A stretch of 64,000 nt of DNA from a virus: the IMG/VR virus record IMGVR_UViG_3300024348_000026, positions 1 to 64,000 of that record. The stretch is one strand, 5' to 3'. Position 1 is the first letter of the stretch. Every line of letters begins with the position of its first letter. Of the stretch, positions 1 to 64,000 are shown piece after piece. The position numbers and the translations under genes are program-made. The notes beneath the pieces are model-generated. The model was not told the DNA's origin. It was given only the letters and a program-made list of their open reading frames with translations, and made no database searches.

Positions 1-33
1 TCAGCGCACATCCCTGTTTTTTTTATTTTAAAA

Positions 34-116
34 TGGTAGCCGCAGAGAGACTCGAACTCTCAAGCTTGCGCGTCTGAGCTTAAATCAGATGGGTTTACCA
101 ATTTCCCCATACGGCC
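34..116 (-). tRNA. tRNA-Leu (anticodon TAA)
   Basis: Reads on the minus strand as a cloverleaf with encoded 3' CCA. The anticodon loop TTTAAGC sits in a CTGA/TCAG stem, giving UAA. The acceptor pairs GGCCGTA with TGCGGCT. It is the first of three tandem tRNAs separated by short ATTT spacers. The bases to its left (1-14) resemble the 5' end of one more tRNA cut by the window edge. Confidence 0.9.
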
Positions 117-131
117 ATTTTATTTGAAATT

Positions 132-208
132 TGGCGACCCGTGAGGAATTCGAATCCCCGACCTAGAAGGTAGAAACTTCTTGCTCTAATCCACTGAGCT
201 AACGAGCC
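132..208 (-). tRNA. tRNA-Arg (anticodon TCT)
   Basis: Complete cloverleaf with encoded CCA. The anticodon stem AGAAG/CTTCT encloses TTTCTAC, giving UCU, which reads AGA codons. Confidence 0.9.
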
Positions 209-223
209 TTTTTATTTGAAATT

Positions 224-297
224 TGGTGGGCCATGAAGGAATTCAACCTTCTCCAAGGGTTTAGAAGGCCCTTGTGCTATCATTACACCAATAGCCC
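224..297 (-). tRNA. second tRNA-Arg (anticodon TCT)
   Basis: Cloverleaf with encoded CCA, acceptor GGGCTAT/ATGGCCC. The loop CTTCTAA gives UCU, with a C-A mismatch at pair 31-39. It differs clearly in sequence from the neighbouring Arg tRNA with the same anticodon. Confidence 0.8.
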
Positions 298-319
298 CAT
301 ATTTATTTACATTACACTT

Positions 320-742
320 TTAGTCAACCTTCGTGAAAAACTCTTCATTGCCGCCAAAACAATCCTCTGGACTCTCAAAAGTAGTCACTCCATAAGTATA
401 TCCCATAGAATCGCCCTTAATGCAAACGGGAATATACCATCCAGTTCCCATGGTAGTGATCATATAGATGTTTCCGCATCTATGCTTATACTTGTCTCCT
501 ATTTTGATCTTATTGTTTTCTATCTGCTCTTCAAGATCTTCAACCAAAGCTTTTGCTTCTTCTAATTGCTCTTCAAGGGATTTGATTTCTACGAAACGGC
601 TTTTCATATAGCCAAGTCTATGACCATACTCGTTTTCAATAATATAGGAAGACTCACAGGAACCAAGAACTTCATATTCTTTCCCAAGTGTGAGTTTTTC
701 TCCTACTGGTGTTGCTCCTGCGTTGATACATTTAACTTTCAT
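320..742 (-). CDS. small SH3-like phage protein with coiled coil
   Basis: 140 aa, function unknown. The N-terminus (KCINAG...LTLGKEYEVLGS) has the look of the small beta-barrel proteins phages carry in many copies. Residues about 55-85 form an acidic coiled coil, followed by a second IGDKYKHRCGN segment of the same flavour. Two other genes nearby start with the same kind of domain. It is preceded by a strong promoter whose -10 lies 6 nt before this ATG, which fixes the start. Confidence 0.75.
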   Translation of the reverse strand: MKVKCINAGATPVGEKLTLGKEYEVLGSCESSYIIENEYGHRLGYMKSRFVEIKSLEEQLEEAKALVEDLEEQIENNKIKIGDKYKHRCGNIYMITTMGTGWYIPVCIKGDSMGYTYGVTTFESPEDCFGGNEEFFTKVD

Positions 743-776
743 GTGCGTATTATGGTTTATTTAGAACTTTTGTCAA
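743..776 (-). promoter_or_regulatory. sigma70-type promoter, leaderless
   Basis: TTGACA, 16 bp, CATAAT, then ACGCAC directly before the ATG of the 140-aa gene. Transcription should begin at or within 1-2 nt of the start codon. Confidence 0.75.
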
Positions 777-1099
777 GGTTTTTCTCCTGTTTTCTTCTCC
801 GCATTTAAATAATTAAAAAGTGAAAAAATTTGGCAAACCCCCATTCGCATCGCAATTTGGGCATGTTGGAAAAATGGGGGGCAATCGAAATCATCTTTAT
901 AAACAAAAGCCACATTCAAATCATCAATCCTTGTGACGAATTCTGGAAACTCTTTTGTTATGTTATGATGAATAAGAATATTGCACAGGTGCTCAATAGC
1001 CTTATCAGACGATTTCGTTGGACCTCTAAAGACAAACCCAAGGCGAGTTGAGTAATCTTTTTTAAGGTCTTCTAATGGTATGTTTTTCAGGTATTCCAT
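773..1099 (-). CDS. hypothetical protein
   Basis: 108 aa, mixed charge, no signal or membrane segment and no motif I recognise. It is co-directional and closely spaced with its neighbours. Its 3' end overlaps the -35 box of the next promoter. Confidence 0.65.
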   Translation of the reverse strand: MEYLKNIPLEDLKKDYSTRLGFVFRGPTKSSDKAIEHLCNILIHHNITKEFPEFVTRIDDLNVAFVYKDDFDCPPFFQHAQIAMRMGVCQIFSLFNYLNAEKKTGEKP

Positions 1100-1105
1100 A
1101 AGAGA

Positions 1106-1372
1106 TTAATCGATCAATTCAAAATCAATACTAACGTCAAAATAATTAGCAACCTCTTTCCTGCTTACCTTTGGTCGAAATTCTTTCGCCAGCCATTCGT
1201 CGAGGAATTTTGCCGCCTCTGTGAAATTAGGGAAAAAGTCGCCATCATAATACTTTTTAAGTGTCCCATCTTTTCGCAGGTAAAAATAAGTTTGCTCTTC
1301 ATTGTAATAACAATGAACTCCACTTTCGCAGATTCCAATGTTAAAATTTTGTTTTTCTAGTTTTTCTTTCAT
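1106..1372 (-). CDS. hypothetical protein
   Basis: 88 aa, rich in aromatic and acidic residues (CYYNEEQTYFYLRKDGTLKK). Unrecognised. It lies 4 nt from the next gene upstream and has an AT-rich upstream with no Shine-Dalgarno. Confidence 0.65.
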   Translation of the reverse strand: MKEKLEKQNFNIGICESGVHCYYNEEQTYFYLRKDGTLKKYYDGDFFPNFTEAAKFLDEWLAKEFRPKVSRKEVANYFDVSIDFELID

Positions 1373-1376
1373 ATTT

Positions 1377-1775
1377 TTATTTCAGATAATTTGCCGCCTG
1401 TTCAATAAGATAGACTTTTGGGGCAACATGGATCTGGACCATTGTAAGGATATTTGAAAGAAAAACAGGAACAAAAGTCGCTATTAAAATAATACAAAAG
1501 GACAACCAGAAAAAGAAAAAGAAAATAGTAATTCCATCTGTATTTGAGAAAGCTCTACCGATTTGTTTTTTCCATTTTATTACAAAAATTCCAGCTACAA
1601 AACATATCAGAAAAATCAAAGCCCAGCATCCCGAATAAATACCCGCCTCAATAAATTTCCATTGTAGAAACTCATTAATAAAAGGAGGGATTTCTTTTGA
1701 AGCAAAATCTCCAATCTTTTCTGCCGTTTGTTTTATGTATTCAAAAACCTGATGTTGTAAATCTTGATCTGCCAT
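1377..1775 (-). CDS. two-span membrane protein
   Basis: 132 aa. Two strong hydrophobic segments near residues 42-65 and 85-115 flank a basic stretch (KWKKQIGR). No family recognised. It is placed in the small-gene operon. Confidence 0.65.
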   Translation of the reverse strand: MADQDLQHQVFEYIKQTAEKIGDFASKEIPPFINEFLQWKFIEAGIYSGCWALIFLICFVAGIFVIKWKKQIGRAFSNTDGITIFFFFFWLSFCIILIATFVPVFLSNILTMVQIHVAPKVYLIEQAANYLK

Positions 1776-1787
1776 ATTTTTATTTTC

Positions 1788-2336
1788 TTACGCCAATTCC
1801 TTTCGTGCTGCGACCAATTTATCCAGAATGTCAATAGGGAAGACTTGGCAATCGATCTTAATAGTTTCTTTAGTTACGATTGCGCTGCATGAAGCATTAA
1901 GGACGACTATCGCTTCGACAGGAAAAGAAACCCATTCTACGGGATAGCTTTGAATCCCATTTCTTAAAACAATACAAAAATCATTTTTAGATAAGTAGTT
2001 GTCAACACAATCAGAGGTTAAGATTGATTGCTCATATACAATCTCAACAGAAGACGGAATAAAAGTTAAAACCCTTCCCTCTTTATTTCTAAGACCAGTC
2101 TTGCCCAAATACTTTTGGGCGTTTAGGATTTGCTCTTGTATATTCATTGGTTTTTTTTCTTCTAATTTAAAACATTGAGATTTATACCAACAGTCGTGCG
2201 TATTGCCATTTTTAATAAAGATGTAGCCGCTGTCGATGTCTTTAATTTCGTAAATACTTCCTAATGAAATATATTCATATCCAAAAGTATCAACATCAAC
2301 ACACTCAACCTTATCTCCTATTTTAAATTTACTCAT
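1788..2336 (-). CDS. small SH3-like phage protein, two parts
   Basis: 182 aa. Residues 1-55 (KFKIGDKVECVDVD...GSIYEIKDI) match the pattern of the domains at the starts of the 320-742 and 2606-2881 products. After a linker, residues 60-180 form a second unrecognised domain beginning MNIQEQILNAQKYLGK. Confidence 0.7.
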   Translation of the reverse strand: MSKFKIGDKVECVDVDTFGYEYISLGSIYEIKDIDSGYIFIKNGNTHDCWYKSQCFKLEEKKPMNIQEQILNAQKYLGKTGLRNKEGRVLTFIPSSVEIVYEQSILTSDCVDNYLSKNDFCIVLRNGIQSYPVEWVSFPVEAIVVLNASCSAIVTKETIKIDCQVFPIDILDKLVAARKELA

Positions 2337-2345
2337 ATTTTTTGT

Positions 2346-2528
2346 TTATTTTGATCCAATTTTTCCAGACCCATCACATCTTGGGCATTTGTGTTGCCCT
2401 TGAACTCGGCCAGCAAAAGCTGTGACAAGTCCGCTTCCCCGACAATCAGGACATTCAAAAGAAACCTTAAAGGGGAATTGGATAATGTTATTTGGGACTT
2501 CTTCTTGCTCTTCGTTTTCGTCTGACAT
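2346..2528 (-). CDS. DnaJ-type zinc-knuckle mini-protein
   Basis: 60 aa. Two CxxCxGSG motifs (CPDCRGSG and CPRCDGSG) form one DnaJ-like zinc site. The acidic N-terminus has no other domain. It probably binds zinc; the partner is unknown. The promoter ends 6 nt before the ATG. Confidence 0.75.
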   Translation of the reverse strand: MSDENEEQEEVPNNIIQFPFKVSFECPDCRGSGLVTAFAGRVQGQHKCPRCDGSGKIGSK

Positions 2529-2562
2529 GCCCTTATCTTAGGCGGATTTTATCACTTGTCAA
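2529..2562 (-). promoter_or_regulatory. sigma70-type promoter, leaderless
   Basis: TTGACA, 16 bp, TAAGAT, AAGGGC, then ATG of the zinc-knuckle gene. Confidence 0.75.
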
Positions 2563-2605
2563 CAACTTCCGACCAAAGTTTGAAAATTTCTTTCGCCTCA
2601 TTTTT

Positions 2606-2881
2606 TTACAAATTTCTAATAATTAAAGGGACTAAACTTACAATTATAATAATAAGACTAAAAACAGAGGCAAGAGCCATTGACAAGATAGCTGGATTTT
2701 CTTCTACCAACATGAATCTTTCTGGCTTATAAAAATGAGCCAATATAGTGTATGGATAATCAAGTTCTTTGACTTGAATATTGTCGTGAATATTTACAGT
2801 AACTATCTCGTAATCGTTTGTGGCATTAAGACAATTAGAGTTCCTGTCATCAATACACTTTAATTTGTCACCAATTTTCAT
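2606..2881 (-). CDS. SH3-like protein with C-terminal membrane anchor
   Basis: 91 aa. MKIGDKLKCIDDRN opens a small beta-barrel-like domain of about 60 residues, followed by one hydrophobic segment (about 66-88) ending in RNL. This is a membrane-tethered version of the domain seen in two other genes here. It overlaps the preceding gene by 14 nt. Confidence 0.65.
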   Translation of the reverse strand: MKIGDKLKCIDDRNSNCLNATNDYEIVTVNIHDNIQVKELDYPYTILAHFYKPERFMLVEENPAILSMALASVFSLIIIIVSLVPLIIRNL

Positions 2882-3080
2882 AATATTTTGTAGTTTTTAG
2901 AATTCCTTTTTTATAAGAGGGAAAAAGCTCGATTATCTCTGACCAAGTTGTATGTCCTTCTTGGGCATCTGTCAAGAAAACACTCCAAGCTTCTTGAAAA
3001 AGTTGTTCGGGATGATCTTGCGGATAAGCTAAGGCGTCAGAAACACCCCAATTATACCAAGCTTTTTGCATTTTAGTCAT
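2868..3080 (-). CDS. hypothetical protein
   Basis: 70 aa, tryptophan-rich and acidic, unrecognised. It overlaps both neighbours by a few nt, as in a translationally coupled operon. Confidence 0.6.
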   Translation of the reverse strand: MTKMQKAWYNWGVSDALAYPQDHPEQLFQEAWSVFLTDAQEGHTTWSEIIELFPSYKKGILKTTKYYENW

Positions 3081-3240
3081 TGTTTTGTTTCTTGTAGACC
3101 TTTTTGCTGGTCTTGTTGCTCTTTGAGTTATTCCATGCCGTATCGCAGCATAAACCTTTGAAGATTTTGTTGCCGTTGTTCTGCATGTCGTAGAGGGAAC
3201 AGAATCCTAATTTACGACTGCGCATTGTATTTTTATTCAT
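3073..3240 (-). CDS. hypothetical basic protein
   Basis: 55 aa, Lys/Asn-rich with three cysteines. An in-frame upstream ATG would add 13 Asn/Lys/Thr residues and run to the stop of the previous gene, so the start is uncertain. Unrecognised. Confidence 0.5.
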   Translation of the reverse strand: MNKNTMRSRKLGFCSLYDMQNNGNKIFKGLCCDTAWNNSKSNKTSKKVYKKQNND

Positions 3241-3279
3241 AGTGTTTGTATTTTTGTTTGTGTTTTTATTGAGCGGCAA

Positions 3280-3564
3280 TCAAGATACTGCGTTTGGGTT
3301 TTTGTTATTAAAGATTTTCCACGCTTCTTTTTCATTCATTGCAGTCCAGCCTTGGATTCCCCACTTTTTATTGCTGGGATTGTATTCGCAAGCTTCCACC
3401 CAATTTTCGCCCATTTGGATTCCATTGTGAGATTGAACTTTGATGACCTCCCAATTGTCCCGACCAGTCAATCGGCTTTTGCCAAGAGCAATTGCTAAAT
3501 CTTCTTCGCGATGAATAAGGGTGAAATCATAGCCGTTTTTGTAATACTTTTCTAGCTTTTTCAT
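3280..3564 (-). CDS. hypothetical protein
   Basis: 94 aa, unrecognised. It has a globular composition with several tryptophans (NKKWGIQGWTAMNEKEAWKI). AT-rich upstream without Shine-Dalgarno. Confidence 0.6.
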   Translation of the reverse strand: MKKLEKYYKNGYDFTLIHREEDLAIALGKSRLTGRDNWEVIKVQSHNGIQMGENWVEACEYNPSNKKWGIQGWTAMNEKEAWKIFNNKNPNAVS

Positions 3565-3610
3565 ATTATAAGTTTTCAGCGACCAAAATAAATAAACTAG
3601 TTACTGCTGT

Positions 3611-3916
3611 TTATCCAAGGAATCCTTTGACGATCCACCCGATGAGCAGTGCCATCGCTGGCGATAAGAACGCGGTCACTACGCCCGTAACCATTCGCTC
3701 CGTTGCGGATTTCTCCTTGTCCTCGTAGCTGTCGTATTGGTGCGTCAGGAACGAGACTACCAGTGCCAGCCCTATTGATTGAGCGATGCCCAGCGGTGCC
3801 GCCCCGAACGTGGAGACAATGAACCAGAGCCAGAGCTTGCTCAGTGCGTATCCGCGCCAGATTGGCGAGACGATCAGGGTGACTAGGATGGTGGTGATGA
3901 TGCCAATTATTTTCAT
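3611..3916 (-). CDS. membrane protein of GC-rich composition
   Basis: 101 aa with about three hydrophobic segments (residues 3-20, 28-58, 80-99). Codons are clearly GC-richer than those of its neighbours, suggesting separate origin. Size and topology would suit a holin, but it is far from the lysis genes, so no function is assigned. Confidence 0.65.
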   Translation of the reverse strand: MKIIGIITTILVTLIVSPIWRGYALSKLWLWFIVSTFGAAPLGIAQSIGLALVVSFLTHQYDSYEDKEKSATERMVTGVVTAFLSPAMALLIGWIVKGFLG

Positions 3917-3920
3917 GTTT

Positions 3921-4439
3921 TCAGTGTTTGGTTGGTGATTCGGAAGAGGATGAACAAGGGGGCGATGGCTCGCGAGTAGTATTTGCTCTATAGCCTACAT
4001 TGTCAAGATAATTCTTTACTTCTTCGATATGAACCATAAGATCGCCTGTTACTTCTTGCCATTTTTTATGCCACAAATTGCGTAATTTTAAAGCCTCGTC
4101 TCTTTCGTTTTCGGCTTTTGCCGCCATTTCTACAGCGCATTCCCATTTATTTTGCCAGCCTTGGTTTGCTATTTTCAATAGCTCAATCTCCGAATCCATC
4201 CATTTGATTCCTTCTACCACGCAAGAATCGCCAATATTAAGTTCTGCCTCTTTAGCATATTTTCCGCCGCATTGAAAAATATCTGCTGCCCTAGCGTGTT
4301 TCCTAATGGTGGAGATATAAAAATCTTTTTGTTTTTTTTCTGATTCAAGCTGATCTTCTAGATGCTCGTAATCTTCCGCTTTAACATAGGTGCCAGCGAA
4401 ATTGTCGTCTGGGAAGGAATAGTAGCGTAGTTTTTTCAT
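3921..4439 (-). CDS. coiled-coil hypothetical protein
   Basis: 172 aa. Long heptad-like Lys/Glu-rich helices (residues 20-150) with a low-complexity Ser/Pro tail (REPSPPCSSSSESPTKH). Unrecognised. Confidence 0.65.
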   Translation of the reverse strand: MKKLRYYSFPDDNFAGTYVKAEDYEHLEDQLESEKKQKDFYISTIRKHARAADIFQCGGKYAKEAELNIGDSCVVEGIKWMDSEIELLKIANQGWQNKWECAVEMAAKAENERDEALKLRNLWHKKWQEVTGDLMVHIEEVKNYLDNVGYRANTTREPSPPCSSSSESPTKH

Positions 4440-4440
4440 A

Positions 4441-4683
4441 TTAATATAAGTTTAAATATTTGCCGATTTCTTTGACTTCTGGAATTGAGAATGGGTTTAT
4501 AGAGATCCGTTGCGAAATTTCTCCTTCTATAGCTGATTTATAAATATTAAAAAGAAGAATCTTTTGCAGATAATCGGCATTTTGGTGAGCGCCGATTGTG
4601 TTGTAGAGGTCATTCATTTTAGCGTCTCTATCATTCAAGAGACGAACTGCTTCGGCGTGGGTTGCGTTTTCTGTAGTGAACAT
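4441..4683 (-). CDS. hypothetical protein
   Basis: 80 aa, helical, unrecognised. It lies 1 nt from the end of its upstream neighbour region and is co-directional with it. Confidence 0.6.
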   Translation of the reverse strand: MFTTENATHAEAVRLLNDRDAKMNDLYNTIGAHQNADYLQKILLFNIYKSAIEGEISQRISINPFSIPEVKEIGKYLNLY

Positions 4684-4687
4684 TTTG

Positions 4688-4990
4688 TTAGTTTCTTACG
4701 GGGCCAATGCTATAACTTTTCCCTTCTGCCCATGCGATTACTGATGGACTTGAGCGGACATGATCTGCGGTTACTCGTTGGTTAATATTGGAAGAATAAA
4801 TAGTTTTTTCACCATTTGCTTTCCTCAAGCTCCAACGAAAATATGCTTTTTTACAAAGTGCTTTCGTTACTTCGATAATATCTCCGTCATGTTCTACGAA
4901 CAGAGAAGAAGGATCGGGGTTTAATGATTGCATCCACACACAAGCTTCTGTGGTTTCTACTGGCCCCAAGTTTTGATGAATGAAGTGCAT
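4688..4990 (-). CDS. hypothetical protein
   Basis: 100 aa, unrecognised. The start is fixed by a promoter whose -10 (TAACTT) ends 6 nt before the ATG. Confidence 0.65.
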   Translation of the reverse strand: MHFIHQNLGPVETTEACVWMQSLNPDPSSLFVEHDGDIIEVTKALCKKAYFRWSLRKANGEKTIYSSNINQRVTADHVRSSPSVIAWAEGKSYSIGPVRN

Positions 4991-5025
4991 GGGCGAAAGT
5001 TAGGCTTTATTGGCTGAGTTGTCAA
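4991..5025 (-). promoter_or_regulatory. sigma70-type promoter, leaderless
   Basis: TTGACA, 17 bp, TAACTT, TCGCCC, then ATG. It lies over the 3' end of the upstream gene. Confidence 0.7.
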
Positions 5026-5266
5026 CCTTAAAACGATCAAACCACTCATTTAGTTCATAAAAATCAACATCATGCTCCAAATCTTCATAAGAACTCCATT
5101 TTTGATCTAAAAACTCAAAACTATAATTTTCTTCTGATAAAGCTTTTTCTTTTGCTTCAAAGAAATCGACAAAAGCTTGTTCTTTAGAAGAGTATTCGAA
5201 AGGGATAAGCGTATCACCATCTGCTTCGTATGGAACGCACCAATGATGCTTGAGGATTAGTTTCAT
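5000..5266 (-). CDS. acidic hypothetical protein
   Basis: 88 aa, strongly acidic, unrecognised. Its ATG overlaps the TGA of the 26-codon peptide gene upstream (ATGA). Confidence 0.65.
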   Translation of the reverse strand: MKLILKHHWCVPYEADGDTLIPFEYSSKEQAFVDFFEAKEKALSEENYSFEFLDQKWSSYEDLEHDVDFYELNEWFDRFKVDNSANKA

Positions 5267-5343
5267 TTCTTTAGTTTAAAGAAAACAGTGTATAGGCAGA
5301 AAAGCGTAAAAACGCCCCCGATAATAATAAAACAAGTGATCAT
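5263..5343 (-). CDS. 26-residue membrane peptide
   Basis: Single hydrophobic span (CFIIIGGVFTLFCLYTVFF) closed by basic residues KLKK. It is linked by ATGA overlaps on both sides, to the zinc-ribbon gene before it and the acidic gene after it. That makes it more credible than its size alone would. Confidence 0.55.
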   Translation of the reverse strand: MITCFIIIGGVFTLFCLYTVFFKLKK

Positions 5344-5477
5344 CTTTTTTTGCAGTTTGGGCAGAGAGGTCTGCCAGTGGATGTATAGTTAATAGAACTC
5401 CAACAACGGGGGCATAGGCCGAAGAAATTAACGACCTTCCCCCAATAGTATCTGACTTTGTAGCCGAAGCGGTTCAT
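5340..5477 (-). CDS. zinc-ribbon mini-protein
   Basis: 45 aa with CPRC (residues 22-25) and CPNC (39-42), a minimal four-cysteine zinc ribbon, and a basic N-terminus (MNRFGYKVRYYWGK). The start is supported by a promoter ending 6 nt upstream. First gene of a three-gene ATGA-coupled set. Confidence 0.7.
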   Translation of the reverse strand: MNRFGYKVRYYWGKVVNFFGLCPRCWSSINYTSTGRPLCPNCKKR

Positions 5478-5512
5478 GTGCGTAGATTAATGAATTTTAT
5501 CGTGATCGTCAA
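5478..5512 (-). promoter_or_regulatory. sigma70-type promoter, leaderless
   Basis: TTGACG, 17 bp, TAATCT, ACGCAC, then ATG of the zinc-ribbon gene. It has the same ACGCAC ATG junction as the promoter at 743. Confidence 0.7.
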
Positions 5513-5738
5513 CATAAAAACGCAGGAATGGAAAAATATATTCAAACCCTCCAATACTTTTAAGATGTAAATTATCACCATCAAACCATTTTGTCCAATC
5601 GTCCAAAAATCCTCCGTATTTATAAGTAAAAATAATTTCAAAATATTTAACAGAAATACAAATAGATTTTTCGTCTACGAAATACCGATATTCGTTTTCT
5701 ATTTTAGACTTAAGCTTTGCTGTAGTTAAATAATTCAT
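5487..5738 (-). CDS. hypothetical protein
   Basis: 83 aa counting from MNYLTTAK, a start that avoids overlap with the gene upstream. Unrecognised, aromatic-rich. Confidence 0.6.
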   Translation of the reverse strand: MNYLTTAKLKSKIENEYRYFVDEKSICISVKYFEIIFTYKYGGFLDDWTKWFDGDNLHLKSIGGFEYIFPFLRFYVDDHDKIH

Positions 5739-5745
5739 AAGTCGC

Positions 5746-6102
5746 TTAGTCCCAACACCATCTGTCTTCTTCCTTTGTCCTTTTGTTAGAGGGAATTTTA
5801 TCAAAGTCTTCTTTTTTGATTGCGTCCCTCGTCGCAGCCCGATCTTTATCGTTCGAAAACTTTTTAACGTTTTTCCTCATGGATGTTTGCTGACTGGAAT
5901 CAGTATAGGCGCGAGCAAGTTTAATGATTTCCCTGCCTGTCCATTCGTTTACTCCGTCCCGTTTGTAACGGGAAGAGTATCTAGCATAATAATTTTCCCA
6001 CGGTTGTCCATTTACATAAGAAACGGCATACTTATTTTTATTAAGCTTAAGGACTTTAATGCCTCGTTGAAAAAGAATATCTGTTGCTTCTGAAATGGTC
6101 AT
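5746..6102 (-). CDS. hypothetical basic protein
   Basis: 118 aa. An N-terminal globular part (residues 1-60) is followed by a highly charged tail (KNVKKFSNDKDRAATRD). No family recognised. Confidence 0.6.
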   Translation of the reverse strand: MTISEATDILFQRGIKVLKLNKNKYAVSYVNGQPWENYYARYSSRYKRDGVNEWTGREIIKLARAYTDSSQQTSMRKNVKKFSNDKDRAATRDAIKKEDFDKIPSNKRTKEEDRWCWD

Positions 6103-6124
6103 ATATGTATTTATAATAATTTAA

Positions 6125-6259
6125 TTAGCCAACGGCATTGGCGCTTTTCTACCTAATTTATCTATTTAGAGACTACGGACCATGCTTCCCTGCGTCATTG
6201 TATGCTGGGTTTTTCCGTGTTATTCGCCAAAAACTCAAGACAGTTTTGCCGTTAGCTAA
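6125..6259 (-). repeat. long-range inverted repeat, possible structured RNA
   Basis: In the roughly 160-nt gap between genes, TTAGCTAACGGCA near the right end pairs with TGCCGTTGGCTAA at the left. The minus-strand RNA would form 13 bp including one U-G wobble, while the plus-strand RNA has a C-A mismatch, pointing to minus-strand transcription. About 110 nt are enclosed. No tRNA or terminator fits. Confidence 0.45.
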
Positions 6260-6264
6260 AATTT

Positions 6265-6552
6265 TTAAGATTTAAAGTATCGTTCTGCACGATCTTCAAG
6301 ATACTCGAAATGTTCGCGAACTACTTCGGCACGTTCAGGGACCGAGGGAGCAAAAACTTCATCATTCACAAGCTTAGGGTGAGTTGCCCGCGCAAGAGCA
6401 ATATTGTAGCCGAGCTTCTTGTCGAACTGGTCTTTTGGGTTACAGAGAGAATATCCAAGCAAATTGTCTTTGCCGTCCCTTACGAGAACAGCAACGCCGA
6501 TTGGTTTGCGAGTATTAATTTCTCTGATATACTTTTTAATTACTGTAGTCAT
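6265..6552 (-). CDS. conserved phage protein, SLCNPKD motif
   Basis: 95 aa. Contains GYSLCNPKDQFDKKLG followed by YNIALARA, a pattern I associate with small conserved phage proteins of unknown function. No catalytic motif. Confidence 0.7.
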   Translation of the reverse strand: MTTVIKKYIREINTRKPIGVAVLVRDGKDNLLGYSLCNPKDQFDKKLGYNIALARATHPKLVNDEVFAPSVPERAEVVREHFEYLEDRAERYFKS

Positions 6553-6587
6553 GTTTTTATTAGTTGTCTTGTTGAGGAGATTCTTGA

Positions 6588-6839
6588 TTAAGTATCGGTC
6601 TTTGTCAATGCAATTTCTGCATTTCTTTTTTGGCGCATCTGTTCTTCCATTAGGTCATTTTGTCTTTCAAGTTGATCTGCCATTCTTTTTTGTTGAATTG
6701 CGCTTGCTCGTTCGGGCCAAAAATACATTGATTTATCAGGACTTCTTAGTCCCTTTGTTAAGGAAAAAATCATACTCAAAACAACCACTCCAATAGTTAT
6801 AGCTACTAAAAATTCTACAAGTGCGAATCCTTTTTTCAT
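6588..6839 (-). CDS. type IV pilin-like protein
   Basis: 83 aa. It starts MKKG then FALVEFLVAITIGVVVLSMI, a textbook class III signal: basic leader, Gly before Phe, Glu at mature position 5, then a single hydrophobic helix. Residues 48-75 form a polar, Gln/Arg-rich coiled coil. A host prepilin peptidase would be expected to process it. Very unusual for a phage gene; it could alternatively be an ordinary tail-anchored coiled-coil protein. Confidence 0.65.
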   Translation of the reverse strand: MKKGFALVEFLVAITIGVVVLSMIFSLTKGLRSPDKSMYFWPERASAIQQKRMADQLERQNDLMEEQMRQKRNAEIALTKTDT

Positions 6840-6848
6840 CTTAATGTT

Positions 6849-7214
6849 TTATTTATCGACAAACTCTTCTTTTATCATTTTGCGAAACTCTTCTTCGGTG
6901 GCAGTCAACCATCTGGCGGGTTCTCCGTCATTAAACATCCACTTGCGAACACACATTTTTTGAGAAAGGAATCTGGCGTATGCCGCCTTTTTTAACCTAT
7001 CTTGTGTGTTGCTGTCGGCAACTAGCCCCCACATTAGGAGTCCTCGCCATTCGTCCAATTCACGCCGAAAAAGCTCCTCATAAATTGAACCACAGTCAAC
7101 TTTATCTCTCCCATGATTAGTCAAATAAGATTTAACCGCCCCAAAGGCTTCAATCATTTCACGAATATTCATGATTCGCCCAAGAGCTTCTTCGATCATT
7201 TGTTTTTTGTTCAT
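6849..7214 (-). CDS. hypothetical helical protein
   Basis: 121 aa, helical and charged, unrecognised. The start is fixed by the promoter whose -10 TAATAT ends 6 nt before ATG. Confidence 0.65.
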   Translation of the reverse strand: MNKKQMIEEALGRIMNIREMIEAFGAVKSYLTNHGRDKVDCGSIYEELFRRELDEWRGLLMWGLVADSNTQDRLKKAAYARFLSQKMCVRKWMFNDGEPARWLTATEEEFRKMIKEEFVDK

Positions 7215-7248
7215 GTGTGTATATTAGTTTAATAATCAGCCATGTCAA
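7215..7248 (-). promoter_or_regulatory. sigma70-type promoter, leaderless
   Basis: TTGACA, 16 bp, TAATAT, ACACAC, then ATG. Confidence 0.75.
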
Positions 7249-7294
7249 TCTTATATTTGTCGAAAAAATAATAAATTAGCCCTGATGTTCTTGT

Positions 7295-7870
7295 CTAAAT
7301 TGTATAAAGTTTATTCATCCAATCAACATAATCTTGGCTATACCAATAAGGTTTTTCTGTGAATTTCCAAGTTGCTATGTCTTTTTTATCGAATATATAA
7401 TACATTCTATATTTGTCAATAGGATGGAGATATTCAAAAAATGGAAGCTTGCGGCATTCGCAATCTGGATTAATGGCAACTGCGTATGCTGTCATTCCAT
7501 GAAGGGTGGATGGCAAGAAGTCTGGCGCTAACGATTTCGCTTGATCCCGCATTTTATAAATTCCAGCTTCACAAAAATGAATTTTATTATATCTTTTTGT
7601 GTATTCTTTGCATAGAGCGATACCAATTTCCGCACCCTGCATAAAATTAAAGTAAGAGTCCCCAAACCATTTAGTTACTGGATGATTTTTATGGGATTCT
7701 GCTGGCGCAGACCCTGATTTTGTAAATGGAAGCTTTTGATTGTCCACTCCGCGACGAATTAAAGCAGAAACCATCATTTGAAAACTTTCTGTGGGCATCT
7801 TAACGATGTGTTTGTCACAGTGGAATTTTGCGCATTCTCTAGGATCGGACGCAAGCAAGAATAAGTTCAT
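7295..7870 (-). CDS. phage protein of the CDKHIVKM family
   Basis: 191 aa. The N-terminus LFLLASDPRECAKFHCDKHIVKM is typical of a conserved phage family often labelled pyrimidine-dimer glycosylase-like. Then come HPVTKWFGDSYFNF and YYIFDKKDIATW. I recognise the family pattern but not a proven activity. The start at the ATG rather than the upstream TTG follows from the promoter spacing. Confidence 0.7.
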   Translation of the reverse strand: MNLFLLASDPRECAKFHCDKHIVKMPTESFQMMVSALIRRGVDNQKLPFTKSGSAPAESHKNHPVTKWFGDSYFNFMQGAEIGIALCKEYTKRYNKIHFCEAGIYKMRDQAKSLAPDFLPSTLHGMTAYAVAINPDCECRKLPFFEYLHPIDKYRMYYIFDKKDIATWKFTEKPYWYSQDYVDWMNKLYTI

Positions 7871-7904
7871 ACGCAAAATTTATCCTTTTCAGAAAGAAAG
7901 TCAA
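7871..7904 (-). promoter_or_regulatory. sigma70-type promoter, leaderless
   Basis: TTGACT, 16 bp, TAAATT, TTGCGT, then ATG. Confidence 0.75.
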
Positions 7905-8032
7905 GAAATATCTTCTCCGCGCAACCAATTATCAAGTCCGAAGCTCTTCGCAGGAAGAGACGGATTGTTTCTTTGTTGGAGTCTATAAGGCTTAATGTGG
8001 ATTTGATTGATATTGCTCTTGGCTATACCGAC

Positions 8033-8158
8033 CTAAAGGGACTCGGGAACTTCCCAATGGATGGAACGACACTTGGGGCGAGAGTTTCCGCCTGTGTTGA
8101 CGACCTCCCCACTGAGACGATCAAGAGTCTGAATTGGGAGCGATTTCAGTTGGATCAT
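8033..8158 (-). CDS. possible 41-residue protein
   Basis: Short frame in the GC-rich island, in line with the minus-strand genes upstream, with GAAGG 5 nt before ATG. Open plus-strand frames of 115 and 216 codons cover the same DNA and cannot be excluded by eye. Low confidence. Confidence 0.3.
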   Translation of the reverse strand: MIQLKSLPIQTLDRLSGEVVNTGGNSRPKCRSIHWEVPESL

Positions 8159-8186
8159 ATAGCCTTCAAGGTATTAGTGGCCAATA

Positions 8187-8438
8187 TTACCGTCTCCACC
8201 GCTGGTCATATATCGACCAGCCCCAGCCCGACCCTTTCCGACGTTTCCACTCATCTTCGGGAGACGAAGGAGAATCTGACTTCCCTTTGTTCCCAGATAG
8301 TCGCCGCCACAAAGAAATGAAGAAGCACAACAAGACGTGCATGGCAATCCCCACTAGCCCATTTGTCGGCGGAGTCTTGCATGGCTTCATGGTTTTACCC
8401 CCCGTTTTCGCATCGACACCCGCTAGTTGGGCTGCCAT
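8187..8438 (-). CDS. small membrane protein
   Basis: 83 aa from the ATG lying just after the upstream gene ends. One hydrophobic segment (LVGIAMHVLLCFFISLW) and a basic Trp-rich tail (GWGWSIYDQRWRR). GC-rich codons like the neighbouring island genes. Unrecognised. Confidence 0.45.
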   Translation of the reverse strand: MAAQLAGVDAKTGGKTMKPCKTPPTNGLVGIAMHVLLCFFISLWRRLSGNKGKSDSPSSPEDEWKRRKGSGWGWSIYDQRWRR

Positions 8439-8448
8439 CACTTTTACG

Positions 8449-8655
8449 TTAGCCTCGGAAAAATGCGATGAGCGCGTTATATCCAAGGACATGCTCCCAG
8501 CGTTGGCGCATTTCCTCCCACTGTTCTGGGCCATTAGCGGGGGCGTGGCATTGCCGTTCCCGCTCGATATTTTCCGCAATCATTACGTCGCGTTCTGCGA
8601 TCATCATTTGCGTTTGCGCGGCGATGAATGCCGCTTTTTCGGTTGGAGTATTCAT
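8449..8655 (-). CDS. hypothetical helical protein
   Basis: 68 aa, amphipathic (AAFIAAQTQMMIAERDVMIA), with a WEEMRQRWEHVLGYN tail. It begins 3 nt after the stop of the preceding 56-residue gene. GC-rich island. Confidence 0.6.
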   Translation of the reverse strand: MNTPTEKAAFIAAQTQMMIAERDVMIAENIERERQCHAPANGPEQWEEMRQRWEHVLGYNALIAFFRG

Positions 8656-8658
8656 AAT

Positions 8659-8829
8659 TCAAAGATGGCTAACAAGTGGATGCTGGCAACGGCGGGGGCT
8701 GCCTTGTTGGTTTATTCGGAGTCTAGCGCCCGCCGCGCCAGATCCTTGTCGTTCGGCATCAGCAATCACACGATTGAATACTAATTCTTGAAGCTTTCGG
8801 ATTTGAAGCTGTTCTGTCGTGCCGCTCAT
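8659..8829 (-). CDS. hypothetical protein
   Basis: 56 aa. The first half is a clean helix (TTEQLQIRKLQELVFNRVIA), the second half is Arg/Gln-rich. Its ATG overlaps the stop of the YopX-like gene upstream. Confidence 0.5.
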   Translation of the reverse strand: MSGTTEQLQIRKLQELVFNRVIADAERQGSGAAGARLRINQQGSPRRCQHPLVSHL

Positions 8830-9290
8830 TGTTTTAGTTTTTTTATTTCCGCAATATAAGTTATTCCAATATATCCTGAATTTTCAAAAAAATTGCCGAT
8901 AATTTCGTATCTTTTCCAAAAATAAGGTCTTGTTGGAGCATGATTGAATTCCCAAAGATCGTAGGGACAAATTTCAGGACTTCCAACATTCAGACCTTTA
9001 GACAAGCAAAAAGATCCCTCAAAAAATACTACCTGCCCAACAGAATAAGTGTTCGCGGCAGGATTCCACGAACATTTTAAAAAGTCTCCTTCGAAAATTT
9101 TATTTCCATTTTTATCCTTTAGACCAGTATATTGTTGAAAAACACAATCACTCGCCTCTAAATTAGGATTGCGACAAAGGGAATTAAGAATTCCAACGCA
9201 ACGAATTCCAATCGCATCAGCGTTTTCGTAACTTTTTAGATAGGCGTTGATTGATTTAACCCAAACCCTGAATTCAATTTCTCTTTGCAT
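8826..9290 (-). CDS. YopX-family protein
   Basis: 154 aa. IEFRVWVKSINAYLKS at the start, QQYTGLKDKNGNKIFEGDFL in the middle, VVFFEGSFCL and a YEIIGNFFEN tail are the hallmarks of the phage YopX family. Function unknown. The promoter spacing indicates the ATG of MQREIEF as start. Confidence 0.85.
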   Translation of the reverse strand: MQREIEFRVWVKSINAYLKSYENADAIGIRCVGILNSLCRNPNLEASDCVFQQYTGLKDKNGNKIFEGDFLKCSWNPAANTYSVGQVVFFEGSFCLSKGLNVGSPEICPYDLWEFNHAPTRPYFWKRYEIIGNFFENSGYIGITYIAEIKKLKQ

Positions 9291-9324
9291 GGCCAAATTG
9301 TAGTTAAAACAGAGAATCAGTCAA
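9291..9324 (-). promoter_or_regulatory. sigma70-type promoter, leaderless
   Basis: TTGACT, 16 bp, TACAAT, TTGGCC, then ATG of the YopX-like gene. The -35 overlaps the 3' end of the upstream zinc-finger gene. Confidence 0.75.
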
Positions 9325-9478
9325 GCTCTTTCTTATCACAAATAAAAAACCCAGATTCCCCCAAAGAAGGAGACACGAAATGTCCATGATACGACAAACC
9401 TTTACAATTGCAGCAAACGCTCTTTTTACGAAATGCCACTGATTTTCGCTTGTTCTTTTTCTTATTCGGAATCTTCAT
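9317..9478 (-). CDS. basic zinc-finger mini-protein
   Basis: 53 aa. A strongly basic N-terminus (KKKNKRKS) precedes a CCNC...HGHF...FIC Cys/His cluster that could bind zinc. Its ATG overlaps the TGA of the upstream gene. Unrecognised otherwise. Confidence 0.6.
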   Translation of the reverse strand: MKIPNKKKNKRKSVAFRKKSVCCNCKGLSYHGHFVSPSLGESGFFICDKKELD

Positions 9479-9744
9479 AACTTCTCTCTTAAATATTTTC
9501 CATTCCCATCTTTAGAGTCTGCTATTTCGAAACTATAGCCATTGGTCAAAAGATGATTAACCATTTCTACCGCTAATCTTTTGTATTGTTTGGGAGAAAG
9601 ATTGTCGATTGAAATGACCCCAAAATCAAGACCGTAATCTTCAAATTTATATTCCCCGTCCCAATATTCGCCGCCAAAAGAGGAAAAAGAATCATTGGGT
9701 TCTGCGGAGGCATAAAGTTCTCCATCATATTGTTTTATTTTCAT
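9475..9744 (-). CDS. hypothetical protein
   Basis: 89 aa from MKIKQYDGELYAS. Acidic and aromatic N-terminal half (GEYWDGEYKFEDYGLDFG), then a helical C-terminal part. Longer in-frame extension upstream runs through a neighbouring gene and looks non-coding. Confidence 0.6.
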   Translation of the reverse strand: MKIKQYDGELYASAEPNDSFSSFGGEYWDGEYKFEDYGLDFGVISIDNLSPKQYKRLAVEMVNHLLTNGYSFEIADSKDGNGKYLREKL

Positions 9745-9787
9745 TTTTATTGATTTATTAATTTTCGAACAGGTCGCTGGATCAGAC

Positions 9788-10093
9788 CTACGGCTGGTCA
9801 GCTTGGCTGTTCTGCCCGAAAATAGAATCCAACAGCGCATCTTCGGGTGTTTGTTGCAAAGCTACTGGGCGGCTCGGACACGGAATGATTGAATACCCCT
9901 TCCTCCCGTAATTGAGATGACTGCGATCAATCGTGGCCTCTTCGTGAGCGTGGCACAGATCGCCTTTAATCCATTCCCATTCGTCCACGCCATGCCACAA
10001 AATCAAGAAGGCAGAACAAGCCGTATCATCCAACCCCTCGGGGCTAGGTTGTTCGGCGGTGTCAGGCTTCGGGGTGTCGTTTTGGTTTTGCAT
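9788..10093 (-). CDS. hypothetical GC-rich-island protein
   Basis: 101 aa from MQNQNDTPKP. Composition shifts to GC-rich codons. Contains ILWHGVDEWEWIKGDLCHAH. It begins like the upstream gene (MQN-D), which suggests a shared start-region sequence. Confidence 0.6.
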   Translation of the reverse strand: MQNQNDTPKPDTAEQPSPEGLDDTACSAFLILWHGVDEWEWIKGDLCHAHEEATIDRSHLNYGRKGYSIIPCPSRPVALQQTPEDALLDSIFGQNSQADQP

Positions 10094-10097
10094 AGTT

Positions 10098-10394
10098 TTA
10101 TGGCTTCGATTCGGGGTGGATGGACTCAGCGTTCTGCTGAAAATACTCACGAAGGTATCGAAGGACTTGAGCCATTGCGGAATGATCCGATTCATCGTTA
10201 ATGTCCCAAATCTCCAAGAGGCTTCCGACCGTCTCCACGCGCTCCACTTTGCGAGACCATTCGCCATTGTGTTCGGTTTCGTCCACGATGAGAGGTAGAT
10301 CCTCCCAACGCAGAACAAGGCGTGAGACGCAATCCCCACCAGTCTCTTGTTGGGTTACGGTTTCTGACTTCGGTATTGATTTATCGTTTTGCAT
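10098..10394 (-). CDS. hypothetical GC-rich-island protein
   Basis: 98 aa, unrecognised. Starts MQNDKSIPKSETVTQQE and overlaps the preceding gene by 14 nt. Confidence 0.6.
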   Translation of the reverse strand: MQNDKSIPKSETVTQQETGGDCVSRLVLRWEDLPLIVDETEHNGEWSRKVERVETVGSLLEIWDINDESDHSAMAQVLRYLREYFQQNAESIHPESKP

Positions 10395-10698
10395 GGTCTT
10401 GGGGTATTAGTGGTGGGGATGCGTCCACATTGGCGTTCGGCGGAAAGGGCATCGGCATCCACCACGCCACAAGGTCTTGTCGCACAGGTCGGCAATCGAG
10501 GCGAAACTCTCCCTGCATTGGGTTGTGGCGGAAAAAGTCACCACGGTGCATTGTGATCGGGTAGCGATACCAGGAAGACGCGCCCGTTCCGTCAGCGTAA
10601 CACCACAGCACATGCTGGAGGTGTTCAGGAAGTCGCTCGTGAACACTAATCCATGCGGCTGATGACCGACCCTCAATAGCTTTGCTGTTACTTTCCAT
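10381..10698 (-). CDS. DUF551-like protein
   Basis: 105 aa. WISVHERLPE at residues 17-26, VLWCYADG and VAWWMPMPFPPN match the DUF551 pattern of small phage and prophage proteins of unknown role. GC-rich codons. Confidence 0.8.
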   Translation of the reverse strand: MESNSKAIEGRSSAAWISVHERLPEHLQHVLWCYADGTGASSWYRYPITMHRGDFFRHNPMQGEFRLDCRPVRQDLVAWWMPMPFPPNANVDASPPLIPQDHAKR

Positions 10699-10719
10699 GG
10701 TCTGATTCAGTTGCGGGCG

Positions 10720-10818
10720 TCATAGCCCCAGCGTTAATTTTTGAGTGCTAAGAATCCAAAAAGCATTAGAGATAAAAGAAATCCAAAAAGAATAAGCTAA
10801 AAATTTTGAAAGGTTCAT
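10720..10818 (-). CDS. 32-residue membrane peptide
   Basis: Mostly one hydrophobic helix (FLAYSFWISFISNAFWIL). Located between two well-supported genes in the same direction. Short, so only moderately supported. Confidence 0.4.
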   Translation of the reverse strand: MNLSKFLAYSFWISFISNAFWILSTQKLTLGL

Positions 10819-10826
10819 CTTTTATA

Positions 10827-11027
10827 TTAATTAAAAGTTGTTTTTACTCCGTTGGCAAATGCGCGGCGAGCATTCTTTCGGCGTTTCCGTTGCGACCTCG
10901 GCCAATTAATTTGATCGGGGCGCAGGGGTTTTGGTTTAAGCTGACTCAAATCGATGCCTAAGTCTGCGAGACTAGGCGTATTATTTAAGATTGCAATACT
11001 ATCTGTCGTATTCGTGTTCGGACTCAT
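10827..11027 (-). CDS. hypothetical basic protein
   Basis: 66 aa. A polar N-terminus is followed by a Lys/Arg-rich C-terminal half (PRSQRKRRKNARRAF), compatible with nucleic-acid binding. Promoter ends 6 nt before ATG. Confidence 0.6.
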   Translation of the reverse strand: MSPNTNTTDSIAILNNTPSLADLGIDLSQLKPKPLRPDQINWPRSQRKRRKNARRAFANGVKTTFN

Positions 11028-11061
11028 GTGTTGTTTTTAGTGTATTTTTAAAATTTGTCAA
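11028..11061 (-). promoter_or_regulatory. sigma70-type promoter, leaderless
   Basis: TTGACA, 16 bp, TAAAAA, CAACAC, then ATG. Confidence 0.7.
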
Positions 11062-11063
11062 TA

Positions 11064-11270
11064 TTATTCTTCAATCCAGATAATATCTAAGGGAAATTCG
11101 TCTTTTGTTCCTAGATATTTGCCATTAATCGAATGATGGATGATGCATCCAGTTTTGTCTTTCATTGTCAAGACGCGAAAAGAAGTGCCGATTTTCTCTG
11201 TAGTAAGCAAAAGGCCGAATTCTCCGTTGCGGTATTCTATTCTTTTATGTGTTGTTTTGCGAATGTTCAT
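11064..11270 (-). CDS. hypothetical protein
   Basis: 68 aa from MNIRKTTHK, directly following the stop of the zinc-finger gene upstream. Beta-rich, unrecognised. Confidence 0.6.
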   Translation of the reverse strand: MNIRKTTHKRIEYRNGEFGLLLTTEKIGTSFRVLTMKDKTGCIIHHSINGKYLGTKDEFPLDIIWIEE

Positions 11271-11271
11271 A

Positions 11272-11436
11272 TTATTTTTTAATTCCGCCTTTCCATAATG
11301 GCGTTCCGTCTTTAGTTCTATTGTCTGTTCCTGTTGTGGAAAAACAACCGTCATAACAATGCCAAGGAGATCTATTTATTCTTTGCCAGTTGTAAGTCAT
11401 TTTACCACAGCAAGCGCACTTTTTTCGGCTATTCAT
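11272..11436 (-). CDS. zinc-finger mini-protein
   Basis: 54 aa, with CACC near the N-terminus and HCYDGC about 20 residues later, a plausible zinc site. Ends 1 nt before the next ATG. Unrecognised family. Confidence 0.6.
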   Translation of the reverse strand: MNSRKKCACCGKMTYNWQRINRSPWHCYDGCFSTTGTDNRTKDGTPLWKGGIKK

Positions 11437-11443
11437 TTTTAGT

Positions 11444-11503
11444 TTAATTGTCTACAGGTGGAGGCATGTAGAATTCGATTGTGTATAGTTTTTCGTTTTT
11501 CAT
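11444..11503 (-). CDS. 19-residue peptide with FYMPPPVD motif
   Basis: Encodes KLYTIEFYMPPPVDN. A closely similar segment (KLYDIEFYMPPPVDK) occurs about 350 bp away, so the peptide is probably a real repeated element rather than chance. Confidence 0.4.
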   Translation of the reverse strand: MKNEKLYTIEFYMPPPVDN

Positions 11504-11506
11504 AAA

Positions 11507-11773
11507 TTAATAAATTTCAAAAGTCTCCCACTCAATTAAACCTTGTGGGTGGAAATTGCACCCTCCGCAACCACCGTCCCGCCCCTGACAAATTATACAG
11601 ATTTTACTGTATTTTTGTTTATTGAGAGAACGGATTATTCCGCTGCCGAGGCAGCTAGAACAGGTTTCGCTTGTGTAATGTCCACAAAATGTATCATAAT
11701 CTCCTTCTCCATTGCAGGTTGGACAGATAAGTAGTCCTTGGGATTTTATGAATTCTTTAATCTCTGAGGTCAT
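11507..11773 (-). CDS. DnaJ-type zinc-knuckle protein
   Basis: 88 aa. CPTCNGEG and CSSCLGSG form a DnaJ-like central zinc site. A further CIICQGRDGGCGGC forms another cysteine cluster. No J domain, so probably a stand-alone metal-binding adaptor. Confidence 0.75.
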   Translation of the reverse strand: MTSEIKEFIKSQGLLICPTCNGEGDYDTFCGHYTSETCSSCLGSGIIRSLNKQKYSKICIICQGRDGGCGGCNFHPQGLIEWETFEIY

Positions 11774-11852
11774 ATATTTTAAACTCCATTTTTGCCCATT
11801 TATCTACAGGCGGCGGCATGTAGAATTCAATGTCATATAGTTTTTCTACTAT
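11757..11852 (-). CDS. short protein with FYMPPPVD motif, unclear start
   Basis: About 31 codons reading VEKLYDIEFYMPPPVDKWAK onward, homologous to the 19-residue peptide downstream. No ATG precedes the conserved part; ATA is the first codon after the upstream stop. It may start at a non-ATG codon or at the internal MPPP methionine. Confidence 0.35.
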   Translation of the reverse strand: MVEKLYDIEFYMPPPVDKWAKMEFKIYDLRD

Positions 11853-12310
11853 TATCTTTTGGGTCTTAATTTTTCTCGTCTGATATTTAAAGTCGCTTGA
11901 CTCTTTTTGACTATTTTTAATTTTTCGTGGAGAGCTTTCGTTTGCTCTAAGATTTTTTTATCTAGCGTTTCTTTTTCTTTATTCAATTCTTCCATCCGAC
12001 AATAAACAGAAACCTCTTCTTCTGTTGTTCTGCGGATCATTAAGTCTCCGCAGGAATGCAGACGAGACATTTTTAGATTACTCCCCTTTTTAAGATTAAG
12101 CAATCTTTTTTTCTTTGTTTCGGGAAGTATTAAAGCTAACTTTTCTATCTGTTCTCTTGTGTAGATAAAATATGGTTTTGTCTCGCCCATTTCATTAATC
12201 CAACGAGAGAAATAAGCATGAATAGATGATTCGGGTCTGGAAGAATCATAAAAATAATAATAATCGTTCATTTTATTTTTGCACCATGGGCATTTTGTTG
12301 ATTTTCTCAT
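11852..12310 (-). CDS. hypothetical zinc-site and coiled-coil protein
   Basis: 152 aa. Starts with CPWCKNKMNDYYYF. A long Lys/Glu-rich helix occupies residues 100-150. A second cysteine pair is not obvious, so zinc binding is tentative. Confidence 0.6.
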   Translation of the reverse strand: MRKSTKCPWCKNKMNDYYYFYDSSRPESSIHAYFSRWINEMGETKPYFIYTREQIEKLALILPETKKKRLLNLKKGSNLKMSRLHSCGDLMIRRTTEEEVSVYCRMEELNKEKETLDKKILEQTKALHEKLKIVKKSQATLNIRREKLRPKR

Positions 12311-12747
12311 TGGCCCTTTAACTCTTTTATTGATTCTTTAATTTGCGTGATATGAGCTTCAATACACTCTGCTTCTCTTTTATTTCTGGGAATTGTTCGG
12401 CCAAGATTGTTGTCGTGAGTAATCAAGCATTCTTCGGCGTATTCTAATCCAAGTTTTAAAGAATCAATGACTGAATAAATTGTATCTTTTTTGACTTGCC
12501 AAATTTCAGGAATGTATTCTATCGGGGTATATGGCCCCATCTCTGAGCCATAACACATATTTTTAAAATTTAAATATTCTTCGTAAGAGTATTTTAAACA
12601 ATAACTTTTGTCATGATAATCATCTTTATTTTCTTCACTTAATCCAAGAAGCTTATCGCATTTACGGCATTTTGAATAAGGATTTCTTCGGCAGTCTTTC
12701 TCCCAATATTTAGGATCTTTATCCCACGTTTCGTCTTCCACGCTCAT
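12307..12747 (-). CDS. hypothetical cysteine-rich protein
   Basis: 146 aa with CRRNPYSKCRKC near residues 19-30 and a further Cys near 50 that could complete a zinc site. Overlaps both neighbours by 4 nt. Confidence 0.6.
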   Translation of the reverse strand: MSVEDETWDKDPKYWEKDCRRNPYSKCRKCDKLLGLSEENKDDYHDKSYCLKYSYEEYLNFKNMCYGSEMGPYTPIEYIPEIWQVKKDTIYSVIDSLKLGLEYAEECLITHDNNLGRTIPRNKREAECIEAHITQIKESIKELKGQ

Positions 12748-12983
12748 TTGAAAGTTTTGGTTTCTGTTTTTATCTTTGGCTTTCTTGTTAGGATGACCTC
12801 TAGCTCAAATTCATCATCTTTTTGCATATCAGAAAATAAAGGGTAATCCGTTTCTTCAAAGTTTACTCCAATTCGTGAACAGTTTCTATTCTTGTCAGGA
12901 TAAGCTAGAAACGAATAGCTATAACTCTCGCCGCAAAACCACTTGTCATAATTTGTTGAGTGAGATGTAAGACATGCTTTCAT
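12744..12983 (-). CDS. hypothetical protein
   Basis: 79 aa, beta-rich, unrecognised. 4-nt ATGA-type overlaps on both sides place it in a coupled run of four genes. Confidence 0.6.
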   Translation of the reverse strand: MKACLTSHSTNYDKWFCGESYSYSFLAYPDKNRNCSRIGVNFEETDYPLFSDMQKDDEFELEVILTRKPKIKTETKTFK

Positions 12984-13360
12984 TTTTTAATTGTGTATTT
13001 TTGTTGATTATATAAGTATTGAAAATCGCCATATTTATCATCAAATAGGTGGCGGCCATAAATATCAAGAACGAATGCTGCCAGAGACGGAGAATAAACT
13101 ATCCCAGCTTCTCTGGTTTTGTATATTAATCCGTTTTCGGTTAGTTGAGTGTCTTCCCAAGAAACAATATCTCCTTCATAAATTTCCTCTCCGCATTCCC
13201 CCATAATTCCAGTAGAAAACTGGACGATTAAATCCTCGTCTTCTTCTCTATGGACGTATCCATCCATAACATCTTCCATAAATAACTGCCCAAGAGAATT
13301 TGTAAAATAACCAGAGGGCATATATTCTTTCGTTTTCTTATTAAAAACTCTAAATTTCAT
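12980..13360 (-). CDS. YopX-family protein
   Basis: 126 aa. KFRVFNKKTKEYMP at the start, QFSTGIMGECGEEIYEGDIV in the middle and a GIVYSPSLAAFVL strand match YopX. Second member of this family in the window. Function unknown. Confidence 0.8.
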   Translation of the reverse strand: MKFRVFNKKTKEYMPSGYFTNSLGQLFMEDVMDGYVHREEDEDLIVQFSTGIMGECGEEIYEGDIVSWEDTQLTENGLIYKTREAGIVYSPSLAAFVLDIYGRHLFDDKYGDFQYLYNQQKYTIKK

Positions 13361-13369
13361 AGCCGAATA

Positions 13370-13585
13370 CTAATCTATATCGATCTGATTGTCCATAAAA
13401 TACTCGTCCTTATCCATAAATAATTCTTTCACAGTGTCTTCCGTAAAGGATTGGTGGATTAAAATTGTTTTAAATGTGTCGATCCAATCCTCCAAGCTTG
13501 CGTCCCAATTAAGGGTGAGTTGGACACTTTTAAATCTTGTTGGATCGCTAACGCTGATGGTTATGTTTTTAAGTTGATTGATCAT
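13370..13585 (-). CDS. hypothetical protein
   Basis: 71 aa from MINQLKNITISV. A longer start would run into the tRNA-Leu gene, so the internal methionine is preferred. Unrecognised. Confidence 0.6.
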   Translation of the reverse strand: MINQLKNITISVSDPTRFKSVQLTLNWDASLEDWIDTFKTILIHQSFTEDTVKELFMDKDEYFMDNQIDID

Positions 13586-13605
13586 AAACAGAAATTTTTG
13601 TAAAG

Positions 13606-13682
13606 TGGTAGCCAAGGCGGGACTCCAACCCGCAAAACCTAGTTTCTAAAACTAGTATGTAAAGCAATTCCATCACTTGGCC
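13606..13682 (-). tRNA. tRNA-Leu (anticodon TAG)
   Basis: Cloverleaf with encoded CCA, acceptor GGCCAAG/CTTGGCT, anticodon stem CTAGT/ACTAG enclosing TTTAGAA. The variable arm is short for Leu. Its 5' end overlaps the last 10 nt of the upstream coding sequence. Confidence 0.85.
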
Positions 13683-13864
13683 ATTTTTTTAAAGACATGC
13701 TCCTCACTATCATCATCGGTAAAGATAATTTCTTTCGCGGAGAGAAACATGTGAAAATCTTTGATAAACATTGGGAGTTTTAATTCTTTAATATCAGTGA
13801 ATTCGTATCTAGAGTTCAGGTCTTCTCTGGTTAAATAAATAGTTCCATCGATGATTTCGCTCAT
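13673..13864 (-). CDS. hypothetical protein ending inside a tRNA gene
   Basis: 63 aa, acidic, unrecognised. Its last codons and TGA lie within the acceptor stem of tRNA-Leu, so mRNA cleavage by RNase P would remove the stop region. The promoter ends 6 nt before ATG. Confidence 0.6.
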   Translation of the reverse strand: MSEIIDGTIYLTREDLNSRYEFTDIKELKLPMFIKDFHMFLSAKEIIFTDDDSEEHVFKKMAK

Positions 13865-13898
13865 AGGTATATGTTATAGATATTAAAGAATAAAGCAA
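13865..13898 (-). promoter_or_regulatory. sigma70-type promoter, leaderless
   Basis: TTGCTT, 16 bp, TAACAT, ATACCT, then ATG. Confidence 0.6.
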
Positions 13899-13915
13899 GA
13901 AAATATTAACAAATA

Positions 13916-14209
13916 TCAGTCGCTACTCTGATTAGAAGTCTTTTTTGGACCAATAGGATAAGCTTCCTTCGCACAAGCGTATTCAGCCATTCTATTTACT
14001 CCCCACACACGGGTTATCTCTTCGGTCAAGGTCGGATTACTCATATCAGCATTCTCGGTGTGTCTCCGTCTGATACTTTCGGCCAACTTATGTTCCTGCG
14101 TGTCTGCTTTCCACGCCGATTTGTTAAAACTGGAAATGAGCAATGCTACTGGCGAGTAAGTCTCCAAGATCCCTCTCCTCCGCTTGCGCGGCAATAGCCC
14201 GTTTTTCAT
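13916..14209 (-). CDS. hypothetical protein
   Basis: 97 aa. Very basic start (LLPRKRRRGILE), Arg-rich middle, unrecognised. Lies just downstream of tRNA-Cys in the same direction. Confidence 0.45.
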   Translation of the reverse strand: MKNGLLPRKRRRGILETYSPVALLISSFNKSAWKADTQEHKLAESIRRRHTENADMSNPTLTEEITRVWGVNRMAEYACAKEAYPIGPKKTSNQSSD

Positions 14210-14231
14210 TGGGCGCTCATTATTTGAAAAT

Positions 14232-14307
14232 TGGAGGGCGGTGTGAGAATTTAACTCACTTAAAGATGGGTTGCAATCATCTGCCTAAACAGTCGAGCCA
14301 ACCGCCC
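14232..14307 (-). tRNA. tRNA-Cys (anticodon GCA)
   Basis: Perfect acceptor GGGCGGT/ACCGCCC with U73, as expected for Cys, and encoded CCA. The anticodon loop TTGCAAC gives GCA. Confidence 0.9.
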
Positions 14308-14316
14308 ATTAAAAAT

Positions 14317-14829
14317 TTATTTTTGTAACTCTAAAAGTTTTTCTTTTAAGCGTTCTTTTATAGCCCTTGAAGGTTTGTTATTATTAATACGAGGAAATTT
14401 TCCAGACTCTTTTATTGCTTCCGTTAATGCTCTAAGCATGGTTCCCGCATGACCAGTATATAGGAAAAACTCCATTACGTCTCCAGCTTGAGGACAAAGA
14501 ATAACACTCAAGCCCATGTGTTCATATTTACTGGAAGAAGGGACAATAAACCCAATACTACTCATAAACATTGTATCGTCAAAATGGAAGACTTTTACTT
14601 GAGGCTTGTCTGCCGCCCATTTTTCCAATATTTCTCCATAAACATAACCGCCCATTCCTTTTTCGTATTCTGGCGCGGAATGACGAAGAGCGTGAAGGTT
14701 TTCGTCTTCTGGGGGATCGTAATCGATGTCAATCAATTCGCTAAGAATCTTTTGTTGCTCTTCGGTCGCTTGAATCTCTTCATTGTCGATCCAATAAGAA
14801 TCGCCTGAGTAGCCTGTGATTTCCTTCAT
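14317..14829 (-). CDS. hypothetical protein
   Basis: 170 aa, acidic N-terminal third, unrecognised. The start at MKEITGYSG follows from the promoter, whose -10 TACTCT ends 6 nt before this ATG. Confidence 0.65.
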   Translation of the reverse strand: MKEITGYSGDSYWIDNEEIQATEEQQKILSELIDIDYDPPEDENLHALRHSAPEYEKGMGGYVYGEILEKWAADKPQVKVFHFDDTMFMSSIGFIVPSSSKYEHMGLSVILCPQAGDVMEFFLYTGHAGTMLRALTEAIKESGKFPRINNNKPSRAIKERLKEKLLELQK

Positions 14830-14864
14830 GCGCAAAGAGTAGCGGAAAAAGAGAAGGAAGTCAA
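14830..14864 (-). promoter_or_regulatory. sigma70-type promoter, leaderless
   Basis: TTGACT, 17 bp, TACTCT, TTGCGC, then ATG. It lies 10 bp from tRNA-Ala. Confidence 0.7.
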
Positions 14865-14873
14865 GAGGAAAAA

Positions 14874-14954
14874 TGAAGCGCGAGGAAGTTGAATCCTTTT
14901 TACTAAAATGCTTCCTTGCAAGGAAAGTGCTACACCCGTGTAGCCACGCGCCCC
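14874..14954 (-). tRNA. tRNA-Ala (anticodon TGC)
   Basis: Acceptor GGGGCGC/GCGCTTC keeps the G3-U70 pair that specifies alanine. Anticodon stem CTTTC/GGAAG encloses CTTGCAA. The variable loop is long (about 11 nt) and CCA is not encoded, so the tRNA is somewhat diverged. Confidence 0.75.
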
Positions 14955-15040
14955 TTAAAATTGACAGAAGTTCAAAACTGTCATATAAACTTATTTTGTC
15001 AGACTGGTATAAGTGAGCCTTGATTGGCTTTTTAAAAAAG
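14955..15040 (-). other. unassigned spacer with hairpins
   Basis: Gap between tRNA-Ala and tRNA-Gln. Holds a TGACAG/CTGTCA hairpin (14962-14983) and an imperfect AGCC/GGCT hairpin near 15016-15029, but no recognisable tRNA or gene. Confidence 0.4.
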
Positions 15041-15113
15041 CAGTCCCACTCTTACTTGAAAAGAGAATTGAGGATTCAAAATCTTCTGTTTTAGCCAGCT
15101 AAACTATAGGGCA
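15041..15113 (-). tRNA. degenerate tRNA-Gln (anticodon TTG)
   Basis: D arm GTTT...AAAAC and a perfect T arm CTCTT-TTCAAGT-AAGAG are clear. The loop TTTTGAA in GAAGA/TCCTC gives UUG. The acceptor has two mismatches and no CCA is encoded, so it may be a decaying gene. Confidence 0.6.
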
Positions 15114-15192
15114 ATTAAATTTAAGCATTTTCTGCTTTTCTATTTTTAAATCAAAAAATTTGTGTAAAGAAGGTTAGCTCTATTTATCTATC

Positions 15193-15510
15193 ATGAATCG
15201 CGAATTATTAATCAAGGCCCTTTCTTTTCTTACCTCTATAGGGCTTGCTATTACAGGCTATTTTTTAGCGGATACTTACGCTAAAATGGACGGAATGAGA
15301 AAAGATATTACTGAACTACAGATTAGCTCAGAGAGAGTAAGTGCTAGTAGATTTTCTTCTTCTGATTTCGTAAAAGCGAAAGAGATTATTGACTCTCAGA
15401 TTGTCGCCACAGACAAAAGAGTTATTGCTTTAGAAGAGTCTCAGAAAACAATTAAAGAGTATTTGGTTGAAATGAAGACCGATATTAAAGAGATTAAAAA
15501 TCAGAGATAA
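15193..15510 (+). CDS. membrane-anchored coiled-coil protein
   Basis: 105 aa on the plus strand, isolated among minus genes. One N-terminal membrane span (SFLTSIGLAITGYFLA) and a long coiled coil. Resembles an inner-membrane spanin or a generic phage membrane protein; no partner is nearby. A TATTTA -10-like box ends 6 nt before the ATG. Confidence 0.7.
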   Translation: MNRELLIKALSFLTSIGLAITGYFLADTYAKMDGMRKDITELQISSERVSASRFSSSDFVKAKEIIDSQIVATDKRVIALEESQKTIKEYLVEMKTDIKEIKNQR

Positions 15511-15519
15511 GATCTGACT

Positions 15520-16269
15520 TTATAATGTTTTTATAAAAGCTTTATTTATTTGCTCGTCCTTTAAAATAAGAACACTGACGCCATTTTGCTCGCGAACTTT
15601 TTTAATTTTTTCTTCATCTTTGACCGCTAAAAAATCATTCTTAGGGTCAAGATATATGTTTTTATCTATTAAGTAAAAGTCAGGAAAGTATTTTTTATTA
15701 TCGTATTTTAAATATTTTGGCCTAATCCACTTAATATCCAAGTCGTCTAGTATCTCTGCCGTTCTTTTTTCGTAACTAGATTGTAGGCAAACTTCATTGC
15801 CAAAACTATCTTTTACATAATATTTATTACTGCGTCCCGCCTTAGCCCGATAACCTCCTTGATTGCCATTTTTATTACCTTTGTGAGAGAAATGCTTAAA
15901 TTTTTCTTCTTCTGACAAATTATCTATAAATAATTTAAAAGCATCCTTACTAGAACGAGTTTTTAATAACCCTCTTTTTTTAGCTTGGCTAGTTGTTAAC
16001 TGATTAATGCCATGTTTTTCCAACAAATCTCTATAAGAAAGTCCAGAATCGTATTCTTTTTGAATAAAATCCCAATCGACAGCATCTATTTGGGATTTTC
16101 TAGGCTTGTCATCGAGCCCTTTTGGGCCAGAAAAGGCGCAGCTTTTAAATCCAAATTTTTTTAACCAATATTTGATTGTAGATTGGCTACAGGAGTATTT
16201 CTCAGCAATTTCTCTTTGAGATAATTTTTGTTTAATCAACCTTTCTAATTCGAATTTATTCATACTCAT
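15520..16269 (-). CDS. HTH plus PD-(D/E)XK-like homing endonuclease
   Basis: 249 aa. Two recognition helices at the N-terminus (SQREIAEKYSCSQSTIKYWL and a weaker repeat near residues 65-95). The C-terminal half has SSYEKRTAEILDDLDIKWIR and YFPDFYLIDKNIYLDPKND, a Vsr/EDxHD-like nuclease pattern with PDF and DPK as likely metal-binding residues. It sits at the edge of the tRNA array, as free-standing homing nucleases often do. Confidence 0.75.
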   Translation of the reverse strand: MSMNKFELERLIKQKLSQREIAEKYSCSQSTIKYWLKKFGFKSCAFSGPKGLDDKPRKSQIDAVDWDFIQKEYDSGLSYRDLLEKHGINQLTTSQAKKRGLLKTRSSKDAFKLFIDNLSEEEKFKHFSHKGNKNGNQGGYRAKAGRSNKYYVKDSFGNEVCLQSSYEKRTAEILDDLDIKWIRPKYLKYDNKKYFPDFYLIDKNIYLDPKNDFLAVKDEEKIKKVREQNGVSVLILKDEQINKAFIKTL

Positions 16270-16319
16270 TATTACACGATTTTGGTCAAACGAGTATTTT
16301 TATTTTAGTCAAATTACAG

Positions 16320-16395
16320 TCCTCCCGACTCGCATCGAACGAGTAATTTCCAATTATCAATCGGAGGTTATATGTGCCGTTTTAACTACAGGAGG
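16320..16395 (-). tRNA. tRNA-Ile (anticodon GAT)
   Basis: Acceptor CCTCCTG/CGGGAGG, perfect T arm ACTCG-TTCGATG-CGAGT, anticodon stem TCCGA/TTGGA enclosing TTGATAA. CCA is not encoded. Confidence 0.8.
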
Positions 16396-16401
16396 TAAAA
16401 T

Positions 16402-16476
16402 TGGAGGGTCGTCAGAGATTTTAACTCTGTTCTTCCTTCATACCAAGAAGGGCTTCAACGTCAAAGCTTACGGTCC
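16402..16476 (-). tRNA. tRNA-Thr (anticodon GGT)
   Basis: Anticodon stem CCTTC/GAAGG with TTGGTAT, encoded CCA. Two A-C mismatches lie in the middle of the acceptor stem (pairs 3-70 and 4-69). Confidence 0.75.
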
Positions 16477-16484
16477 ATTAAAAG

Positions 16485-16567
16485 TGGATCTGGAGGTGAG
16501 ATTCGAACTCACGGTGTTGTATTCCTACTTACAAGGTAGGTGCTTTCGACCACTTAGCGACTCCAGA
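16485..16567 (-). tRNA. tRNA-Thr (anticodon TGT)
   Basis: Perfect acceptor TCTGGAG/CTCCAGA, T arm GTGAG-TTCGAAT-CTCAC, anticodon stem CCTAC/GTAGG enclosing CTTGTAA, encoded CCA. Variable loop is about 11 nt. Confidence 0.9.
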
Positions 16568-16579
16568 ATATAAAATTTA

Positions 16580-16632
16580 ACACTAGACCTTTTGTTATGT
16601 TTCTTGGTCCTTCTAGAGAGGACAACTAGCGT
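16580..16632 (-). ncRNA. 53-nt tRNA-like mini element
   Basis: Ends pair as a 7-bp acceptor-like stem (ACGCTAG with CTAGTGT). Inside, after TT, a 4-bp D-arm-like hairpin GTCC/GGAC is followed by only about 20 unpaired nt. There is no room for anticodon and T arms. Either a collapsed tRNA or a deliberate minimal RNA. Confidence 0.35.
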
Positions 16633-16692
16633 AATATTTAATCATTTTTATGGGTAATTAATCCACTACTCGCGAAAAAACATTAAAAAATA

Positions 16693-16781
16693 AGAAAGAC
16701 ATGAAGATCGAACTCAAAAACTTCTTAGGACCTCCCTCTAATTAACAATTAACGACCACCACCGAGGCGGCATTATCTTCC
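16693..16781 (-). tRNA. degenerate tRNA-like gene (possible Asn, GTT)
   Basis: Ends can pair GGAAGAT/GTCTTTC, and a T-arm-like GAG-TTCGATC-TTC is present. A loop TTGTTAA in a weak TTAA/TTAG stem would read GUU. The D arm is poor and the variable region long, so identity is uncertain. Confidence 0.35.
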
Positions 16782-16790
16782 ATTTAAAAT

Positions 16791-16877
16791 TGGAAGAACA
16801 CTGAGCAATCCAAGCCCATGACCTTCGACCACCATCATCTTTCCAAAATGCGCCCCAAGCTTAGGGGTTAATACTCC
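16791..16877 (-). tRNA. tRNA-Ser (anticodon GGA)
   Basis: Class II tRNA with encoded CCA. Loop TTGGAAA in CATT/GATG reads GGA, followed by a long variable region. T arm TGGGC-TTGGATT-GCTCA has G in place of the usual C56. The acceptor is wobble-rich. Confidence 0.65.
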
Positions 16878-16886
16878 ATTTAAAAT

Positions 16887-16993
16887 TGGTTCGGCCCCCG
16901 ATCAGGTCGCTCATTCAAGCCGTTGCAAAAACCTACGGATTACGAGAAAGAGGATCGAATTCCCTCCTTGAATACCCTCATTGCGGGGTCCGA
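16887..16993 (-). ncRNA. structured RNA element, kink-turn-like, copy 1
   Basis: 107 nt between tRNAs, ending ACCA. Ends pair TCGG/CCGA and CCCCG/CGGGG. Next to this stem lie CAATGAGGG on one side and GCGACCTGAT on the other, which fit a bulge, tandem G-A pairs and a GGG/CCU helix. A second helix TATTCAAG/CTTGAATG follows. The conserved part recurs in the 18296-18399 element. Confidence 0.45.
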
Positions 16994-16996
16994 AAT

Positions 16997-17118
16997 TGGT
17001 GCGGTGGCAGTTCGTCAATACTGCCTTGCAAGGGACTCCGAAATACCCTATGATCTCCTTTTTCTAGTATAGGCCGAGATTTCCTAACTTTTACTTCGGG
17101 TTTTTTTGACTATACCGC
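16997..17118 (-). ncRNA. unassigned element with CCA end
   Basis: 122 nt starting GCGGT and ending ACCGCACCA, so the ends pair like an acceptor. A CAGTA-TTGACGA-ACTG hairpin sits where a T arm would. The interior (TATAG/CTATA helix and others) does not give a clear anticodon arm. Possibly an enlarged or insertion-bearing tRNA. Confidence 0.35.
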
Positions 17119-17127
17119 ATTGAAAAT

Positions 17128-17203
17128 TGGTGGCCAACATCAGATTCTAACTGACAATACAAAGTTCGTAGCTTTGCGTGATATACAATTTCACTAATCG
17201 GCC
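17128..17203 (-). tRNA. tRNA-Arg (anticodon ACG)
   Basis: Acceptor GGCCGAT/GTTGGCC, anticodon stem CAAAG/CTTTG with CTACGAA, T arm TCAG-TTAGAAT-CTGA, encoded CCA. Confidence 0.85.
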
Positions 17204-17209
17204 TTAAAT

Positions 17210-17285
17210 TGGTCCGCGAGGTCAGGCTTGAACTGACATTATACTCTTTCACAAAGAGGACTTTTACCATTAAAGTTACTCACGG
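17210..17285 (-). tRNA. tRNA-His (anticodon GTG)
   Basis: Acceptor CCGTGAG/CTCGCGG, loop TTGTGAA reads GUG, T arm GTCAG-TTCAAGC-CTGAC, encoded CCA. The base before position 1 is U facing A73, instead of the usual extra G facing C73. Confidence 0.85.
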
Positions 17286-17286
17286 A

Positions 17287-17455
17287 TTAAAAGATTTCCC
17301 CACTACCGAAAATCACAGTGACTATTTCCTATCGGTCGCTACCCCAATCATACTTTAATTTGCGTCGGATTACTATATTAGCCCTCTAGAAGCGACCTAG
17401 ACGCTCGTTAATATAGCGCATTATGGGATCTTTGTCCATAATGGTGAGGAAAAAT
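17287..17455 (-). other. 169-nt unassigned inter-tRNA segment
   Basis: No gene or canonical tRNA. Clear minus-strand helices: CATTATGG/CCCATAATG near its right end, and CTATATTA/TAATATAG enclosing a 5-bp GAGCG/CGCTT stem with a 7-nt loop. The left part contains GTAGCGACCGAT, reminiscent of a D-arm end. Confidence 0.4.
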
Positions 17456-17529
17456 TGGTGCGCCGTGCGGGAGTCTAACCCGCGCTTGATACTTGGAAGG
17501 AACCCGTGCTAACGTAACACTTACAGCGC
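17456..17529 (-). tRNA. tRNA-Gly (anticodon TCC)
   Basis: Acceptor GCGCTGT/ACGGCGC, T arm GCGGG-TTAGACT-CCCGC, encoded CCA. Loop CTTCCAA reads UCC within a stem with one mismatch. Confidence 0.8.
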
Positions 17530-17538
17530 ATAAAAAGG

Positions 17539-17623
17539 TGAGCGGGATACCTCGTAATTATTGTGAATCAGGCGTGGATGTTGTCCCATTGGATCGCCAC
17601 TTATATCACTCATACGCCGCTCA
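17539..17623 (-). ncRNA. 85-nt tRNA-sized structured element
   Basis: Ends form a perfect 7-bp stem TGAGCGG/CCGCTCA. Inside, GTGA/TCAC and GTGGCG/CGCC stack into one long arm capped by a GGATG-rich loop. There is no recognisable anticodon or T arm. tRNA-sized but not a normal cloverleaf. Confidence 0.4.
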
Positions 17624-17631
17624 TTGAAAAC

Positions 17632-17707
17632 TGGCCCCTGTTGGTAGAATTGAACTACCGTCTCAAGATCTTCAATCTAGCGCTAAGGCCAACTCAGCTA
17701 AACAGGG
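17632..17707 (-). tRNA. tRNA-Phe (anticodon GAA)
   Basis: Perfect acceptor CCCTGTT/AACAGGG with G73 and encoded CCA. Loop TTGAAGA reads GAA. T arm GGTAG-TTCAATT-CTACC. Confidence 0.9.
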
Positions 17708-17714
17708 TAAAAAT

Positions 17715-17806
17715 TGGCACTATCCCTTGGGCTTGAACCAAGATACCGTTCTAGACGGAATACAACATCTTAACAGGATGCCCTCTTGCCATTAGAGTAG
17801 GATAGT
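17715..17806 (-). tRNA. long-variable-arm tRNA with anticodon GTT
   Basis: Perfect acceptor ACTATCC/GGATAGT, G73, encoded CCA, anticodon stem GCATC/GATGT with loop CTGTTAA (GUU, Asn codons), T arm CTTGG-TTCAAGC-CCAAG. It has a 22-nt variable arm with a CCGT/ACGG stem, which is class II architecture normally limited to Leu, Ser and Tyr. By anticodon it is Asn; by shape and G73 it resembles Ser. Confidence 0.8.
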
Positions 17807-17811
17807 AAAAT

Positions 17812-17885
17812 TGGTGAACCGCCACGGTAACTCTCCGTGTTCTAGATGTTAAAAGCATCTTGCATCAATTTAATGCTTGCAGTCC
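17812..17885 (-). tRNA. tRNA-Lys (anticodon TTT)
   Basis: Acceptor GGACTGC/GCGGTTC, anticodon stem AGATG/CATCT with CTTTTAA, encoded CCA. The T stem CACGG/CCGTG is perfect but its loop AGAGTTA is unlike the standard TTCRANN. Confidence 0.8.
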
Positions 17886-17887
17886 AT

Positions 17888-18193
17888 TAAAAAATCATAA
17901 AATTGGCTTTTGAATTAAACGGAATCTTCCATTATGAACCTATATATGGAGAAGAAAAATTAGATAAAATCCAAAACAATGATGAGCGAAAATTCGCAGC
18001 CTGTCGAGAAGCTGGTATTTCATTATGTATAATAGACACAAGCTCTCAAAAATACGTCAAGCCTAATACTTCTAAAAAATACTTGGATATTATCATTGAG
18101 ATTATAAATAAGCACACGGATAAGAAATCGAATCTTACTCACAAAGATTTGGAGTCTTCGTCGCCTAGCCTTGGAACATGCCCGTGCGTTTAA
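17888..18193 (+). pseudogene. remnant of a homing-type endonuclease
   Basis: Plus-strand frame opening with LAFELNGIFHYEPIYG and continuing CREAGISLCIIDTS and YLDIIIEIIN. This is the C-terminal catalytic part of a nuclease family I recognise from phage intron-type ORFs (ELNG..HY, GI.L.IID). A stop lies just upstream and no N-terminal domain or credible start is present. It is inserted between tRNA-Lys and tRNA-Ser. Confidence 0.6.
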
Positions 18194-18197
18194 AAAT

Positions 18198-18289
18198 TGG
18201 AGGATAACTGAGGTGTCGATCCCCATCCCGCTACTAACGGAATCACCTGTTTTCAAGGCAGAGTCGCAAGCCGTTGCGATAAATTATCC
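18198..18289 (-). tRNA. tRNA-Ser (anticodon TGA)
   Basis: Acceptor GGATAAT/GTTATCC with encoded CCA, loop CTTGAAA reads UGA with a C-A at pair 31-39, variable arm TTCCG/CGGGA, T arm TGGGG-ATCGACA-CCTCA. Confidence 0.8.
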
Positions 18290-18295
18290 ATAAAT

Positions 18296-18399
18296 TGGCT
18301 CCCCGCTCAGGTCGCTCTTATTCAGGTGTCTAGCGTAATCGGTTTTCTCGCCTTCTTCGCCATTGACGTTTCAGAATAAGCCCTCATTGTGGGGTATTG
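18296..18399 (-). ncRNA. structured RNA element, kink-turn-like, copy 2
   Basis: 104 nt ending GCCA. Shares with 16887-16993 the order CCCC(A/G)CAATGAGGG ... GAGCGACCTGA(G/T)CGGGG. The central helix GCTTATTC/GAATAAGAGC differs in sequence but not in position from copy 1 (compensatory). The apical part is unrelated in sequence. Confidence 0.45.
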
Positions 18400-18406
18400 T
18401 ATAAAT

Positions 18407-18496
18407 TGGTGCGTGTTGAGGAAGTCGAATCCCCTATGGTTCTTATGTTCTGGGTTTACAATCCAGCGCAGCACTCTCCAACTCTGCCGAACACGC
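18407..18496 (-). tRNA. tRNA-Tyr (anticodon GTA)
   Basis: Perfect acceptor GCGTGTT/AACACGC, A73, encoded CCA. Loop TTGTAAA reads GUA, class II variable arm, T arm GGGGA-TTCGACT-TCCTC. Confidence 0.9.
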
Positions 18497-18504
18497 TTTG
18501 AAAA

Positions 18505-18556
18505 TGGTCGCTCCCCATACGGCTCATGAAACCGTTACGCTTGCAAGCAGGGAGCG
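18505..18556 (-). ncRNA. 52-nt tRNA-Met-like gene lacking a T arm
   Basis: Perfect 7-bp acceptor CGCTCCC/GGGAGCG followed by A and CCA. The D region is shrunk to GCTTGCAAGC. Then comes a 5-bp anticodon stem ACGGT/GCCGT with loop TTCATGA (CAU). Only AT separates this from the 3' acceptor strand, so there is no T arm or variable loop. It may be a functional minimal tRNA or a deletion remnant. Confidence 0.5.
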
Positions 18557-18565
18557 TTTGAAAAT

Positions 18566-18635
18566 TGCAGGTGCGAGAATCGAACTCGCTTACGAGGCTT
18601 ATGAAACCCCTTTCTGAACCATTCGAATTACCTGC
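18566..18635 (-). tRNA. tRNA-Met (anticodon CAT)
   Basis: Loop TTCATAA in GGGGT/GCCTC, T arm GCGAG-TTCGATT-CTCGC, acceptor GCAGGTA with one mismatch, A73, no encoded CCA. Could also be a tRNA-Ile read after C34 modification; sequence alone does not decide. Confidence 0.8.
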
Positions 18636-18639
18636 GATT

Positions 18640-18722
18640 GAAAAATAAAGGTGTCCTACCATTAGACGACGACGAGCAATAAGCGTATCGGTAGGGGTCG
18701 AACCTACATTTCCTTAAAATTT
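18640..18722 (-). other. tRNA halves in inverted order (U)
   Basis: On the minus strand a perfect T arm (GTAGG-TTCGACC-CCTAC, 18691-18707) comes before a typical D arm (GTCTAATGGTAGGAC, 18653-18667). The flanks carry AAGG and CCTT, which would pair as an anticodon stem if the two outer ends were joined. The acceptor parts pair poorly (CGA/TCG plus GC/GC). Confidence 0.4.
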
Positions 18723-18729
18723 GTAAAAT

Positions 18730-18806
18730 TGGTCAGGCATGTGGAATTTGAATCCACAATCTCAACATCCCAAATGTTGCGCGATACCAAGTTACGCTAA
18801 TGCCTG
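18730..18806 (-). tRNA. tRNA-Pro (anticodon TGG)
   Basis: Perfect acceptor CAGGCAT/ATGCCTG, anticodon stem CAACA/TGTTG with TTTGGGA, T arm TGTGG-ATTCAAATT-CCACA region, encoded CCA. Confidence 0.85.
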
Positions 18807-18878
18807 ATTGACGCCCCCGTGCAATCTGTTACACTAATCAATATCGGAGTCGCACCGCTCTTGAGGCTGAATCTATAA
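18807..18878 (-). other. tRNA halves in inverted order (W)
   Basis: A T-arm-like AGCGG-TGCGACT-CCG segment precedes a D arm GTGTAACAGATTGCAC (18819-18834). The outer flanks GCCTC and GGGGC are complementary (5 bp) as an anticodon stem would be. Almost no acceptor sequence lies between the arms. Same inverted layout as the 18640-18722 element. Confidence 0.35.
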
Positions 18879-18880
18879 AT

Positions 18881-18956
18881 TGGTCATGCTAGGGGGATTT
18901 GAACCCTCCAATGACACGTTGAAAGCGTGTCGTGCTAACCTTTACACTATAGCATG
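18881..18956 (-). tRNA. tRNA-Glu (anticodon TTC)
   Basis: Perfect acceptor CATGCTA/TAGCATG, anticodon stem GACACG/CGTGTC with CTTTCAA, T arm GGAGGGTTCAAATCCCCC, encoded CCA. First tRNA of the array in the direction of transcription. Confidence 0.9.
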
Positions 18957-19242
18957 TTTAAAATTTAAGATTACTAAAGCCGCTCTTACTCGATTGATTA
19001 GATCTCCAGTGGCTGCTTGTTCATCTACGGTTTTCTATCTTGACGGAATCACCCGCTATTGTCGAGAACCTGAAAATTTATCCGCTGAACTTCATTCGAA
19101 TTAAAAACTCAAAAATGAAAAAACTTAACAGGCAAGCGGAATATTGCCATAATAAAAATTTCTGTTTAGTAGGTTTATTTCACCCTAATCTCCCTTTCGG
19201 ACCTTTGCGGCTTCTTGGCGCTCGCTGCCGTTGATGTTTTAG
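18957..19242 (-). other. leader of the tRNA array
   Basis: About 285 nt between the promoter and the first tRNA. No convincing gene on either strand and no tRNA found. Contains CAACGGCAGCGAGCGCC and other GC-rich runs near its start that could fold. Confidence 0.4.
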
Positions 19243-19270
19243 ACTTTATCTAGTTTCCTGATTTTGTCAA
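19243..19270 (-). promoter_or_regulatory. promoter of the tRNA array
   Basis: TTGACA, 16 bp, TAAAGT, oriented toward the tRNA genes. It is the only strong promoter-like sequence I see ahead of the array, so the tRNAs probably form one long precursor. Confidence 0.65.
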
Positions 19271-19316
19271 CATCTTTTTGTCTTTTTTTCTTCTTCCTCT
19301 TTATTCCAACAAAAAA

Positions 19317-19339
19317 GCCCAACTTTTTAAGGGTTGGGC
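19317..19339 (-). terminator. intrinsic terminator
   Basis: On the minus strand GCCCAACCC and GTTGGGC form a GC-rich hairpin followed by TTTTTT. It ends transcription from the HNH gene side before the tRNA promoter. Confidence 0.75.
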
Positions 19340-19474
19340 CAAAAAAAATCATTTTTTAGCCCCTGAGTCACCCACGATCCCACTCGCAATTAATTGCGGG
19401 TTTCTGCGTGAGTGATGTAAAGGAATATCTCATTTTAATAAAGCTGTCGAAGCTTCTTACACTAATAATACTCA

Positions 19475-20050
19475 TTACCACAAATTTTTCAAGAAATAAT
19501 TCCATTCTTGGCGAATTTTTTCTGCATTAAGCATTAAGGCTGGAATTGCAGGTGGTTTTGGTATTTGTCCATTCTTATCATGCCAAGGAGTCAGGTCTGC
19601 CTTTTTGAGGTTGCATTTGCGGCAAGCTAGAACGAGATTATTATGATCGTTGCTGCCGCCCTTGCTCTTTGGATGAATATGATCGAGGGTTAAATCTTTT
19701 AAATGATATTTTTCAAAACAATATTGACAAGTATAGTCGCAAAGTTTTGCAAGATCAAATAAAGTTAATTTTGTTTTTTTTGGTTTTCTGAAGAATTTGC
19801 TTGTTACGATAATTACTGTAGGAATTGGCCAACCTGCGTGGGCGCTTCTTAAGAACGGTTGATCATCATAATATTCTGCTTGACTATTCCAGCTATCTAA
19901 AGAATGAAACACAGAACTGTTTTTGTCTAACGCGGAAATTCTTTTTTTATGCAAATGCTGAAATGCGGCCCGTGCGGTGACAACTGTAATTGGTTGCCAT
20001 GCGTTATTAAGAAGCAGGGTTGTTTTTGTATTTGCTGTTACAGCGTTCAT
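19475..20050 (-). CDS. HNH endonuclease
   Basis: 191 aa. The C-terminal domain has CDYTCQYC, LTLDHIHPKSKGGSNDHNN and CRKCN: a zinc-stabilised HNH nuclease with DH and N as core residues. The N-terminus (LLLNNAWQPITVV) is typical of the stand-alone HNH group common in phages and bacteria. The ATG overlaps the stop of the gene upstream. Confidence 0.9.
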   Translation of the reverse strand: MNAVTANTKTTLLLNNAWQPITVVTARAAFQHLHKKRISALDKNSSVFHSLDSWNSQAEYYDDQPFLRSAHAGWPIPTVIIVTSKFFRKPKKTKLTLFDLAKLCDYTCQYCFEKYHLKDLTLDHIHPKSKGGSNDHNNLVLACRKCNLKKADLTPWHDKNGQIPKPPAIPALMLNAEKIRQEWNYFLKNLW

Positions 20051-20397
20051 TGTGTTAATTCTACAATTTCGATAAGACTAAAAAGCTTTTCGCGAAATTC
20101 TTTTTCTCGGCGTTCTTGATTTTCTTTATTATAATTATAATTATTGCGCATTACGCCTTGACTATCAATATAAGGATCTATCTGCTCAAAAACATAGTTT
20201 GATTCTAATGAATTAAAATGACAAAGAATAGCTGATTTAGCGTGACCAATTTGTTTCCAGCTACTCTTTCCAGAACGCATAATTAAATTTTTCCCCTTAT
20301 ATTGAGCAACATAAGTTTTTGCTTTCTTTTCTTTCTGATTAGAAATCATTTGATCAAGAACATCAGCGAGTTCTTCTGTGTTTTGAATCTCTTTCAT
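20047..20397 (-). CDS. hypothetical protein
   Basis: 116 aa, charged and helical, unrecognised. Coupled by a 4-nt overlap to the HNH gene. Confidence 0.6.
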   Translation of the reverse strand: MKEIQNTEELADVLDQMISNQKEKKAKTYVAQYKGKNLIMRSGKSSWKQIGHAKSAILCHFNSLESNYVFEQIDPYIDSQGVMRNNYNYNKENQERREKEFREKLFSLIEIVELTQ

Positions 20398-20401
20398 TAT
20401 T

Positions 20402-21106
20402 TTAAATGTCTTTTGCTCCTAATTCTTTTGCTCTTTCGTCGCTAAGGACAGAATACCAACCTCTTATAATTCTAAGTTTGCCTTTTTCGCCAGTATCCTG
20501 ACAAGTTTTTAAACTTAAATATTCTGCTAGTCGAATCATTCCGTTAACGTTTTTATCTCCACCGTCAATATAAAATCTAAGCGATCCAAATTTTTCTTTA
20601 TATTGGGCGACTTTTACTGGTCGCGGTTTTTTATTAATATAAAAGTTTTGACTATTACGGATCTTTTGATCGATTTTTGATGTCAGGCGACGAACCTTTG
20701 CCGCAAATGTTTTATCTTGTTTTTCTTTTTGTTCTTTAGTGATGAGGAGTTTGGAGTGTTTATCCCAAGGGCAGAAAAAGTAATCGATTTTTGCCTTCGC
20801 TTTCGTCCAAACCTTATAAAGAGAGTATCTGAATTTTTTGTCTGGGTCAAGGACTACTTGAGTAGTATTTTTTTGATAATCAAGGATGCATCCAAAAAGG
20901 TTGTCAACGATCTTCTCCCACCCCTTGGGGCAAGAATTCCAGCATCTTTGAGATTGAGGTAGAAGCTTTCCTTCCTCGTCTGTTTCAAACAGATCTGGAT
21001 ATTTAGAAAAAAGATAATCTTCGAAATCGATATCTTCTTTTACGTCATCATCGATCTTTTCGATCAGCTCTTTTACTGTTTTGATTTTCATATACTTGTT
21101 TTTCAT
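20402..21106 (-). CDS. conserved phage protein with EKFGSLRFYIDG motif
   Basis: 234 aa. The C-terminal third has KVAQYKEKFGSLRFYIDGGD, MIRLAEYLSLKTCQDTG and RGWYSVLSDE, a domain I know from many phage proteins of unknown function. The N-terminal part is lysine-rich with CPKGWEKIVDNLFGC. Promoter ends 5 nt before ATG. Confidence 0.75.
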   Translation of the reverse strand: MKNKYMKIKTVKELIEKIDDDVKEDIDFEDYLFSKYPDLFETDEEGKLLPQSQRCWNSCPKGWEKIVDNLFGCILDYQKNTTQVVLDPDKKFRYSLYKVWTKAKAKIDYFFCPWDKHSKLLITKEQKEKQDKTFAAKVRRLTSKIDQKIRNSQNFYINKKPRPVKVAQYKEKFGSLRFYIDGGDKNVNGMIRLAEYLSLKTCQDTGEKGKLRIIRGWYSVLSDERAKELGAKDI

Positions 21107-21139
21107 GTATATGATTACCCTTAATTAAGGCGAAGTCAA
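21107..21139 (-). promoter_or_regulatory. sigma70-type promoter, leaderless
   Basis: TTGACT, 16 bp, TAATCA, TATAC, then ATG. Confidence 0.6.
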
Positions 21140-21192
21140 GAAATTATTGCTATTTGGCTAAAAGAATCAGCGCGGCAAATAAATATTAAAAA

Positions 21193-21579
21193 TTAATATT
21201 GAACGTAAACCCGTGGGATTTCGACCTTATAAGAATCTCCAAGGCCCAAAACTTTTAAAGCCTTAGTCATCGATCCAGCGTCAGCTATGTGGGGTAAATG
21301 TCCAGCTCCCGTGTGTTTATAAAAAGCATCTCTTAAATAAGAAATATCTTCGCGCATCCATTTGGTTTGGTATTCAAATTCGCTCAACATTGCTTTCACC
21401 ATACAATGCATGTCTTCCACGCATACTTTTGGAGAATCTTCCATATAAGCCTTTGATTCAAAACAAACGACTTTATTTTCCCCTTCTCCTTCGATAAAAG
21501 CTGTAATTCCGAACTTTTCGGCATCTTTAACCGCCGCTTCTGAAAGTTCCATATTAATTAAAGGGAGAATTTTTTTCAT
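21193..21579 (-). CDS. hypothetical protein
   Basis: 128 aa from MKKILPLINMELS, chosen over an upstream methionine that lies inside the phosphoesterase gene. Unrecognised. Contains REDISYLRDAFYKHTGAGHL. Confidence 0.65.
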   Translation of the reverse strand: MKKILPLINMELSEAAVKDAEKFGITAFIEGEGENKVVCFESKAYMEDSPKVCVEDMHCMVKAMLSEFEYQTKWMREDISYLRDAFYKHTGAGHLPHIADAGSMTKALKVLGLGDSYKVEIPRVYVQY

Positions 21580-21601
21580 ATTTTTTATTACACTTATTAT
21601 A

Positions 21602-22123
21602 TTAGATGTTGAAATGCTTTTTTGCTTCATCAAGAGTATAGAAGAATCTGCCAGTATTTCTATAAATAGCATCAACGCAGCAATTTAAATACTTTTTGTC
21701 TAAAACTTTTTTGCCATACCAAGTTTTTTTCATAATATCTTGATCATGGATATGCCCACATAGGTTCCCAACGCATCTTCTCATTTCGTCAGGATGAATT
21801 GGGCAGTGAGTCAACCACATTTTTTTATATCGGACCATTCCGTGGATCTCCTCAAAAACAGCCATTTGATCGGCGTTTGTTGTTTCTAGATCGTGGTTTC
21901 CTAGAATTAGTCTTTTTCTGCCTTTTAGATTTCCTATTACATCTAACCCTCTTTTATCAAAAGCAACGTCTCCAAGAAACCAAACAACATCTTGTTTTTT
22001 AATAATCTTCTCGTAGGCTTCTACAAGAAGTTTTTCGTTTTCTTCTGGAGAAGAGATATATTTTCTAAAGTTTGGCAAATTAGTATGTGAAAGATGCCAA
22101 TCGCTGGTGAAGTAAACGCTCAT
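21602..22123 (-). CDS. calcineurin-like metallophosphoesterase
   Basis: 173 aa. Motifs in order: DWHLSH (residues 8-13), GDVAFD, GNHD, THCPIHP and GHIH, the full two-metal phosphoesterase set. Probably a phosphodiesterase; substrate unknown. Confidence 0.9.
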   Translation of the reverse strand: MSVYFTSDWHLSHTNLPNFRKYISSPEENEKLLVEAYEKIIKKQDVVWFLGDVAFDKRGLDVIGNLKGRKRLILGNHDLETTNADQMAVFEEIHGMVRYKKMWLTHCPIHPDEMRRCVGNLCGHIHDQDIMKKTWYGKKVLDKKYLNCCVDAIYRNTGRFFYTLDEAKKHFNI

Positions 22124-22407
22124 TTCGGTATTATATGGTCATCGCTCTTCGCGCCAATCTTTTTCTCAATAAACATGGATATCGGTTGCCCTAGAATTGC
22201 CCCAATTGATGACCCTATGCATGAAAATAACATCGTTTGGGTATCAGAGGATATAAGTTCCTTCATAAAGAATATCCAGAGGAAATTTGAGACTATGACG
22301 AGCAAGGAATGATACAGAACATTATTTCTGTTTCTTGCCCTGCCCATCATCGACCAGAGGACATTTAAAACAAAGGATATTAAGATTAGTTCAATTATCT
22401 TCATCAC
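22120..22407 (-). CDS. conserved phage membrane protein
   Basis: 95 aa, three hydrophobic segments. RARNRNNVLYHSLLVIVSNFLW, then MKELIS and a cytosolic IEKKIGAKSDDHI tail are features of a small phage membrane family of unknown function. Overlaps the preceding 56-codon gene by 17 nt. Confidence 0.75.
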   Translation of the reverse strand: MMKIIELILISFVLNVLWSMMGRARNRNNVLYHSLLVIVSNFLWIFFMKELISSDTQTMLFSCIGSSIGAILGQPISMFIEKKIGAKSDDHIIPK

Positions 22408-22561
22408 GAAGCTTCATCAAGTCTAGTCTAGTATCGAGGGCGTCATTAATCTTATTGACCCAAGACTTTTTCTTTCTCATCTCTGCTTTTGTCCATTTCT
22501 TAGCGAGGAAGGAAAGGGTTTTGTCGTGGTCTTTAATTATTTTTATATATTTGTTGTTCAT
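22391..22561 (-). CDS. hypothetical basic helical protein
   Basis: 56 aa, Lys-rich helix (KIIKDHDKTLSFLAKKWTK). Overlaps the membrane-protein gene, typical for this compact region. Confidence 0.55.
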   Translation of the reverse strand: MNNKYIKIIKDHDKTLSFLAKKWTKAEMRKKKSWVNKINDALDTRLDLMKLRDEDN

Positions 22562-22587
22562 TTTTTTTGGGGAGGCATAGAGGGAAA

Positions 22588-22980
22588 TTACAACAATGGT
22601 AAGTGGTCAGTAATTCCTTCGAACTTATTTTCAAAATGCGGCCCCACTGCAACTGCCGTGGGCGTTTTAACTCCATTAAATTCTGTAGCCCCATTGTCTA
22701 TAACTAAATGGGAAATTAATCCTGCGTCAAGAGCTTTTTGGTGAATCTCCATCAACTCTTCTTCACTATTAACATAACAGACAATTTTGCGAAAGGATGT
22801 TTTAAGCCACAGCTCACACTCTAATTTATGCTCCATCGGTATCTTGTATACAAAATGTCCAGTTCCAAACATTACATCTTTAGTTAAAAATGCCATAGAC
22901 GCATGGGCGCATTGGCTCCCGATTTTTCCTTTGCGGCATTTTAGGGCGTTATTCCAAATTATAACTTGCTTGGTATTCAT
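22588..22980 (-). CDS. peptidyl-tRNA hydrolase, PTH2 type
   Basis: 130 aa from MNTKQVIIWNN. KCRKGKIGSQCAHASMAFL carries the catalytic N-terminal pattern, followed by EELMEIHQKALDAGL, LVIDNGATEF and TPTAVAVGPH, all diagnostic of the archaeal/eukaryotic PTH2 fold. It releases peptides from peptidyl-tRNA and would recycle tRNAs from drop-off. Start coupled by ATGA to a membrane peptide. Confidence 0.9.
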   Translation of the reverse strand: MNTKQVIIWNNALKCRKGKIGSQCAHASMAFLTKDVMFGTGHFVYKIPMEHKLECELWLKTSFRKIVCYVNSEEELMEIHQKALDAGLISHLVIDNGATEFNGVKTPTAVAVGPHFENKFEGITDHLPLL

Positions 22981-23129
22981 TTTTGTGCTGCTAAAATTAA
23001 TCCCACATTTGCGAAAGCATAAGCATACCAAGTAAGCGCCCAAGGGAAATTTCCTTTTAGGGCAAAACTGGTTCCAGTAATAAAATAAAGAGCCGTCGAA
23101 ATTCCTACTGTGAAGGTTTCAAGATTCAT
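22977..23129 (-). CDS. 50-residue membrane peptide
   Basis: Two hydrophobic stretches (TVGISTALYFITGTSFAL and TWYAYAFANVGLILAA). ATGA overlap with the PTH2 gene and a 4-nt overlap with the macrodomain gene support it. Confidence 0.6.
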   Translation of the reverse strand: MNLETFTVGISTALYFITGTSFALKGNFPWALTWYAYAFANVGLILAAQK

Positions 23130-23593
23130 AAATTATTTTTATATTCGACTATTAAAACTTCAAACCCTTTAAAAACGTCCTGAATCATTGCGTTCACGAC
23201 GATCCAAGAGCCGCCAGCCCTATCACTCGCCATTTTATAGGGAATACCGATGATACCCTTAAAATTTAAACCAATCAGTTCTTCCCGCACACCCTCAAAA
23301 CAGCGGTAAAGGGCCTCGTAATTAACTTGGCGACATTGGGTTCCATAATTTTTTTGAGCGTGAAGATTAAATATATAACCATTTTGAAATCCAGCAAAAC
23401 TATTAGTTCCTAATTTTAGACCGCTTGTTTCTTCATGTAGTCTATATGATTTGTAAGCTTCTGGAAATTGATTTTTAATTTGAAGAGCTATTCCACTTCC
23501 CATTACTCCTTGGCAGTTAGCGCAATGCAAAACAGTATTGACTTTCCCACTTCTAAAAAACTCAAGAATATCCCCTCTTTCGTGATTAATCAT
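23126..23593 (-). CDS. macrodomain protein (ADP-ribose binding)
   Basis: 155 aa. GDILEFFRSGKVNTVLHCAN, CQGVMGSGIALQIKNQFPEAY and IGIPYKMASDRAGGSW are the ligand-binding loops of a macrodomain. Likely binds or hydrolyses ADP-ribose derivatives such as ADP-ribose 1''-phosphate. It leads a run of genes with nucleotide-binding folds. Confidence 0.9.
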   Translation of the reverse strand: MINHERGDILEFFRSGKVNTVLHCANCQGVMGSGIALQIKNQFPEAYKSYRLHEETSGLKLGTNSFAGFQNGYIFNLHAQKNYGTQCRQVNYEALYRCFEGVREELIGLNFKGIIGIPYKMASDRAGGSWIVVNAMIQDVFKGFEVLIVEYKNNL

Positions 23594-23957
23594 GTTTTTT
23601 CTCTATTTTGATTTTCATATACTGTGGGTAATTTTTGATATACCACTGAGCCTTTGCTCTGGAAGAACAAAAAACATCAACAACGATTGTTTTCCCTTTA
23701 GAAGCTTTTTTAGAAACCAAAGCCGAACCTGTGTCGCTAACAACAAACTGTTTCTTCATCGCGGAAATGCTAACTATAGAGCCGTAGGGGATCGCTTTGG
23801 GGTCAGCCGCAAGGGTTTTGCCGCAGATGGGCTTCTTACCCGTAGAAGTGATTTTATCGCCCCAATAATAGGTAACTCTAGCCAATACTTCTTTTGCGTT
23901 CACGGTGGGCGTGAACAGGGTTAAAATCGTGAACAGGGTTATTAGTTTTTTAGTCAT
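23586..23957 (-). CDS. secreted 3D-domain protein
   Basis: 123 aa. Signal peptide KKLITLFTILTLFTPTVNA, then a double-psi beta-barrel with TLAADPKAIPYGSIVSI, FVVSDTGSAL and TIVVDVFC, the three Asp-containing motifs of 3D domains found in lytic transglycosylase-like cell-wall enzymes. Probably periplasmic and peptidoglycan-related. Start chosen at the ATGA overlap. Confidence 0.8.
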   Translation of the reverse strand: MTKKLITLFTILTLFTPTVNAKEVLARVTYYWGDKITSTGKKPICGKTLAADPKAIPYGSIVSISAMKKQFVVSDTGSALVSKKASKGKTIVVDVFCSSRAKAQWYIKNYPQYMKIKIEKKHD

Positions 23958-24484
23958 GTCCATCTTATACAGTATAATTTCAGAACATTCAAGTCTAAAT
24001 GATAACCATTTATCCCTCGCACCCTCATTTTTCTTACTGTGTCGGCAGTTCCCCCTTCTTTTACTTGATCTTTATCGCCAAAAGTCATCGCTAAAAATAA
24101 ATCAGCTTCATCTGCAACTTTTGAATTACGATCTTTAAATCCGCCGAAACTTTGGATATTAAAATGTTTTAATTTGAAGCAATCGTTCAGTTCTTTCCAA
24201 GTGTCCTTTTCTCTTGCGGAGCTAAACTTTCCATGATAACCGTGTAGAGTGCTTAAATCTCTACCGTTTTCGGGCAACCAGATTTTTGTTTTTACCTTGT
24301 CTTTGATACCTATCTCTACCGCAATGTGATCGGCCCAGGCTGCGCCTCCAGAAATGATGGAAGTTGTTTTTTCTTTTCTAATTATGCATCTGGCGGCATC
24401 AAGCATCCTTTGCCAATGGATTTTGGAGAGCTTTGCTGCGTCATCTTTTCGGCCAGCAGTTCCGATTATAGCTAATTTGCTCAT
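23954..24484 (-). CDS. SLOG-like Rossmann nucleotide-binding protein
   Basis: 176 aa. LAIIGTAGR at the start, SIISGGAAWADHIAVEIG (residues 44-61) and VKEGGTADTVRKM form the phosphate-binding loops of the DprA/LOG/YpsA-type SLOG fold. Ligand unknown. Confidence 0.75.
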   Translation of the reverse strand: MSKLAIIGTAGRKDDAAKLSKIHWQRMLDAARCIIRKEKTTSIISGGAAWADHIAVEIGIKDKVKTKIWLPENGRDLSTLHGYHGKFSSAREKDTWKELNDCFKLKHFNIQSFGGFKDRNSKVADEADLFLAMTFGDKDQVKEGGTADTVRKMRVRGINGYHLDLNVLKLYCIRWT

Positions 24485-24489
24485 CTTAG

Positions 24490-25017
24490 TTATGACAAAA
24501 GGATTTTCCAGTATTTTGAATCCATATCTCTTTTCCCACTGTCGAGGTCGAAGATTGCTTTAAATAACTCTTCCTTATTCTCAAAAACAAAATCCATATT
24601 TACTAGCCCAACTAACCAAAGAGGCATTTCTGATCTTTTATTAATCATAAAGAAAATAGGCTTTCTTTGGGAGGAAGCTTGAATGACTTCATGCGTGGTC
24701 CCCCACGTTGCCTTATTTGGTTCTAGTTTGACTATAACAAAAGTGCTAAGATCGACGGCTCTCAAATCACGCCGAATAATATTCTTCATTATATCATGAA
24801 GCTCGCTAAATTCATTATTTTCGCGCATTTTCTTAAATTTATTGCGCATATCCTCTGATTCGCTCAATTGATCATGAAACATTGGACGAGTAGGATTAAG
24901 GACTTTGATATTGATTTTCTCAAGATCTTTTGTGAAGGAATCTCTCCAATTTTCAGCGTCCTCCGTGTTTTCCATGTTGCCGCAAAGGTAGCAAATTGTG
25001 TTTTTTAGTTTATTCAT
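24490..25017 (-). CDS. nucleoside 2-deoxyribosyltransferase-like protein
   Basis: 175 aa. ICYLCGNMENTEDAENWRD, KVLNPTRP, RDLRAVDLSTFVIVKLEP and GTTHEVIQASSQRKPIFFM match the nucleoside 2-deoxyribosyltransferase fold, with D and E as likely catalytic residues. It could exchange or hydrolyse nucleoside bases. Overlaps the next gene by 4 nt. Confidence 0.8.
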   Translation of the reverse strand: MNKLKNTICYLCGNMENTEDAENWRDSFTKDLEKINIKVLNPTRPMFHDQLSESEDMRNKFKKMRENNEFSELHDIMKNIIRRDLRAVDLSTFVIVKLEPNKATWGTTHEVIQASSQRKPIFFMINKRSEMPLWLVGLVNMDFVFENKEELFKAIFDLDSGKRDMDSKYWKILLS

Positions 25018-25439
25018 TCTATTTGTTTCTTTTTATTTAATCTCTTTAACCCATCCAAAGTTTCTTTAACTATCCAAGAGCTAAAGTAGGCATGAACTTC
25101 TTCTCCGTCTGGATCATTATTTCCTTGCCCCCTGTAAGACAAAATCATATGGGCTGCATGAAAAGCTTCATGGGATAGATTTGCACAAAATGTTGAATCA
25201 AATTTATAAGATTTAAAGAAAATACAAACATTCATTCCATGGTCGATGGTAATTGTGCGGGCGTTAAATTGACTATCGCTTGAAGCGTTTTTTATTTTAA
25301 AATTATCTTCTATCCATAGATTAATTTCTTCCGCGTTAGATATCCCAACTGTAACATAAATACTAGCGCAGAAAATGGGATCAAACATCCAAACGCACTT
25401 GTATCTATTTTTGTCCACAAAGGTCCGAATTTCTCTCAT
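25014..25439 (-). CDS. putative zinc-peptidase-like protein
   Basis: 141 aa. LSHEAFHAAHMILSYRG and, 10-15 residues later, GEEVHAYFSSWIVKE resemble the HExxH-like plus distal Glu arrangement of small phage metallopeptidases (here HEAFHA). Activity unproven. Confidence 0.6.
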   Translation of the reverse strand: MREIRTFVDKNRYKCVWMFDPIFCASIYVTVGISNAEEINLWIEDNFKIKNASSDSQFNARTITIDHGMNVCIFFKSYKFDSTFCANLSHEAFHAAHMILSYRGQGNNDPDGEEVHAYFSSWIVKETLDGLKRLNKKKQIE

Positions 25440-25442
25440 TTT

Positions 25443-25700
25443 TTAAAAATTTTCGTAAAAACTAATATCCCCGTTTTCTTTGATCTTCTTGTTTTCTAAA
25501 AATGCTACCCGCCGCCTATATAGTTCCATAGAAACGCACCCAAGCGCCCCAATTATATCATTGTAGCTTTGGTAGTTCTCTCCAGCGACACCTAAATACC
25601 TCTCTAGCAAAACATGAATGCAATAATTCAATTCGCCAGCGCTATCTGGAAGAAGTTTTTCATCTAGGAATTTTCGATCTTCTTGTTTAATATAAGGCAT
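25443..25700 (-). CDS. conserved phage protein (DUF6899-like)
   Basis: 85 aa. MPYIKQEDRKFLD, GELNYCIHVLLERYL, IIGALGCVSMELYRRRV and KKIKENGDI fit a small widespread phage family that I recall as DUF6899. Function unknown. Confidence 0.7.
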   Translation of the reverse strand: MPYIKQEDRKFLDEKLLPDSAGELNYCIHVLLERYLGVAGENYQSYNDIIGALGCVSMELYRRRVAFLENKKIKENGDISFYENF

Positions 25701-26439
25701 TTTTTAGTTTCTTTGTTGGCTTTTGTAAAATAAGTTCCCATTTTTGGGAATCTTCATTAAAGTTTAGTCTGCGATGAGAGGATTCGATATCGTTAGGAAG
25801 ACCGCAGTTCTTCTCGATAAGTTCCCACATTTTTGGCCATTTTTTATTAGTTTTTTGACCAAAAAATTTGCACAGTTGACGGTTAATTTTATCATCTTCG
25901 ACTGTGAAAGTTTTCTCTTTTAAGAATCCTTTAATAATCGGCAATGGTTCTTCTGTTACCTTACATGGGTCATCGTAAGTTACATACATATTCTCAAAAT
26001 ATCCATCGTTTTTCTTTACGGCGAGATACTGGCGAATTGTTTGACGGATTTCGTAAGCCAGTCCTCCGTTTCTTGCTTTTTTATGGCCAATTCCATAAGA
26101 AGAATTAAATCCTCCAGCGATGCCCATATTATTTGCCCTTTCTAGGAAATTTTTCATTTCCCAATCAGGATCTCCCAGAATCTCTTTTTGTTCGTTGTAT
26201 AAGTTGTTATATTGATCAGAATATTCTCCATGACCATTATACCGAAGAATTGGTGGTTCTGGAAAAATTAATGATCTGAGAAATTTATGAATAGCTCCTC
26301 TCTCTTCATGAGAGAAAAAAGCTTCTGGGAAAGCCTCATCAATAGCTATATCAAATTGTCCCAAGCGAAGTCGAGTATAAACCTCTAACGCTTGTTCTAT
26401 CGTGCGTAAATGGGCGTCTGTGAATGATATGTCGGTCAT
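25687..26439 (-). CDS. hypothetical protein
   Basis: 250 aa. N-terminal helix LRTIEQALEVYTRLRLGQFD, then a region rich in Tyr/Asn. Similar openings occur in phage proteins of unknown function. Overlaps both neighbours. Confidence 0.65.
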   Translation of the reverse strand: MTDISFTDAHLRTIEQALEVYTRLRLGQFDIAIDEAFPEAFFSHEERGAIHKFLRSLIFPEPPILRYNGHGEYSDQYNNLYNEQKEILGDPDWEMKNFLERANNMGIAGGFNSSYGIGHKKARNGGLAYEIRQTIRQYLAVKKNDGYFENMYVTYDDPCKVTEEPLPIIKGFLKEKTFTVEDDKINRQLCKFFGQKTNKKWPKMWELIEKNCGLPNDIESSHRRLNFNEDSQKWELILQKPTKKLKNALY

Positions 26440-26660
26440 TGAAATAGTTTTTCTAGTAGTTGGATTTGGTCTTTAGCTGTTTTAACAAGATTTAAAGAAA
26501 CCTCTTCAGTATTAGAAAAGTCGGCAGTTGTTTTTTTAAAGCGGACAGCATAAGAGCATTGTCTGGCCTTATCTACACAGGGGAGAATGTTGAAAAAGAC
26601 CCCTCCAAATTTCCAATCAATCCTATCGTCTGACCATTCGTAGTAATAGATTTCTTTCAT
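26436..26660 (-). CDS. hypothetical protein
   Basis: 74 aa, unrecognised, coupled by 4-nt overlaps on both sides. Confidence 0.6.
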   Translation of the reverse strand: MKEIYYYEWSDDRIDWKFGGVFFNILPCVDKARQCSYAVRFKKTTADFSNTEEVSLNLVKTAKDQIQLLEKLFQ

Positions 26661-27133
26661 TTTCTTGTTTTTATAGAGATTAGATGCTCAATAACTTCTT
26701 TTGTTTTGCCATGAATTCTTCCCTGCGTCTCGATAATAGCTTTTAGATGATCAATCGAGCAGTTTTTCAACAAAACATACTTAAGGGGTTCGTCTCCATT
26801 AATGCCGCGACACCCCCAGCAGAAAGCTTCGCTTTTTTCTTCGATAGAGTCGCAATTAGGCCAATCTTTCTTTTCTAGGATTTTTACGTCCTCAATGTTC
26901 CAAACGCCGTATTTGCGGTTTTTGTTATTGCAATTATAGTCGTTATATAGCTCCGCAAAGGTTTGGGGAATTTGAAACCAAACGACATCTCCACCTCCAA
27001 AGCGGGTATATCCGCCATACATATTTGTAGTTGGTTGGCCAGAGTCAGCAATCATTCCATCCTCTGAAACAAAATCATGGTGAGCCATTGACGCTATAAC
27101 TTTTTTGCCATTTGTAACTCCAAGTAATTTCAT
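26657..27133 (-). CDS. hypothetical protein (MKLLGV family)
   Basis: 158 aa from MKLLGVTNGKKVIASMAHHD. This start sequence recurs at a broken gene near 30.9 kb. Contains CWGCRGINGDEPLKYVLLKN. Two in-frame ATGs lie 6 nt apart; promoter spacing favours the second. Confidence 0.65.
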   Translation of the reverse strand: MKLLGVTNGKKVIASMAHHDFVSEDGMIADSGQPTTNMYGGYTRFGGGDVVWFQIPQTFAELYNDYNCNNKNRKYGVWNIEDVKILEKKDWPNCDSIEEKSEAFCWGCRGINGDEPLKYVLLKNCSIDHLKAIIETQGRIHGKTKEVIEHLISIKTRK

Positions 27134-27168
27134 GCCCATACACTACTCTTTCTTTAGGAGTTTGTAAA
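27134..27168 (-). promoter_or_regulatory. sigma70-type promoter, leaderless
   Basis: TTTACA, 17 bp, TAGTGT, ATGGGC, then ATG. Confidence 0.65.
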
Positions 27169-27221
27169 GAGGTTTTTACACAATATGAACAAAAACCTTT
27201 AGGTTTTTTGCTTTTGCGATA

Positions 27222-27974
27222 TTAATCATGTGTATGCTCCCCGCTATTATTGTTTTCATTTTGTGTTTTTTTAATTAATTTATAAAGAAGGGTTTTTTCT
27301 TTTTCTGAGATTTCCATGCTGTCGTATTTAGCATGGTTCTTTTTGAAAAAATGAATTAGTGGAGCGTTTGAATTGACAATATCTAGCGGATCTTCTTCCG
27401 CCAACAAAAGTCTTGAGCGCAGACTAGAAAAGGGTTCTATTTTGCTGCCGACTCCATCTAATATCAAAAAATCATTTGGAGATGCTTTACGGGCGTTATG
27501 ATTTAAGTAGGAATTTCCAAATGGCAGGCTTTTTCCTATATGGGTATTCGATTCAAACATTAAGTCGTTATGCTCTTCCCATTTTTTATAAAAGTCTGTA
27601 TGGTCTTTTGCCCCTAAAATTGCATTATTAAATCCAATAAGCTTGCCAAAAACATAAAAGCCTATAAAGAATCCACTCTTCTCTTCGATGCTCTTAAATA
27701 AGCCGTCTAGACTTTCTCTAACTAAAACATCGCTATCAAGCCAGATACCGCCATATTGTTTTAATAGTTTTACGCGAAGGAAATCGGTGGCGTCTACTAT
27801 ATGCGGCAAATCAAAAACGGCATCAGGGAATTTGATGTATTGTTTGATAGATTCTTTAGTTAGCTTGTGTAAAGCGTAGCTCTCTTTAGAGCAGCGTTTT
27901 TCTAAGATCTCCTCCAAGTCTTCGATTACTTCTGACTTTGGCCCATCCCAATATGTGAAAATATTTTTTAACAT
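27222..27974 (-). CDS. glycosyltransferase, GT32-like
   Basis: 250 aa. ATDFLRVKLLKQYGGIWLDSDV is the signature of DXD sugar transferases of the capsule/GT32 group (DSD binds the metal and sugar nucleotide). Last gene of a five-gene glycosyltransferase run with 4-7 nt overlaps. Confidence 0.85.
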   Translation of the reverse strand: MLKNIFTYWDGPKSEVIEDLEEILEKRCSKESYALHKLTKESIKQYIKFPDAVFDLPHIVDATDFLRVKLLKQYGGIWLDSDVLVRESLDGLFKSIEEKSGFFIGFYVFGKLIGFNNAILGAKDHTDFYKKWEEHNDLMFESNTHIGKSLPFGNSYLNHNARKASPNDFLILDGVGSKIEPFSSLRSRLLLAEEDPLDIVNSNAPLIHFFKKNHAKYDSMEISEKEKTLLYKLIKKTQNENNNSGEHTHD

Positions 27975-28642
27975 GATTCTTTGATTGGGTGGAAGATTTC
28001 TTTTTCGCCTGAAAATATCATTGCATTATAATCGACAAACGGCAAGTTTATTTCCCCTATTCTCGCGCCTTCTATTGACGCTATCGTGGGCAAGCGTAAT
28101 TCGCTTATAATATCTTGTCTATAAGCTTCGTCCCACTGTGGGCGGGCAATGCTATCTAAAACCCATTTCTTTGTTAGAAAGCAGCCAAGCGAAATAAGCC
28201 CAACGGCTCGCTCTGAAAGCATTAGTTTTAGTTTTGGAATCTCACCCCACCAATACCAATAATCCTGATGCCAATCGAGATCGGACATTCTTTTTCTTAC
28301 CCATTGATTCTTTAGGTGCAACGGCTCAACGAACATTTGTTTGCCGACAAGATCAAGATTAAACGGAATTTCTGGGAATGCACAATTAACTAAAGTGTCC
28401 CATTCTATAATAGCAACACAATTTGTAGCGACTAAAGAACCGTTTTCTATCCACCATTTTCTTAAAGCTTGATCTGCGTTTCTCCAATTATATCTTTTGC
28501 CAAAAGGGTGGTCTTCTCCAATAACGACATGAACTGACATTTTTGGATTATTTTTAAGTAAAGGCAAAAGGTGAGGAAGCAGTAGCTCGCCTGTGGTTTT
28601 GTTCACATGGGTTAATATTAAACAAGTATAATTAGATATCAT
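27968..28642 (-). CDS. putative glycosyltransferase (GT-A-like)
   Basis: 224 aa. TCLILTHVNKTTGELLLPHL, then CVAIIEWDTLVNC, with EWDT at the DXD position. YWYWWGEIPK and a late acidic patch follow. Less typical than its neighbours; the assignment leans on fold pattern and operon context. Confidence 0.6.
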   Translation of the reverse strand: MISNYTCLILTHVNKTTGELLLPHLLPLLKNNPKMSVHVVIGEDHPFGKRYNWRNADQALRKWWIENGSLVATNCVAIIEWDTLVNCAFPEIPFNLDLVGKQMFVEPLHLKNQWVRKRMSDLDWHQDYWYWWGEIPKLKLMLSERAVGLISLGCFLTKKWVLDSIARPQWDEAYRQDIISELRLPTIASIEGARIGEINLPFVDYNAMIFSGEKEIFHPIKESC

Positions 28643-29376
28643 TTTAATAATGATTTGAATGTTTTAGACCTTTTCCAAAAAACTAAAAATCTTGCTGATT
28701 CTTTCCAATGGAAAAACTGCTTGTGCGTTAGCACCCTCTCTTGAAGTTTCTCTTTTACATTTTTTGTCCATTTGTAATGATTGACTTTTAATATTTCAGA
28801 ATTAAACACAGCTTTGCTTTTGAATTCGGGCATTAACTCATGATGTCCTCCTTTGACGAGGATATTAGCTTTTGTTATGGGTATTTTTTTTGTTTGACAC
28901 CATAGAATGGAGCGTCCGATATCTGCTGTTCTTGGAAATTGTTCTGATAGGGGTTTTTGGGGGATTATTTCTGGAAGCGAACCGTCTTCGGATACTCTAT
29001 CTATCATAGATCCTGAACAACAATTTTCCCCATTAGCCTCCATTTTCTTGATTTTTTCTTTTAGGGTTTGGCCAACAGATTCTGCTTGTTCGTCTATATC
29101 TGTATGAATAAGCCAATCCTTATCTGTTAGCCCTGATTCCTTGATGACTAAGTGCCTAGCATCTTCTGAGACTTTCGTATTCCATTCGCCATATTGAAAA
29201 TAGACAGAGGCTTTTTTGGTAGAGTAGTAGTCTCGATAAGCGTTTTCATCAGTGGGGCTTTTTGAGTGCAAAATCAAGAAATGGTGATCTACTCCCTGAG
29301 AATCGTAGAAAGCTAGAAAATGATCGATATATGCTTCGTCAAAATCCAAGCTGCACATTGTAATGGTCGCGATCAT
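28639..29376 (-). CDS. glycosyltransferase (GT-A, HTDIDE motif)
   Basis: 245 aa from MIATITMCSLDFDEAYIDHF. DWLIHTDIDEQAESVG supplies the DXD motif, and KVNHYKWTKNVKEKLQER resembles the C-terminal region of GT2/GT92-like enzymes. Start at the ATGA overlap with the upstream gene. Confidence 0.75.
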   Translation of the reverse strand: MIATITMCSLDFDEAYIDHFLAFYDSQGVDHHFLILHSKSPTDENAYRDYYSTKKASVYFQYGEWNTKVSEDARHLVIKESGLTDKDWLIHTDIDEQAESVGQTLKEKIKKMEANGENCCSGSMIDRVSEDGSLPEIIPQKPLSEQFPRTADIGRSILWCQTKKIPITKANILVKGGHHELMPEFKSKAVFNSEILKVNHYKWTKNVKEKLQERVLTHKQFFHWKESARFLVFWKRSKTFKSLLK

Positions 29377-30119
29377 TGTAGGTATTCCTCTCTCCAAGGT
29401 TGTTTGTTGGCGAAGTGTCGCAAGATGGTATCATTTGGAAGGGTTTTGTTTATAAAAAGTCTCCTTAATGCCCACGCTTGCCGATTGTCTATTTCTTCTT
29501 GCAGAAGAGTAACATTCCATATTGGATCTTTCACTTCGACATGATCGAGCAATTCTGTGACGATATATTTAGCATCTTCGGCTTGAGCAGAGTGAAACCC
29601 GTAATGAGGCAGCGTTAGAAAAGACTGCCCATTAAATGGTTGGATTCCAGCCAAAGAATACCATGCGGCTTGCTCCCTGAAGTGTTGCCAGAATTTTATA
29701 TTTTTGTTTTTTTGGTATAAGTCTTCATCTAATATGTTTTTGATTAAACCTATCGACCACTCGTTCAAATTAATACAAAAGTTTCCCATACAGTGGCTAT
29801 TGCAGCTATCGATAGCGTAAGAAAAACTTTTTTCTGTCAAGTATTCCATGTCTGGTTTTACTATCACCATGTCGGCATCAAAATGTATAATCCTATCTCC
29901 CATCTCTATTTCTGCATTATGGTAAAACTGTTCTAATAAATAGAACTTTAACCAAGTAGGATTCTCTCTAAAGTCTGGAAGATTCCAAGAGTTGTCTATT
30001 AGCAGATATTCCATTCCATGCCTAAAACAATAATCTTTATTCTTAGGCGAAATAGACTCCTCAAATAGATCCTGTCTTTCGTCTTGGTATCTTGCAATAA
30101 CAAATAGATATTTTTTCAT
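29373..30119 (-). CDS. glycosyltransferase (GT34-like)
   Basis: 248 aa. WLKFYLLEQFYHN and GDRIIHFDADMVIVKP carry the DAD metal-binding motif. FREQAAWYSL and LPHYGFHS follow as in galactosyl/mannosyltransferase-type enzymes. Confidence 0.8.
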   Translation of the reverse strand: MKKYLFVIARYQDERQDLFEESISPKNKDYCFRHGMEYLLIDNSWNLPDFRENPTWLKFYLLEQFYHNAEIEMGDRIIHFDADMVIVKPDMEYLTEKSFSYAIDSCNSHCMGNFCINLNEWSIGLIKNILDEDLYQKNKNIKFWQHFREQAAWYSLAGIQPFNGQSFLTLPHYGFHSAQAEDAKYIVTELLDHVEVKDPIWNVTLLQEEIDNRQAWALRRLFINKTLPNDTILRHFANKQPWREEYLQ

Positions 30120-30769
30120 TTAAAAAGTTTGTGACAGCTATCTTGTCTTGATGCCTTATGCTCTTTTTGGGCATAGAGTCCATTGTTATAATCGGGCAGA
30201 TTTAAGAATCTGTTTCTTAAAAAAAGTGGAAGCGTTTTGTTTTTTATTAATGAGGATATAAATATATCGTCTTCTATTCTTGGATTGTCTATTGAAGCTC
30301 CAAATGCCTCGCTGTTCAACCTTAAGACAGACTTTGGGCAAAAGATGAATCTGCCTTTTAAAATGTCAACCTTGTCTGTTTCTCCAGCGACTAAATGTTT
30401 TGATCCCCAATAAGACTTATCTTTATTCAAATGGACGCCAAAGAAACCAATAGCTCCTTTGTCGTTTTGTTTTTGACAATAAAAAATACAATCTTCAATG
30501 ACTTTTTCGTCTCTAAAGATGAAATCATCATCTAAAGAAAAAATATAATCGGAAGATGCGTAATTAGCCATGAACCATCTAGGCCAGCACATTAGATTCT
30601 TTGAAGAGTCGATTTGAAGATCGACATCATATTTTGTTTTGTCGAGGGGATTATTGTTCCATAAAAATATCTCGATAGGCGCAGATTGACTTCTTAAAGA
30701 GTTGATTATCTTTAAGAGGTTACTCTGTCTTGCGTAAGATAGAAGTAAGGCTGTCGCTTTGCTTTTCAT
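30116..30769 (-). CDS. glycosyltransferase (GT2-like)
   Basis: 217 aa. ATALLLSYARQSNLLKIINS at the start, SSDYIFSLDDDFIFRDEKVI (DDD) as the metal site, and IEDDIFISSLI as the acceptor-side acidic motif. First gene of the five-enzyme run. Confidence 0.8.
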   Translation of the reverse strand: MKSKATALLLSYARQSNLLKIINSLRSQSAPIEIFLWNNNPLDKTKYDVDLQIDSSKNLMCWPRWFMANYASSDYIFSLDDDFIFRDEKVIEDCIFYCQKQNDKGAIGFFGVHLNKDKSYWGSKHLVAGETDKVDILKGRFIFCPKSVLRLNSEAFGASIDNPRIEDDIFISSLIKNKTLPLFLRNRFLNLPDYNNGLYAQKEHKASRQDSCHKLFK

Positions 30770-30942
30770 GATGGAATTTTAAAATCTCTTTTGCTCTTTG
30801 CTCTAAAGCTCTCCTACAATAGTCATAGGTTCCGCCTGGCTTTTCAGGCCCAGCGATCAATTTAACAAAAGCTAAAAGATCATTCGTTTTGGCTAATTGA
30901 AGCCAAAACTGTCTTTCCGTCTCTCACTCCAAGAAGTTTCAT
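30720..30942 (-). pseudogene. chimeric gene fragment
   Basis: MKLLGVRDGKTVLASIS copies the start of the 26.7 kb gene but stops after 20 codons. An overlapping second frame without a start reads QLAKTNDLLAFVKLIAG and PGGTYDYCRRALEQRAKEIL, matching the 69-aa gene at 31.3 kb. It continues into the glycosyltransferase gene. Looks like two gene pieces fused by rearrangement. Confidence 0.55.
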
Positions 30943-30944
30943 AA

Positions 30945-31160
30945 TTAATTTTCTGTGTAAGAGTGGATTTTAATAGAGTGAGGCCCATCAATAGATGTTA
31001 CTGACTCTGGAAGAGCTGGGCTTTTAAGACCTTCTCTAAATGGGTTATAAGCGGTCATTGCATCGGCCCATTCGTTAAATTCAATTAGTTTTTCTTCTGG
31101 AACCATATACCAATTACAGTCGTCATCTTGACACAAGATATAGGAAGCTTTATTTGTCAT
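30945..31160 (-). CDS. hypothetical protein
   Basis: 71 aa. ILCQDDDCNWYMVPEEKLIEF is a pattern seen in small phage proteins of unknown function. The promoter ends 6 nt before ATG. Confidence 0.65.
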   Translation of the reverse strand: MTNKASYILCQDDDCNWYMVPEEKLIEFNEWADAMTAYNPFREGLKSPALPESVTSIDGPHSIKIHSYTEN

Positions 31161-31194
31161 AAAATGACTATATCAAAAATACCTAAGTAAGCAA
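31161..31194 (-). promoter_or_regulatory. sigma70-type promoter, leaderless
   Basis: TTGCTT, 16 bp, TATAGT, CATTTT, then ATG. Confidence 0.6.
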
Positions 31195-31295
31195 ACAAAA
31201 ACTATAAAAAGATATATAACCCCAAAAATAAAAATTAATACTTTATCTTTACGGCTATAAATTGGAGTATTTAAGTCGAAAGGATCATCGTCCAT
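31173..31295 (-). CDS. 40-residue membrane peptide
   Basis: An acidic N-terminus (MDDDPFDLN) and one long hydrophobic helix (VLIFIFGVIYLFIVFVCLL). Unrecognised. Confidence 0.5.
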   Translation of the reverse strand: MDDDPFDLNTPIYSRKDKVLIFIFGVIYLFIVFVCLLRYF

Positions 31296-31326
31296 CCTAT
31301 CTTTACACTTAGACTGCTAAGCTTCC

Positions 31327-31536
31327 TTATTTTCCCTGAGATTTCAAGATCTCTTTGGCTTTTTGCTCTAAAGCTTCGCGGCAATAATTATATGTTCCGT
31401 CTGGCCTTTTTGGGCGAGCCGCCAACTCAACAAACGCTAAAAGTTCTTCAACAGATATCGTCAATTCGTTTGTTTTCATCAGTTGGTCCAAATATTTTTG
31501 GAAGTAATACTCTGGTTTATTTTCTGTAAAAGACAT
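31327..31536 (-). CDS. hypothetical protein (TYNYCREALEQKAKE family)
   Basis: 69 aa, helical. ELLAFVELAARPKRPDGTYN recurs, altered, in the chimeric fragment 400 bp away, so this family has been duplicated locally. Confidence 0.65.
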   Translation of the reverse strand: MSFTENKPEYYFQKYLDQLMKTNELTISVEELLAFVELAARPKRPDGTYNYCREALEQKAKEILKSQGK

Positions 31537-31563
31537 GGTATCGTTTATTATAGTAGTGTTAAC

Positions 31564-31926
31564 TTATTCGACCCATTTATTAAAAGTTTTTAAAATAGAT
31601 TCGGCAATTTCTTCGGAGTTGGCAAGTAAAAGATCAACATCACTAGTTAATGCTGTGCCAGACTTATTTTTTGGCATTCTACGGCTAACGATTGTTCTTA
31701 AATTATTTACCCACTTAACTCTTAAAATATTATTGCTTCTATCTTTTACTCCAAGAATCTCAAGTAATTTACTAAGATCGTCTAAATTTCTAACGAAAGA
31801 TGGAACAATGCGTTTTTCTTCTAAGAGAGTCTCTCTAAGCCCTCCAAATTCCCCTTTATTAACTCTTTGGATATTAGGGTATCCATATAATTCAGCCAAG
31901 GCTATTCTTTGTTCTTCTTCTTTCAT
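31564..31926 (-). CDS. hypothetical protein, ABA-sandwich-like
   Basis: 120 aa. A repeated alpha-beta layout, with SDVDLLLANSEEIAESILKT near the end, suggests the small phage ABA-sandwich group. Tentative. ATGA overlap upstream. Confidence 0.5.
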   Translation of the reverse strand: MKEEEQRIALAELYGYPNIQRVNKGEFGGLRETLLEEKRIVPSFVRNLDDLSKLLEILGVKDRSNNILRVKWVNNLRTIVSRRMPKNKSGTALTSDVDLLLANSEEIAESILKTFNKWVE

Positions 31927-32450
31927 TGGTTATTTCTCTTTTCTAAAAATTCCATTACATCTTGTTCAAACGGATCATTAGGGAAGTTTGCTCCATAATA
32001 ATCTCTCACTTTAAAATAGTTTGTGTCAAGGGTTTTCCAAATCCCCAAATAAGATATTTTGTCGGGATTATATCTAGGGTCAAGATTATCAATCAACACG
32101 TTATCTTTGTTGGCGTATTCGCTCGCCACAACTGCTGATCCTCCATATGCGGTGCTATATGTATACGCAGAAACGTCTTCTCTGGCGAGGATTTGAGATT
32201 CTGGAAATGCAAATTGAGCCAATCGATTTATTTCACAAGCGTAATCTTTTGTCGCTGCGGTAAGAACAAAAACATTTTCAACCCCAACAAGTTTTCGAGA
32301 AAATTCAATAACCCTTTTGGCGCAAGGGCGAATCATTGTATAATAAATCTCCCCATCGTTTAAAGAAAAACGAATATGGTTTTGATTGGGTTCTCGAAAA
32401 ACCGTGCTTATTATCGATTCATCATAATCAAAAAATATTCTCTTTATCAT
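31923..32450 (-). CDS. HAD-like hydrolase
   Basis: 175 aa. IKRIFFDYDESI has the DxD nucleophile motif, VFVLTAATKDYACEI is motif II, and VLIDNLDPRYN could be the acidic motif IV. Possible phosphatase; substrate unknown. Confidence 0.65.
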   Translation of the reverse strand: MIKRIFFDYDESIISTVFREPNQNHIRFSLNDGEIYYTMIRPCAKRVIEFSRKLVGVENVFVLTAATKDYACEINRLAQFAFPESQILAREDVSAYTYSTAYGGSAVVASEYANKDNVLIDNLDPRYNPDKISYLGIWKTLDTNYFKVRDYYGANFPNDPFEQDVMEFLEKRNNQ

Positions 32451-32716
32451 AATTTATAGTTTTTATCTAAAGGCCTCCAAATTATAGTGCAATGGGGGAG
32501 ACGTTTCTCAAATTCTTTTTTTGTCACTGGAGTTTCCCATGTGACTCCATCTTCTTTTCTGAATCCATCTGGATCAAGCATTTTAACAGAATCTCCATAC
32601 AAAATTTCGAACCACTGTTGCGGCTTCTTACAAAAAGCCTTATCCCATCCTTCTGCATAAGATGTTGAATAAGCTTTTGTTCGAATTTCGTCATTAGTTA
32701 CAGAATTTTTACTCAT
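32447..32716 (-). CDS. hypothetical protein
   Basis: 89 aa, unrecognised. Starts MSKNSVTNDEI within the 3' end of the upstream gene (overlap about 8 nt). Confidence 0.6.
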   Translation of the reverse strand: MSKNSVTNDEIRTKAYSTSYAEGWDKAFCKKPQQWFEILYGDSVKMLDPDGFRKEDGVTWETPVTKKEFEKRLPHCTIIWRPLDKNYKL

Positions 32717-32984
32717 AAACAATGACTGTCTTTTCTATAGGGAAGACTTCTTCAAAAACAGGGTCTTCTCCTTCGTATGGCCTTTCGTCTTGGCATTCTG
32801 TCGCGCCTTCGGAATAACAAGACTTGAAGAGCTTGCCGTCCGATTGTCTTTGAACAATGATGTTAGTAATAATTGACCAGCGAGTAGTATCAACGATAGT
32901 TTGATTGATGATTTTAAAATTTTCATCGTCGCCCCAAATAATCATTCGGGCTTCTTGTTCCGTTAATTTTAATGTTTCTTTCAT
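32709..32984 (-). CDS. hypothetical protein
   Basis: 91 aa, unrecognised. Opening KETLKLTEQEARMIIWGDDE is a pattern typical of small phage proteins. It has a conventional promoter with a leader of about 35 nt. Confidence 0.6.
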   Translation of the reverse strand: MKETLKLTEQEARMIIWGDDENFKIINQTIVDTTRWSIITNIIVQRQSDGKLFKSCYSEGATECQDERPYEGEDPVFEEVFPIEKTVIVYE

Positions 32985-33021
32985 ATTTTAAATTTTTATT
33001 TTGTTTTCAGTTAGTATAAAG

Positions 33022-33050
33022 ACTTTATCTCTTTTTTCAAAAAATGTCAA
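33022..33050 (-). promoter_or_regulatory. sigma70-type promoter with leader
   Basis: TTGACA, 17 bp, TAAAGT, about 37 nt ahead of the ATG at 32984. Unlike most promoters here it leaves a 5' leader. Confidence 0.65.
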
Positions 33051-33107
33051 GATTTAATAGAGAAGAGAGGAAGCTTCAAACCGCTCCCCCTCTATCCCCG
33101 AGTTTTG

Positions 33108-34112
33108 TTAGCGAAGAGCAACCCAAAGGCTCCCGCGTTTTTCTTTAATCCAAACGTATCCAAGAGCGTTCAAAGCTGCCAAAACGCAAATTTCGCTAGG
33201 GTATTCTGGACTAAAACTGTTTCTGATTTGTTTGACATAAACAGCGGTAAAACCTTGTGTATATTTCTTGTCCAAGTATGACTGAACACGCTTTTCAAAA
33301 GCCGTCAAATCTGTTTGCGCTTTATCCACAATTTCTTTGCCTCTACTATCTGTTGCGGGAACTAGAATTTCTTTTTCAACATCGCAAAGAACCTCATAAG
33401 CGCAACACCGCAATTTCTTACAGTTATAATCAGATGGGACACTCACAACGTCTTTTGGATTAATCTTAACTACGACAAGCTTCCCTTGAGCAAAGTTTGT
33501 GCTATAAGTGATTTCTGAGGCGTGAAGACCAGACGAGCAATGAATTTCTCTATTATCGTCAACGTCTTTTCTATCAACTTCAATAGCTTCTCCAATTCCA
33601 TTAAAAATCTTTCCCGAAAAATCAACCTTGCCTTTTAAGACGTTTGTCTTCGTATTGCCTGAAATACTCCAATAGTTTTTTTGAAGACCTTTATAGGCGA
33701 GGAAGCATCCATCCTCAGTTAGCGGCAAACCCGTATTTTCTAAAAACTGATACAATTCATTAACAGAACGATAAGACGGATTCATTCTCAAATTCCGCCA
33801 AAAATTCAGAAAAAGAGTAATCGGCAGTCCTTCTTTCCGCAAAGAATTAATCTTGTCCACTAAGACTTGAGGGAGCAATTCTCCATCAATAAAAACTTGG
33901 TCACCCTTAAATTCAAAGCCTTCTTTTTTAGCTTCTTCGGCAAAAACTTTTGATTCATTGAGGACATTCTCAATAGCCTCGTCTTGCTTTGATTCTGGAA
34001 GATCAAAAGCTTTCAAGATTTTGGCATATTTGACTGATCCTTTTTGGACGTTGGTTGGTCTTCCATTGTGAAAAAACGTAATGGAGGAGTTTGAAATGAT
34101 ATATTTGGCCAT
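33108..34112 (-). CDS. rIIB: RIIB-like protein
   Basis: 334 aa. FLNFWRNLRMNPSYRSVNEL, LPLTEDGCFLAYKGL, CSSGLHASE and VVVKINPKDVVSVPSDYNCK are the conserved core of T4 RIIB and its homologues. RII proteins counter Rex-type exclusion and affect lysis in T4. It is paired with rIIA as in T4-like genomes, with one small gene between. Confidence 0.9.
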   Translation of the reverse strand: MAKYIISNSSITFFHNGRPTNVQKGSVKYAKILKAFDLPESKQDEAIENVLNESKVFAEEAKKEGFEFKGDQVFIDGELLPQVLVDKINSLRKEGLPITLFLNFWRNLRMNPSYRSVNELYQFLENTGLPLTEDGCFLAYKGLQKNYWSISGNTKTNVLKGKVDFSGKIFNGIGEAIEVDRKDVDDNREIHCSSGLHASEITYSTNFAQGKLVVVKINPKDVVSVPSDYNCKKLRCCAYEVLCDVEKEILVPATDSRGKEIVDKAQTDLTAFEKRVQSYLDKKYTQGFTAVYVKQIRNSFSPEYPSEICVLAALNALGYVWIKEKRGSLWVALR

Positions 34113-34135
34113 TTTTTTTGTTGTTGTTGTTTTTT

Positions 34136-34333
34136 TTAATTGTAATTTACTAGTCCCAAATGTTCAAGAATATCTTTCGCCAATTCTGCTCTCCCGTCTT
34201 TGGTTCCTAACGAATAGGCAAGCCAAGGGTCCATGTGACCAATGCTACCATCCTTAAGATCTTCGACTTCTCTTTGTGACAGATTAATAAGAAGCTGAAT
34301 CATTGAGTGGGAAATGTCGAACTTGTCTCTCAT
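34136..34333 (-). CDS. hypothetical protein
   Basis: 65 aa from MRDKFDISHSMIQ. Contains INLSQREVEDLKDGSIGHMD. Start defined by the leaderless promoter. Sits between rIIA and rIIB. Confidence 0.6.
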   Translation of the reverse strand: MRDKFDISHSMIQLLINLSQREVEDLKDGSIGHMDPWLAYSLGTKDGRAELAKDILEHLGLVNYN

Positions 34334-34368
34334 GAGCAAATGATATTGAAAATTTCAGAGTTTGTCAA
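34334..34368 (-). promoter_or_regulatory. sigma70-type promoter, leaderless
   Basis: TTGACA, 17 bp, TATCAT, TTGCTC, then ATG. Would serve the small gene and rIIB. Confidence 0.75.
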
Positions 34369-34374
34369 GATAAT

Positions 34375-36309
34375 TTAGATCATTTTCATTACTGCTCTGA
34401 ATTCTTCCCTAGTCAACTTTGGTTTTGAGCTATGGTAGCTTTCGTGAGCGTGAGAGAAAGAAGTAAAGATTTTCGATCTTGTCGTTTGCTGGTTAAGGAT
34501 AGAGTTCCAAAACTTAGTTACGCGATCTGCGTTTTTTTCTTTTTTAATCAAAATAATTGTTTTGGGATTGAAAGACAACCAAGGTTTTAGGGCTTTTGCT
34601 ATCTTCAACCGTGCGGCGTTTTTCTCTTGTTCCTCTTTCGCCCACCCTTGAACGAGTTTTGAGTGTTCATCGCGCCCATGAATAAAAAATCCCAAGGCTT
34701 GGATGGCTTGGCCAAGCTCTTCCGATTGGCAACTCCATGCATTATATCTACTTTTGCCGCCGATATGGATAGAAATCCACTCCAATCTGCTTGTATCTTT
34801 TTTGTCGATTACTTTTTTCTTTTCTTCTTTGACCCATTCAATGAGTTTTGTGAGATCGGGTTCAGCAGGAAGGCTAAAACGTTCTTCTCGCACAAGATTA
34901 AGAAATCCTACGGCATTGAAGCTTCCTTTTTTACGATCCTTGCAATAAACCGCATAGGTTTTTTCGCGTTTCCCTTTTGGAAAGGGAATCCTTTTGACCG
35001 TCATTGTTTGAAAAATGCCATCAATTTCAGTGGCTGCTTCTGGCGAAAGTTTAGAAAATTTAGATTGGCAACCAATATAATAACTTTCATTATTTTGAAT
35101 GGCAAAAGTTCGCAATTTGGACCTCCAATAATCTGTAGCCGAATTGTCTGGAATTAAAACAAGGATTGGTTTGTCGTTTTTAAGGACAAAGTTATGTTTT
35201 TTGTCTTCTTTAAAATTGGAAACGGTAATCCCCCCTACAAAGCCCCAAGTTTCTTTAAAAATAGAAGCGAGTTTTGCTTGAAACATTGAGCCGTCGCACC
35301 ATTTATGAAAAGAGATTTCGCCCAAGTTTTCATCGATAACATCTTTTAGGGGTTTGGATTTGATGTGAGCAAAATCTTTTTGGGTTAGCTCCTCTAAGAT
35401 ATTATGAATTTTGCTTTTATAGTTTTGATTGAGAGGGGTGTCGTGAAAAGACTCGCGGGAAAGAGCAACCGTCATAGCTCCAATTGGAACATTGATTGCT
35501 AGAGTGTGATCATTCTTTACCAAAAAGCCATCGGGAATACTAAAGCTTTCGTATTTAACGCCGCCCATTTGCAAGACTGCTTGATTATTTTTGTCGCGCC
35601 CAAAGATGCCGCCAAAAAGAGTGAATTCGACGTTGTTAATTACTTCTTTTTTGGCAATTGGATAAGGCTTAATCTCGTCTCCCAAAACATTAGCCTCGAT
35701 GTTATGAGGGGAAAAATAAACAAAACTCCTGATTTCGTTGGAGAATTTGTTTGAGTCTAAGTGCTGAATTGGGACAACCACTTCCAGACCTGTTTCATTG
35801 GATGGTTCAGAATGAGTTTTGTAAATAAACCCATTGGAAGACCCTTTGTTGTCGCCGCCAAGAGCGCAGGTATAAATTGTTTTTTCTCCTCCAAAATAAG
35901 AGATCACATAATAAGAATCAGTATAGCAGAATCCAGATTTTGAACCCACGCCGTAGGCTCCGACTGTTTTGTTATCGTTGAGTTTGGTGGAGTTTCCATA
36001 CATTCCAAAAACCGTGCGAATTTCTTTTTCTGAAAGTCCTTTTGCGAAATCTCGCACAAAAAATTCACGCTGATTGTCCATTTCTCGCAATCCAATTTTT
36101 ACAGGATCAGCGATATTGAATTTGAGGTGCTCGTCTAATCCGTTACTCGTAAATTCACGGACGACAGCTAGGGCTTTGTTGGTATAAATTGTATCTCGCA
36201 AATGTTTTGCCATTTGCAAGGCTGCTTCTTGACTCATCCCCATAATTGAGGCATTTGGATCAAAACCATCGGAAACAATAAGAGGAGAGGCGGAATTAGC
36301 GATTTTCAT
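34375..36309 (-). CDS. rIIA: RIIA-like GHKL ATPase-fold protein
   Basis: 644 aa. ALAVVREFTSNGLDEH (residues 47-61; E52, N56) is the N-box. VRDFAKGLS and VGAYGVGSKSGF are the G1 and G2 boxes of a GHKL ATPase, as in T4 RIIA. The remainder is a long RIIA-type C-terminal region. Expected to act with RIIB at the membrane. Confidence 0.9.
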   Translation of the reverse strand: MKIANSASPLIVSDGFDPNASIMGMSQEAALQMAKHLRDTIYTNKALAVVREFTSNGLDEHLKFNIADPVKIGLREMDNQREFFVRDFAKGLSEKEIRTVFGMYGNSTKLNDNKTVGAYGVGSKSGFCYTDSYYVISYFGGEKTIYTCALGGDNKGSSNGFIYKTHSEPSNETGLEVVVPIQHLDSNKFSNEIRSFVYFSPHNIEANVLGDEIKPYPIAKKEVINNVEFTLFGGIFGRDKNNQAVLQMGGVKYESFSIPDGFLVKNDHTLAINVPIGAMTVALSRESFHDTPLNQNYKSKIHNILEELTQKDFAHIKSKPLKDVIDENLGEISFHKWCDGSMFQAKLASIFKETWGFVGGITVSNFKEDKKHNFVLKNDKPILVLIPDNSATDYWRSKLRTFAIQNNESYYIGCQSKFSKLSPEAATEIDGIFQTMTVKRIPFPKGKREKTYAVYCKDRKKGSFNAVGFLNLVREERFSLPAEPDLTKLIEWVKEEKKKVIDKKDTSRLEWISIHIGGKSRYNAWSCQSEELGQAIQALGFFIHGRDEHSKLVQGWAKEEQEKNAARLKIAKALKPWLSFNPKTIILIKKEKNADRVTKFWNSILNQQTTRSKIFTSFSHAHESYHSSKPKLTREEFRAVMKMI

Positions 36310-36329
36310 GTTTTTTTGTTTTTAAAGGA

Positions 36330-36344
36330 TCGGGAACTTCCCGA
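36330..36344 (-). promoter_or_regulatory. palindrome in rIIA leader
   Basis: TCGGGAACTTCCCGA, a near-perfect palindrome between the promoter and the rIIA start. Possible operator or leader hairpin. Confidence 0.5.
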
Positions 36345-36354
36345 ACACGCAAGG

Positions 36355-36383
36355 ACTTTGGCGTATCTTGGCGAACTTGTCAA
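36355..36383 (-). promoter_or_regulatory. rIIA promoter with leader
   Basis: TTGACA, 17 bp, CAAAGT, about 40 nt upstream of the rIIA ATG. Confidence 0.55.
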
Positions 36384-36390
36384 GATCTTT

Positions 36391-36591
36391 TCACAAAATA
36401 AAATCAAAGCTTTTTTGCCGATAATCGTTGGACTCTGCTATGGTTTCTTCAATTACCTGTTTTTTAATGATTTTAAATTGCTCTTCTGGATAAAATTCGC
36501 AAAGATCTTTATAAAATTCAAAAGCGTTCTTTTTTTCTTTAAAAACTCCTTTTGTGATATCGGACGATGATTTGATAATGAATTCAGTCAT
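36391..36591 (-). CDS. hypothetical protein
   Basis: 66 aa, charged, unrecognised. Promoter -10 TAAAAT ends 5 nt before ATG. Confidence 0.6.
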   Translation of the reverse strand: MTEFIIKSSSDITKGVFKEKKNAFEFYKDLCEFYPEEQFKIIKKQVIEETIAESNDYRQKSFDFIL

Positions 36592-36624
36592 TCCTCATTT
36601 TATTACGCATTAAACAGGAGTCAA
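36592..36624 (-). promoter_or_regulatory. sigma70-type promoter, leaderless
   Basis: TTGACT, 16 bp, TAAAAT, GAGGA, then ATG. Confidence 0.7.
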
Positions 36625-36628
36625 GATT

Positions 36629-37240
36629 TTAGTCTTTGTAGGCGTTTAATTTTTTCCAAATCGCGGCAATTCCTATTTGTTTTGAACGCGCAGTCGGGGA
36701 CCAGACCCCATCTCTAATATATTTTCCTGCTTTTTCAATAGAAGTCCCAGTCCACAAATAGGGAGAAGGAGTTTCTGGGTGATATTTTCGATATCCGTCC
36801 CCATTGAATTTTTCGACCGAACTCAATGCGCTCCCAACTTCTTTCCAATTCTTTTTATCCATCTTATCGTATAACAATGCATCTTTTGCACTATATTCCC
36901 AAGCGAAAGGGGGAGTTCCAGTTAATGGGCGACCTTTTGGGACATACTTTGTTCGACCCTTTAAAGAACTTCCTTCGTGCAAATGATGATTGAAAGACCC
37001 TCCGCTTTCCATATTATGCAATCCAGAGATTATTTCCCACGGAACCTTTGTTTCTCCGCTTACTTTTTTGTAGCGTTCTATATTTTTTTCTATTCTTTTG
37101 GCAATGACTTCAACTTCATGAACTCTGTGTTTAGCGATTGTCGCTGATTTCCATCTGGACGCATTAACTAGATCGTGTCCCGCTGGCTGGGCGAGACACG
37201 TAAGAATGGAAAGCAATAATAGAAGCAATATCCTCATCAT
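36629..37240 (-). CDS. secreted lysozyme-like endolysin
   Basis: 203 aa. N-terminal signal MMRILLLLLLSILTCLAQP. The catalytic region has WEIISGLHNMESGG (Glu of ESGG as likely acid), HLHEGSSLKGRT, PKGRPLTGTPPFAWEYSA and PYLWTGT, a lysozyme-fold group common in phages and bacteria. The signal suggests Sec export or SAR-type behaviour. It is followed by membrane and spanin-like genes upstream in the operon. Confidence 0.8.
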   Translation of the reverse strand: MMRILLLLLLSILTCLAQPAGHDLVNASRWKSATIAKHRVHEVEVIAKRIEKNIERYKKVSGETKVPWEIISGLHNMESGGSFNHHLHEGSSLKGRTKYVPKGRPLTGTPPFAWEYSAKDALLYDKMDKKNWKEVGSALSSVEKFNGDGYRKYHPETPSPYLWTGTSIEKAGKYIRDGVWSPTARSKQIGIAAIWKKLNAYKD

Positions 37241-37632
37241 TTACTAATTGTCGCAAAGCAGATCAAAGGCATCAAGTAACTAATAGCAGTAGCAAACCAA
37301 TAATGTTTAAGTCTTGCTGAAACAGAGGATCTATTCTTAATGTCTGAGGTTAATCCCCCGTTTTCTGCATATAGAGCCGCTTCTGCGAATAAAATCAATC
37401 TAAGAAGAGGTCCAAGCAGGGCTACACCGAATACTGAAATCGTCGTATAATAAAGCTCGATAAAAGGCATTTCTGGCAACGACTTATAATGAGCAACCAT
37501 AAGGGCAAAAAGAAGAATAGATACCCATTTGCCCCAAATATATCCTCTTGTTGCGGCGAAAGGTTGATAATTCCAAATTCCTAAAGCGATATCTTTAATT
37601 ACCCCTGCTATTTTTAGTAGTATTTTTTTCAT
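37237..37632 (-). CDS. membrane protein, holin candidate
   Basis: 131 aa, three hydrophobic segments (about 32-48, 60-88, 110-128) with a basic N-terminus. ATGA overlap with the endolysin gene and location between endolysin and spanin candidates suggest holin function. No holin family signature recognised. Confidence 0.55.
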   Translation of the reverse strand: MKKILLKIAGVIKDIALGIWNYQPFAATRGYIWGKWVSILLFALMVAHYKSLPEMPFIELYYTTISVFGVALLGPLLRLILFAEAALYAENGGLTSDIKNRSSVSARLKHYWFATAISYLMPLICFATISK

Positions 37633-37634
37633 AT

Positions 37635-38207
37635 TTAAATAAGTTTGAATTTTGTGACGATAAATAGGATTCCTCCTATGATTGCTGCGGCGACAAGGGT
37701 ATAAATAATCCCCTTAACCATTTTGCCCAAAGCTACATTACCAGCTTGATCGGCGGCTTGATCTTTTAATGATATGATTGTTTTGTCTGATTCTTTAGCT
37801 TCTACCTTAAGTTTCCCAGCCTCTTGCTTGCTATATAAAGCTGCCGTCTCTAGTTCTGCTGAATTTATTGTTAGTGATTTTGTTGCCGCCTCTAAGAATT
37901 TAACCTTAAAATTTATAGCGTCCCAATTCTTATAATTTTCTTCTATCTGCTCTAAAGTCGCCGTTCCAGATTTTTTCATCTGTGCCGCAAGGAACTTTCC
38001 TTTTTCTGTGTCTATTTGTAAGGATTTGATATCAGCATTAACGGTTTTGATTTCTTGCTTTACTTTCGTGGCTATTCTTGCCGTATTAGTTGTTGCTTCT
38101 GCGACAACTGCCGCTCTTGGAGCCACAGGACTAATCACAATTGCTTTTGGATGGCAAGAAGCCACGCAAAATAACATTAAAACAAAAGCAAAAATCTTAT
38201 TTTTCAT
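37635..38207 (-). CDS. unimolecular spanin (u-spanin) candidate
   Basis: 190 aa. Lipoprotein signal ending LMLFCVASC (Cys18) at the N-terminus. A long coiled-coil periplasmic region (residues 40-160) follows. A C-terminal membrane span (GIIYTLVAAAIIGGILFIV) is capped by KFKLI. An outer-membrane lipoyl anchor plus an inner-membrane span in one chain is the defining layout of u-spanins such as T1 gp11. Confidence 0.75.
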   Translation of the reverse strand: MKNKIFAFVLMLFCVASCHPKAIVISPVAPRAAVVAEATTNTARIATKVKQEIKTVNADIKSLQIDTEKGKFLAAQMKKSGTATLEQIEENYKNWDAINFKVKFLEAATKSLTINSAELETAALYSKQEAGKLKVEAKESDKTIISLKDQAADQAGNVALGKMVKGIIYTLVAAAIIGGILFIVTKFKLI

Positions 38208-38413
38208 TTATCATCCAGTATTTGTATTCTGAAATTTTCAAATCCATATTTTAAAAGAGCGTGATATAGTTTTGTTTGGCGTTTGCAATTTAAATTACGA
38301 TAAGTTGAAATTCTTCGGTTAATATTCACCGAACGACCAACATAACACTTGTTGGAAGGAGAGGTTAAATAATATATTCCAGATTTTTTATTCATGTTAA
38401 TTTCATAATCCAT
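38204..38413 (-). CDS. GIY-YIG nuclease domain, short
   Basis: 69 aa. KSGIYYLTSPSNKCYVGRS followed by RRISTYRNLN and LYHALLKYGFENF covers the GIY-YIG core with the catalytic Arg, but the usual DNA-binding domain and the distal Glu region are missing. Possibly a truncated homing endonuclease. Overlaps the spanin gene by 4 nt. Confidence 0.8.
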   Translation of the reverse strand: MDYEINMNKKSGIYYLTSPSNKCYVGRSVNINRRISTYRNLNCKRQTKLYHALLKYGFENFRIQILDDK

Positions 38414-38610
38414 TCGAACTTCTGTCTAATTATCTCCGACAATTCTCGCCCAAGATAATCGTTCCATTCTTTCTCAAGTGGTTTTACACAAGAACGGATA
38501 GAATGGTCGCCATAAGGAAAGCCAACTTCATGTTCGTGGGTATATTGTTCTACATTTTGGAAGTTGTGAATAAAAGGTTCTTCGTCCAAATATCTCCACA
38601 ATTTATTCAT
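38392..38610 (-). CDS. hypothetical protein
   Basis: 72 aa, acidic, unrecognised. Overlaps the GIY-YIG gene by 22 nt. Confidence 0.55.
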   Translation of the reverse strand: MNKLWRYLDEEPFIHNFQNVEQYTHEHEVGFPYGDHSIRSCVKPLEKEWNDYLGRELSEIIRQKFEWIMKLT

Positions 38611-38740
38611 TTAATCAATGGAATCATCAAACTTGGCAAAAGATTCCAAGCAGATCCTGAAAAATTCATCAAAAAGTAATTTTATTCTGATTAAAACAAT
38701 TCTGGAGAAATACTTGGCAAAAAATGTGTAATTAACAATA

Positions 38741-39079
38741 ATGCCAAGACACTTACAGTCCGAAATACATTCTGATTTCTCATCAAATACTGGTGTCTGG
38801 GCGAATTATAAAACTTTAATAATTGGACTTTACGACAGCTCTCAAGATCCATTAAAAACAGATTTTGATAATCACTTGATTAGGGAATATAATCGCAAAA
38901 TTCATAATCTTGGTCAAAACACCAGTTTATTTATAACACCTTTCGATGCTGGATATAGGTTTGTCGGTGAACAGATACCAGATTTAAATTATGTTTTCGT
39001 GTATACTATAGACGATCAACAAGTCTTTACAAATACAGATGAAGCTGTTCAAGTTCCAGATAACTATGCTAACTCTTAA
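38741..39079 (+). CDS. hypothetical protein (MPRHLQS start)
   Basis: 112 aa, first gene of the plus-strand module. Starts MPRHLQSEIHSDFSSN, a sequence found again at the start of a minus-strand gene at 42.5 kb. Unrecognised; context suggests a virion or adhesin accessory. Confidence 0.65.
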   Translation: MPRHLQSEIHSDFSSNTGVWANYKTLIIGLYDSSQDPLKTDFDNHLIREYNRKIHNLGQNTSLFITPFDAGYRFVGEQIPDLNYVFVYTIDDQQVFTNTDEAVQVPDNYANS

Positions 39080-39091
39080 TATTTAATAAAA

Positions 39092-40378
39092 ATGACAAAA
39101 CTTACCACATCCACAGACGTATCAACTTTTTTAGCAGCAGCAAATAAACAAGCAGCCGTCGCAATCCTCGGTCTGCGTAATATTTTAACTGTGTTATCAG
39201 CTGCCGAACGCAAGAACGCTGCCACTTACACAGGAGCGAATTCAGCCTCGGTAGGATACACTCGTGTTTTTCAATCCGACCTTCCTGGTATTCTATGGAC
39301 ATTGATAGACAGTGATGTAACTCTCGACGCTTCATGGATTGGACAACCTTACACAGTCGATCCTGATGGTGACGTAATTGTAAGCATGGAGCTTGCGGAT
39401 ATTACAGGTACAGTTCCTGATCGGAATGTATTAGGTGTCAGTGGAAATCAACTGCGACTAGGTGATGGAGTGACAACCAACGGAGTTGATGTATTTAATC
39501 TTCCGCCAGATCTCGGAATGAACGCATTTACGCTGGGAATGACATCAACGGAATTTCGACTATCCGCAAAGTTCACATACACCAAGACAACTGCCCCAAC
39601 AGGATCGGTAAACGTGGGTGGCGGAGCGACTCATGTCAAGTTTCTGCGTTGGGATGGGACGTATCATACCGTTCGCAAGGCAGTCAGTGGTGATACGTCC
39701 TTCGCCGCAGCCGATTGGGGTGCAGCACCTCTCACTCCCTACAACACACGGTTGCCCAAATATGGAGCGATTTGCCCGTGCGATTCCGCAGGAAATCCTA
39801 TTGGTTATCTGACCTTTTTCAGCTGTACCACTAACGAACTTACCACTTTTTCAGGAACAGGTTTGTCATCTTTGCTCTCCCTCAACCTCTACGGCAACCA
39901 ACTTACCACATTTTCAGGAGCAGGTTTGTTATCGTTGACGTCCCTCGACCTCCAAAGCAACCAACTTACCACTTTCTCAGGCACAGGCATGTCATCTTTG
40001 ACCTCCCTCGGCCTCTACGGCAACCAACTTACCACATTTTCAGGAGCAGGTTTGTTATCGTTGACTTCCCTCGACCTCCAAAGCAACCAACTTACCACTT
40101 TCTCAGGCACAGGTTTGTCATCTTTGACATGGCTCCGCACCCAAAACAACCAACTTACCAGCATCCTAGCTACTGGTTTGGATTTATCTTTCAACGTTAC
40201 CTCGCTTTTCTCGGCTATTAGTAGTAATAATTTATCTTTTGAGGCGTTGCAGGCTTTCGTGAACTCGCTGGCAGTTACCACCACTGGTAAGATAAAGTAT
40301 GGCGGAAATCCTGGATCAACTGCTTTTGCGGCTTGGTTGACAACAGAGAATGATAAAGATTACATCTGGCTTAATTAG
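39092..40378 (+). CDS. leucine-rich-repeat surface/fibre protein
   Basis: 428 aa. The N-terminal 245 residues are of unknown fold. Residues about 248-355 hold five near-identical 21-residue leucine-rich repeats (LTTFSGTGLSSLTSLDLQSN type) plus a diverged sixth. GC content is well above the surrounding genome. LRRs suggest a binding surface; a role in host recognition is inferred only. Confidence 0.75.
   Translation: MTKLTTSTDVSTFLAAANKQAAVAILGLRNILTVLSAAERKNAATYTGANSASVGYTRVFQSDLPGILWTLIDSDVTLDASWIGQPYTVDPDGDVIVSMELADITGTVPDRNVLGVSGNQLRLGDGVTTNGVDVFNLPPDLGMNAFTLGMTSTEFRLSAKFTYTKTTAPTGSVNVGGGATHVKFLRWDGTYHTVRKAVSGDTSFAAADWGAAPLTPYNTRLPKYGAICPCDSAGNPIGYLTFFSCTTNELTTFSGTGLSSLLSLNLYGNQLTTFSGAGLLSLTSLDLQSNQLTTFSGTGMSSLTSLGLYGNQLTTFSGAGLLSLTSLDLQSNQLTTFSGTGLSSLTWLRTQNNQLTSILATGLDLSFNVTSLFSAISSNNLSFEALQAFVNSLAVTTTGKIKYGGNPGSTAFAAWLTTENDKDYIWLN
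39832..40160 (+). repeat. tandem LRR-coding repeats (63 bp, 126 bp higher order)
   Basis: 63-bp units alternate between two types (GTG-SS and GAG-LL), so identity is highest at a 126-bp spacing: the copy starting near 39898 recurs near 40024 almost unchanged. This indicates recent duplication of two-repeat blocks. Confidence 0.8.
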
Positions 40379-40410
40379 CCATAACCATACCCTCATACCC
40401 AAAACACGCT

Positions 40411-40860
40411 ATGCCAAAATACTACAACGCTAAAGAGGACGCTGACGGAAACTACGTCTCAGCCAACCATACAAGATATACCATCATAGAAACTGACTCT
40501 GCCGATGTCTATATTCCTGTCGGAAGACAAAGTGAAATGATCTCCTATGATTCTATAGAGGATTTTTTGCCGATGATAGGATTAGAGCTCGTGGAGGTGC
40601 ATACGTTTCCAGTTCCAGAACCAACAGCAGAGGAGCTGCAAGCACGGATTATTGAAGGAGCACTCGCTGCCGCTTCTGCCGTGTATGACTCCCTTCCCAA
40701 AGGCAAGCAAGCCTTGTGGGAACAAGTCAGATTGGCTGTGCATGCAGCTATACTTGCTGGCGACTTGGCAGGAGCTAGGGAAATTCTCGAAACCGTACCG
40801 ATCATTTATCCAGATATGCCCGCAGACCGTGACTCATTCCTAGCTCTCTTTCCTGTATGA
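40411..40860 (+). CDS. hypothetical module protein
   Basis: 149 aa. Beta-rich N-terminal part, then an alanine-rich helical part (AALAAASAVYDSLPKGKQ). Its position between two putative surface proteins suggests an assembly or accessory role. Overlaps the next gene by 4 nt. Confidence 0.6.
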   Translation: MPKYYNAKEDADGNYVSANHTRYTIIETDSADVYIPVGRQSEMISYDSIEDFLPMIGLELVEVHTFPVPEPTAEELQARIIEGALAAASAVYDSLPKGKQALWEQVRLAVHAAILAGDLAGAREILETVPIIYPDMPADRDSFLALFPV

Positions 40861-42038
40861 TGAAACTTCGCGGTGGTAACGGTCCGACAATGCGGGTGGC
40901 ACAGCTATCAGACGTAGCAGGATCGGCGCAGTATAATCCTGTGAGTGTCTATCTCACTGGAGGATCTTCCTCTGCACAGACGTTGCAAGATGCCAATTTT
41001 ATCACTTACACAGGCGCGACTTACTATCGGCAAGGCAATGTTGTGATCGAAGGCTTGGGAAATGCTGTAATCATCAACCTTGATCCTAGTGTAGGGACTG
41101 TCGCATCAGACGGGACAATCACCCGCTTATCTTCTGGGATTATGCGTTTGCTTATAAAGACCTCACACCTCACCTTACCGCTTGTTTGTGATCTGACGAC
41201 TGTTTCGGCTGCTCCAGAACAGCCTAATCAGTTTGTATCAACGGTTGCAGGATCACTTGCTGCACACCTTCAAGGACAAGTGGATAATCGCATTAACAAC
41301 ACAATGTCCATGGCAGTTAATGGCTTGGTGTTTTCCACGCAAAACCACGCCACTCAAAGCTACGTCCGCAATCCTAATCTTTGGTGTGCCGATGTAAATC
41401 TAACTTGTATCAGCCCATGGAACTCCAACGGGGCGAACACAAAAGCAGGGACACTTATCACGCCACGCCACGCACTCAACGCAACGCACTACGAATACAA
41501 CGTGGGAAATACAGTCAGGTTCGTGGCACAGGATGGAACGGTTCACAACCGCACGATCACAGGCAAAGCGCGGCATCCTAATTATGTGCCGTATACTCCT
41601 GATCTGACCATTTACACTCTCGCCTCAAACCTTCCTGTGGGAATCACACCGTGCAAGTTGATGCCGTCAAACTGGGCGAGCTATCTGGTGCATAATGTAA
41701 ACAATCGCCCTCCCGCTCTTGGGCTTGATCAGGAGGAAAAGGCTTTGATTATCGACTTTTACACCGATGGAGCGTTCCTTACTCCTACCGACTCGGATCG
41801 TCGCATCTTCGATGAAAGCAAGATTGGCGGTGATAGTGGCAATCCAGCGTTCCTGATTGTCAACGGCGAGCTGGTGCTCGTCACTGTTTGGACCTACGGT
41901 GGTGCGGGATCTGGCACGCCAGTTGCCAACTTTATCGCAGACCTTAACGCTATGATTGTCACAGCGGATGCTCAAGCAGGAGTGTCCACAGGCTACACCG
42001 TAACCGAAGCGGATTTCTCCGCGTTTCCTAGCTACTAA
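40857..42038 (+). CDS. trypsin-fold serine protease-like virion protein
   Basis: 393 aa. The second half carries a complete chymotrypsin-type triad in order: LITPRHALN (His205), TPDLTIYTL (Asp249) and IGGDSGNPAF (Ser327). The N-terminal 180 residues look like a fibre-attachment or trimer region. It might self-process or cleave a host surface protein. Confidence 0.75.
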   Translation: MMKLRGGNGPTMRVAQLSDVAGSAQYNPVSVYLTGGSSSAQTLQDANFITYTGATYYRQGNVVIEGLGNAVIINLDPSVGTVASDGTITRLSSGIMRLLIKTSHLTLPLVCDLTTVSAAPEQPNQFVSTVAGSLAAHLQGQVDNRINNTMSMAVNGLVFSTQNHATQSYVRNPNLWCADVNLTCISPWNSNGANTKAGTLITPRHALNATHYEYNVGNTVRFVAQDGTVHNRTITGKARHPNYVPYTPDLTIYTLASNLPVGITPCKLMPSNWASYLVHNVNNRPPALGLDQEEKALIIDFYTDGAFLTPTDSDRRIFDESKIGGDSGNPAFLIVNGELVLVTVWTYGGAGSGTPVANFIADLNAMIVTADAQAGVSTGYTVTEADFSAFPSY

Positions 42039-42179
42039 TAATAAATAACGAGCTACAACGTAGCCATATTGAGCGATACATTGGATTGCTTGACGGTTAA
42101 GGTATATCACTAATATAAAGTAGTATTATACTTAGTTTGGACTAAATATGTTTATTGATTCATGGTTTTTTTTTTTGCT
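42039..42179. other. intergenic gap, AT-rich
   Basis: Between convergent genes. Contains a run of T and a repeated ACTTTATT/ATAATAAT pattern but no clean GC hairpin. I see no gene. Confidence 0.4.
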
Positions 42180-42473
42180 TTATTTTTTATAATAATTAAA
42201 AAAACACTTCATCACTTCCATATTAATATTTTTGAAGTGATTAGCTGGAAGCAGTTTCGTAGGAACTAATTCTCGCAACTCCTTACAATCGTATAAACTC
42301 TTACGACGAGACCAGCAAGCCGTCATAAACACATATTGATAATAATAAAGATAAATATTCGCATTTTGGGCATATATTTCGGGGCTAGTAATATTAAATT
42401 TTTTGATTAAATTCAACGACCTTCTTTCACAAGAATGTTCACAATGTATTTTGCTTTGTAGGTGTCGAGGCAT
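42180..42473 (-). CDS. hypothetical protein (MPRHLQS start)
   Basis: 97 aa. Begins MPRHLQSKIHCEHSCE, like the first gene of the plus-strand module but in the opposite orientation. The rest is Tyr/Lys-rich and unrecognised. Flanks the GC-rich module as a distant inverted copy. Confidence 0.6.
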   Translation of the reverse strand: MPRHLQSKIHCEHSCERRSLNLIKKFNITSPEIYAQNANIYLYYYQYVFMTACWSRRKSLYDCKELRELVPTKLLPANHFKNINMEVMKCFFNYYKK

Positions 42474-42498
42474 TTAATCCTTTTGCACCAAAAAAGAA

Positions 42499-42687
42499 CT
42501 AAATCTCTTTCAAAAAGACCGCTCTTGTATCTTCTCCAAAAATAATCGCCTGTCCTTGGGCATGAATATCTGCCGCTTGTCTGTCGTCTTCTCTAAAAGA
42601 AATCGTCAATCCTTTTAGAAGGTGATGCGTCCCTTTAAATGAATAAATATACTTTTTGGCTTTAGGAGTTTTTTTGTCTTTTTTCAT
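42499..42687 (-). CDS. hypothetical basic protein
   Basis: 62 aa, Lys-rich N-terminus (KKDKKTPKAKKY), unrecognised. Confidence 0.6.
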   Translation of the reverse strand: MKKDKKTPKAKKYIYSFKGTHHLLKGLTISFREDDRQAADIHAQGQAIIFGEDTRAVFLKEI

Positions 42688-42705
42688 GTGTGTAAATGTT
42701 TGTTT

Positions 42706-42966
42706 TTAAGAAATAGTCATCTTGGACAGGTAGTTTAAAACAGTCTGAATGGCCATTTCCGCTTCAGAAGCGTCTCTAAGGATTTTATCTTCTGACCAAC
42801 GGTGGGAGGTCGCAAATTCCTCAGTAATCATTAGTTTTTTGGTGAAAGGATCTACCCAATGCTCGGGCGACCATCCTGCCATTTTTCTTATTGTCTCAAT
42901 GGCTACTCTTTTTTGTTCGCAAGGGGACAATTCCGCCTCGATAAAGGTTGTTGCTTTCACTTTCAT
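42706..42966 (-). CDS. hypothetical protein
   Basis: 86 aa from MKVKATTFIEAELS; the promoter with a 9-nt leader supports this start. Contains RKMAGWSPEHWVDP. Unrecognised. Confidence 0.65.
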   Translation of the reverse strand: MKVKATTFIEAELSPCEQKRVAIETIRKMAGWSPEHWVDPFTKKLMITEEFATSHRWSEDKILRDASEAEMAIQTVLNYLSKMTIS

Positions 42967-42975
42967 TCTTTGGAG

Positions 42976-43004
42976 AATGTAAACCAAAAACTTACGTTTG
43001 TCAA
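42976..43004 (-). promoter_or_regulatory. sigma70-type promoter, 9-nt leader
   Basis: TTGACA, 17 bp, TACATT, nine nt to ATG. Confidence 0.65.
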
Positions 43005-43007
43005 CTT

Positions 43008-43661
43008 TTATTTGATAAATTCGCCGCATTTTTGAGGACCATTATCATAGTAGACCTTCTGGGATTTGGGATATTCTGGAATTATTTGGTATTTTAATTT
43101 GCCGAGCATCTCTTTTTTCTGCTTTTTTGAACCAACAAAATAGAAGTATCTGTGTTTTGGCGAGGGTTTTATCTTTTCAATATTATTCTCCCTTGCCCAT
43201 TCTGCGGGTTTTGTTATGCCGAACTTGTCTCTGAGGGTCATTGGGTGGGTTGGTTTCCCGTCAACCATATAAAGGCAATCGTGGGACACTGTTGGCCCTG
43301 TATATATCCAGTTTGTCGCTTGGTAAACAATTCCGCTGTGTCCGTGGGCAGAGTCCGCATAACTCACTATGGCGCAAAATCTTTCTTTCAGCATTTTGAT
43401 TGACTGACTTATCAAAAACGATGCGGCGTTATTGATTCCATTATCAACAACTAATCTAGTCAATTCGTATAGGCGAAAATCTCTGTTTTCAAAAGCGTAT
43501 TTTTGAATAGGGGAAGATGGTTGGCCAAAACAGCAAACGCCAATCAGTTTTTCTTCGCTATAAAGCCCAAATCCTTCCCAAAAAATACCTAATCTTTTTG
43601 AATAATGTTTGTTTGACACAACAAGATCTGCCGTGCGACGATCTATTGATTTAACGATCAT
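43008..43661 (-). CDS. Mom-like DNA-modification acetyltransferase
   Basis: 217 aa. NKHYSKRLG, GVCCFGQPSSP, YELTRLVVDNG, NAASFLISQSIKML, SYADSAHGHSG and YQATNWIYTG reproduce the GNAT-like core of phage Mu Mom and relatives, which modify adenine in phage DNA to resist restriction. The equivalent modification here is inferred. Confidence 0.8.
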   Translation of the reverse strand: MIVKSIDRRTADLVVSNKHYSKRLGIFWEGFGLYSEEKLIGVCCFGQPSSPIQKYAFENRDFRLYELTRLVVDNGINNAASFLISQSIKMLKERFCAIVSYADSAHGHSGIVYQATNWIYTGPTVSHDCLYMVDGKPTHPMTLRDKFGITKPAEWARENNIEKIKPSPKHRYFYFVGSKKQKKEMLGKLKYQIIPEYPKSQKVYYDNGPQKCGEFIK

Positions 43662-43918
43662 TTATAAAGACCTTTTTTGTCTATCCCTAATGAAAAATTA
43701 ATTTCCCTACCCCATAAATAAATTGCAAAACCAGAAAGCTCCCAATGTTTAGCATAGTGCTGAAAACGAAAGCGAGGCAGCCATCGAAATTTTGGACTCC
43801 CTCCGTCACAAAATACTCTAATTCGTCTGGTCCATATAATTGTCTTACAATGTAATGGGTAAGTCCAAGTTCGCTCGATAAATTCGCGAATAGGATTTTT
43901 TAATTTTAAAGTTTTTAT
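43658..43918 (-). CDS. hypothetical protein, probable non-ATG start
   Basis: About 86 aa reading KNPIREFIERTWTYPLHCKT, then DGGSPKFRWLPRFRF and GFAIYLWGREINF, clearly protein-like. No ATG, GTG or TTG lies between the upstream stop and the conserved part; ATA or ATT is the only option seen. Coupled by ATGA to the Mom-like gene. Confidence 0.6.
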   Translation of the reverse strand: MKTLKLKNPIREFIERTWTYPLHCKTIIWTRRIRVFCDGGSPKFRWLPRFRFQHYAKHWELSGFAIYLWGREINFSLGIDKKGLYK

Positions 43919-43929
43919 GGATTTAAAAA

Positions 43930-44220
43930 TTAGAGATTAATTAATGTCGGAGCTAATTGTTCTAGCTCTACACTAATATTTCTGACTTCTTTAGTTTCTA
44001 TTTCTTTAGAAATAAACCTTAATTCTTTTACTTTTTTATAAAAAATAGAAAAGCATTCGTCCTGTTCGAAGGATTTTTTTAAAAATTTATCGTAAATACT
44101 GTCGGGATGGACTTCGTAACGAGTTGGATCTACTTGTCTTTCGATTGGATCGTAATTGCTTCTGCCGATGATATAGTCAAAAATATCCTTTGAGTTGACC
44201 TTGATGGATCGTCCGTTCAT
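43930..44220 (-). CDS. hypothetical protein
   Basis: 96 aa, acidic, helical. Opening GRSIKVNSKDIFDYIIGRSN is unrecognised. Confidence 0.6.
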   Translation of the reverse strand: MNGRSIKVNSKDIFDYIIGRSNYDPIERQVDPTRYEVHPDSIYDKFLKKSFEQDECFSIFYKKVKELRFISKEIETKEVRNISVELEQLAPTLINL

Positions 44221-44242
44221 TATTTATTTATATTGTGCGAGG

Positions 44243-44271
44243 AGTTTACTCTTGAAATTTAGAAATGTCAA
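44243..44271 (-). promoter_or_regulatory. sigma70-type promoter with 22-nt leader
   Basis: TTGACA, 17 bp, TAAACT. Lies next to the end of the fibre gene. Confidence 0.65.
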
Positions 44272-44275
44272 GATT

Positions 44276-45796
44276 TTAAATTATAATCCAGCCCGATCCA
44301 GTAGATTTAACAGTGATTGAATCGGGGCCATTGATTGATATAGCTAATTCTTCATCAATTAATTCAGAGTTATATCCTTCTAATATTACAATACACGAAT
44401 TAGACGCTTTTAATTCAAATACTTGACCATCAATGCCAACCGCTGTTGGAAGAGCGACTGTGCATGAGGCTGTCGCATGAATAGTGTGATCGGTTAATGA
44501 AAATATTGTATTTATCGAGGTCGCCCTATATCTACTGCGGACTCCTCCAGAGAAAATGACTGTTGTTGAAAAGTTTTTCTCGCCTGAAATCTCTTGATTT
44601 CCAGTTAATAAAACTGCGCCACTTAATGAATCAATGAACCCACTAGGATTTGTGATGGGATAATAATTTCCTGTAGCATTTTCAAGATCATTAATTTGTC
44701 CCTGCAAATAACCACTAGCGCCAGAAACATAAGATTGTAAATATCCAGTTGTGGCAACAAGATCTCCGTTTGAATAAATATTTGCCGCAGATAAATTATA
44801 AATTCCTAAATCTACGTCTTTAATCGCTCCTTCGTATGGAAGGTAGTCGCTTAGTAATACATGAACTGGAACTGGCAGAAGCACTCTAACTGGCGTTGTC
44901 CCGCCAAATTGAAAATCATAAGAGGGGCTTGAGCCTCCCCTGATTTTTGTTCCATAAAATTTTAAAATAACCCTGTCGGAAGCGTCGAAAACTCCATCAT
45001 TAAATACCGCAGCCGCAAAAAATTGAACATAAAAGTCTTCTGTGACTTCTAAGGTTTCGCTGCTCATTGCTATTAATTCTTCTGTCCCGCCAGAATCTCT
45101 TTTATGAACTTCAAAATGAAAAGTAGCTTTTGAGGAAGTTGATCCCCCTGTTTTTTTAATATTTCCTATTGTCGTGATATTAAATATACCTAAATCTCCA
45201 ACAAGAAGCCCTGATTCAGAAGCTAATGACGCTATTAATTGGTCGCTTCCCGTTATTGGACCTGTGGGAATATTTAAAGCTGGATCGTCATAATTTACAT
45301 CTAGCGGCGTTGTCACTAGTTTATAATATCCGCTTATGTCAGAAGTCGCAGAGGTTGGATATAAAGTTAAAGAGGAAGCTAGATCCTCTACTTTTACATA
45401 AGATGTATTATCTAACGATCCGTCTCCTTTTATAAAATCAAAGGAAGTTCCCGATGGACGAATGATTTGTCCAGTAACCAAATTGGAGTATTCGCCAGAA
45501 TTTAAATGATAATAGTTTCCGCTCTCACCTCCTTGAACTCCAAAAAGTAGATTGTGATCAATTTGGTCTGCCCCTCCTTTTAAATGAGATTCTGCATGTA
45601 AAAAATAATCATAAATATTAACATTTGGCGGATTTCCGCTCTGTTCTATAGAGACATTAATTGTGTCCCCGCTTTGTGTAATTGATAAATTGGGAAGATC
45701 TCCCGTATTATTTATAGAAATATTGGGCGTATTTCCCGAATCACTGATCGACAAATTAATACTTGGAACAATGAACGTATAAAGGATTTCGCTCAT
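44276..45796 (-). CDS. tail fibre-like structural protein
   Basis: 506 aa. Residues 10-60 are short repeats of the type SISDSGNTPNISINNTG, about 11 residues long. Then HAESHLKGGADQIDHNLLFG and EYSNLVTGQ, a fibre-type connector. The rest is beta-rich with GYLQSYVSGASGYLQGQIND (possible trimer helix) and a FSTTVIFSGG region. Opposite strand to the tail-tip genes nearby. Confidence 0.7.
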   Translation of the reverse strand: MSEILYTFIVPSINLSISDSGNTPNISINNTGDLPNLSITQSGDTINVSIEQSGNPPNVNIYDYFLHAESHLKGGADQIDHNLLFGVQGGESGNYYHLNSGEYSNLVTGQIIRPSGTSFDFIKGDGSLDNTSYVKVEDLASSLTLYPTSATSDISGYYKLVTTPLDVNYDDPALNIPTGPITGSDQLIASLASESGLLVGDLGIFNITTIGNIKKTGGSTSSKATFHFEVHKRDSGGTEELIAMSSETLEVTEDFYVQFFAAAVFNDGVFDASDRVILKFYGTKIRGGSSPSYDFQFGGTTPVRVLLPVPVHVLLSDYLPYEGAIKDVDLGIYNLSAANIYSNGDLVATTGYLQSYVSGASGYLQGQINDLENATGNYYPITNPSGFIDSLSGAVLLTGNQEISGEKNFSTTVIFSGGVRSRYRATSINTIFSLTDHTIHATASCTVALPTAVGIDGQVFELKASNSCIVILEGYNSELIDEELAISINGPDSITVKSTGSGWIII

Positions 45797-46128
45797 TTTG
45801 TCTTATTTTGAATGATTGCGACTGCTCCGTAAAGCAGTTTTTTTGAACACTCGTCCTCTTGATCGAGAAAAATGTCGTAGGAGCTTGCGGCTTCCTCTAG
45901 AGCGCAAGTTTGCCCTGTAGTTAAAAAAAGGACTGCTGTTCCACTCGCGGCATTTAATATCTGAGTATTGAATACTGCTTGAAGAGAGTCGTCAAAATCT
46001 CTTCTTATTTCTCCCGTTAAGGACGCTCCTGAAAGATTATATGGAGATCCATCCCTATTTGTAAGCGTTATTCCCCAGCCAAAACAGGTTCTTTTTTCAA
46101 CGGTTATATCGTATAAAGCTGCACTCAT
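45793..46128 (-). CDS. fibre/baseplate accessory protein
   Basis: 111 aa. TCFGWGITLTNRDGSPYNLS, GASLTGEIRRDF and YDIFLDQEDECSKKLLYG resemble the small BppU-like domain proteins that accompany phage fibres. ATGA overlap with the fibre gene supports joint expression. Confidence 0.65.
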   Translation of the reverse strand: MSAALYDITVEKRTCFGWGITLTNRDGSPYNLSGASLTGEIRRDFDDSLQAVFNTQILNAASGTAVLFLTTGQTCALEEAASSYDIFLDQEDECSKKLLYGAVAIIQNKTK

Positions 46129-46129
46129 C

Positions 46130-46148
46130 AGAAGGTTTTACACCTTCT
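46130..46148 (-). other. hairpin abutting a start codon
   Basis: AGAAGG and CCTTCT enclose TGTAAAA; the minus-strand hairpin ends 1 nt before the ATG of the accessory gene. No T-run follows on that strand, so it is not a typical terminator. It could control translation. Confidence 0.45.
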
Positions 46149-46163
46149 TTGGGCTATTTCTTT

Positions 46164-46364
46164 TTATTTTTTAGGAGAAACTGTAAATATAGTTTCGGCC
46201 TTTTCCTCTTTGTTTTCAACACAGATCTGATCGACTCGGCCATTCATCCTAGTGGCGCAACTTTTGGCCCACTGAAAACCTCCATCCAGCTTGTCGCTGT
46301 AAGATTGGATATAATTATTCTTGTTGTCGAAAACCCTATACATGCTTGGCTCTTTTTTCTTCAT
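46164..46364 (-). CDS. hypothetical protein
   Basis: 66 aa, basic, YRVFDNKNNYIQSYSDKLDG; unrecognised. Confidence 0.6.
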   Translation of the reverse strand: MKKKEPSMYRVFDNKNNYIQSYSDKLDGGFQWAKSCATRMNGRVDQICVENKEEKAETIFTVSPKK

Positions 46365-46376
46365 TATGTTTTTAAC

Positions 46377-46649
46377 TTAAACTATTTCAGGCTCTTTGTC
46401 AATGCTTTTTTTAGGAAAAAACTTAATTGCCACATTGCCAGCGAGCTTGCTGTCATCGCTCATCATGCCAAAAAACAGAAGATGGTCTTCAAAAACACGG
46501 GTTTCTTTGATATCTAAGAGATATCTGTTGTCTTCTATAAAAAAGCTGTGGATGACTCCTTCGCATTTTAGAATGCAATTTTCAAAAACTCTCTCATGAA
46601 AGTCTCTTGTCGCGTCGTTTGTGCCTATAAATTTTGCCGATCCGTTCAT
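46377..46649 (-). CDS. hypothetical protein
   Basis: 90 aa from MNGSAKFIGTND; the start overlaps the TGA of the GNAT-like gene (ATGA). Unrecognised. Confidence 0.6.
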   Translation of the reverse strand: MNGSAKFIGTNDATRDFHERVFENCILKCEGVIHSFFIEDNRYLLDIKETRVFEDHLLFFGMMSDDSKLAGNVAIKFFPKKSIDKEPEIV

Positions 46650-47107
46650 TTGTTCCAAAAAATTTGTGTTTTTCCGTCTGCCTCTATTATCTCACAAGTT
46701 TTATCGTATTTCAATAAGAAATTTATGAATTTTTGTTTTTTGTATTTTCTTTGGATTGTTGACTTAGTATATTGTTTGCTAAATTCTTTTTGAGCAAAAG
46801 ATATTATTTCCCGAAAAGCTTCCATAATAACCCTTCCTCCAAGTTTAAATTCTCCAATGGCAAACTCCAAAACCATGCAGTCTGGTTCTTGAGAAAGAAA
46901 AACAAATCCTACAAGTTTGCCCTCCTTTTTTGCTTCAAAAATTAAAGATGTATTTATAAGCGAATCAAAGTATTCTTTTATTTTAAAACGTCTAAGCTTT
47001 ATTGAATTGAGTTCGCAAAAGTCATAAGGTTTCGACTGAGCGCAGAATTTAAAAAAATAATTATAAAATTCTTCATCAAGGCTAATTACCTGTTTAATTT
47101 CAATCAT
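46646..47107 (-). CDS. GNAT-like protein
   Basis: 153 aa. LIFEAKKEGKLVGFVFLSQE, EFAIGEFKLGGRVIMEAFRE and STIQRKYKKQKFINFLLKYD fit the acetyl-CoA-binding core of GNAT-type proteins, although the Q/RxxGxG/A loop is weak. A second GNAT gene occurs at 56 kb. Confidence 0.6.
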   Translation of the reverse strand: MIEIKQVISLDEEFYNYFFKFCAQSKPYDFCELNSIKLRRFKIKEYFDSLINTSLIFEAKKEGKLVGFVFLSQEPDCMVLEFAIGEFKLGGRVIMEAFREIISFAQKEFSKQYTKSTIQRKYKKQKFINFLLKYDKTCEIIEADGKTQIFWNK

Positions 47108-47144
47108 TCTTGGATACTATATCAATAATAGTGTAAATTCAAAC
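47108..47144. promoter_or_regulatory. two overlapping divergent promoters
   Basis: Minus: TTGAAT, 17 bp, TAGTAT, CCAAGA, ATG. Plus: TTGGAT (from 47110), 18 bp, TAAATT, CAAAC, ATG of gene L. Both -10 boxes end 5-6 nt from their ATGs. The boxes interleave within 37 bp, so the two promoters should compete. Confidence 0.65.
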
Positions 47145-48125
47145 ATGGGTCAAGGTCAAAATAAAATTGCGAGTAGTTTGTTGGATATTCAACCGACAGC
47201 TATTCTAGAATTTTTTAGAATCTATCCCGATACTATTGCTAAACCTGGTGTTTTTATTCCAATGCATGGAGGCTCTGTTTTTGGAAATAATGTTTTTTGG
47301 CAGGGGATTGAATATATCCCTGTTCCAATCGAAGGCGAGGGTTTTGAGGTTAATGGAAATGGGCAATTGTCTAGACCAAAACTTAGAATTGCTAATAAAG
47401 ACTATTTAATGAGCAGCCTCCTCCAAAATAATTATGATTTTAAAAACGCTAAAATTGTAAGAAAAAGAACATTTCTTAAATATTTAGATGATGCTAATTT
47501 CGAAGGAGGCAATCCCTTTGGTTCTCAGGATTTTACTGCTGAGATAAGTGATGAATCTTATTTAGTCGGCCAAAAACTTAGCGAAAATAAACTTTTTGTA
47601 GAGTTGGAGCTTACTTCTCCTCTTGATCTTGAAAACTTTGAAGTGACAAATCGCCAGATCTTGGCTAAATATTGTTATTGGATGTATAGAGGAAAGGGTT
47701 GTAATTATTTAAAAGGTCCAGTAGAAAAAGAGAATGGGTATAATTTCATTGATTCTGATGGTAATGCAGTCGTTCCCTTTTCGCCAACGCAAGGTTTTTT
47801 GACAGATCCTACTAATTTGTGGTCTTCTGCTAAACCTTATATCAAGGGTGATATAGCTTATTTAGAAAATCCGAAAATAATGATAAATCCTCATCCTGAT
47901 GATGCAAAAATAGATCCTAACCCTAAGCCTCTTAAAACTTGGTATGTTTGCGTGGGAGTCGATCCAAAGTCTGAGAAAGCTCTCGGCAAAAACCCACAAT
48001 CAGAGCCTTCTTATTGGGAGAAGGATGGCTGTAGCAAAAAGATTTCTGCTTGCAAAAAAAGATTTTCTGGAACTTTGCCTTTTGGCGGATTTCCTGGAAC
48101 AGACGGATTTAATTATGGAGGTTAA
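47145..48125 (+). CDS. L: tail tip protein L
   Basis: 326 aa. ILEFFRIYPDTI, VFWQGIEYIPVPIEGEGFEV, RPKLRIANKD and KRTFLKYLDDANFEGGNPFG lead to a C-terminal cysteine set (YRGKGCNY and CSKKISACKKRF). It matches lambda gpL, whose cysteines hold an iron-sulphur cluster at the tail tip. A long insert separates the first and last cysteines. First of four consecutive tail-tip genes. Confidence 0.9.
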   Translation: MGQGQNKIASSLLDIQPTAILEFFRIYPDTIAKPGVFIPMHGGSVFGNNVFWQGIEYIPVPIEGEGFEVNGNGQLSRPKLRIANKDYLMSSLLQNNYDFKNAKIVRKRTFLKYLDDANFEGGNPFGSQDFTAEISDESYLVGQKLSENKLFVELELTSPLDLENFEVTNRQILAKYCYWMYRGKGCNYLKGPVEKENGYNFIDSDGNAVVPFSPTQGFLTDPTNLWSSAKPYIKGDIAYLENPKIMINPHPDDAKIDPNPKPLKTWYVCVGVDPKSEKALGKNPQSEPSYWEKDGCSKKISACKKRFSGTLPFGGFPGTDGFNYGG

Positions 48126-48519
48126 TATTTTTAAAAACATTAAAGATTCCTTAAATAAGATCAAGGAATATTGTCGGATTAGCCCGACGATGGAGATTTG
48201 CGGTTTTTTGGGTTACGATGAATTCCGCAAAAAATACATAGTGCAACTTGAAAAAAACTGCTCTAACGATCCTAGAAATTTCTTTGCCATTGATGCTCTG
48301 AGATATTTACTATTTAAGCAAAAATATACACTAATATCTGTTTTTCATAGTCATGTCGTTGGCGATGAAAAACCTTCTGAGTTTGATATAAAAATGTCAG
48401 AAAATTGTTGTATCCCGTTTTTAGTGTATGGATTAAACACAGATAAATTTGATATTTATCAACCCAAAAACATCGAATTCGATGTAAAGATATTGAAAAG
48501 GATTAAGGCTAATATATGA
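48115..48519 (+). CDS. K: tail tip protein K, JAMM domain only
   Basis: 134 aa from MEVNIFKNIKDS. E27 in MEICGFLG, H78 and H80 in FHSHVVG, S88 and D91 in SEFD form the full JAMM zinc-protease site, as in the N-terminal half of lambda gpK. The NlpC/P60 half of gpK is absent. Overlaps gene L by 11 nt. Confidence 0.85.
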   Translation: MEVNIFKNIKDSLNKIKEYCRISPTMEICGFLGYDEFRKKYIVQLEKNCSNDPRNFFAIDALRYLLFKQKYTLISVFHSHVVGDEKPSEFDIKMSENCCIPFLVYGLNTDKFDIYQPKNIEFDVKILKRIKANI

Positions 48520-49190
48520 CAAACATTATTTTACATGGAATACTCGCTAAAGAATTTGGCAAAAGTATTAGAATGAAAATTTATAAAGCTTCAAATGTTA
48601 TTAAGGCTATCGACGCTAATCGTAAAAATTTCAATAAAAGAATATTCGAATTGTCAAGAGAGGGATTAAACTATACGATGATTGTCGATGGAAAAAAAAT
48701 CACAGAACTAGAAGAGTTAAATATTCAAAGAGAGCCGCAGGAGATTCATTTAGTTCCTTTGATTATAGGATCAGGAGGCTTTGTCGCTGTCGCCTCGATT
48801 ATGACTGCTCTGGGGACGGCTACTGTCGCTGGTTCTATCGCCGTTGGGAGTGCTGCTTTTTTTGCCGCATCATTAATAAACGCAGTAGTTCTTGCTGCTG
48901 TTTCTATTGGTCTTCAAATGCTTTTAGCGCCAGAACCTGAAGCTCCCGCCCGAATATCGGCCACAACCAAAGCCTTATCTGACTCTTTTTCTTTTTCAAA
49001 TAAAGCCAATGTCGCTTCTCAAGGATCGCCAGTCCCTGTCGGATATGGCAGATTGAAAATAGGATCTCAGGTTATTCAATCATGCGTTAAATCTTATCCT
49101 CAAAACAAAGAAAGCATTACTGCCATGCAACGGAGTCCAAATCCAGCAGTAGCCATTAATTCTCAAATTGTTTCTAGCAGAGTTTTATGA
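48516..49190 (+). CDS. I: tail assembly protein I
   Basis: 224 aa. A ubiquitin-like N-terminal part (residues 1-85) precedes a Gly/Ala-rich hydrophobic region (VAVASIMTALGTATVAGSIA) and VPVGYGRLKIGSQVI. This is the layout of lambda gpI. 4-nt overlaps on both sides. Confidence 0.85.
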   Translation: MTNIILHGILAKEFGKSIRMKIYKASNVIKAIDANRKNFNKRIFELSREGLNYTMIVDGKKITELEELNIQREPQEIHLVPLIIGSGGFVAVASIMTALGTATVAGSIAVGSAAFFAASLINAVVLAAVSIGLQMLLAPEPEAPARISATTKALSDSFSFSNKANVASQGSPVPVGYGRLKIGSQVIQSCVKSYPQNKESITAMQRSPNPAVAINSQIVSSRVL

Positions 49191-52100
49191 ATCATTTATT
49201 AAAAAAGATTGGACTAGCTGGAGCTAAGGGTTCTAAACCTAAAGCTAAACCCGCTATTTTAAAACCTCCTGTTGTCGGAGAGCTTCAGCTTTCCTCGTCT
49301 TATAGCTACGCAGAAACCCTAGATATTATAAGTGATGGACCTATTGAAGGTTTAGTTAATAAAAATGGGCTGACTTTAACAGACGAACATATTTTACAGG
49401 GAATATATTTGGACGATACCCCTATTGCTGTATCAAATGATCAAGCCTTGAGTAGAGGGGCTTCTTATGATCCTCTTTTTACTGGCATTTATAATACGGG
49501 GGAATTGATCTCTGGATCTGTCCAGCTTTTTAATAATTTAAAAAATTTAAATATAGCAACGTCTTCTTATGTGACTCCTTCTCATGGTTTTAAATGTATT
49601 GGCTACAAGAATAAGTTCCTTGATGATACGTCGAAAAATCAAACCTTTTTTGACGATTATGACACAGCAATAAAAATAAATCTTTCAGGAATAAGTGGCT
49701 TAAATAGGCAAGCTTATGTAAAAGGAATCGCTAGTCCTGTTGTTTTATCGGGAGTTAGTAATCAGTATTTCTTAAATACTTTTCCGCTAGATTTTAATCT
49801 TTCTATTTGGGGGTCCAATGTAATAGATGATTCTTTTATAAACCTCACTGTTCAAACGCATTTAACTTTAGTTAATCAATTAGGTTCTGCTATAACCAAT
49901 AATGCTCTAATCGGCCCATTTTTAAATGCATATGAAAAAGAATATGCAACAAAAATTTTTAATAGAAATATTATTGGAGGATGGAATCAAGCCTCCGCAA
50001 ATACTTTAGTCACTAATTGGATAAAAACAATTAAAAGACCTGGAGACATGTTCTTTGTTATAAAGGTTAAAGATTTAACTTTGGTGGCTCCTAATATTAG
50101 CTTGGTTACAGACGGCAAGTTAGATGATTTTAGATTTGTTTTAGAAAATGTTGATGGTATCGATTTATTAGAAAGAGATCCTAATGTAGAAGTCTATGAT
50201 TTTATTCTTCCAAGAATGAATGACAACGGGACCACAAACGGAAGATGCTATGGATGTCTAATATTTAAGATTAGAGGTGAAGTCAAAAAAAGAGCAAACA
50301 AAGAATCTGTATATTATGAATATTGGTATAGTTATTCTATATCGAATTCTGTTTTAAACAGTCTTTGTTTATCTACATCTTTAAAGCTTAGAAAAGTTTC
50401 TATCTCTACTAACCCATCAATAAATGATCAAAAATATAACTATACCAATATTCTTGCTGAATATAGGGATGGGTCAGAGTATCAACATCCTTTTAAATAT
50501 TTTAATAATGTTTTAATCGACAAAGCTTATAATTCTTCTTTATTAGGGCCATTTCGGGTTGATGGTTCTGTCCAAAGAATCTTAGAAAATTCTAGCACTC
50601 TTCTTACTGGTTATGGCACGAATATAGCTCCAACGGGCGCTGATCCAACTGGTCAATATTTAGAAGGGAGTATTGACGGAACGTGGTCTACGGACCCAAA
50701 AAGGCTTTCGTCAAAAAGTTACTCAGAGTGGAATGTTTCTCAATCTTCTTTTAACGAAGAGGGTTCTCCGATAAAACATGTTGTAATTAATCCGAACGTA
50801 TCTTCTGTTTTTATAACAATTTGTGTCCAATCGCTAGGGGATACCGCTTCGCAAGAGTTTAACGCCAAAACAAACTCTACCTCTAGCACAACACAGAAAA
50901 TAGATGCAGGAACAAAATTCCCAACTATTGTTAATTTGGAGGTCGAAGTTGGTATTATAAACCCAAAAGGAGAAGAGACTGTTTCTTCTAAAAGAAAGTT
51001 TAAAATAGTATCTCTTATTGAGTCTGCAACTTATATTGATATAGGAAATCCTGATGGAAGCTCTTTTAAGGATGATGATGATTATAAATTTATTTCTGAA
51101 TACTCGCCAGAGGCTGGAGCAAGCATATTTAAGCCTTTCGATCTTCCTTCTGTCGAAAGCTCGATCAGTGCTGAAGATAGCTCTTCGAAGAGGTATGTTA
51201 AAGTCTCTAAATTGTCTACAGAAACAAATTCCACTCTAATATCGAAAGAGATATCTCTTACTAAGATTACAGAAATTATTCCATCAAATTTTAGTTACCC
51301 CTTTTCCACAATTGTTGGGACAAAAATAGATTCTCGCTCTTTCTCGACTGTTCCAACAAGAACCTTCGATTGTAAATTAAAAAAAATAAAAGTTCCTTCT
51401 AATTATTATCCATGTTTGGCGAATGGAAAAGATAAAAGGTATTATTATACTATTGACGAATTTAATTTAACTGCAAAATTAGACACCTTAATTTATGATG
51501 GAGATTGGGATGGCGAATTTAAAGAAGATCTTCAATGGACAGATAATCCTGCGTGGATTCTTTACGATTTGTTGACAAACGAAAGATATGGATTGGGTCA
51601 GTATTTAGATATCTCTCAAATCGATATTTTTGACCTATATAAAATAGGAAGATTCTGCGATTCTGTCGATGATCTTGGCTACTTCCAAGGGACACCAGAT
51701 GGCGCGGGAGGTCTTGAGCCTAGATTCTCATGTAATATTTTATTTGCTGATGGAATGAAGATTTTTGATGCGATCAATGTTGTCGCGTCTTTATTTAGAG
51801 GTATTGTCTATTACAATAACTCTCAAATTAATTTTGTAGATGATCGTCCAAAAGAAACTGTAGCTTTGTTTTCTAACTCTAATGTTAAGGATGGTCTTTT
51901 TGATTACTCAAATTATAGAAGAGACGAGCAGTTTAATAGCATTGAAGTCGTCTATATAGATAGGTTTGAAAACTTCTTAACCAAAGTTGAATATGTCGAA
52001 GACGAAGAAGATATTAGAAAAAGAGGAGTTTTCAAAAAAACTATTAATGCTGATGGAGTTACTTCTAAGGCTATGGCGAGAAGACTTGGCCAACATTTAA

Positions 52101-53533
52101 TTTTCCAAACTATCAAAGAAAATCAAAGCGTTTCATTTACCGCTGGCTTAGAGTCTTTATTATGTAAACCTGGTGATTTGATAATTGTTGAAGATGAATT
52201 AAAAAGCCTTAAATCAAATTTCGGAAGAGTTTTGTCTGTTAATCCAACAACAAAATCTATAAGGCTTAGTGAAAAATTCTCTAGCGATGATTTTCAAAAT
52301 AAATTAACTGTATATACGCCCACGGGATATTCTACTTTTTCTGAAATTTCTGACTTGGCCCAGAGTGATCGAGGAAGAGTTAATGGTTCTGGATTTTATT
52401 TAACAAGTGGCGGATGGTCATCTACTCATAATTATTTAACAGGATTCTATCAATTTATTAAATACGAGGAGGGGTTCTCTGAGGCCAAAACAACAGTGGA
52501 TAGTTTACTTCGCCCTCAGTATGCTTATTACTCTGGAACTGGATCTAATTTTTGTTATTTTTCAACTGGTTTTACTGGATGGGTCTTGGGGTCAGGAACT
52601 CCTTTTACAAATGATAACAGTTATAATAAATTTATATTCGAAACGGGTGTCCATAATTTTACTGATGCTAATAGGGGTCTTTGCTATCCTTATAGTGGGC
52701 AAAATTCAAGCGGAAGAGGGTCTTCTTTTGTCACAGCTTTAAATGGGCAAGTTTCTGGATCTGGCTCTAAATTTAGGGATATTGGCGGAGTCGAATTGAT
52801 AATGACTAATGGTTTATTAGATTCTGACATATCGCTAACCAGTCCTGTTCAAATAACAACATTTGGGCTTTCTGGTATTGTCGAATACGATTATGGATGC
52901 GAAGCTTTTGTTCATAGTGGAGATATAAACTACTCTTTGGTTCCTTTTGCTAAGGAGGGTTCTGCTTATAGATTCCAAAGAAAAAATGCAGACGATCAAA
53001 TTTATAAAGTAATCTCTATCAAAGAAGCTAACCCTAATGAATATTCTTTAATTTGCACAAAATTTAATACGGGAAAATACGCTCTTATTGAAAATCAACA
53101 AAGTATTGAATATCAAGCTAATACCTACAGTTATTCGCTAAGTCAAAAAATTGGCGATACCAACTACTTATTATTAAACACTCCTATTATTAACTCGATT
53201 ATTACAGGAGCAAATGTTACTGGATTTTATTTATCTGGAAAATGGGAACCAGTCCTAAATGCTCAGGGATATAATATCCGTTTGTATCAACCTAATGGAG
53301 TTTTACAAGAAACCACATTAATAGGTATTAATTCTACTGGGCATCTTTTTTATGCCGAAGGAATTGGAAATTATTCTTATAGAGTTTCTGCTTCTGGAAG
53401 CTATTCTAATGGAGCGGTTCGTTCTAATACATATTTTAATTCTGAATACGATTCTTCTGGACTATTTTTAATATACGAAGATTCTGTGGCAACTTACGAC
53501 AGGCCGTTCTTGTCTTCTGTAACAATTTTATAA
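49187..53533 (+). CDS. J: central tail tip protein J (host specificity)
   Basis: 1448 aa. The N-terminal basic segment is followed by SSSYSYAETLDIISDGPIEG, the hallmark of J-type hub proteins. WTDNPAWILYDLLTNERYGLG and YRDEQFNSIEVVYID then cover the tip and hub domains. The C-terminal 250 residues are Gly/Ser/Tyr-rich with a fibronectin-like segment, the expected receptor-binding part. Confidence 0.9.
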   Translation: MNHLLKKIGLAGAKGSKPKAKPAILKPPVVGELQLSSSYSYAETLDIISDGPIEGLVNKNGLTLTDEHILQGIYLDDTPIAVSNDQALSRGASYDPLFTGIYNTGELISGSVQLFNNLKNLNIATSSYVTPSHGFKCIGYKNKFLDDTSKNQTFFDDYDTAIKINLSGISGLNRQAYVKGIASPVVLSGVSNQYFLNTFPLDFNLSIWGSNVIDDSFINLTVQTHLTLVNQLGSAITNNALIGPFLNAYEKEYATKIFNRNIIGGWNQASANTLVTNWIKTIKRPGDMFFVIKVKDLTLVAPNISLVTDGKLDDFRFVLENVDGIDLLERDPNVEVYDFILPRMNDNGTTNGRCYGCLIFKIRGEVKKRANKESVYYEYWYSYSISNSVLNSLCLSTSLKLRKVSISTNPSINDQKYNYTNILAEYRDGSEYQHPFKYFNNVLIDKAYNSSLLGPFRVDGSVQRILENSSTLLTGYGTNIAPTGADPTGQYLEGSIDGTWSTDPKRLSSKSYSEWNVSQSSFNEEGSPIKHVVINPNVSSVFITICVQSLGDTASQEFNAKTNSTSSTTQKIDAGTKFPTIVNLEVEVGIINPKGEETVSSKRKFKIVSLIESATYIDIGNPDGSSFKDDDDYKFISEYSPEAGASIFKPFDLPSVESSISAEDSSSKRYVKVSKLSTETNSTLISKEISLTKITEIIPSNFSYPFSTIVGTKIDSRSFSTVPTRTFDCKLKKIKVPSNYYPCLANGKDKRYYYTIDEFNLTAKLDTLIYDGDWDGEFKEDLQWTDNPAWILYDLLTNERYGLGQYLDISQIDIFDLYKIGRFCDSVDDLGYFQGTPDGAGGLEPRFSCNILFADGMKIFDAINVVASLFRGIVYYNNSQINFVDDRPKETVALFSNSNVKDGLFDYSNYRRDEQFNSIEVVYIDRFENFLTKVEYVEDEEDIRKRGVFKKTINADGVTSKAMARRLGQHLIFQTIKENQSVSFTAGLESLLCKPGDLIIVEDELKSLKSNFGRVLSVNPTTKSIRLSEKFSSDDFQNKLTVYTPTGYSTFSEISDLAQSDRGRVNGSGFYLTSGGWSSTHNYLTGFYQFIKYEEGFSEAKTTVDSLLRPQYAYYSGTGSNFCYFSTGFTGWVLGSGTPFTNDNSYNKFIFETGVHNFTDANRGLCYPYSGQNSSGRGSSFVTALNGQVSGSGSKFRDIGGVELIMTNGLLDSDISLTSPVQITTFGLSGIVEYDYGCEAFVHSGDINYSLVPFAKEGSAYRFQRKNADDQIYKVISIKEANPNEYSLICTKFNTGKYALIENQQSIEYQANTYSYSLSQKIGDTNYLLLNTPIINSIITGANVTGFYLSGKWEPVLNAQGYNIRLYQPNGVLQETTLIGINSTGHLFYAEGIGNYSYRVSASGSYSNGAVRSNTYFNSEYDSSGLFLIYEDSVATYDRPFLSSVTIL

Positions 53534-53534
53534 A

Positions 53535-55646
53535 ATGAGCGCAAATTATTCACAAATTTTAAATATTTATATTACATGGTCAGGAGATGATTATACTTAT
53601 TATGACCCTGGATTAATGACTGGATATTTTGAGTCTTATGACAATGACTTGGATGTTGAGGTTCAGTTTTTAAATAAATTGGTAGGGCAAGATTATGGGT
53701 CATCTAATGAATATTTAAAGTGGGTAGATAATTCTGGCGTTGGCCTTGTTCAACAACAAAGAATTACGGTAGATTTATTCAATGCCAATTTAAATGGGGC
53801 GGTAAGTGGATATTCCGACATATACTGCTTCGCTGATTGGATGTATGCGATGCCAACTGGCAATATATGGCCTATCATGTTGGAGTGGGACTGCCAAGGC
53901 GTTGAGTATAGCGAAATTATTTATAGCGGAACTCCTTATATAGACGCTAGTGGCGTTAGTAGATCTTTAATCAAGACCTTAAATATAAAAAATCCTATAT
54001 ACCCTTACTATCCTTATATAGAATATCCTGTTTACGAATTTGATCCAATTTTCGATGTAAATACTGGAGATTTAACGGCTTTAGCTACTGGCAAGGCTGT
54101 TCACAAGTATAAAGACGTTAATTTTTCTTTTGAAGTCGCTGATCGCCAATTAAATACTTTATCTTCCGAAAGCGCCCTTTTAGAAAACCCATTTGTTCAA
54201 AGTGTCGATGTGGATATTTTAGATATTTCTGGGAATCTAGTTTCTGGAAATTATGTAACAAATTCATTTAATAATAAATTCTCTTTTTCTGAACAGCAAA
54301 ATATTGAAGTTTTCGGAACTTATACTCCTAATTTTGGAATAAGGGTATCAACTTTAAGTTCTAACGCAAATATTCATTCTAGCGAATACTATGTATATGG
54401 AAACAATCTTCAAATTGAAGCCGTCTCTGTAAATGATTATTCTGGAGTCTGGTTAAATAATCAACCAATTGGATATCAGTCTTACTCTCCTTCTTCGAGA
54501 TCTGGGGTTATGTCGGATGGCCAAAGTGTTTTTGGAAATGCTTTGTATTTTCCAAAGATAACCAATACACTCAGCGGTTTTAGGTCTTATATATCTGGAG
54601 ATTTGGCGTTTGCTAGGCTTAGTGGGGAGAGTCTTCAAATTGATTGGGGAAACTCACAAACTGGCACTGTATTTATTCAAACAGGGACTACTGGCGGCTT
54701 TTCTGGCATCGTCGGAACAATACAGACGAACACTAACGTTTCGGACGTCTTGTTGCAAGATTTAATTAGTCCTACTGGAATCAATGGAAAAACATACTCG
54801 TTTTCTACGGGGCATGTTTATCCATCAACGGGAATTTATGATGTTAAATTTTACTATAGTGGAAGCGGGTCCACTGGAAACCAGTTGATCAAACAAGTTC
54901 AATATAGAATCCCTGATCAATTGCTTGGCGCGGGCAAACCTCAAATAGGAGATCCTGTTGAAAGTAAAATTAATTTTGACATCAGTTTTTATAATGACCT
55001 TGCTTATGCAAAAGCAGACAAGCTAGATATTTATGCCTTTACTGGATCTGGACAAAGCCTGTCTGCTAATAACCTAGTCAAAACTGCTCCTGTTTTAACT
55101 CAGGACGGGCGATGCTCCTTTTATTTAGATCCTCAAACTATAGCTTCGGACTTGAATTATTGGTTTAAGGTGGTTCCTTTTGGCGCTTTGGGGAGTGGGT
55201 ATGCTTGGGAAGTTGGCCCTTATTCCATGAAGACTCCCCCAGAAGTGCCGTCCAGCTTTTCTACAGAAATACTAAAAGTAACAAATGGAGATTCATTCGT
55301 GACTACAGATCTTCTTACAGGAGCCATTCCTACGAGTTCTGTTTTTGTTTTAGACTCTTGGCCAAAGAGTGGAATAATTGTTGATGGAGTGACTGGTAAT
55401 GGAAACAGCACCAGAACCTATCTGACTCAAATCATATATAAGAATGGAGCCTCTTATTCTGCTAATCACCTTGTTCAAAGCTATGGATCTTCGGCTGAAC
55501 TTGTTAATATTGCTTCGGCAGTAGGCAATGATCATGCCGCATTTAGCGCTGTAGAATCCGACCCGTCTTTTTTTCAGTATCGCGTAGATTTAGAAGCGGG
55601 TTATGAAACGGGATATTATAAGATTTATAGAACCGTCATTTCATAA
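53535..55646 (+). CDS. tail-tip associated fibre-like protein
   Basis: 703 aa, directly after J. Beta-rich throughout, with repeated YSGS/TGY/SGV turns and a fibronectin-like segment near 480-580 (KINFDISFYNDLAYAKADKL). Probably part of the tail tip or fibre. No family recognised. The last 22 bp overlap a convergent gene. Confidence 0.65.
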   Translation: MSANYSQILNIYITWSGDDYTYYDPGLMTGYFESYDNDLDVEVQFLNKLVGQDYGSSNEYLKWVDNSGVGLVQQQRITVDLFNANLNGAVSGYSDIYCFADWMYAMPTGNIWPIMLEWDCQGVEYSEIIYSGTPYIDASGVSRSLIKTLNIKNPIYPYYPYIEYPVYEFDPIFDVNTGDLTALATGKAVHKYKDVNFSFEVADRQLNTLSSESALLENPFVQSVDVDILDISGNLVSGNYVTNSFNNKFSFSEQQNIEVFGTYTPNFGIRVSTLSSNANIHSSEYYVYGNNLQIEAVSVNDYSGVWLNNQPIGYQSYSPSSRSGVMSDGQSVFGNALYFPKITNTLSGFRSYISGDLAFARLSGESLQIDWGNSQTGTVFIQTGTTGGFSGIVGTIQTNTNVSDVLLQDLISPTGINGKTYSFSTGHVYPSTGIYDVKFYYSGSGSTGNQLIKQVQYRIPDQLLGAGKPQIGDPVESKINFDISFYNDLAYAKADKLDIYAFTGSGQSLSANNLVKTAPVLTQDGRCSFYLDPQTIASDLNYWFKVVPFGALGSGYAWEVGPYSMKTPPEVPSSFSTEILKVTNGDSFVTTDLLTGAIPTSSVFVLDSWPKSGIIVDGVTGNGNSTRTYLTQIIYKNGASYSANHLVQSYGSSAELVNIASAVGNDHAAFSAVESDPSFFQYRVDLEAGYETGYYKIYRTVIS

Positions 55647-55825
55647 GCATTAAAGTCAGGATTATTGTTTTTTTTAAAATCGTTTTTAAAAATAGATATA
55701 TTTACCTTTTGAGAGGTTCCGTCCTTTAGCTTGATCTCTATTGACCCAGATAGATATTGTTTGTTGGCTTTTGTTTTTTTAATCCAGAAGGCTCCAACTT
55801 TTTTATTGGCCCAATTATTTTCCAT
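55625..55825 (-). CDS. DUF736-like small protein
   Basis: 66 aa. VGAFWIKKTKANKQYLSGSI and NISIFKNDFKKNNNPDFNAY fit a small beta-barrel group resembling DUF736. Possible nucleic-acid-binding fold; role unknown. Confidence 0.65.
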   Translation of the reverse strand: MENNWANKKVGAFWIKKTKANKQYLSGSIEIKLKDGTSQKVNISIFKNDFKKNNNPDFNAYEMTVL

Positions 55826-55979
55826 TTAGTGTCTCTGCAAACATATCAAGAAATAATGCTTTGCTGCTAGATGGGACTTTTGTGAATTGTTTTTTGATTC
55901 TTCGATAAACTCTACGGATTGTTGGATCACTCAAATCTCCTGCGATTTTTCTAATTTTCTTTGCTTGTTTGTTGTTCAT
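55815..55979 (-). CDS. hypothetical basic protein
   Basis: 54 aa, Lys/Arg-rich helix (NKQAKKIRKIAGDLSDPTIR). Overlaps the downstream gene by 11 nt and the upstream GNAT gene by 4 nt. Confidence 0.6.
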   Translation of the reverse strand: MNNKQAKKIRKIAGDLSDPTIRRVYRRIKKQFTKVPSSSKALFLDMFAETLNGK

Positions 55980-56431
55980 AATTGTGTGATAAATGTTTCT
56001 GTGTCTCTAATAAAGCCCATTTTATTGTAAAAGTCCATCACTTTTTCAGATTTTGGATGTTTTACAACCGTGTTCATTGTCATGTATTTAAATTTATTTT
56101 GTCTAGCAAATTTAATGGCTTCTTTGAATAATCTAAAGCCAGCTTTTGGATTCTTTGACAACCAAAGATATTCTGAGAATATCTTCTCGTTAAACTTGGC
56201 GCTCTTGTCGTTATATATCATAATAATAGCGTCATAACTTGTCCCGTTGTGGTTTCCCCAAACAAACATATCCCACGCCAGAATATGCTTGTTTGAGAAG
56301 CTATTAATGATTGTCTCCTTGCTATGCTTTAGAAAGAAATGCCCCTCGTTCTCATTTTCGTATTCGAAAAGATCAGAAATATCTGAAATCAATACTTTGA
56401 AATCTTCAGGGTCTAATATTCTTTTAATCAT
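55976..56431 (-). CDS. GNAT acetyltransferase-like protein
   Basis: 151 aa. AIIMIYNDKSAKFNEKIFSE, AGFRLFKEAIKFARQNKFKY and SEKVMDFYNKMGF, the last being the classic GNAT C-terminal strand-helix. Substrate unknown. Confidence 0.75.
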   Translation of the reverse strand: MIKRILDPEDFKVLISDISDLFEYENENEGHFFLKHSKETIINSFSNKHILAWDMFVWGNHNGTSYDAIIMIYNDKSAKFNEKIFSEYLWLSKNPKAGFRLFKEAIKFARQNKFKYMTMNTVVKHPKSEKVMDFYNKMGFIRDTETFITQL

Positions 56432-57312
56432 TTCTTATTAACAAGGGGGAGAAGAATTCTCGCTTCTTTTGCGGGGATATCTGAGAAATCTTTCCACACT
56501 TTTACTCCCTCACCCCTATACTCATTGGCTGCCCATAATTTTCTAAAGATGACTTTCGCTCCTTCAAAATCGACTACGCCATGTTTTTCGCGAAGTGTTT
56601 TTTCTAGGATGCCTGTCGGGGTAACTGGCACGGTGTTATTATCGTAGCCTGTTGATTCAATCGACTCTGAACTAGAGTTTGAAGGGCTTTTCGACTTATC
56701 AATTTCGTCTGCGCCAACAATATGAACGTTTAGGAAATTGCGAACGCATCTTACAAAAGCTCTGTTACAAGCAATAGTTTCAAGAAATTTGGCGCAAAAA
56801 TCATCAGTGTTCGCTAAAGTTGCATTAGCTACGTCTTCATAAGTCACTCCAACTCCATAGGCATTTTCGGTTTCATAATTGCAGATCCAATTAATAGAGC
56901 ATTTTGCTACCACATAGCTTTCGCTTACATGGTTCACTTCGTATGAAACGCCAGTGAATCCTCTCAATTTGGCCAACTCTTTAATCCCTGCGAGCATAAT
57001 CAAAAGCTGATTATCTTTTAAACCCTCAATGGAGGTTGGAACTGGTTGTTTTCGGCATTCAAAAAAACCTTTATTTGGATAGAGGAATTCGTCTTTAACC
57101 ATTTTCCGCCAATCAACTGATCCGTCTTCATTGAACTGGTATAAGACACTATCAATTAGTCCATGCTCATTTCTTTTATATTTTCCAATAAAATCTACAG
57201 GCGGGGTTGATGATTCTTCTTGATAAACCGTAGAATCAATTTCTGTATAAAGATCGTCTTCGTTGGTAGGCTGAATACCTTCTGTTTCTGGTTGTTTTTT
57301 AACTTTGCTCAT
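56428..57312 (-). CDS. putative single-strand annealing protein
   Basis: 294 aa from MSKVKKQPETEG. The core has IMLAGIKELAKLRGFTGVSY, VVAKCSINW and ETIACNRAFVRCVRNFLNVH, recalling phage Rad52/Sak-type annealing proteins. Acidic Ser-rich linker at 215-235. The gene lies near an SSB-like gene, which fits recombination, but the family call is tentative. Confidence 0.5.
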   Translation of the reverse strand: MSKVKKQPETEGIQPTNEDDLYTEIDSTVYQEESSTPPVDFIGKYKRNEHGLIDSVLYQFNEDGSVDWRKMVKDEFLYPNKGFFECRKQPVPTSIEGLKDNQLLIMLAGIKELAKLRGFTGVSYEVNHVSESYVVAKCSINWICNYETENAYGVGVTYEDVANATLANTDDFCAKFLETIACNRAFVRCVRNFLNVHIVGADEIDKSKSPSNSSSESIESTGYDNNTVPVTPTGILEKTLREKHGVVDFEGAKVIFRKLWAANEYRGEGVKVWKDFSDIPAKEARILLPLVNKK

Positions 57313-58453
57313 AAAAATAAAAATGGGCTTGTTCTTCCCAATATTCAGGAGTATGCAGTATCTCCATACTAATGTCAACACTTTTTAATCCACATTTCCA
57401 ATGAGCCAAGCTTGGATACTCTACTCCGTCAGCAAAAACTCTTTTATTTGAAAGAAAAAAGCACTTATCAGAAACGTCCTCTGGTTTTTTAATCTTAGTT
57501 TCGTAAAAACTAACCACTTGATCAAAATATTTGTTTCTAAGAGGTGGCAAATCTTCTTCTTTTTGGGTGAAGATTTCAAATTCTATTCCCCATATTTTTA
57601 ATATTTCAAAATATTTATCAGGAATTTCTCCAAAATCTTTATCTATAAAGACGGATATTTTTTTAATGTTTTCTTTAATTTTTTCTAAGTGAGATGGCTG
57701 TATCAATTTATTGGCTATAATGCTTACCTTATAATTCTGGCAATATTTAATAAAAGCCTCTTGGTCGTATCCCTTGTCTGTCCTTAAAAAAAGAATCTCG
57801 CCCTCTTTAAGAGGAATCGGGGAAAAAGAAATAGGAACGACTTCTGTTATTTGGGTGTCGAATAATTTCCCAATACTAATTGTTTTAAATAAAAGTTTTT
57901 TAGGAATCTTAAGTAAATCCAAAATGGCTTGAGATACGATTTCGGGTTTTATTTTGTTTATTTCTGATTTCGGGTCTTGCAAATTTAAGCAGGGCTTAAC
58001 GTCCCAAGGGGCGGCGATATCCTTCTTTTTGTCGTTTTTCGACCAATAACCATTGCTTATGCTTGGGTAAGTGTTTCCGAATAAAGTGACTAGGGGAATA
58101 TTTTTGCTACTTGCATAATGAGAATATACGTTGTCAACGCCGATATGCAGTAATGAGCCTGATAGAACATTAGCGTATTGTTTAAACGAAAGCCCTCCTA
58201 AAACCTTGTCAACTCCATTTATAGATTGTCCTCCTCTATCTATTTGAATTATTTTTATATCTTTTTCTTTTAGAAAAGGGTGGATTAAATTGATAACCAA
58301 GTCAAAGTTTTTATACATTTTTGACGGGATTCTTTCTTCAAGAAAAATGGTTATGTATTTTCCTTCAGGAATCGGAAAGAAGTGTTCACACACTGTTGGT
58401 TTTGAAATTAAAACCCCAAGGTTTTTTGCGTATTCTTCTAAAACGTGAGACAT
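57299..58453 (-). CDS. glycosyltransferase, GT9/heptosyltransferase-like
   Basis: 384 aa. LLHIGVDNVYSHYASSKNIP and LVTLFGNTYP form the nucleotide-sugar half of a GT9 (ADP-heptose type) GT-B fold. The first domain is only partly recognisable and the C-terminal 150 residues are an extra domain. Follows a GT4 gene. Confidence 0.75.
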   Translation of the reverse strand: MSHVLEEYAKNLGVLISKPTVCEHFFPIPEGKYITIFLEERIPSKMYKNFDLVINLIHPFLKEKDIKIIQIDRGGQSINGVDKVLGGLSFKQYANVLSGSLLHIGVDNVYSHYASSKNIPLVTLFGNTYPSISNGYWSKNDKKKDIAAPWDVKPCLNLQDPKSEINKIKPEIVSQAILDLLKIPKKLLFKTISIGKLFDTQITEVVPISFSPIPLKEGEILFLRTDKGYDQEAFIKYCQNYKVSIIANKLIQPSHLEKIKENIKKISVFIDKDFGEIPDKYFEILKIWGIEFEIFTQKEEDLPPLRNKYFDQVVSFYETKIKKPEDVSDKCFFLSNKRVFADGVEYPSLAHWKCGLKSVDISMEILHTPEYWEEQAHFYFYEQS

Positions 58454-58454
58454 G

Positions 58455-60362
58455 TTATTCTATTAATTTAAATTGATGCTTGTTTAATCCGTTATGTAGA
58501 TAACAAATATTTTTTTGAGTTGTCGTGTGAGGATAAAATGCCATTTCAAAATAGCCTTTATGTTCCCCGCCTCCTTCTAGGATTAAAACGTTTTCTAAAG
58601 ATTCTGAATACTCCATCACCTTAAAAACGAATGGACTATCCTCTATTAGTGAAAAGTATTCTCGACGGGTGAATACATAGATGTTGTATAGCGGATATTG
58701 TTTCTTTAAATTTTTCATTAAAGAATTGATCAATAATACATCTGTATCTGATTGAGGTATAATAACGGCGATCCTTTTCCCTTCGTCTTCCTTCCCAAGA
58801 AGATCCCCAAAGCTTACGCTTGTTTTTTTAGAATTCAAAGATCTTGCTTGTCCTCTAAATTGATCTACCATTTGCCCCGCGCTTATTTCTTTATTAAAGA
58901 TCCTACTGGCCCACATTTTAAATACGCTTGAGTTTTTGTCTACGTCTTCATTTAAAAAGTTTTTGTGAAGATCTATTATAAATTCATCAACTTGAGAGTT
59001 CTCTTTTGGTTGGTAGTTTTCATCGTAAGAAACCGATTGGTTTTCAAAATCAAAATCTACGGGTGGGGAATTGTCAATAAGCTCTTCTAATTTTTTACCA
59101 ATAACCTCGATTGAGAAATTATCAATAACCCACTGTCTTGCGGCTTTTTCCACACTTCTTTTGCTTTCTTGGCTCATTTTATAGACATATAAAAGCTCGG
59201 CAGCTATACTGTCAGGGCTTGTAGATGCTTTTATGAATTGAGTCCCAGGTTCACGGTATTCGCTCCACTGAAGACCAATTCCGCCGCTTTCCAAAGTGCA
59301 ATTGTCTTCTCCGCATGAGTAATCCGTAACCAGAGTAATTAGTTCTGTTAATTTTGCTTCTTGAATTGGAATCTCTTGCCCTCCGCTTGTAAAAGGGTGG
59401 CAATACACATCCATTAGGTTATAAACCTCATTTAACTGCTTTTCTGAAACGCCAAAAGATACGTTCGTTGTGTTTACTGTTTTTGATGATCCGCAACTAG
59501 GGCAGTTTTGTTCTTGACCAGTAAAGGGCCTAACTTCATAAGAGTGGCACTTAGAACAAAAATAAGTTGTTAAAACATCCTCTGGACTTATCTCTTTTTC
59601 TCTCAAAAATTCGGGGATATTCCAACCCTCTCCCCAATGAGTATGAAGCAATAATTTAGTTTTTATTTCTGGATTCTCGTTTTTGAACTTTTTAAATCCG
59701 TCCAAAAGATTAGGGACGGATTTCCTTAATTGATTTCTAAAGACAAATCCTACTATAAAAGTGTCTTGCGAAATATTATGCTTGCTTCTTAAGCCTTGTC
59801 TTTGTTCATCTTCAAGTCTAAAAAAGTTTTGAGTATCTACTGCTCCTCTTAGGGTTTTGATGTGATTATATCCTAGTTTATTAAAAGCTTTTTCTGCAAA
59901 TGATGCCCATACAAAATAATTCTTAACTTTTGGGGCAAAATCTACTGCTTGTTGTAGCAGTGGAAGACTGTCTAATGTCGTCCAAATGGCGCAATTAATT
60001 TTGTTCCACCAAGGTTTTTTATCAAAATCAGAAAAGGCCCAAATGTCTTCTATCCCTATGTAAAAATCTGGCTTGGTTAGTTTAATAATATCATCTATTA
60101 CAATAGATCCATATACGGCGGCTCTTTGTTGATCTGGTCCAAGCTGGTTGTAGACTTGCATCGACGGCATAGTTCCGTAACATTGCCACGGAACGGTCTT
60201 CGTTATCGGATCATCAAAACCTACTCCATTCGCCGCTTCTATAATATTATATTTGCCTGTAGAAAAAAGATATCTTAGAATGTTTTTCTTGTTTTTCCCA
60301 AAACCAGTAAAAGCCTTGCAAAAATTAGATTGCAGGACGACTGTTTTTTTCTTATTTGTCAT
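58455..60362 (-). CDS. GT4-like glycosyltransferase with zinc ribbon
   Basis: 635 aa. VWASFAEKAFNKLGY and KTLRGAVDTQNF, then IVGFVFRNQLRKSVPNLL and MDVYCHPFTSGGQEIPIQEA (EX7E-like acidic site) mark a GT-B enzyme. A four-cysteine ribbon (CSKCHSYE and CPSCGSSK) is inserted near residue 275. C-terminal 180 residues are a second Rossmann-like domain (RIAVIIPQSDTDVLL). Confidence 0.8.
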   Translation of the reverse strand: MTNKKKTVVLQSNFCKAFTGFGKNKKNILRYLFSTGKYNIIEAANGVGFDDPITKTVPWQCYGTMPSMQVYNQLGPDQQRAAVYGSIVIDDIIKLTKPDFYIGIEDIWAFSDFDKKPWWNKINCAIWTTLDSLPLLQQAVDFAPKVKNYFVWASFAEKAFNKLGYNHIKTLRGAVDTQNFFRLEDEQRQGLRSKHNISQDTFIVGFVFRNQLRKSVPNLLDGFKKFKNENPEIKTKLLLHTHWGEGWNIPEFLREKEISPEDVLTTYFCSKCHSYEVRPFTGQEQNCPSCGSSKTVNTTNVSFGVSEKQLNEVYNLMDVYCHPFTSGGQEIPIQEAKLTELITLVTDYSCGEDNCTLESGGIGLQWSEYREPGTQFIKASTSPDSIAAELLYVYKMSQESKRSVEKAARQWVIDNFSIEVIGKKLEELIDNSPPVDFDFENQSVSYDENYQPKENSQVDEFIIDLHKNFLNEDVDKNSSVFKMWASRIFNKEISAGQMVDQFRGQARSLNSKKTSVSFGDLLGKEDEGKRIAVIIPQSDTDVLLINSLMKNLKKQYPLYNIYVFTRREYFSLIEDSPFVFKVMEYSESLENVLILEGGGEHKGYFEMAFYPHTTTQKNICYLHNGLNKHQFKLIE

Positions 60363-60816
60363 TTGCGCTCTGTCTTTCCTTATAAATTTCGTTTAATGCG
60401 AATTTAAAAAACTGGCGTAAGGCATAAGCTTCTGACATTTCAACGCCCATGCCAAATTTATTGGCCGAGTTTCTGGTAATGGTGAATGAAAAAGCTTTTT
60501 TGCCGTCTTTTTTTGTATAAGGCTTAAAAGAGATGGTTGTTTTGTTATCTTCATAAGTATGAAATGCCGAAAATTCCGTGTATTGTTCGATGGCATAAAT
60601 AAAGCCTCCTAATTCGATTTCGTTAAGCTTTAAAGAGATAGACTTCTCTGGATTCTTTGCATTTTCCGTGAAAGATCCATTTTTTGTCTTTTCGTTCCAC
60701 GCAAACTGCTGAATTGCTGTCATAAAAACAGATGGCTCTTTGTTTTTAGAACCCGTTCCTAATTGGAACCCGAAAGCAGACCCTGTATTGCTTGAATTAG
60801 GCTTATATAATTTCAT
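60352..60816 (-). CDS. SSB-like single-strand DNA-binding protein
   Basis: 154 aa. NTGSAFGFQLGTGSKNKEPS, NAKNPEKSISLKLNEIELGG and FHTYEDNKTTISFKPY fit a phage family of small beta-rich single-strand-binding proteins (PC4/Whirly-like fold). Overlaps the glycosyltransferase gene by 11 nt. A TATAAT box lies 5 nt before the ATG. Confidence 0.6.
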   Translation of the reverse strand: MKLYKPNSSNTGSAFGFQLGTGSKNKEPSVFMTAIQQFAWNEKTKNGSFTENAKNPEKSISLKLNEIELGGFIYAIEQYTEFSAFHTYEDNKTTISFKPYTKKDGKKAFSFTITRNSANKFGMGVEMSEAYALRQFFKFALNEIYKERQSANDK

Positions 60817-60849
60817 AAAATATTATATACAAACATGAATAAAAATCCA

Positions 60850-61920
60850 TTAAGCTTTTTGATTTAAAATTGGCTCAGTTATTGTTTTTAAAATAAATTT
60901 TTCGTTATTTTTAAAATGAGGAATACTCATATATCGGTCATATGATAGAGAAAATCGGTCAGAGATATTGACGATCTCAGATACTCTTCTGGAGCCGTAT
61001 AAATATACTTCTTTTAGATATCCAATAACTAATTCCAGTCCTTTTTTCATAAGAGACGCTTGTTGACATTTTTTATATAACTTTAAGGCTTCTTTGTCTA
61101 AGGTAATATTCATGTGAGAGCAAAAGACACTCAGCAAGCCAAACTCCATTTCTTCTGGAACTCCAAGTTCTATAAAGATGTCGTTTAAATCTAAAAAACA
61201 ATGAGATCTATGGCTATGGTCAAAATTTATAAATTTAAATAGCCCATTTTTTGAAATAATATTTTCTCTATTCAGATTTCCGTGACAAACAAACCCTTTG
61301 CTAATCAGATCGTTATTACAAGACTCCAGTAGCTCGCCCTCCATTCTTTCTATTATTTCGCTAATTAATTTAAAATCAGTATAATTTTTAATACTTTCTA
61401 TAGAGTCTTCGGTGAAATTTTTTGATAATAGCGCTCCAAAAGATTCTTCTAAATATTCTTTGTATGAAAATGGCGGATTTTGAGACTGCTGCATCAAAGA
61501 ATAAGACTCACAAAAACTTGCAAAGTTTTCTGTAAAATAAGATAAGCCTAAGTCGCTAAGGTTTTCGGCGTTTTCGTTTGAAGTTATAATGTATCTCAAT
61601 TCGTCACCGATTTTTACCACTCCATCTTTTATGTATTTAGCTCTTATTAGGGGATTTATTCCATTAAGAATCAAACTCTCTCTGTTTATTTTTTCACACT
61701 TGGGGTCTAAGGATATTTTAATACGAAAATCGAATCCTGCTTCGCTGTATTTATATACGTCATAATCTTCTGTTTCAGAAAGAAATTTTATGTTTTCCCC
61801 AAAAATTGGAGGATCTAAGCTTTTTAGCAAAATGGAAACCAATTTTATTTCGCTATCTTCTCCAGCTAAGTGTTCTGGAATTACATAAGCCTTATTCTGA
61901 AATAAATTAGAAAGATTCAT
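60850..61920 (-). CDS. kinase-fold (APH-like) protein with altered catalytic Asp
   Basis: 356 aa. VCHGNLNREN (residues 212-220) and KFINFDHSHRSHCFLDLND match the catalytic loop and metal-binding motif of aminoglycoside/choline-kinase-type enzymes. The invariant catalytic Asp of HGD is Asn215. It may therefore be a pseudokinase or use altered chemistry. Confidence 0.7.
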   Translation of the reverse strand: MNLSNLFQNKAYVIPEHLAGEDSEIKLVSILLKSLDPPIFGENIKFLSETEDYDVYKYSEAGFDFRIKISLDPKCEKINRESLILNGINPLIRAKYIKDGVVKIGDELRYIITSNENAENLSDLGLSYFTENFASFCESYSLMQQSQNPPFSYKEYLEESFGALLSKNFTEDSIESIKNYTDFKLISEIIERMEGELLESCNNDLISKGFVCHGNLNRENIISKNGLFKFINFDHSHRSHCFLDLNDIFIELGVPEEMEFGLLSVFCSHMNITLDKEALKLYKKCQQASLMKKGLELVIGYLKEVYLYGSRRVSEIVNISDRFSLSYDRYMSIPHFKNNEKFILKTITEPILNQKA

Positions 61921-61936
61921 TGTTTAATGATAACAA

Positions 61937-61964
61937 AAAACCCCTGTTTTTCAACAGGGGTTTT
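61937..61964 (-). terminator. strong intrinsic terminator
   Basis: AAAACCCCTGTT and AACAGGGGTTTT form a 12-bp hairpin with a 4-nt loop, followed on the minus strand by TTTTTT. It ends transcription of the 77-aa gene and can act in both directions. Confidence 0.85.
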
Positions 61965-61988
61965 GATCGCCAACTACCTACAAAAAAG

Positions 61989-62222
61989 TTAATAAGCTTC
62001 TCCAAAAACCTTTCCAGCAAAGCTAACTCCAAGAATATTCGTCTTGGCCAACTTTACATTAGTTCTGGCGTTACGATCATATACCTTAATATACGATGGA
62101 GTTTCGCTTCGGAATTGAGCATTAATTGCTGGGCGGTGATTTGCGGTATAAAGACCGAAAAAACGTCCCGCACTATTACGGATCAATGGAAGCACCTTAC
62201 TATTTTGTTGTTTGTTTTTCAT
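61989..62222 (-). CDS. small basic protein with own promoter and terminator
   Basis: 77 aa, basic and aromatic (NSAGRFFGLYTANHRPAINA, KVYDRNARTNVKLAKTNIL). Single-gene unit between a strong promoter and a strong terminator, suggesting high expression. Function unrecognised; nucleic-acid or virion binding is possible. Confidence 0.7.
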   Translation of the reverse strand: MKNKQQNSKVLPLIRNSAGRFFGLYTANHRPAINAQFRSETPSYIKVYDRNARTNVKLAKTNILGVSFAGKVFGEAY

Positions 62223-62259
62223 ATGAGGGTATCTTAATGGATATTGATGGTATTGTCAA
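62223..62259 (-). promoter_or_regulatory. sigma70-type promoter, 8-nt leader
   Basis: TTGACA, 17 bp, TAAGAT, eight nt, ATG. Confidence 0.75.
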
Positions 62260-64000
62260 CAAAATTTACAGAAAAATCTGACTTTTCTGGATTTTGAATG
62301 ATAAATTTCGATATTGGGATCTGAATTTTTGACTTTACAATCTCTTTTATGTTTCTGGCGTGAAGCTTCTCTATTTTTAATGAATTTAAAATAAATTCCA
62401 CAACGCCATCGCCAAAAGATATCTTAATGTTTTGTTGTTTTAGTTTATTCTCAATTTCAGATATTTCTTTGCTGATGATTTTTTGATATTCTTTATCTTT
62501 GAGTTCGTTAAAAACCAAAATAGCATCAACTCTAGCAATGAATTCTGGTTTTAGATGTCTTTTAATAGCTTCTCTATAAACGTCTGATTGAGGAACAAAA
62601 TCATTAACAAACCCCATCGAAACCTTATCTTTGTTTTCGTGTCCAACATTACTTGTAAAAATAACGATTGACTTATTGAAAGATATTTTATTGTTGAGAT
62701 TGTCGTTGACGTATCCTTCGTCTAAAAGATGAAGCAATAAATTGAGAATATCAGGGTCGCATTTCTCAGCTTCATCAAACAAGACAACACAATTGGGATT
62801 GTTTTTTACGAACTCTGTTAGAATCCCCCCTTGATCAGATCCAATATAGCCAACGCTCGCTCCAATAAGCTTATTTATTCCTGACTTATCTTGGTATTCG
62901 CTCATATTAATCTGGATGAAGGATTGTTCGTTTCCAAAAAAGTATTTAGCTATTTTTTTTGCAGTATGAGTTTTGCCCACGCTCGTTGGTCCAACAAAAA
63001 ATAAACTTGCAAGAGGTTTGTTGTTGTCGTTTAATCCGACCTTTGCACAAGATAGAATGTCTGTTATTTCTTTAATGTTTTCAGATTGACCAAACACTTC
63101 CTGTTCTATGTTTTTTTGAAAGTGTAAAAATTCGCTATTGTCTGTTGATATCGATTCTTTTGATAGGCTTGTCTTTTCTGAAAATACTTCGACAACATCG
63201 CTTTTTGTAATTTCAAAAACTTGATTTTTGACATACTCATTAAATTCTCCCATTGCGGCGACGTATTGAACTAATAAATTTTTACAATATTCGTCTTCTT
63301 CTGGATTTACTTCGTCATCTAATGCATATAATGTTTCAAGCAAATAAGCTTGAAGGCTTTTTATCTCTTCTGGAATTTGTCTGTTTTTAATTTTGACCTT
63401 CGCTCCAATAGAATCGATCATATCGAAAGCTTTGTCTGGAAAATTCTTATGTGGAATATATTTTTCGCATAAGTTAACAATCATTTGAATAATCTCAGAC
63501 TCGTATTTAACGTTGTGGAAAGACTCGTAATAGTCAATGCAATTAGACACGATCTCTTTTGTTTTTTCGGCAGATGGAACGCTGACAAAAATAGGATCAA
63601 ATCTTCTTTTTATTGCGCTATCTTTTTCAAAATATTTTTTGTATTCGCTCGCTGTTGTAGCTCCTATGCATTTTAATTCTCCTCTGGCTAATGCTGGTTT
63701 CAAAATGTTCGCGGCATCAAGGGTTCCAGCGTTGCTTCCTGCTCCAATAATATTATGGATTTCGTCAAAGAATAAAACAATGTTTTCATATTTTGATGCC
63801 ACACTTATTAATTGCTTGAGTCTTTCTTCAAATTCGCCACGATACTTCGTTCCAGAGATCATTGAGGTTAAATCGACACTATATATCTGCAAAGAAAGCA
63901 GGTTTGACGGAACGTTCTGAGAGACAATCCTCTGAGCAAGACCTTCTACAATGGCCGTCTTGCCAACTCCGCTTTCTCCTATTAAAACTGCGTTACTTTT
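62234..64000 (-). CDS. ClpB/ClpA-like double AAA+ ATPase, 5' end outside window
   Basis: At least 588 aa, open through the right edge. First AAA module: Walker A GESGVGKT, SGTKYRGEFEERLKQL and VLFFDEIHNI. Second module: FVGPTSVGKTHTAKKIAKYF, CVVLFDEAEKCDPDILNLLL and HARNIKEIV. The middle coiled-coil is short, more ClpA/C-like than ClpB. It probably unfolds proteins or disassembles complexes. Uncommon but known in large phages. Confidence 0.85.
   Translation of the reverse strand, partial: KSNAVLIGESGVGKTAIVEGLAQRIVSQNVPSNLLSLQIYSVDLTSMISGTKYRGEFEERLKQLISVASKYENIVLFFDEIHNIIGAGSNAGTLDAANILKPALARGELKCIGATTASEYKKYFEKDSAIKRRFDPIFVSVPSAEKTKEIVSNCIDYYESFHNVKYESEIIQMIVNLCEKYIPHKNFPDKAFDMIDSIGAKVKIKNRQIPEEIKSLQAYLLETLYALDDEVNPEEDEYCKNLLVQYVAAMGEFNEYVKNQVFEITKSDVVEVFSEKTSLSKESISTDNSEFLHFQKNIEQEVFGQSENIKEITDILSCAKVGLNDNNKPLASLFFVGPTSVGKTHTAKKIAKYFFGNEQSFIQINMSEYQDKSGINKLIGASVGYIGSDQGGILTEFVKNNPNCVVLFDEAEKCDPDILNLLLHLLDEGYVNDNLNNKISFNKSIVIFTSNVGHENKDKVSMGFVNDFVPQSDVYREAIKRHLKPEFIARVDAILVFNELKDKEYQKIISKEISEIENKLKQQNIKISFGDGVVEFILNSLKIEKLHARNIKEIVKSKIQIPISKFIIQNPEKSDFSVNFVDNTINIH

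Follow-up and report, generated by a model that had tools for sequence, protein, structure and literature searches.

A conserved T-armless tRNA-like RNA gene in a phage tRNA array

Arm-lacking tRNAs have been stated to be exclusive to mitochondria (PMC11551756). The T arm is the contact site of EF-Tu domain III, and nematode mitochondria require a special EF-Tu1 for their T-armless tRNAs (PMC12221289). An artificial D-armless tRNA has been reported to be usable by E. coli (PMC11551756). In phages, tRNAs have been proposed to act as a counter to VapC, PrrC and colicin nucleases (PMC10264068).

The 52-nt unit described here, a conserved T-armless tRNA-like RNA of phages, contrasts with the description of arm-lacking tRNAs as mitochondria-exclusive (PMC11551756), and it represents a natural test of the minimal tRNA needs of bacterial MetRS, RNase P, IF2, EF-Tu and the ribosome. 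Phage tRNA arrays hold conserved RNAs that are invisible to tRNA finders and Rfam, and in some cases their conservation surpasses that of most adjoining tRNAs.

Location and fold of the 52-nt element

The window (the whole stretch of DNA analysed, 64 kb out of a 67.5-kb IMG/VR phage fragment) contains RIIA/RIIB-like, J-like tail fibre and Clp-ATPase genes, as well as a minus-strand tRNA array (about 18956 to 16319) in which most units end in CCA and are followed by ATTTT-type spacers. The element occupies positions 18505-18556 of the minus strand, with support from fold, homologues and a covariance model, and its RNA reads, from 18556 to 18505, CGCUCCC-U-GCU UGCA AGC-GUA-ACGGU UUCAUGA GCCGU-AUG-GGGAGCG-A-CCA. 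It is preceded by tRNA-Met and followed after 8 nt by a tRNA-Tyr-like unit, and since spacers of the array type flank it on both sides, the element is complete, with nothing cut off.

The first-pass annotation had proposed, without naming a strand, a 52-nt unit with a 7-bp acceptor, A73, CCA and CAU, in which the T arm and variable loop are absent and the D arm is reduced; all of these features were recovered on the minus strand. As in a canonical tRNA, the acceptor stem comprises 7 bp and is followed by A73 and CCA. Its 5′ strand CGCUCCC (18550-18556) carries C at base 1, replaced in both homologues (see below) by A, which results in an A-G mismatch at pair 1-72, the other bases being invariant; its 3′ strand GGGAGCG is found together with the discriminator A73 and the encoded CCA at 18505-18515. 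The D-like hairpin GCU-UGCA-AGC (18539-18548), invariant in the three phages, has 3 bp and a UGCA tetraloop. The anticodon arm ACGGU-UUCAUGA-GCCGU (18519-18535) is formed by a 5-bp stem, covarying in the three phages, and a 7-nt loop with U33, invariant UCAUGA bases and G37. Between the anticodon stem and the acceptor, the 3-nt connector AUG, present in all three copies, replaces the T arm and variable loop and leaves no space for a T arm, so that the four-arm cloverleaf with a T arm (UUCRANN loop) is not formed, and acceptor, D and anticodon arms plus a short connector make up the T-armless tRNA form.

The predicted minimum free energy fold (-22.3 kcal/mol) is a three-way junction of acceptor, D hairpin and anticodon arm. 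In shuffling comparisons a 54-nt version of the element reached a z of -3.1, with 0/200 shuffles equally low, and a 51-nt version a z of -3.3 (1/200 shuffles). ARAGORN made no call for the element and Rfam gave no match, RF00005 included, even at E 3. A covariance model (R1), for which the element is one of the three training sequences, found it in the window with an E of 1.8e-18. A mechanical descriptor requiring a 7/7 acceptor (G-U pairs permitted), CCA, an anticodon arm with T33, a D-like hairpin and a short tail had 24 matches in other phage sequence totalling 2.75 Mb, which corresponds to an expectation of about 0.03 for each strand of a 3-kb array.

A 53-nt element at 16580-16632, which had been proposed to have a similar reduced form, did not hold up: it lacks both CCA and an anticodon stem, although a D-like hairpin and perhaps an outer stem of 7 bp are present, its folding is ordinary (z -0.64, 57/200 shuffles as stable), and no copy was found in the array comparisons. 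It was dropped as a similar RNA.

Conservation in divergent phages

Two homologues were identified. The first one lies at 3046-3096 of a 48-kb contig (IMGVR 3300012663_001434, hereafter L092), between tRNA-Lys and tRNA-Tyr, and was obtained when the array was searched by blastn against 50 Clp-related phage records; its identity to the window is 90% over 59 nt, with 45/52 positions across the element. The second, obtained by a relaxed pattern scan of IMG/VR, lies at 4702-4754 (minus) of locus L150 in a 198-kb contig (3300007735_000926), against which the Clp query gave no match, and is 84% identical over about 60 nt. Both are 51-53 nt long and belong to divergent phages, in which they take different array positions, the L150 copy opening a different tRNA cluster. 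The order of the element followed by tRNA-Tyr is shared by the window and L092, the window neighbour being a tRNA-Tyr(GTA)-like unit (18407-18496, minus) that is only 58% identical to its counterpart.

Between the window and L092, same-anticodon tRNAs are mostly 34-58% identical, with Thr-TGT reaching 80%, and non-orthologous tRNA pairs show a mean identity of 39%. By this sequence comparison, conservation of the element exceeds that of almost every tRNA nearby, and horizontal transfer between arrays could account for part of its identity. No change is seen among the three copies in acceptor bases 2-7 or the bases paired with them, in the AUG connector, in A73-CCA and the 3′ end AUGGGGAGCGACCA, in the D hairpin GCUUGCAAGC or in the loop bases UCAUGA. 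The variation is informative in the anticodon stem: six substitutions separate the window from L092, four of them making two compensated pairs there, and at least two such pairs arose in 0.15% of the trials of a random-substitution simulation of this comparison. Across the three copies, 15/15 cells of the anticodon stem are standard pairs and 3/5 pairs have changed on both sides, compared to 20-67% pairing in registers shifted by 1-3 bases; in L150 an additional sixth pair is present. Since MAFFT places the window linker one base off, the covariation counts were made on the 17-nt anticodon arm without gaps. For the acceptor and D helices, support comes from folding rather than covariation, because there is no variation in them among only three sequences. 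The pattern in these alignments is that of an anticodon-arm stem kept as structure and of an acceptor, D hairpin and loop kept as sequence.

Conservation in related phages had been named beforehand as a check, and a full-length version in relatives as a refutation. The two homologues with their compensatory changes answer the former and settle that the RNA is real; regarding the latter, no full-length version was found in the arrays of four further loci (L093, L094, L095 and L141), and the two independent copies are equally short. Searches elsewhere yielded no further homologue: in 50 phage records R1 recovered only its three training copies, blastn of INPHARED phages (50,697 records) and of 72,556 plasmids found none, the 12 matches of a pattern scan of genome contigs were all due to chance, and most matches of the IMG/VR pattern scans were unrelated sequence. 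Taken together, the comparative evidence establishes the element as a real, conserved T-armless tRNA-like RNA gene of phages. This is also the name that should be used, since the element falls outside the canonical definition of a bacterial tRNA and its charging is putative.

The array and its other RNAs

The unit preceding the element in the window (18564-18637, minus) is a full-size tRNA (CAU) with a T arm and an initiator-type C1-A72 mismatch. It has GGUUUCAU(A/G)AGCC in common with the element, which suggests that the anticodon arm of the element may derive from such a CAU tRNA. A sigma70-like sequence TTGACA-16-TAAAGT (19243-19270, minus), a consensus match only, is likely the promoter of the array. 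It stands before a conserved structured leader RNA (19279-19159, minus; AAAACAUCAACGGCAGCGAGCGCC..GAAGCCGC..GUCCGARAGGGAGAUUAGGG), 84% identical in the divergent L092 and L093, which resembles a leader that serves antitermination or processing of the tRNA array. In L150 the element itself is preceded by a promoter-like TTGACT-16-TAAATA, sites of the same form being present elsewhere in that contig as well. A start 6-8 bases past this -10 box would coincide with base 1 of the element, and the predicted 5′ end in this third phage may thus be the transcription start.

Several other array units were recorded. An RNA of about 130 nt (17133-16993, minus) with a UGCGGU/ACCGCA end stem and (A)CCA is some 80-84% identical in L092, L093 and L141 and has no Rfam match in the window or L092/L093; this unit and the leader are conserved about as much as the element. 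Another unit (ACAAAUUAAAGUAUG...AAUAGUCACUGUG..UUCGGUAGUGGGGA), at 17370-17288 (minus) and at L092:6348-6430, is 80% identical between the two and has no Rfam match. A family of units of about 110 nt (CCCCRCAAUGAGGG...GAGCGACCUGAKCGGGG) is represented at 18402-18292 and 16992-16883 of the window (both minus), in L094 and in L137; in L094 it shows a perfect 7-bp acceptor and CCA, as an unnamed tRNA-ended RNA. The unit at 16484-16400 (minus) is tRNA-Thr(GGT)-like with acceptor mismatches at 3-70 and 4-69. Outside the array, the window carries a Mom-family DNA modification protein (43008-43661, minus; PF25680, E 9e-38) and a glycosyltransferase cluster (27222-30769).

In the compared phages, a YrlA-like Y RNA was found at L092:4301-4424 (RF02553, E 6e-5), and the reading of L092:4320-4400 as a permuted tRNA gene was rejected on account of this match. 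A similar-looking permuted T-arm/acceptor/D-arm unit of the window (18722-18640, minus) shows imperfect acceptor pairing and no Rfam match. A gene for a TROVE (Ro60/Rsr) protein (G050:C1:7442-8164; L142, L143) is located close to the tRNA array of a relative, which suggests that this phage may have both a Ro protein and a Y RNA of its own. The array of L093 includes a GOLLD-like giant RNA (6946-7449, minus; 138 bits, just below the gathering score of 150). An unnamed RNA of about 90 nt (GAUCCAG..GUGGAAGGCCCGCCUAUC..UAAAUGUCGUUAAAAGCG) is near-identical at L093:10104-10204 and L150:4588-4688 (minus), in phages otherwise divergent; it lies directly after the T-armless element in L150 and, in L093, after a unit whose acceptor is similar (CGCUCG..CGAGCGACCA). 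Finally, a tRNA-like unit with an acceptor and a T arm, apparently lacking the D arm, is conserved between two phages (L092 5313-5385 and L093 6585, minus).

Possible functions and comparison with known systems

The element would be cut out of the array transcript in the same way as its tRNA neighbours, and would then be bound by a factor recognising both the acceptor end and the CAU loop. Fixed loop and acceptor bases together with a free stem suit a factor touching the acceptor end and the anticodon, as methionyl-tRNA synthetase (MetRS) does, and the host MetRS is the most plausible candidate, since its known determinants sit in invariant parts. The identity elements of bacterial Met tRNAs are A73, (G2-C71), (C3-G70), U4-A69, A5-U68, (C32), (U33), CAU and (A37) (PMC9976931). 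Among these, A73, G2-C71, C3-G70, U4-A69, U33 and CAU are present in the element; A5-U68, C32 and A37 are missing, for which reason charging by MetRS could be weak. Lacking the T arm, the element would be a poor EF-Tu substrate and would therefore work as a mimic of Met-tRNA or a decoy, tying up MetRS or a nuclease directed at CAU, or else carry Met outside normal elongation. Our favoured, though tentative, reading is that of a selectively maintained tRNA-mimicking small RNA, recognised by a CAU-reading factor, most plausibly MetRS, and acting as a mimic, decoy or Met carrier. A bolder version, a natural T-armless tRNA outside mitochondria in the form of a 52-nt CAU RNA charged by MetRS and bypassing EF-Tu, for initiation or as a Met donor or decoy, appears rather unlikely.

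In an alternative that we regard as doubtful, the element is a structured regulatory RNA that borrows tRNA ends for its maturation, with palindromic UCAUGA and UGCA loops that pair with RNA or dimerise and an incidental CAU. Both UCAUGA and GCUUGCAAGC are self-complementary as well as invariant, and other non-tRNA RNAs with CCA ends are found in these arrays, but the geometry of an anticodon arm (5-6 bp stem, 7-nt loop, U33) and A73-CCA are retained in 3/3 copies. The fixed loop and free stem bases would also fit a decoy for a putative host anticodon nuclease attacking CAU, like the VapC-type enzymes that cut initiator tRNA, whereby the real tRNA-fMet is spared, and phage tRNAs have been proposed to counter such nucleases (PMC10264068). 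The change at position 37 can be read in favour of this possibility, although it could as well prevent cutting, and we consider such a decoy unlikely.

It is less probable still that the element is a minimal but functional tRNA, one that receives Met (or, after modification to lysidine, Ile) and serves the ribosome. It would most plausibly do so at initiation, because there the fMet-CCA end is held by IF2 and EF-Tu is unnecessary. CAU, A73-CCA and the Met acceptor determinants are in line with it, as are the 1-72 mismatch in two of the three copies, the initiator-type full tRNA-Met adjoining the window element and the acceptance of an artificial D-armless tRNA by E. coli (PMC11551756). Against this, G37 beside U36 is nearly unique, A37 being found in 38/39 other U36 tRNAs of the compared loci and in 10/10 CAT tRNAs; the anticodon stem lacks the initiator GGG/CCC; all three phages already carry full-size CAU tRNAs; and the missing T arm is the very contact of EF-Tu (PMC12221289). 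A search for the EF-Tu domain PF03143 gave no match in the window record, in those of five relatives or in G048/G052, all of them incomplete phage records, and the coevolved EF-Tu with a C-terminal extension of T-armless mitochondrial systems was likewise not found in the phage records. Of the earlier label “Met tRNA”, the T-armless form and several Met elements therefore stand, whereas an ordinary translating Met tRNA is opposed by G37, the lack of a phage EF-Tu gene and the full-size CAU tRNAs; an ordinary elongator role is probably not what the element has.

A tRNA pseudogene decaying after a deletion is highly improbable: tRNA remnants do occur in phage arrays and prokaryotic tRNA fragments are common (PMC9897764), but the equal form and length in three divergent phages, an identity above that of most neighbouring tRNAs and, above all, the compensatory stem changes largely refute it. 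A chance fold is ruled out by conservation and covariation, and truncation or mis-assembly by the inter-unit spacers on either side and the two independent, equally short copies. Protein coding was rejected, there being no shared frame; stop-free stretches over the element centre span 9 to 82 aa, none of them long in all three copies.

Compared to canonical tRNA-Met and tRNA-fMet (RF00005), the tRNA-mimicking element shares CAU, A73, G2-C71, C3-G70, U4-A69 and, in two copies, a 1-72 mismatch, and differs in having no T arm, no variable loop, a 3-bp D stem and G37. YrlA bacterial Y RNAs (RF02553) are tRNA-mimicking as well, and one is present in a phage array of a similar kind (L092); however, they mimic a permuted acceptor/T/D module and have neither a CCA end nor a CAU loop, and RF02553 had no match at 18505-18556, so that the element is a different RNA. 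The stable RNAs C and D of phage T4 are, like the element, small non-tRNA RNAs co-transcribed with phage tRNAs, but they are longer and are not known to adopt a CAU tRNA form. The T-armless and armless mitochondrial tRNAs of nematodes, mites and spiders differ from the element, which belongs to a phage with bacterial translation, is a single gene among full-size tRNAs, has an encoded CCA and G37, and is accompanied by no adapted EF-Tu that could be found; with these tRNAs it nevertheless has in common the acceptor, the D-like hairpin, the anticodon arm, the short connector, a similar length and the CCA end.

What the first reader, a model, noticed from the sequence alone, without database searches (positions are those of the whole stretch)
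18640..18878. tRNA halves arranged 3'-half before 5'-half, twice
At 18640-18722 and 18807-18878 a T arm precedes a D arm, the reverse of normal order. In both cases the outer flanks are complementary as an anticodon stem (CCTT/AAGG and GGGGC/GCCTC). This is the layout of circularly permuted tRNA genes. Against it, the acceptor parts pair poorly or are missing, so decay or deletion fusion remains possible.
Basis: partly seen in the sequence, partly recalled or inferred. Interest (0 to 1): 0.75.

Follow-up and report, generated by a model that had tools for sequence, protein, structure and literature searches.

The report
Phage RNAs resembling inside-out tRNAs
Between the ordinary tRNA genes of an uncultured phage sit two small RNA genes built like tRNAs turned inside out, with the amino-acid end closed or missing; similar ones recur in other phages, which suggests tRNA look-alikes rather than broken tRNAs.

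Summary
On the minus strand, units A (18880-18807) and B (18729-18638) lie between complete tRNA genes (Glu, Pro, Met) and carry a T arm before a D arm. Their outer flanks pair as an anticodon stem.

A covariance model of ordinary tRNAs rotated in silico picks B as the best hit in the window (E=8e-8). A model of acceptor-less permuted units from other phages finds A (E=2e-9) and B (E=7e-6). Relative L004 has four more such units in the same array and no normal-order tRNA in either slot. At least 65 viral contigs carry the acceptor-less or capped form, and its permuted anticodon stem covaries. Other phages hold full permuted tRNAs whose 7-bp acceptor stem is closed by a 4-6 nt loop (up to 65 bits).

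So this is not random decay. The acceptor end is closed or deleted and no CCA is encoded, so charging is unlikely. The closest known architecture is the tRNA-like module of bacterial Y RNA (YrlA), although A and B fail the YrlA model. Best reading: uncharged tRNA mimics acting as decoy or tether for a tRNA-binding protein. True permuted tRNAs matured by ligation, and relics (especially A), remain possible. No expression data exist.

The parts
18881..18956 (-). ordinary tRNA-Glu(TTC) upstream of unit A, CCA encoded
   Evidence: ARAGORN; Rfam 58.5 bits
18807..18880 (-). unit A: permuted, acceptor-less tRNA-like unit, exactly between Glu CCA and Pro 5' end
   Evidence: R2 hit 18868-18813, 33.9 bits, E=1.7e-9; no hit with R1
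18863..18867 (-). A: anticodon-stem 3' strand GCCTC, pairs 5/5 with 18817-18813
   Evidence: sequence; register test
18843..18859 (-). A: T arm AGCGG-TGCGACT-CCGAT (4 of 5 pairs; loop departs from TTCRA)
   Evidence: sequence; alignment
18819..18834 (-). A: D arm GTGT-AACAGATT-GCAC (loop lacks GG)
   Evidence: sequence; alignment
18813..18817 (-). A: anticodon-stem 5' strand GGGGC
   Evidence: sequence
18730..18806 (-). ordinary tRNA-Pro(TGG), CCA encoded
   Evidence: ARAGORN; Rfam 61.7 bits
18638..18729 (-). unit B: permuted tRNA-like unit with closed acceptor hairpin, between Pro CCA and Met 5' end
   Evidence: R1 32.5 bits E=8.2e-8; R2 23.7 bits E=6.7e-6; MFE of 18717-18647 is the permuted cloverleaf
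18712..18716 (-). B: anticodon-stem 3' strand TAAGG, pairs 4/5 with 18651-18647
   Evidence: sequence; fold
18691..18707 (-). B: T arm GTAGG-TTCGACC-CCTAC (5/5)
   Evidence: sequence; fold
18670..18690 (-). B: acceptor-like hairpin CGATACGC-TTATT-GCTCGTCG, 6 of 8 pairs with 2x2 internal loop, no CCA
   Evidence: sequence; fold
18653..18667 (-). B: D arm GTCT-AATGGTA-GGAC
   Evidence: sequence; fold
18647..18651 (-). B: anticodon-stem 5' strand CCTTT
   Evidence: sequence
18564..18637 (-). ordinary tRNA-Met(CAT) downstream of unit B
   Evidence: ARAGORN; cmscan 41.9 bits

Best explanation
Units A and B are small non-coding tRNA mimics of permuted topology. A helix that corresponds to the anticodon stem carries a T arm, then (in B only) an acceptor stem capped by a short loop, then a D arm. 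They lie between complete tRNA genes, and RNase P and 3'-end processing of those neighbours would release them as RNAs of about 74 and 92 nt (inferred). With the acceptor end closed or deleted and no CCA, they could not be aminoacylated as released (inferred from anatomy), but they would still present the T/D elbow and upper anticodon stem to proteins that read tRNA shape. The mechanism I commit to is a decoy or tether, working like the tRNA-like module of bacterial Y RNA (YrlA): it would occupy a host or phage protein that recognises tRNA, most plausibly a tRNA-cleaving or tRNA-damage-sensing defence factor. Shown by sequence: layout, pairing, covariation in other phages, recurrence. Inferred: release, lack of charging, binding partner, benefit to the phage.
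For: Model trained only on rotated ordinary tRNAs: B is top hit of the window. Model from 24 acceptor-less units (none from the window, two from relative L004): A and B are the two top hits. The permuted anticodon stem is not part of the search pattern, yet 112 of 135 positions pair against 66.8 in shuffles, P<=5e-5, and all five of its pairs change on both sides. Relative L004 has P1-P4: anticodon stems TTGTC/GACAA and CTTCT/AGAAG (5/5), acceptor hairpins GGTATTCC-TTGA-GGATATAA and CGCAACTACC-CGTA-GGTGGGCG; P1, P3, P4 and B fold unforced into the permuted cloverleaf. A and the L004 chain share the leader CCAATTTATARATTCAG and the end GCACGGGGGC. The acceptor varies: absent (A, P2, P3, L102), GNRA-capped stub (23 places), or full 7-bp stem closed by 4-6 nt (L104 65.6 bits, L119, L105, L054, L045). 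The break point varies too: anticodon loop, position 26, variable loop. What stays constant is the lack of a free acceptor end. YrlA has the same order T arm, closed acceptor, D arm; the L104 unit matches it end to end at 29.8 bits. YrlA's tRNA-like domain has been suggested to act as competitive inhibitor of an anticodon nuclease (PMC7790460).
Against: No expression data and no identified partner. A deviates at elbow positions (no GG in the D loop, TGCGACT instead of TTCRANN) and is not found by the rotated-tRNA model. Folding-energy z-scores are unremarkable and A's MFE is not the permuted fold. The window fragment encodes no Ro60/TROVE, RtcB or Rnl2-type ligase, but it is only 67.5 kb and marked as linear, probably part of a larger genome. 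With open anticodon loops, A and B would not be direct substrates of an anticodon nuclease. The two other syntenic relatives with large tRNA arrays, L002 and L003, lack such units (after discarding tandem-tRNA artefacts).
Confidence: 0.5

Rival explanations
1. Genuine circularly permuted tRNA genes. The unit is released with 5'-phosphate and 3'-hydroxyl by processing of its neighbours, its ends are ligated into a circle, and the acceptor loop is then opened (RNase P / RNase Z) and CCA added to give a working tRNA.
For: Layout as in algae and Thermofilum (PMC3978253). B scores as a rotated tRNA and ARAGORN calls rotated B and P4 tRNAs but not the native order. Full-length permuted tRNAs with 7-bp acceptor stems exist in other phages. 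Relative L004's phage encodes RtcB directly downstream of the array and an Rnl2-type RNA ligase.
Against: A, P2, P3 and dozens of related units have no acceptor stem, and others have a GNRA-capped stub. No CCA although Glu, Pro and most neighbouring tRNAs encode it. No bulge-helix-bulge motif seen. Several full-length units lack U33 at the join (L105, L119). The anticodon ARAGORN reports depends on how the ends are joined by hand.
Confidence: 0.2
2. Relics: neighbouring tRNA genes lost the 5' half of one and the 3' half of the next by deletion, and what is left drifts without function.
For: A's elbow loops deviate from consensus; B's acceptor pairs imperfectly. tRNA arrays of phages recombine often, and the three syntenic relatives examined have different unit sets.
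Against: Fusion of two different tRNAs predicts no complementarity between the outer flanks, but it is 5/5 in A, P1 and P4 and 4/5 in B, P2 and P3. The same stem covaries across phages. Recurrence in at least 65 viral contigs. No normal-order copies at these slots in relatives.
Confidence: 0.18
3. Phage Y RNA proper: the units bind a Ro60/Rsr ring protein through the outer stem and tether it to a nuclease, as YrlA does.
For: Same order of arms as YrlA; related units elsewhere match the YrlA model weakly (L104 29.8 bits, E=7.5e-5). The phage of L077, which has a permuted unit (CTTCT/AGAAG), encodes a TROVE protein 3.7 kb away. YrlA has been reported from several phages (PMC7765460).
Against: A and B give no YrlA hit up to E=10; no record reaches the family cut-off. 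No TROVE gene in the window record or syntenic relatives. Outer stems are only 4-5 bp, too short for the known Ro-binding stem.
Confidence: 0.07

Closest known systems
Bacterial Y RNA YrlA (Rfam RF02553), tRNA-like module
   Same: T arm, then closed acceptor hairpin, then D arm, on a helix that takes the place of the anticodon stem; no free acceptor end.
   Different: A and B do not match the YrlA model; A lacks the acceptor hairpin; the long Ro-binding outer stem and a neighbouring rsr/TROVE gene are missing; they sit inside a tRNA array, several per array in relatives.
Circularly permuted tRNA genes of unicellular algae and Thermofilum (type II, junction in the anticodon loop)
   Same: 3' half encoded before 5' half, short sequence between the acceptor strands, CCA not encoded in the unit.
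   Different: Acceptor missing (A) or imperfect (B), no bulge-helix-bulge, elbow nucleotides not all kept in A, no evidence of a circular intermediate; found in phages of bacteria.
Permuted (two-piece) tmRNA
   Same: Permuted order of a tRNA-like domain (recalled from general knowledge, not tested beyond ARAGORN).
   Different: No mRNA-like tag frame; ARAGORN finds no tmRNA.
Phage tRNAs that resist or replace tRNAs cut by host nucleases (for example T5 tRNA-Lys against PARIS)
   Same: Phage tRNA-type genes in the context of tRNA-directed defence (PMC11455837).
   Different: Those are ordinary, chargeable tRNAs.

Membership tests
Circularly permuted tRNA genes | 3' half encoded upstream of 5' half | tested here: met
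   Sequence, models R1 and R2
Circularly permuted tRNA genes | both strands of a 7-bp acceptor stem, separated by an intervening sequence | tested here: not met
   A: absent. B: 6 of 8 pairs with an internal loop. Met in other phages, for example L104, L119
Circularly permuted tRNA genes | bulge-helix-bulge motif at the junction | tested here: not met
   By inspection of leader and trailer: A has a 2x3 internal loop and at most 4 further pairs, one of them inside tRNA-Pro; B none
Circularly permuted tRNA genes | conserved tRNA nucleotides (G18G19, U33, U54U55C56) | tested here: inconclusive
   B keeps GG and TTC; A has neither GG nor TTC; U33 depends on the unknown join
Circularly permuted tRNA genes | circular RNA intermediate and mature CCA-tailed tRNA | not testable with these tools
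   needs RNA from infected cells
Bacterial Y RNA (YrlA, RF02553) | match to the family model at the gathering score (69 bits) | tested here: not met
   no hit for A or B up to E=10; none of 25 records reaches the cut-off
Bacterial Y RNA (YrlA, RF02553) | order stem, T arm, closed acceptor hairpin, D arm, stem | tested here: met
   B: MFE fold against the YrlA consensus structure printed; A lacks the acceptor hairpin
Bacterial Y RNA (YrlA, RF02553) | long outer stem with Ro-binding site | tested here: not met
   outer helices of A and B are 5 and 4 pairs
Bacterial Y RNA (YrlA, RF02553) | rsr (TROVE) gene nearby | tested here: not met
   PF05731 absent from G000 (a fragment) and its relatives; present only in L077's phage
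Ordinary tRNA gene | match to RF00005 / ARAGORN | tested here: not met
   no RF00005 hit in A or B up to E=10; ARAGORN none

The most novel reading that the evidence does not exclude
The phage encodes functional circularly permuted tRNAs that are ligated into circles and reopened at the acceptor loop, the first outside algae and archaea, with ligases such as the RtcB encoded next to the array of relative L004 doing the joining.
Probability: 0.15. Interest if true: 0.92.

Novelty: new variant of a known kind. Interest (0 to 1): 0.7.

Why it matters
Phage tRNA arrays are usually read as sets of ordinary tRNAs plus debris, and standard tRNA finders skip these units. A recurring class of tRNA-shaped RNAs without an acceptor end, placed among real tRNAs, would show that phages deploy tRNA mimics as well as tRNAs, probably in the contest over tRNA-cutting defences. 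It would also extend the tRNA mimicry known from bacterial Y RNAs to a much smaller and more variable form. It is directly testable with small-RNA sequencing.

Tried and rejected
Exact-pattern search for B's T arm in viral contigs: no hit. BLAST of the array and of related units against cultured phages: only single ordinary tRNAs or short fragments.

The leader CCAATTTATARATTCAG occurs in 19 contigs, but only L071 (=L004) and L126 are tRNA arrays.

Rotated-tRNA model hits in L002, L003, L007 and others that span two neighbouring complete tRNAs (for example L003 8193-8268, 46 bits) were discarded as tandem-tRNA artefacts.

A reading of L004 P1-P3 as a normal-order chain of acceptor-less tRNAs (D-anticodon-T) was rejected: the in-chain anticodon strands do not pair, the permuted ones do.

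Search for relatives with the 644-aa protein at 34375-36309 found none; the 234-aa protein at 20402-21106 gave one distant relative, in whose sequence I saw no tRNA array next to the match.

ARAGORN anticodons of rotated units (B as Lys TTT) were not used, because the join is arbitrary. Folding-energy z-scores were uninformative.

Full report
What is there. The window is part of a 67.5-kb uncultured-virus record with a tRNA array on the minus strand between about 18956 and 16319. Most units end in an encoded CCA followed by ATTTT. Unit A fills the 74 nt between the CCA of tRNA-Glu and the first base of tRNA-Pro. Unit B fills the 92 nt between the CCA of tRNA-Pro and tRNA-Met. Both read T arm, then D arm, and their outer flanks pair as an anticodon stem: GCCTC/GGGGC in A, TAAGG/CCTTT (4 of 5) in B. 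B also has an acceptor-like hairpin closed by TTATT; A has only an 8-nt linker.

Is it more than chance. I rotated 38 ordinary phage tRNAs in silico at the anticodon loop and built a covariance model from them, using no permuted unit. In the window its best match is B, 32.5 bits, E=8.2e-8; the next hits join halves of adjacent ordinary tRNAs or are lone T arms. A second model, from 24 acceptor-less permuted units found elsewhere (none from the window, two from relative L004), puts A first (33.9 bits, E=1.7e-9) and B second (23.7 bits, E=6.7e-6). The minimum-energy fold of B's core, with nothing imposed, is the permuted cloverleaf.

Relatives. The gene upstream of the array (HNH-type by its sequence, 19475-20050) led to syntenic arrays. 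In L002 and L004 tRNA-Glu and tRNA-Pro are 6-8 nt apart, so A's slot is empty. In L004 the Pro-Met slot, where B lies in the window, holds three permuted units in tandem (7299-7492), with a fourth at 7810-7890. Two of the four have 5/5 anticodon stems in permuted register and acceptor hairpins closed by TTGA and CGTA. The L004 chain starts with the same CCAATTTATARATTCAG as A and ends with the same GCACGGGGGC. No normal-order tRNA occupies either slot.

Wider occurrence. The pattern T arm, 3-16 nt, D arm, too short for two tandem tRNAs, occurs in 83 viral contigs; 65 have the complete D arm. A stricter form occurs in only 2 of about 85,000 bacterial and archaeal species genomes. The T- and D-loop letters are imposed by the pattern, but the permuted anticodon stem is not: 112 of 135 positions pair against 66.8 in shuffles, and all five pairs vary on both sides. 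Three acceptor designs occur: none, a 4-bp stub with a GNRA loop, and a full 7-bp stem closed by 4-6 nt. The last group scores up to 65.6 bits as rotated tRNAs. The break point also varies: anticodon loop, position 26, or variable loop. What they share is that the acceptor end is not free.

Mechanism. Processing of the neighbouring tRNAs would release A and B (inference). Without a free acceptor end or CCA they should not be charged as released (inference from anatomy). The shape kept is the elbow and upper anticodon stem. The known RNA with this order of arms is YrlA, the bacterial Y RNA: its consensus printed is T arm, closed acceptor, D arm on an outer stem, and the L104 unit matches it end to end at 29.8 bits. 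YrlA is modified by TruB and DusA and binds PNPase and Rsr (PMC8394870). Its tRNA-like domain, not cut by the anticodon nuclease, was proposed as a competitive inhibitor (PMC7790460). I therefore favour a decoy or tether for a tRNA-recognising protein, at about 50%.

Rivals. True permuted tRNAs (PMC3978253) would need ligation and reopening. L004's phage does encode RtcB directly downstream of its array, and an Rnl2-type ligase, so this stays open at about 20%; the missing acceptor in A and many relatives speaks against it as a general account. Relics by deletion (about 18%) do not explain flank complementarity and recurrence, but A alone could be decaying. A and B are not YrlA by the family model, and no Ro60 gene is seen in the window record.

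Novelty. No report of permuted tRNA-like units in phage tRNA arrays was found in the open-access library; preprints and subscription papers are not covered, and YrlA in phages is already known (PMC7765460). I file this as a new variant of a known kind, the permuted tRNA mimic.

Noticed in passing
L042 735-790, 1754-1808, 4438-4489; L039, L055, L063, L067, L113, L115 217-642 and others: A family of RNAs in other phages' tRNA arrays: a perfect 7-bp outer stem, conserved (T)CAGCAA after the 5' strand and GTT after the 3' strand, with payloads that are often single anticodon stem-loops (7-nt loop with U33; TTT commonest, also TCT, TGT, GTA, GGA) or permuted tRNAs; 88 found in 45 contigs (the last pattern scan asked for CTTTTAA, which enriches TTT). 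Possible anticodon-loop decoys.
   Followed up: partly
L115 218-276 and 592-644; L055 1313-1373: These carrier RNAs match Rfam RF01414, Class I RNA of Dictyostelium, below the gathering score (32.5, 29.7 and 16.5 bits). The shared part is the terminal stem plus (U)UACAGCAA; homology or convergence is open.
   Followed up: partly
window 18556-18505 (-): A 52-nt tRNA-like unit with a 7-bp acceptor (CGCTCCC/GGGAGCG), encoded ACCA and a textbook anticodon loop TTCATGA, but no T arm; missed by ARAGORN.
   Followed up: no
window 18395-18295 (-) and 16992-16889 (-): Two homologous units of unknown kind (ACCCCRCAATGAGGG...GAGCGACCTGAKCGGGG) whose inner stem covaries (CTTATTC/GAATAAG and ATTCAAG/CTTGAAT).
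   Followed up: no
window 17886-17812 (-): tRNA-Lys(TTT)-like unit with complete stems but T loop AGAGTTA; not called by ARAGORN or Rfam. Several other unannotated units of the array (for example 17121-16993, 18291-18193) are 82-91% identical to units in L002 or L004.
   Followed up: no
L071 6719-7924 (+): RtcB-type RNA ligase gene (401 aa) directly downstream of the tRNA array of the phage with four permuted units; the same record also has an Rnl2-type ligase.
   Followed up: partly
L277 1501-1749 (G016 50875-51123, -): A TROVE/Ro60-type protein in the phage of L077, 3.7 kb from its permuted unit and close to tRNA genes.
   Followed up: no
L038 9166-8707 (-): GOLLD RNA (225 bits) containing a tRNA, in the same array as a permuted unit.
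   Followed up: no
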